Assembly (NCBI GenBank): GCA_005880345.1
Contig: VBGE01000118.1
Span: 1 to 8,647, forward strand
Direction: 5' to 3'
DNA length: 8,647 bases
Source: Chloroflexota bacterium
Lineage (GTDB): Bacteria > Chloroflexota > Dormibacteria > Dormibacterales > Dormibacteraceae
Positions 1 through 8,647 of the stretch are shown here, one piece after another. Both the position numbers and the translations under genes were made by a program. Position 1 is the first letter of the stretch. Every line of letters starts with the position of its first letter. Under the pieces are notes generated by a model. That model saw only the letters and a program-made list of their open reading frames with translations. It was not told the origin of the DNA and made no database searches.

Positions 1-105
1 GGTCAGGACCTGCCGAACGAGGAGATCACCCTCGGCCAGATCGGCTGCGTCCTGGGCACGCACACGGGCCCGAGAGCACTGGGGATCGTCTACCTCAAGA
101 AGTAA
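1..105 (+). CDS. DegV family fatty-acid-binding protein, C-terminal end (partial)
   Basis: The first 34 codons in frame 1 end at TAA 103-105 and read as the end of a protein whose beginning lies before the window. The segment IGCVLGTHTGPRALGIVYL matches the closing motif of DegV-family proteins, usually GPVIGTHTGPGALG, part of the fatty-acid-binding domain. The usual PGA is PRA here. DegV/FakB proteins bind a fatty acid and, with the kinase FakA, present it for phosphorylation; whether this copy does so cannot be judged from its tail. DegV and FakA/DAK genes often sit just before recG, which agrees with recG lying on the same strand at 2648. The last 11 bases overlap the end of the convergent gene on the minus strand. 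The family call rests on this motif only. Confidence 0.8.
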   Translation, partial: GQDLPNEEITLGQIGCVLGTHTGPRALGIVYLKK

Positions 106-892
106 GCGACAGGTTCGCGGCAAGCTTCACGTCGTGCCCCGGGAGGGGCCAGACGCGAAGGATCGGCGGCGTCACCGCGATCAGCCGGGGCAAAGCCTTC
201 ACCACAAGCCGGAAAAACCGCTCGTGGCCCCGTCCCCACTTGAGGCCGTACTGCTCCCGCAGCCCAGCGGGCAGCAGGCCCGCCGTGACGACCTCGAACG
301 GGATCATCGCTCCGCCCGGCACGAGCCGCACTTTCGGACGAAGCACGAAACGCCCCAGCTCTCGCGCTCGCTCATCGACCTGCACCGGGCCCGATGCCGA
401 CAACATCGTGTCCACGTAAGAGCGGAAGTCTTCGAACGTGGCGGGGAACCGCTCGCGCGGAATGCCGAGCATCTCGCCCGCGATGTTCATCTGGCGGTAG
501 AACTCCTCCCGCGCACTCGCCGAAAGCGGTCGGACGAACGTCTCGTATGTCACCAGCGCACTGTCGACCAGCGTCGCGTGCACCCACAACAGCAGGTCCG
601 GGTCCAGCGCGCGGTAATCGCGTCCCCGCACCCGCGCATGGGTCCTGTTCACCGCGTTCACCGCCGCCAACGCGGTCTGCCGGTCGCCGAACACGATGGC
701 CATCGTCATGAGCACGGTCCGGCGCAGCCGCTGGATCGGCCGCACGCGAAAATCCGAATGCTCGTCGACGCCCGCGGCCACCTTCGGATGCGCCAGCTGC
801 ATCAGCAGCGCCCGCCCGCCCCCAAGGATCAGGACGTTCTCGCGGTTCACCTTCCGCACGATCGAGTCGTCGGGGAACAGCCCAGCCCGCAT
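95..892 (-). CDS. Oxygenase MpaB family / DUF2236 domain protein
   Basis: A 265-residue protein that is nearly all DUF2236, the domain shared by the fungal oxygenase MpaB and bacterial latex-clearing proteins (Lcp), where it can bind haem b. Visible hallmarks are the N-terminal LFPDDSIVRKVNREN, then LILGGGRALLMQLAHPKVAAG (residues 21-41) with His35, HSDF (His45), LLWVHATLVDS (His105) and MNIAGEMLGIP (residues 135-145). His35, His45 and His105 are candidate haem or catalytic residues by family analogy. No signal peptide is seen, so it is probably cytosolic. The start is ATG at 892-890; there is no clear Shine-Dalgarno. It is divergent from the membrane gene at 932 and its 3' end overlaps the degV tail by 11 bp. 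The family is confident; the substrate is unknown, and such proteins are often annotated only as oxygenase MpaB family. Confidence 0.85.
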   Translation of the reverse strand: MRAGLFPDDSIVRKVNRENVLILGGGRALLMQLAHPKVAAGVDEHSDFRVRPIQRLRRTVLMTMAIVFGDRQTALAAVNAVNRTHARVRGRDYRALDPDLLLWVHATLVDSALVTYETFVRPLSASAREEFYRQMNIAGEMLGIPRERFPATFEDFRSYVDTMLSASGPVQVDERARELGRFVLRPKVRLVPGGAMIPFEVVTAGLLPAGLREQYGLKWGRGHERFFRLVVKALPRLIAVTPPILRVWPLPGHDVKLAANLSLTS

Positions 893-917
893 GAAATCAA
901 TTAGAACAGGCGGCGGT

Positions 918-923
918 TAATCT
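918..923 (+). promoter_or_regulatory. -10-like hexamer for a leaderless start
   Basis: TAATCT fits the TANNNT -10 pattern and lies 8 bases before the GTG start at 932. Transcription would begin at or next to the start codon. No Shine-Dalgarno is present in between. No convincing -35 was seen, so this is a weak prediction. Confidence 0.35.
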
Positions 924-931
924 CTAGCTTC

Positions 932-1654
932 GTGGGCCAGCAGGTTTTCGTCTTCAGCGCGGCCTTCCTGGGCTCTGCAGTGGAGGCGACCGAAGCCCTG
1001 ACCATCGTCCTGGCCGTCGGCCTCACCCGCGGCTGGCGGGCTCCGCTGCTCGGCACCGTCGCGGCGCTCGTGTCTCTTGCAGTGCTCGTGATCCTCTTCG
1101 GCCAGCTCATCGTTACCCGGGTCCCCGACTCCGCCCTCAAGCTTGTCGTGGGCACGCTGCTCTTGCTCTTCGGGATCCGCTGGCTGCACCGCGCCGTTCT
1201 CCGGTCCGCCGGCGTCGCCGCCAAGCACGACGAGGAACGCGCGTACCAGCAGACCGTCGCCCAGCTTCAGGGCGAGGCCGAGAAGACCGACTGGGTCGGC
1301 TTCATCCTCGCGCTCAAAGGAGTGTTCCTGGAAGGTCTCGAGGTGGTGTTCATCGTGATCGGCGTGGGGGGGACCGGCCACGGCCTCCCGGTCGCTGTCG
1401 CCGGCGGCCTGGCCGCGGCCGTGGTCGTGGCCGCGACCGGAGTGGTGATCCGCAAGCCACTGGCGCGCGTGCCCGAGAACACCCTGAAATATGGGGTCGG
1501 CGTGATCCTCACGAGCCTGGGCACGTTCTGGGCCGCCGAAGGCATGGGCGCCTCGTGGCCCGGCGACTTCGTCTCGATCGGCGGCCTCGTGATCATCTAT
1601 TTCCTGGCGTCCCGCCTTGCCATCACGCTGATCCGCCGGCCCGCCCTGGCGTGA
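932..1654 (+). CDS. FTR1-like / COG4280-type polytopic membrane protein with internal duplication
   Basis: A 240-residue integral membrane protein with about six or seven hydrophobic helices and a hydrophilic loop around residues 92-120. It is an internal duplication. Half one has SAVEATEALTIVLAVG (residues 15-30) and RVPDSALKLVVGTLLLLFG (63-81); half two has VFLEGLEVVFIVIGVG (131-146) and RVPENTLKYGVGVILTSLG (179-197). The paired acidic motifs ExxE (Glu18/Glu21) and ExxE (Glu134/Glu137) resemble the REGLE motif of FTR1 iron permeases and the two-repeat cation transporters, so cation transport is a reasonable inference; the family itself (similar to COG4280) is uncharacterised. The start is GTG 932, the only plausible start after the in-frame stop at 902. 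It overlaps the next gene by GTGA, indicating translational coupling. The metal or other substrate is unknown. Confidence 0.75.
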   Translation: MGQQVFVFSAAFLGSAVEATEALTIVLAVGLTRGWRAPLLGTVAALVSLAVLVILFGQLIVTRVPDSALKLVVGTLLLLFGIRWLHRAVLRSAGVAAKHDEERAYQQTVAQLQGEAEKTDWVGFILALKGVFLEGLEVVFIVIGVGGTGHGLPVAVAGGLAAAVVVAATGVVIRKPLARVPENTLKYGVGVILTSLGTFWAAEGMGASWPGDFVSIGGLVIIYFLASRLAITLIRRPALA

Positions 1655-1860
1655 TCAACTTCCTCCGGGCGGCGCTGCGCCAGGTGGTCGGCCTGTTCGT
1701 CTCGGACTGGGTGCAGAGCGGCGTGGTCCTGGCGATCATCCTGGTCGCCTGGTTCGCGGTCTCTCGCATCGGCGCGCCGGGAGTCGTCGTCCTCGTAGTT
1801 CTTCTGGCGGCCCAGCTGGTCTGGTTCACGCGCGCCGACGCCCGCCGGACCCGCACCTAG
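1651..1860 (+). CDS. Small two-helix membrane protein coupled to the FTR1-like gene
   Basis: A 69-residue protein starting at GTG 1651, whose bases overlap the stop of the upstream gene (GTGA). It opens with an amphipathic segment (INFLRAALRQVVGLF), has two predicted membrane helices at about residues 23-38 and 44-60, and ends in a basic tail (RADARRTRT). I do not recognise a named family. A longer reading from an ATG at 1555 exists, but it runs through the upstream gene out of frame and its extra residues are arginine- and proline-rich shadow sequence, so the GTG start is preferred. The tight overlap suggests an accessory subunit or stabiliser of the duplicated membrane protein. That role is inference from position only. 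Confidence 0.65.
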   Translation: MINFLRAALRQVVGLFVSDWVQSGVVLAIILVAWFAVSRIGAPGVVVLVVLLAAQLVWFTRADARRTRT

Positions 1861-1879
1861 AAGCCGCACCCACGCGCGA

Positions 1880-2473
1880 TCAGCTCGTCGCTGCTGTGAT
1901 CTCGCTGTTGAACTGGTCGATCAGCGGCTTGTAGAACGCGGCGATCTCCGCCCCGATCTTGTCGATGTCATACGCGGAGATCTTCGCCTGGTCGGCCTGC
2001 ACCGTCGCCTCATACACCGCCACGCTCGCATCGTCCCCCGCGATCTGCGCATCCAGCTGCTTGCCGAAATCAGCGGCGAATGCGGAGAGGTCCGTCATCA
2101 GCGCATGCAGCTCAGAGGGCAATCCCGGCGATGTCGACAGCGCAGCCGCCGCCGCGATGTCGCTCTTCATCGCCGCAAGCGTGGTATGCGCCGCCGCCAG
2201 ATCCCCGGCCCCAACCTGCGAGTTCAGCGTCGTCAGCTCCGCCAGAGACACATACAGCGAATGCCAGAAGTGCCCATCCGCAGCCTCATCCGAAGCAATC
2301 GTCCGCGCCGCTTCCAACGCCGTCCGCGCATGCCCCAGGCGGGAAGTCTCGCGGTCCAAACTGCCATGGCCCACCATCGTCAGCCACCGCAGCGAACCCA
2401 GCTGCGACGACGCTGCAACAAGTGACGCATCATCCGCGTTGATAGTCTTGGTTGCGAGCTCACTGTTGGACAC
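1880..2473 (-). CDS. Hypothetical alanine-rich helical protein, probably missing its N-terminal anchor
   Basis: A 197-residue protein that I do not recognise. It is rich in Ala, Ser, Asp and Thr, has no cysteine, and looks almost wholly alpha-helical; GHFWHSLYVSLAEL (residues 67-80) and the C-terminal IAAFYKPLIDQFNSEI are its most distinctive parts. The first usable start in the frame is GTG 2473-2471, but the frame stays open upstream to a stop at 2611-2609 and reads protein-like sequence (FSDINTQLSAL, FNPQQAIVLVDKSV) without any ATG, GTG or TTG. A short signal-anchor reading lies just upstream in a different frame (see the entry at 2536-2619), so the gene may be frameshifted, by mutation or by sequence error. 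If joined, it would be an extracytoplasmic, membrane-anchored protein. It is convergent with the small membrane gene and divergent from recG. Confidence 0.6.
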   Translation of the reverse strand: MSNSELATKTINADDASLVAASSQLGSLRWLTMVGHGSLDRETSRLGHARTALEAARTIASDEAADGHFWHSLYVSLAELTTLNSQVGAGDLAAAHTTLAAMKSDIAAAAALSTSPGLPSELHALMTDLSAFAADFGKQLDAQIAGDDASVAVYEATVQADQAKISAYDIDKIGAEIAAFYKPLIDQFNSEITAATS

Positions 2474-2535
2474 AGATTTGTCGACGAGGACGATCGCCTG
2501 CTGAGGATTGAACGCGGAGCTGCTGCTCAGCGCAC

Positions 2536-2619
2536 TCAGCTGCGTATTGATGTCGCTGAATGTCGAGTGCCGACAATCAATACTGCGATCGCGATGATCT
2601 CGATTCGCTTACGACGCAT
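2536..2619 (-). other. Out-of-frame signal-anchor segment upstream of the 197-residue protein
   Basis: ATG at 2619-2617 reads MRRKRIEIIAIAVLIVG, a basic start followed by a hydrophobic stretch typical of a signal anchor, then runs out of frame to TGA at 2538-2536. The downstream frame (1880-2473) picks up protein-like sequence at about 2560. One missing base, or two extra bases, between roughly 2555 and 2571 would explain the break. It could also be a chance reading; the composition argues against chance but does not prove it. Confidence 0.45.
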
Positions 2620-2647
2620 GGGCACTCAGCCCCCGAACATACCGTAG

Positions 2648-4729
2648 ATGCCAGTGCTCGTTCTCCCTCATGCCCTGGACGCTCGGGTCGAAAGCCTGAA
2701 GTCCATCGGCAAGGCCAACGCCGAGCGGCTGGACAAGCTCGGGGTCAAAACCGTGCGCGACCTGCTCCTCACTCTGCCCTTCGCCCAGGACGCATTCATG
2801 GATACGAAGATCTCCGCGCTTGTTCCCGACACGCTCGCATCCGTCACCGGCACCGTGCTCTCGATCAAGCCGATCGTGACCCAGCGTCGCCACATGCGCC
2901 TGGTCGAAGCCATCGTCGCCGACGACAGCGGGGCTCAGCTCCGCGCCGTGTGGTTCAACTCAAGGTTCGTCCTCAAGTACCTGAACAAGGGCGACCGGGT
3001 GACCCTCGCCGGAACGGTCGAGAAGTCCACCTACGGCGGCCGCATCGGAATGGTCAATCCGCGTTACGAAGCGCTCGAGGGCAACGGCGAAGCTGGGCCG
3101 AAGAAAGTCGGCGGCATGACCCCCAGGTACCACCTGGTCAACGGCCTCACCTCGCGCAAGATCGCGGACTGGGTCGAGCAGGTGCTCCCGCTGGCCGACC
3201 GGCTCGAGGATCTGTTGCCGGAAGAGGTGCGAGAGCGCCACCACCTCGGAGATGTCGCCGACGCCGTTCGTCGCGGTCACAAGCCCGAGAACGAAGCCGA
3301 CTTCCGCGAGGCGAAGCGGCGCATGGCCTTCGCCGAGCTGTTCGAGCTGCAGACCGCGTTCGCGATGGTGCGCGCGAGCGTGGCGGCCGAGCCGGCGACG
3401 CCCATCCCGTACGAGCAGGAAGTCATCGACGCTTTCAAGACAGGAGTCGGATTCGACCTGACTAGGGCGCAGCGCAAGGCGACATGGGACGCGTTCAAAG
3501 ACATGCAGCAGACCATCCCCATGAACCGCCTCCTCAACGGCGACGTCGGATCCGGCAAGACCGCCGTCGCCGCAGCCTGTGCGGCCATGGCGCACGCCGC
3601 GGGAATGCAGACCGTCGTCATGGCCCCGACCGAGATCCTCGCGCGACAGCACCTGCGCAAGTTCCGCACGTACCTGGAGGAGAGCTTCAAAGGCCTCACC
3701 GTCGAGCTCCTGGTCAGCAGCCAGAGCGCCGCCGAGCGTCGCCGCGTGCGGACCGCAGCGGCGTCCGGCCACTGCGCGCTGGTCGTCGGCACACACGCGC
3801 TCATCGAGGACGACGTCGAGTTCGCCAACCTCGGCCTCGCGATCGTGGACGAGCAGCACCGCTTCGGCACACGTCAGCGCGAGCTGCTCCGGGCCAAGGG
3901 CCGCGGCAGGCCCCACTTCCTGGCCATGACCGCAACTCCGATTCCGCGCACGCTCGCGCTCGCCCTCTACGGCGAGATGACGCTTTCCGTCATCGACGAG
4001 ATGCCGCCGGGCCGCACCCCGGTCGAGACGGAGGTCATCGAGCCTGACGCCCGTGCCCGCGCCTACGACATCGTGAGACGCGAGGTCGACGCCGGCCACC
4101 AGGCTTTCGTCATCTGCCCCCTCATCGAGGAGTCCGAGTCCGTGATCGCGCGCTCCGCAACGGCCGAATTCGAGCGCTTGCAGAAGGACATATTTCCGCC
4201 GCCCATCCGGATGGGACTCATCCACGGCCGCATGAAAGAGAAGGACGAGGTCATGCAGCGCTTCGCTTCAGGCGACATCCAGGTCCTCGTCGCCACGGCG
4301 GTGGTCGAGGTGGGCGTGGACGTGCCGAACGCGACGGTGATGATGATCGAGGGCGCCGACCGCTTCGGCCTCGCCCAGCTGCACCAGTTCCGCGGCCGCG
4401 TCGGCCGTGGTTCAGCGAGCAGCTGCTGCCTCTTGCTTGCCGACGATCCAACGGACCGGACCCTGGCCCGGCTCGCGCTCGTCTCACGCATCCGCGACGG
4501 GTTCAAGCTCGCCGAGGAGGACATGCGCCTGCGCGGCATGGGCGAGCTCATGGGCCCGCGCCAGCACGGCATGTCCGATGTCGCGATGGACGCGCTCCAG
4601 CAGCCCGAGCTCCTGAATGACGTGCGCCAGGAGGCTGAGCTCATCGTCAGCCATGACCCTGAGCTCAAGGCTCATCCCTCCCTCAGGGCGGCGGTCATCC
4701 GCCGCGTGGAGCTGACCTCGATCAGCTAG
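2648..4729 (+). CDS. recG: ATP-dependent DNA helicase RecG
   Basis: A 693-residue superfamily 2 helicase that reverses stalled replication forks and branch-migrates Holliday junctions; this is the same length as the E. coli enzyme. The N-terminal wedge/OB-fold lies at about residues 50-150 (LASVTGTVLSIKP, then WFNSRFVLKYLNKGDRVTLAGTV). The helicase core carries Walker A GDVGSGKT (298-305), APTEILARQH (motif Ia), Walker B DEQHRFG (401-407), TATPIPRTLAL (428-438), VVEVGVDVPNA and QFRGRVGRG (580-588). The C-terminal RGMGELMGPRQHG corresponds to the TRG translocation motif, usually RGPGEFLGTRQSG. The start is ATG 2648; no Shine-Dalgarno precedes it, and an anchor-like ATG on the other strand begins 28 bp away, so the promoter region is very compact. 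Its end overlaps the convergent dioxygenase gene by 8 bp. All motifs are intact. Confidence 0.97.
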   Translation: MPVLVLPHALDARVESLKSIGKANAERLDKLGVKTVRDLLLTLPFAQDAFMDTKISALVPDTLASVTGTVLSIKPIVTQRRHMRLVEAIVADDSGAQLRAVWFNSRFVLKYLNKGDRVTLAGTVEKSTYGGRIGMVNPRYEALEGNGEAGPKKVGGMTPRYHLVNGLTSRKIADWVEQVLPLADRLEDLLPEEVRERHHLGDVADAVRRGHKPENEADFREAKRRMAFAELFELQTAFAMVRASVAAEPATPIPYEQEVIDAFKTGVGFDLTRAQRKATWDAFKDMQQTIPMNRLLNGDVGSGKTAVAAACAAMAHAAGMQTVVMAPTEILARQHLRKFRTYLEESFKGLTVELLVSSQSAAERRRVRTAAASGHCALVVGTHALIEDDVEFANLGLAIVDEQHRFGTRQRELLRAKGRGRPHFLAMTATPIPRTLALALYGEMTLSVIDEMPPGRTPVETEVIEPDARARAYDIVRREVDAGHQAFVICPLIEESESVIARSATAEFERLQKDIFPPPIRMGLIHGRMKEKDEVMQRFASGDIQVLVATAVVEVGVDVPNATVMMIEGADRFGLAQLHQFRGRVGRGSASSCCLLLADDPTDRTLARLALVSRIRDGFKLAEEDMRLRGMGELMGPRQHGMSDVAMDALQQPELLNDVRQEAELIVSHDPELKAHPSLRAAVIRRVELTSIS

Positions 4730-5546
4730 GCGGTAGGTACGACGCCGTCAACATCCCGAAATACGTCGGCGCCTCATACGAAATAAGGTCGCCGCGCCAC
4801 CCGCGCACCGCTCCATGCAGGATCAGCATCTGCCACCAGCTGTCGGCCTTGGCGCTCTCGACCAGGCCGGGAGAGATGTCCGCCAACCGATCGAGGCGGT
4901 TCTCGCGGACGAGATCGAAGACCAGACCGTCGTATTCGCGCGCCGCCGGGTCGAACCCATAAGGCCCGCCCTCGAGGTGCGCGTGTCCGTGGTCCGCGCT
5001 GGCGATGAACGCGACTCGCCGGCTGCTCTGGGCCGCCACCGCAGCGATCGCCGCCCCCGCCGTCACGTGGTCTGAGGCCGGCAGGTCGCGCGCGGGCGTG
5101 ACGACGACGATTGGCAAGGCCGGCTCGCGCCTCCCGCCCATGAACCACAGCGGGATCAGCACGCCCCAATCCATCGGCGCGACCGCAGTCGCTGGATCGT
5201 TGGAACCGAAGCTCACGCCCGCCGCCGTCAATCCCGCGCCGCCCATCGCCTCGAGCACGCGCCATGCCAGCTCCATGTCCGAGGGCACGTCCAGCTCGAT
5301 CGGCGGCACCACGCCGTTCAACCGTCCCTTCACGCGACTTGCGACCACCACACCCAAAGCGCTCGCGATGTGCACGTTGTGCGGCGTCGCGACCACGGTC
5401 ACGTCCGGCGCGGCCGCAGCAAACCGACGGCCCAGCTCCTCCATGCCCGCGCGAGTGACAGCAGCCACATCCCGCTCCTCCGGCGCGCACGCCTCGGCGA
5501 TGGCGATGCCTCCGTGCGGCGCGATCGCTCCGAACACCAGAGGCAT
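4722..5546 (-). CDS. Class III extradiol ring-cleavage dioxygenase, LigB/MEMO superfamily
   Basis: A 274-residue LigB-superfamily protein. Members cleave catechol-type rings with non-haem iron or, like MEMO and AmmeMemoRadiSam system protein B, have other roles. Visible motifs are IAPHGG (His11), ATPHNVHI (His56), SFGSNDPATAVAPMDWG (residues 112-128), SADHGHAH (183-190, with His186 and His188) and SYEAPTYFGMLTASY (256-270, with Glu258). His11, His56 and Glu258 match the usual iron-ligand pattern of LigB, and His186 or His188 would be the catalytic base; these assignments are by analogy. The start is ATG 5546-5544, with a TAGTAT hexamer 6 bases upstream. It is divergent from selD across only 20 bp and convergent with recG. 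No ring-hydroxylating or downstream catabolic genes are nearby, so the substrate is not evident, and a radical-SAM partner is not seen. Confidence 0.85.
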   Translation of the reverse strand: MPLVFGAIAPHGGIAIAEACAPEERDVAAVTRAGMEELGRRFAAAAPDVTVVATPHNVHIASALGVVVASRVKGRLNGVVPPIELDVPSDMELAWRVLEAMGGAGLTAAGVSFGSNDPATAVAPMDWGVLIPLWFMGGRREPALPIVVVTPARDLPASDHVTAGAAIAAVAAQSSRRVAFIASADHGHAHLEGGPYGFDPAAREYDGLVFDLVRENRLDRLADISPGLVESAKADSWWQMLILHGAVRGWRGDLISYEAPTYFGMLTASYLPPS

Positions 5547-5551
5547 GGCCC

Positions 5552-5557
5552 GATACT
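5552..5557 (+). promoter_or_regulatory. -10-like hexamer before selD
   Basis: GATACT lies 9 bases before the ATG at 5567 in the 20-bp gap between two divergent genes. It would give a very short leader or none. It overlaps the candidate hexamer of the opposite gene, so the two promoters may compete for polymerase. Weak evidence. Confidence 0.3.
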
Positions 5558-5558
5558 A
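5553..5558 (-). promoter_or_regulatory. -10-like hexamer for the dioxygenase gene
   Basis: On the minus strand TAGTAT fits TANNNT and is followed by exactly 6 bases and then the ATG of the dioxygenase gene, the spacing expected for a leaderless transcript starting at the A of ATG. No -35 element was confirmed. Confidence 0.4.
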
Positions 5559-5566
5559 ACCACCAC

Positions 5567-6565
5567 ATGGACAGCCCTCTGCGATTGACGGAGTACAGCC
5601 ACGGCGCGGGTTGAGCATGCAAGCTCAGCCCGGTGGAGCTAGGGCAGGTACTCGGGGCGCTGCCCCCGGTCGTCGATCCGAACGTGCTGCACGGTGCGGC
5701 CGCGCGCGATGACGCGGCGGTCTATCGCATCGCGCCCAACCGCGCCCTCGTGGCCACGGTCGACTTCTTCACGCCCATCGTCGACGATCCCTACGCCTAC
5801 GGCGCCATCGCCGCCGCCAACGCGCTCAGCGACGTGTATGCGGTCGGCGGCACGCCGCTCTTCGCCCTCGGCCTCACGGCATTTCCACGAGACAGGCTGG
5901 GCACCGGCATGCTGGAGAGGATCGTCGCCGGCGGCGCCGCCAAGATGGCCGAGGCGGGCATCGACGTGGTGGGCGGCCACTCCGTCGACGACCCCGAGCC
6001 GAAGTTCGGCTACACGGTCATCGGCGAGGTGAACCCGAAGAAGGCCGTCGGCCACGCCGGCGCGGTCGGGGGCGACATCCTGTTCCTCACCAAACCGCTC
6101 GGCACCGGCCTCGTCACGACCGCGATCAAGCGCGGTCTCTGTCCACCCGACCTCGAGGCCGAAGCGATCACGGTGATGACCAGGCTCAACCGCGAAGCCT
6201 CCGAGCTCATGGTCAAGGTCCGGGCGAGCGCGGCGACAGACGTCACGGGCTACGGCCTCATCGGCCACCTCGCCAACCTGCGCGGCGAGGCGGACATCGA
6301 CTTCGACTCCGTGCCCTTCATGAAGGGTGTCGGCAACCTCGCCGAACGCGACCTCTTCCCCGACGGGAGCCGTCGCAACCACGCCGCATTTCGCGACCGC
6401 GTCGAGTGGGGCGGTCTCGGCGAGCGCGAGCAATTGATGCTGTGCGACGCGCAGACCAGCGGCGGCCTGCTCGTCGCCGTCCCGCCCGAACGAGCCAAGC
6501 GTTTCCGCGTCGGCGACAGGATCGGCGTCATGCGCGACGACGGCGCGATCCGGATCCGCGCGTGA
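5567..6565 (+). CDS. selD: Selenide, water dikinase SelD, a selenoprotein with Sec encoded by in-frame TGA
   Basis: SelD makes selenophosphate from selenide and ATP, the selenium donor for Sec-tRNA and selenouridine. From ATG 5567 the frame reads LRLTEYSHGAG, TGA (codon 16, 5612-5614), ACKLSP and continues to TGA 6565, giving 332 residues including Sec. E. coli SelD has YSHGAGCGCK here, so Sec16 aligns with catalytic Cys17, Cys18 with Cys19, and Lys19 with Lys20. The body has ARDDAAVY (Asp48/Asp49), TVDFFTPIVDDPYAYG (Asp66), AANALSDVYAVGG (Asp89), GGHSVDDPEPKFGYTVIG, ATDVTGYGLIGHL and LCDAQTSGGLL, all SelD hallmarks. A start at GTG 5633 would drop the catalytic residues. Sec at this position is known in SelD of other organisms, for example Haemophilus. 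The stop overlaps the rsmD start (GTGA). Sec insertion is inferred, but the alignment on both sides of the TGA is strong. Confidence 0.93.
5618..5646 (+). promoter_or_regulatory. Candidate bacterial SECIS hairpin in selD
   Basis: Just after the TGA codon the bases AGCTC (5622-5626) pair with GAGCT (5636-5640) around a 9-base loop that contains G at its second position and a GGT. Below it TGC (5618-5620) can pair with GCA (5644-5646) across a small internal loop. Position and form agree with a SelB-binding bacterial SECIS, which lies within the coding sequence directly 3' of the UGA. A competing pairing of GCCC (5628-5631) with GGGC (5642-5645) exists. Found by eye; no folding was run. Confidence 0.55.
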
Positions 6566-7104
6566 GCAAGATCCGCGTGAGCGGCGGCGAGGCACGCGGC
6601 CGCCGCCTCAAGGCGCCCAAGAACATCCGCCCCACCATGGACATGGTCAAGCAGGCCATCTTCAACATGGTCGGCCCCGACATCGAAGGATCGACAGTGC
6701 TCGACCTGTTCGCCGGCTCGGGCGCCCTGGGCATCGAGGCTCTGTCGCGCGGCGCGGCCGTGGTCACTTTCGTGGACCAGCATCCGCGCGGTCTTGCTAT
6801 CCTGCGCCAGAACTTGGACGCCCTCGGCTTCAAGGACCGCGCGCACATCGTCCGCGGTGACGTGGTGCGGTGGGTCGAAGCATCGCCAGACGCGGTCAGG
6901 AAAGCCGACTTCGTGTTTCTGGACCCGCCGTACGACGACGCCGTCCTCGATCGGGCCCTCAGAGCGCTCGACCACACGGTCGAAGATGCAACGGTTCTCG
7001 CCGAGCACTCGCGCCGGCAGCAGCCGCCGAGCCTCGAGCGCCTGCACGTCGACCGCGAGCGCCGCTATGGCGACACGGTGGTGACGGTGCTCAAGACGGC
7101 ATGA
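6562..7104 (+). CDS. rsmD: 16S rRNA (guanine966-N2)-methyltransferase RsmD
   Basis: A 180-residue Rossmann-fold methyltransferase that methylates G966 of 16S rRNA in the small subunit using S-adenosylmethionine. It begins IRVSGGEARGRRLKAP, followed by RPTMDMVKQAIFNMV (residues 24-38), the RsmD signature region. The SAM-binding motif I is VLDLFAGSGALGIEALSRGA (46-65) and the catalytic motif IV is FLDPPYDD (119-126). The closing part RRYGDTVVTVL is also typical. GTG 6562 is the start and its bases overlap the selD stop as GTGA; its stop overlaps the coaD ATG as ATGA. Both overlaps suggest translational coupling within one transcript. The rsmD-coaD pairing is widely conserved. Length and motifs are normal for the family. 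Confidence 0.95.
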   Translation: MSKIRVSGGEARGRRLKAPKNIRPTMDMVKQAIFNMVGPDIEGSTVLDLFAGSGALGIEALSRGAAVVTFVDQHPRGLAILRQNLDALGFKDRAHIVRGDVVRWVEASPDAVRKADFVFLDPPYDDAVLDRALRALDHTVEDATVLAEHSRRQQPPSLERLHVDRERRYGDTVVTVLKTA

Positions 7105-7616
7105 TGGCCCGCAATAACGTCAACCAGGTCCCGAACTCGAAGATCGCGGTCTATCCAGGCAGCTTCGACCCGTTCACCAACGGCCATCTGGATGTGGTCG
7201 ACCGCGCCCTGGGCATCTTCGACAGGCTCATCGTCGCCGTCGCGGCCAACCCGGAGAAGCGTCAGCCGCTGTTCACCGTCGAAGAGCGCGTCCAGCTCAT
7301 CCAGGCCTCACTCGAAAGCCGCGACCGCGCGGAAGTGTCGACTTACACGGGGCTCACGGTGGAGTACGCGCGTTCCCGCGGTGCGCGCACGCTTGTGAAG
7401 GGCTTACGCGCCTACTCCGACTTCGACGCCGAGCTGCAGCAGGCGCTCATGAACCGCAAGCTCGCCCCCGACATCCATACCGTCTTCCTGATGTCGAGCT
7501 TCGCGCACATATTCGTCTCGTCAAGTATCTTGAAGGACATCGCCAGCTACGGCGGCAAGGTCTCGGACCTGGTACCGCCGCCGGTGGCGCGAGCGTTGAA
7601 GGAGAAATTCAGATAA
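7101..7616 (+). CDS. coaD: Pantetheine-phosphate adenylyltransferase
   Basis: A 171-residue nucleotidyltransferase for the penultimate step of coenzyme A synthesis, joining ATP and 4'-phosphopantetheine to dephospho-CoA. The core signature KIAVYPGSFDPFTNGHLDVV spans residues 14-33 and includes the TxGH nucleotide-binding motif (Thr26, His29). Further hallmarks are VKGLRAYSDFDAELQQALMNRKL (99-121) and FVSSSILKDIASYGGKVSDLVP (138-159), which matches the C-terminal SS-E/D-IA-GG-V segment. About 12 residues precede the usual start of the family, MMARNNVNQVPNS; two ATG codons stand in tandem at 7101 and 7104. I chose 7101 because it overlaps the rsmD stop. The gene ends at TAA 7614-7616, inside the ATAA that probably also starts the next gene. 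Confidence 0.96.
   Translation: MMARNNVNQVPNSKIAVYPGSFDPFTNGHLDVVDRALGIFDRLIVAVAANPEKRQPLFTVEERVQLIQASLESRDRAEVSTYTGLTVEYARSRGARTLVKGLRAYSDFDAELQQALMNRKLAPDIHTVFLMSSFAHIFVSSSILKDIASYGGKVSDLVPPPVARALKEKFR
7599..7604 (+). promoter_or_regulatory. Shine-Dalgarno site supporting an ATA start
   Basis: AAGGAG, at the end of coaD, is the clearest ribosome binding site in this window. It stands 8 bases before ATA 7613 and 86 bases before the first ATG (7691) of the downstream frame, so it supports initiation at 7613 rather than 7691. Confidence 0.55.
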
Positions 7617-8098
7617 AGGTCGACGAGCTGCTTGACCGTTTCGAGTATCTGATCCAGAACGCGCGCCACGTCCCGCTCTCGACGCAGGTCATGCTGAACG
7701 AGGACGAGATCATGGAGCTCATCGACCAGATCCGATTCAACCTGCCCGATGAGATCAAGCAGGCCAACTGGACCGTCTCTGAGCAGCAACGCATCGTGTC
7801 CGAGGCTCACGCGGAGGCGTCGCGCATCATGTCGCGGGCCAACGAGCGCGCGGAGGAGCAGGCGTCCGAGCACGAGATCCTGCGACGAGCCGAGCGTCAC
7901 TCATCGCAGGTGGTCAAGGACGCGCAGGCGAAGGGCGACCAGATCGTCCGCGAGTCCGAGGCGTACGCGCTCGAGCAGCTCAAGCAGCTCGAGGCCCACC
8001 TCGGTCGCACGCTGCAGACAGTGCGGCGTGGGGTGGAGGCGCTGCAGTCGAACCAGCCACAGAGTGCGGAGACCGCGGACCAGGCGATCGGCAGCTAG
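7613..8098 (+). CDS. SepIVA/DivIVA-like coiled-coil septation protein with apparent ATA start
   Basis: A protein of 161 residues if started at ATA 7613, or 135 if started at ATG 7691. The N-terminal KVDELLDRFEYLIQNARHVPLS, then VMLNEDEIMELIDQIRFNLPDEIKQA, resembles my recollection of the mycobacterial septation protein SepIVA (Rv2927c), which has an EARGVPM segment followed by a LID-I-IPGEL segment. A heptad-rich coiled coil with many Ala, Glu and Arg follows (about residues 60-125), and the end EAYALEQLKQLEAHLGRTL also resembles SepIVA. The mycobacterial protein is longer. A role in cell division or membrane organisation is inferred from this likeness. The conserved part begins 26 codons before the first ATG, with no ATG, GTG or TTG between it and the coaD stop, and a good Shine-Dalgarno precedes ATA. 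No transmembrane helix is seen. Confidence 0.7.
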   Translation: MKVDELLDRFEYLIQNARHVPLSTQVMLNEDEIMELIDQIRFNLPDEIKQANWTVSEQQRIVSEAHAEASRIMSRANERAEEQASEHEILRRAERHSSQVVKDAQAKGDQIVRESEAYALEQLKQLEAHLGRTLQTVRRGVEALQSNQPQSAETADQAIGS

Positions 8099-8105
8099 TC
8101 TCCGG

Positions 8106-8111
8106 TAGAAT
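8106..8111 (+). promoter_or_regulatory. -10-like hexamer before rpmF
   Basis: TAGAAT lies 10 bases before the rpmF ATG and is close to the TATAAT consensus. It would allow separate expression of rpmF and fabD with a leader of only a few bases. No -35 was identified; moderate to weak evidence. Confidence 0.35.
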
Positions 8112-8121
8112 TCCGCGAGCC

Positions 8122-8310
8122 ATGGCTCTACCGAAAGTCAAGCTATCGAAGTCCAAGAAAGGACGCCGCCGCTCGCATCTCGCGCTCGCGCTGGTCCAGA
8201 TCCAGGCGTGCCCCAACTGCAAGCACATGAGGCGGCCGCACACGGTGTGTCCGAACTGCGGCCACTACGGCCCCGGCTCTGGCCGCGAAGTCATCAAAGT
8301 CAAGGAATAG
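8122..8310 (+). CDS. rpmF: Large subunit ribosomal protein bL32
   Basis: A 62-residue basic ribosomal protein of the 50S subunit. The N-terminal LPKVKLSKSKKGRRRSHLAL is the standard bL32 opening (usually VPKRKTSKSRRDKRRAH). A zinc-ribbon pair CPNC (residues 30-33) and CPNCGHYG (43-50) identifies the C+ zinc-binding form, so this copy would be the zinc-replete type. The last part GREVIKVKE is also typical. The start is ATG 8122, 23 bp after the coiled-coil gene; no strong Shine-Dalgarno is visible. The DUF177/YceD gene that usually precedes rpmF is not present here, its place being taken by the SepIVA-like gene, and plsX and fabH do not follow it. Confidence 0.97.
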   Translation: MALPKVKLSKSKKGRRRSHLALALVQIQACPNCKHMRRPHTVCPNCGHYGPGSGREVIKVKE

Positions 8311-8317
8311 GCACTGT

Positions 8318-8358
8318 CCTCCCCATTCATGGGGAGGTGGCCCGAAGGGCCGGAGGGG
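8318..8358 (+). repeat. Double-palindrome (REP-like) element between rpmF and fabD
   Basis: CCTCCCC (8318-8324) pairs perfectly with GGGGAGG (8331-8337) around ATTCAT, and right after it GGCCC (8339-8343) pairs with GGGCC (8347-8351) around GAA; then CGGAGGGG follows. The two adjacent hairpins with G-rich flanks look like a dispersed palindromic element. Similar phrases occur many times in some GC-rich genomes by my recollection, but only one copy is in this window. There is no T-run, so it is not a classical terminator. Confidence 0.5.
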
Positions 8359-8647
8359 CTGATCCGATCCCACCGCGTATAGCCTTCCTGTTCCCCGGCC
8401 AGGGCTCGCAACAGCCCGGAATGGGGGAGGAGCTCCTCCAGGACTCGGAGATCTCGACCCTCTGTGACCGCTGCTCGAAGGACGCCGGCATCGACCTTCG
8501 CCGCCTCCTCACCACCGCCGGCGACGACGAGCTCCGCCTCACCCAGAACGCCCAGCCCGCGCTGTGTTTCGTCGGCATCGCACTCACTGGGCTGCTGCGC
8601 CGGAAAGGCATCGAGCCCTTCGCCGGTGCAGGCCACTCGGTCGGCGA
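8337..8647 (+). CDS. fabD: Malonyl-CoA:ACP transacylase FabD, N-terminal part
   Basis: FabD moves malonyl from CoA to acyl carrier protein and feeds fatty-acid synthesis. The frame carries RIAFLFPGQGSQQPGMGEEL (residues 14-33), the family's opening, LTQNAQPAL, and GHSVGE near the window end, where Ser101 is the catalytic nucleophile (GHSLGE in most members). The gene continues beyond 8647. The only ATG, GTG or TTG before the motif is GTG 8337, which adds about 13 residues (ARRAGGADPIPP) unlike the family and lies inside the palindromic element. The family normally starts 1-2 residues before IAFLFPGQG, where this sequence has CGT ATA; GGAGGGG (8352-8358) is placed 8 bases before an ATC at 8367. 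The start is therefore uncertain; the function is not. Confidence 0.92.
   Translation, partial: MARRAGGADPIPPRIAFLFPGQGSQQPGMGEELLQDSEISTLCDRCSKDAGIDLRRLLTTAGDDELRLTQNAQPALCFVGIALTGLLRRKGIEPFAGAGHSVG

Follow-up and report, generated by a model that had tools for sequence, protein, structure and literature searches.

Sec-containing SelD proteins, changes from Sec to Cys in SelD and the usual misannotation of selenoproteins have all been described before (PMC4561486, PMC1794560, PMC13188914, PMC12013277, PMC1088965, PMC8704476, PMC4513850; in each case as far as the available text of the source goes). In the accessible part of PMC4561486, Sec is reported in 19% of the prokaryotic SelD proteins detected, always at the same catalytic position. 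According to the available portion of PMC1794560, SelD accounts for 20% of the Sec-to-Cys events detected, and the Cys genes show remnant SECIS-like structures. The bSECIS model given in the available text of PMC13188914 has a loop of 3-9 nt with G in its first two places, a stem of 4-16 bp and a distance of 16-37 nt from the UGA, together with a fourth condition that concerns free energy. Among the literature matches listed, no title or abstract opening deals with Sec in the Dormibacter, Dormibacterota or Chloroflexi lineage. Here we describe a selD gene whose in-frame UGA is very likely decoded as Sec; tRNA-Sec and SelB would do this under the direction of a bSECIS hairpin predicted at 5628-5645. 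Sec-SelD as such is already known from other bacteria; the present gene comes from an uncultured, little-studied lineage. Like other bacterial Sec-SelD proteins, it has Sec at one catalytic position and relatives with the full Sec machinery. Unlike them, its nearest named kin are records labelled Chloroflexi (CF_47, CF_6, UBA10874) and Candidatus Dormibacteraeota (S89_Bin_3), and its best database copies are mostly shortened.

The window, by which we mean the whole stretch of 8,647 nucleotides that was analysed, is contig C407 of an assembly of 1.95 Mb in 411 contigs that is 63% complete. The gene and the two codons on which its reading depends are:

5567..6565, plus strand: selD, selenide, water dikinase, 332 residues with Sec16, stop TGA at 6563-6565 (translation, profile, alignment, relatives)
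5612..5614, plus strand: in-frame TGA, very likely Sec16, at the position of E. coli Cys17 (alignment, genomes of the order)
5633..5635, plus strand: GTG of Val23, the start according to gene callers, within the predicted hairpin (ORF list, database homologues)

Read from ATG 5567 to TGA 6563-6565 with TGA as U, the frame encodes 332 residues with U at position 16, and the N-terminus of this read-through translation of 5567-6565 is MDSPLRLTEYSHGAG-U-ACKLSP... The TGA at 5612-5614 is the only one inside the frame. The first-pass annotation had placed this TGA on the Cys17 position of E. coli SelD with both flanks aligning, and a phmmer alignment with PDB chain 3u0o, which we take to be E. coli SelD, agrees: residue 16 pairs with C17, both flanks are aligned, and residues 18 and 19 (K19) pair with Cys19 and Lys20. 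Cys17 of the E. coli protein is presumably the catalytic residue, and the Lys that follows is assumed to be catalytic likewise. Comparison of the 332-residue reading with SelD families, as had been proposed, gave a match of near full length to the NCBIfam selD profile TIGR00476 (346.7 bits at a cut-off of 125, profile positions 1-310 of 311). The version beginning at GTG 5633 scores 315.5 bits.

It had also been claimed that Sec16 is hidden from ordinary gene calling and that an annotation from GTG 5633 would lack the Sec, the second Cys and the Lys. Both statements hold. The table 11 ORF list yields only a 310-aa frame, from GTG 5633, and the alignment as well as the database homologues confirm the loss of the three residues. 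Among the best 120 of 7998 matches in 5.8 billion predicted proteins (one of the 120 being the window's own ORF), 109 begin downstream of the Sec position, and in 103 of these the first residue is precisely the Val encoded by GTG 5633. The other 11 have the N-terminus and are all printed with C at the site, and two of these match the TGC locus L024 described below. Most of the best-matching SelD copies are thus without the catalytic end and would mislead structure or activity studies that use them. The ORF list and the 103 homologues could instead be taken to mean that translation really starts at GTG 5633, giving a short SelD without the catalytic residue and leaving the upstream frame untranslated. 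We judge such a start very unlikely. The motif LTEYSHGAG-U-ACK or a near variant is kept upstream of the GTG in 34 of 34 Sec genes of the order and aligns with E. coli SelD, two Cys relatives carry the same N-terminus in one open frame, and GTG 5633 itself sits in the predicted hairpin.

The occurrence of the TGA in related genomes was assessed by searching 42 genomes of the order with the read-through protein as query, of which 37 gave some match. A SelD match of at least 423 bits was found in 36 of the 42 genomes; exactly one TGA lies inside the match in 34 of these 36 and none in two. The codon was read at all 36 loci (30, and six added later) and is TGA in 34 and TGC in two, namely in G001 (locus L024, same genus) and G030 (locus L031, another genus). 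Genome G023 (87% complete) has selA and selB above cut-off and, for SelD, only a stretch of 26.8 bits and 31% identity; the missing SelD probably reflects an incomplete assembly. At the level of the class (110 genomes), TGA-bearing SelD occurs in families f1 and f4, and in f4 such a match is present in 17 of 17 genomes with a listed match. The same class-level search gave no SelD match with a stop in f2 and f3, where 10 loci were fetched and Cys stands in eight of the eight read. In a protein tree built from 50 rows after masking of the Sec column, the two Cys genes of the order fall at separate spots within the Sec clade, which makes two Sec-to-Cys changes in the order together with its named kin. 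Both Cys genomes, G001 and G030, retain tRNA-Sec, selA, selB and a formate dehydrogenase match interrupted by an in-frame TGA, so Sec was lost from SelD and the trait was kept.

With respect to the Sec machinery, the expectation that the organism should hold selA, selB and selC was borne out in part. A tRNA-Sec gene is present in the same assembly (G000:C310:14574-14669, 68.3 bits at a gathering score of 47) and is called by ARAGORN as tRNA-SeC with anticodon TCA (UCA). In the 63% complete source assembly, selA gave no match at all and selB none above cut-off; the best selB-like match, at 165 bits, is probably another translation factor. In the order, selA adjoins selB on one contig in all 34 genomes that have selB above cut-off. 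Given this adjacency and the completeness of 63%, a single missing contig would account for both absences. Across the 42 genomes of the order, selB is above cut-off in 34 and selA in 36, and tRNA-Sec reaches at least 65 bits in 32; it lies above the gathering score in 35, some of these scoring 47-53 bits and possibly being other tRNAs. Relatives have further formate dehydrogenase-type genes with an in-frame TGA, and in these genes, just as in fdhF and fdnG of E. coli, the UGA is followed by a His codon. Three TGA-bearing formate dehydrogenase types were seen in the class (L211-L239, L254, L276-L335). As a separate observation, the TGA-bearing FdhA of relatives has about 640 residues and matches its model from position ~51 only (L247 4583-8864, L248 4900-5775), and in several genomes the first ~53 model positions lie in a separate protein of ~290 residues about 2.5 kb downstream, as if the FdhA alpha subunit were split with its catalytic part first. 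Selenouridine synthase was considered as a second use of SelD and discarded, with 0 of 42 genomes above cut-off and one weak match.

An in-frame UGA does not by itself name the residue, and the lineage might have reassigned or suppressed UGA as an amino acid other than Sec. This is less likely still than a start at GTG 5633. UGA is the true stop codon of selD in 30 of 35 genes, so that it has not been reassigned globally; moreover, the assembly has a tRNA-Sec whose anticodon is UCA, Cys occupies the site in two relatives, and the UGAs of the relatives' formate dehydrogenases stand before His as in the E. coli enzymes. An error of sequencing or assembly at the TGA, or a recent pseudogene, as the fragmented and incomplete assembly might suggest, has next to no probability and is already refuted by other genomes, since 34 of 36 genomes of the order and another family of the class share the TGA, and no other in-frame stop occurs in the order.

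A block of constraint was found in the nucleotide sequence around the UGA:

5585..5647, plus strand: region in which synonymous sites are frozen, spanning codons -9 to +11 relative to the UGA (alignment of the Sec genes of the order)

The synonymous test used 28 of the 34 Sec genes of the order, with amino-acid-matched codons beyond +26 as control. Mean pairwise synonymous identity in codons -9 to +11 is 0.904 vs 0.581 in the control (Wilcoxon p 4e-5, where p values serve as a guide only, the sequences sharing ancestry). Both sides of the UGA contribute, the upstream part with 0.854 vs 0.558 and the downstream part with 0.945 vs 0.600. Codons +12 to +25 show a milder effect (0.694 vs 0.551), and beyond +26 none of 245 windows of 22 columns exceeds 0.70. 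The Cys orthologues provide a natural control. Within the block, their identity to the Sec consensus is 0.55 and 0.61, the two lowest values of 30; outside the block it is 0.65, at the bottom of the Sec range of 0.65-0.76. Their drift within the block suggests that the synonymous constraint is linked to the decoding of Sec rather than to the protein. The present case resembles the known conversions of SelD from Sec to Cys, with two Cys orthologues that lie apart from each other within a Sec clade and with TGA-bearing formate dehydrogenases kept; unlike them, it offers natural controls in which the synonymous constraint is seen to be released.

The downstream part of the block contains the element that we propose as bSECIS:

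5628..5645, plus strand: predicted bSECIS hairpin, stem GCCCGGU/GCU-A-GGGC, 7 bp (helix scan, pairing counts, published bSECIS conditions)

The alignment of the 34 Sec genes was scanned for helices of 5-7 pairs with at most one bulge and more than 93% paired. In this short-helix scan the hairpin at positions 17-34 from the UGA ranks first by pair types and then by fraction paired. It has a GGA apical loop (5635-5637), a bulged base at 5641 and 20 nt between UGA and loop. In 33 distinct rows, 97.8% of 231 cells are paired, as against at most 57% for slid versions; rows L028, L243 and L246 do not hold the hairpin in the same register. Most of the substitutions are compatible with pairing (U-G to C-G in four rows, U-G to U-A in one, G-U to A-U in two). 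The covariation is not significant, however: three further pair types are seen, a number matched in 422 of 500 shuffles, and no two-sided pair change occurs in the 33 distinct rows, so that covariation is no proof of the hairpin. Likewise, the free energy of the 48 nt from the UGA is not clearly better than in codon-shuffled controls (fraction at or below the observed value 0.01-0.55, 30 loci). Loop, stem and spacing agree with three of the four conditions of the model in PMC13188914, a rule that is permissive in GC-rich DNA. The predicted hairpin resembles the bSECIS of E. coli fdhF in lying 3′ of the UGA, in its 3-nt loop with G first and in the spacing of 20 nt. It differs in that constraint here also extends upstream and is strongest at the -1 codon.

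A longer hairpin from UGA+4 to +38 was considered as well. It is the RNAalifold consensus in 5 of 6 windows starting at or just after the UGA (28 rows, 98.7% paired) and was rejected when, after addition of six more distant loci, pairing dropped to 96.4% and both stems were broken. These breaks, together with the extra pair types of the shorter hairpin, lead us to prefer the latter by a narrow margin. When 96 columns are folded, a long-range stem with upstream bases appears. In f4 a hairpin of different sequence (GGUCC/GGACC type) is predicted at a similar position in all 10 loci read. We also note that Leu at +9 (5639-5641) is encoded by CTA in 24 of 34 Sec-SelD genes, where CTA makes up 0.4% of Leu codons, and that the A of this codon is bulged out in the predicted hairpin.

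On the upstream side, the constraint culminates in a single codon:

5609..5611, plus strand: Gly codon GGT just 5′ of the UGA (GGT in 34 of 34 Sec-SelD genes of the order; 11% of Gly codons elsewhere there)

Sec-SelD genes have GGT at -1 in 34 of 34 cases in f1 and in 10 of 10 in f4. The formate dehydrogenases of the class each have a fixed codon of their own at this place: ACT in fdhA (31 of 31; 3% of Thr codons), GTT in a second type (32 of 32; 5% of Val codons) and ATA in a third (21 of 21; 0.3% of Ile codons). In the class, then, the -1 codon is a single rare A/U-ending synonym for each family in 128 of 128 distinct Sec-UGA loci read; all loci are related by descent, and the independent units are four families, not 128; further TGA-bearing formate dehydrogenase matches exist in relatives. 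A/U-ending codons make up only 11-15% overall in the same selenogenes. Formate dehydrogenase rows were kept by conserved flanks, which fix the -1 amino acid but not the codon, and chance frames were excluded by this flank rule (16 of 39 and 1 of 10 rows in two FdnG-like groups). In all three formate dehydrogenase families the Arg codon at -2 varies. Cys-SelD genes of the class have an A/U-ending codon at -1 in 2 of 10 cases read, with GGG and GGC in the two Cys orthologues of the order and GGC (five), GGG, GGT and GGA (one each) in the eight f2/f3 genes.

A simpler rule of U at -1 was dropped, being broken by ATA in the fourth family. The base before true SelD UGA stops in the order is U in 13 of 30, so that U alone does not tell Sec from stop. 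Outside the order the pattern is looser. E. coli fdhF and fdnG have GTC at -1. Named genomes outside the order supplied 38 Sec-SelDs, of which L069 resembles family f4; A/U-ending codons at -1 are not enriched in this set (16 vs 13.9 expected, P 0.27), and GGT is found in 16 of 38, with 6.1 expected, and is commoner there than in named Cys-SelD (5 of 38; Fisher p 0.009). Because of these deviations the -1 codon may be a lineage-specific part of the signal. Other rare codons are mostly frozen downstream, for example CTA at +9 in selD and GGT/AGT at +7 and ACA at +10/+11 in the formate dehydrogenases, and the -1 codon could thus be the edge of a longer RNA constraint. The +7 codon is GGT in two formate dehydrogenase types and AGT in the third, which puts GGU/AGU 22-24 nt from the UGA; a GGU also lies 22-24 nt from the UGA in E. 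coli fdhF. Among the literature matches listed, no title or abstract opening states a rule on the codon before a Sec-UGA. We consider it possible, though somewhat short of an even chance, that the Sec recoding signal in this class starts 5′ of the UGA with a fixed -1 codon (GGU, ACU, GUU or AUA). The codon would act, we infer, in the P site, where weak pairing with the anticodon at the third position would probably give SelB an advantage over release factor 2. If this is true, a 5′ element is overlooked by the bSECIS model, which considers sequence downstream of the UGA, and the influence of the P site on the choice between Sec and termination becomes directly testable.

Upstream of selD, two further features were noted:

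4722..5546, minus strand: LigB-type dioxygenase homologue, head-to-head with selD, 20 bp from the selD ATG
5552..5557, plus strand: GATACT, candidate -10 element separated from the selD ATG by 9 nt (a motif with a putative promoter role)

The GATACT(A/T) between selD and the LigB-type gene (5546-5567) could serve as a -10 box in both directions. In 24 of 30 loci of the order (L012-L041) an ATACT motif begins 12-18 nt upstream of the selD start. The selD mRNA may be nearly leaderless.

Returning to Sec decoding of the selD UGA, SelB would bind the hairpin at 5628-5645 and full-length Sec-SelD would be made. The enzyme would supply selenophosphate for its own Sec and for the TGA-bearing formate dehydrogenases of relatives. 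The gene carries a known kind of Sec-SelD into a little-studied lineage.
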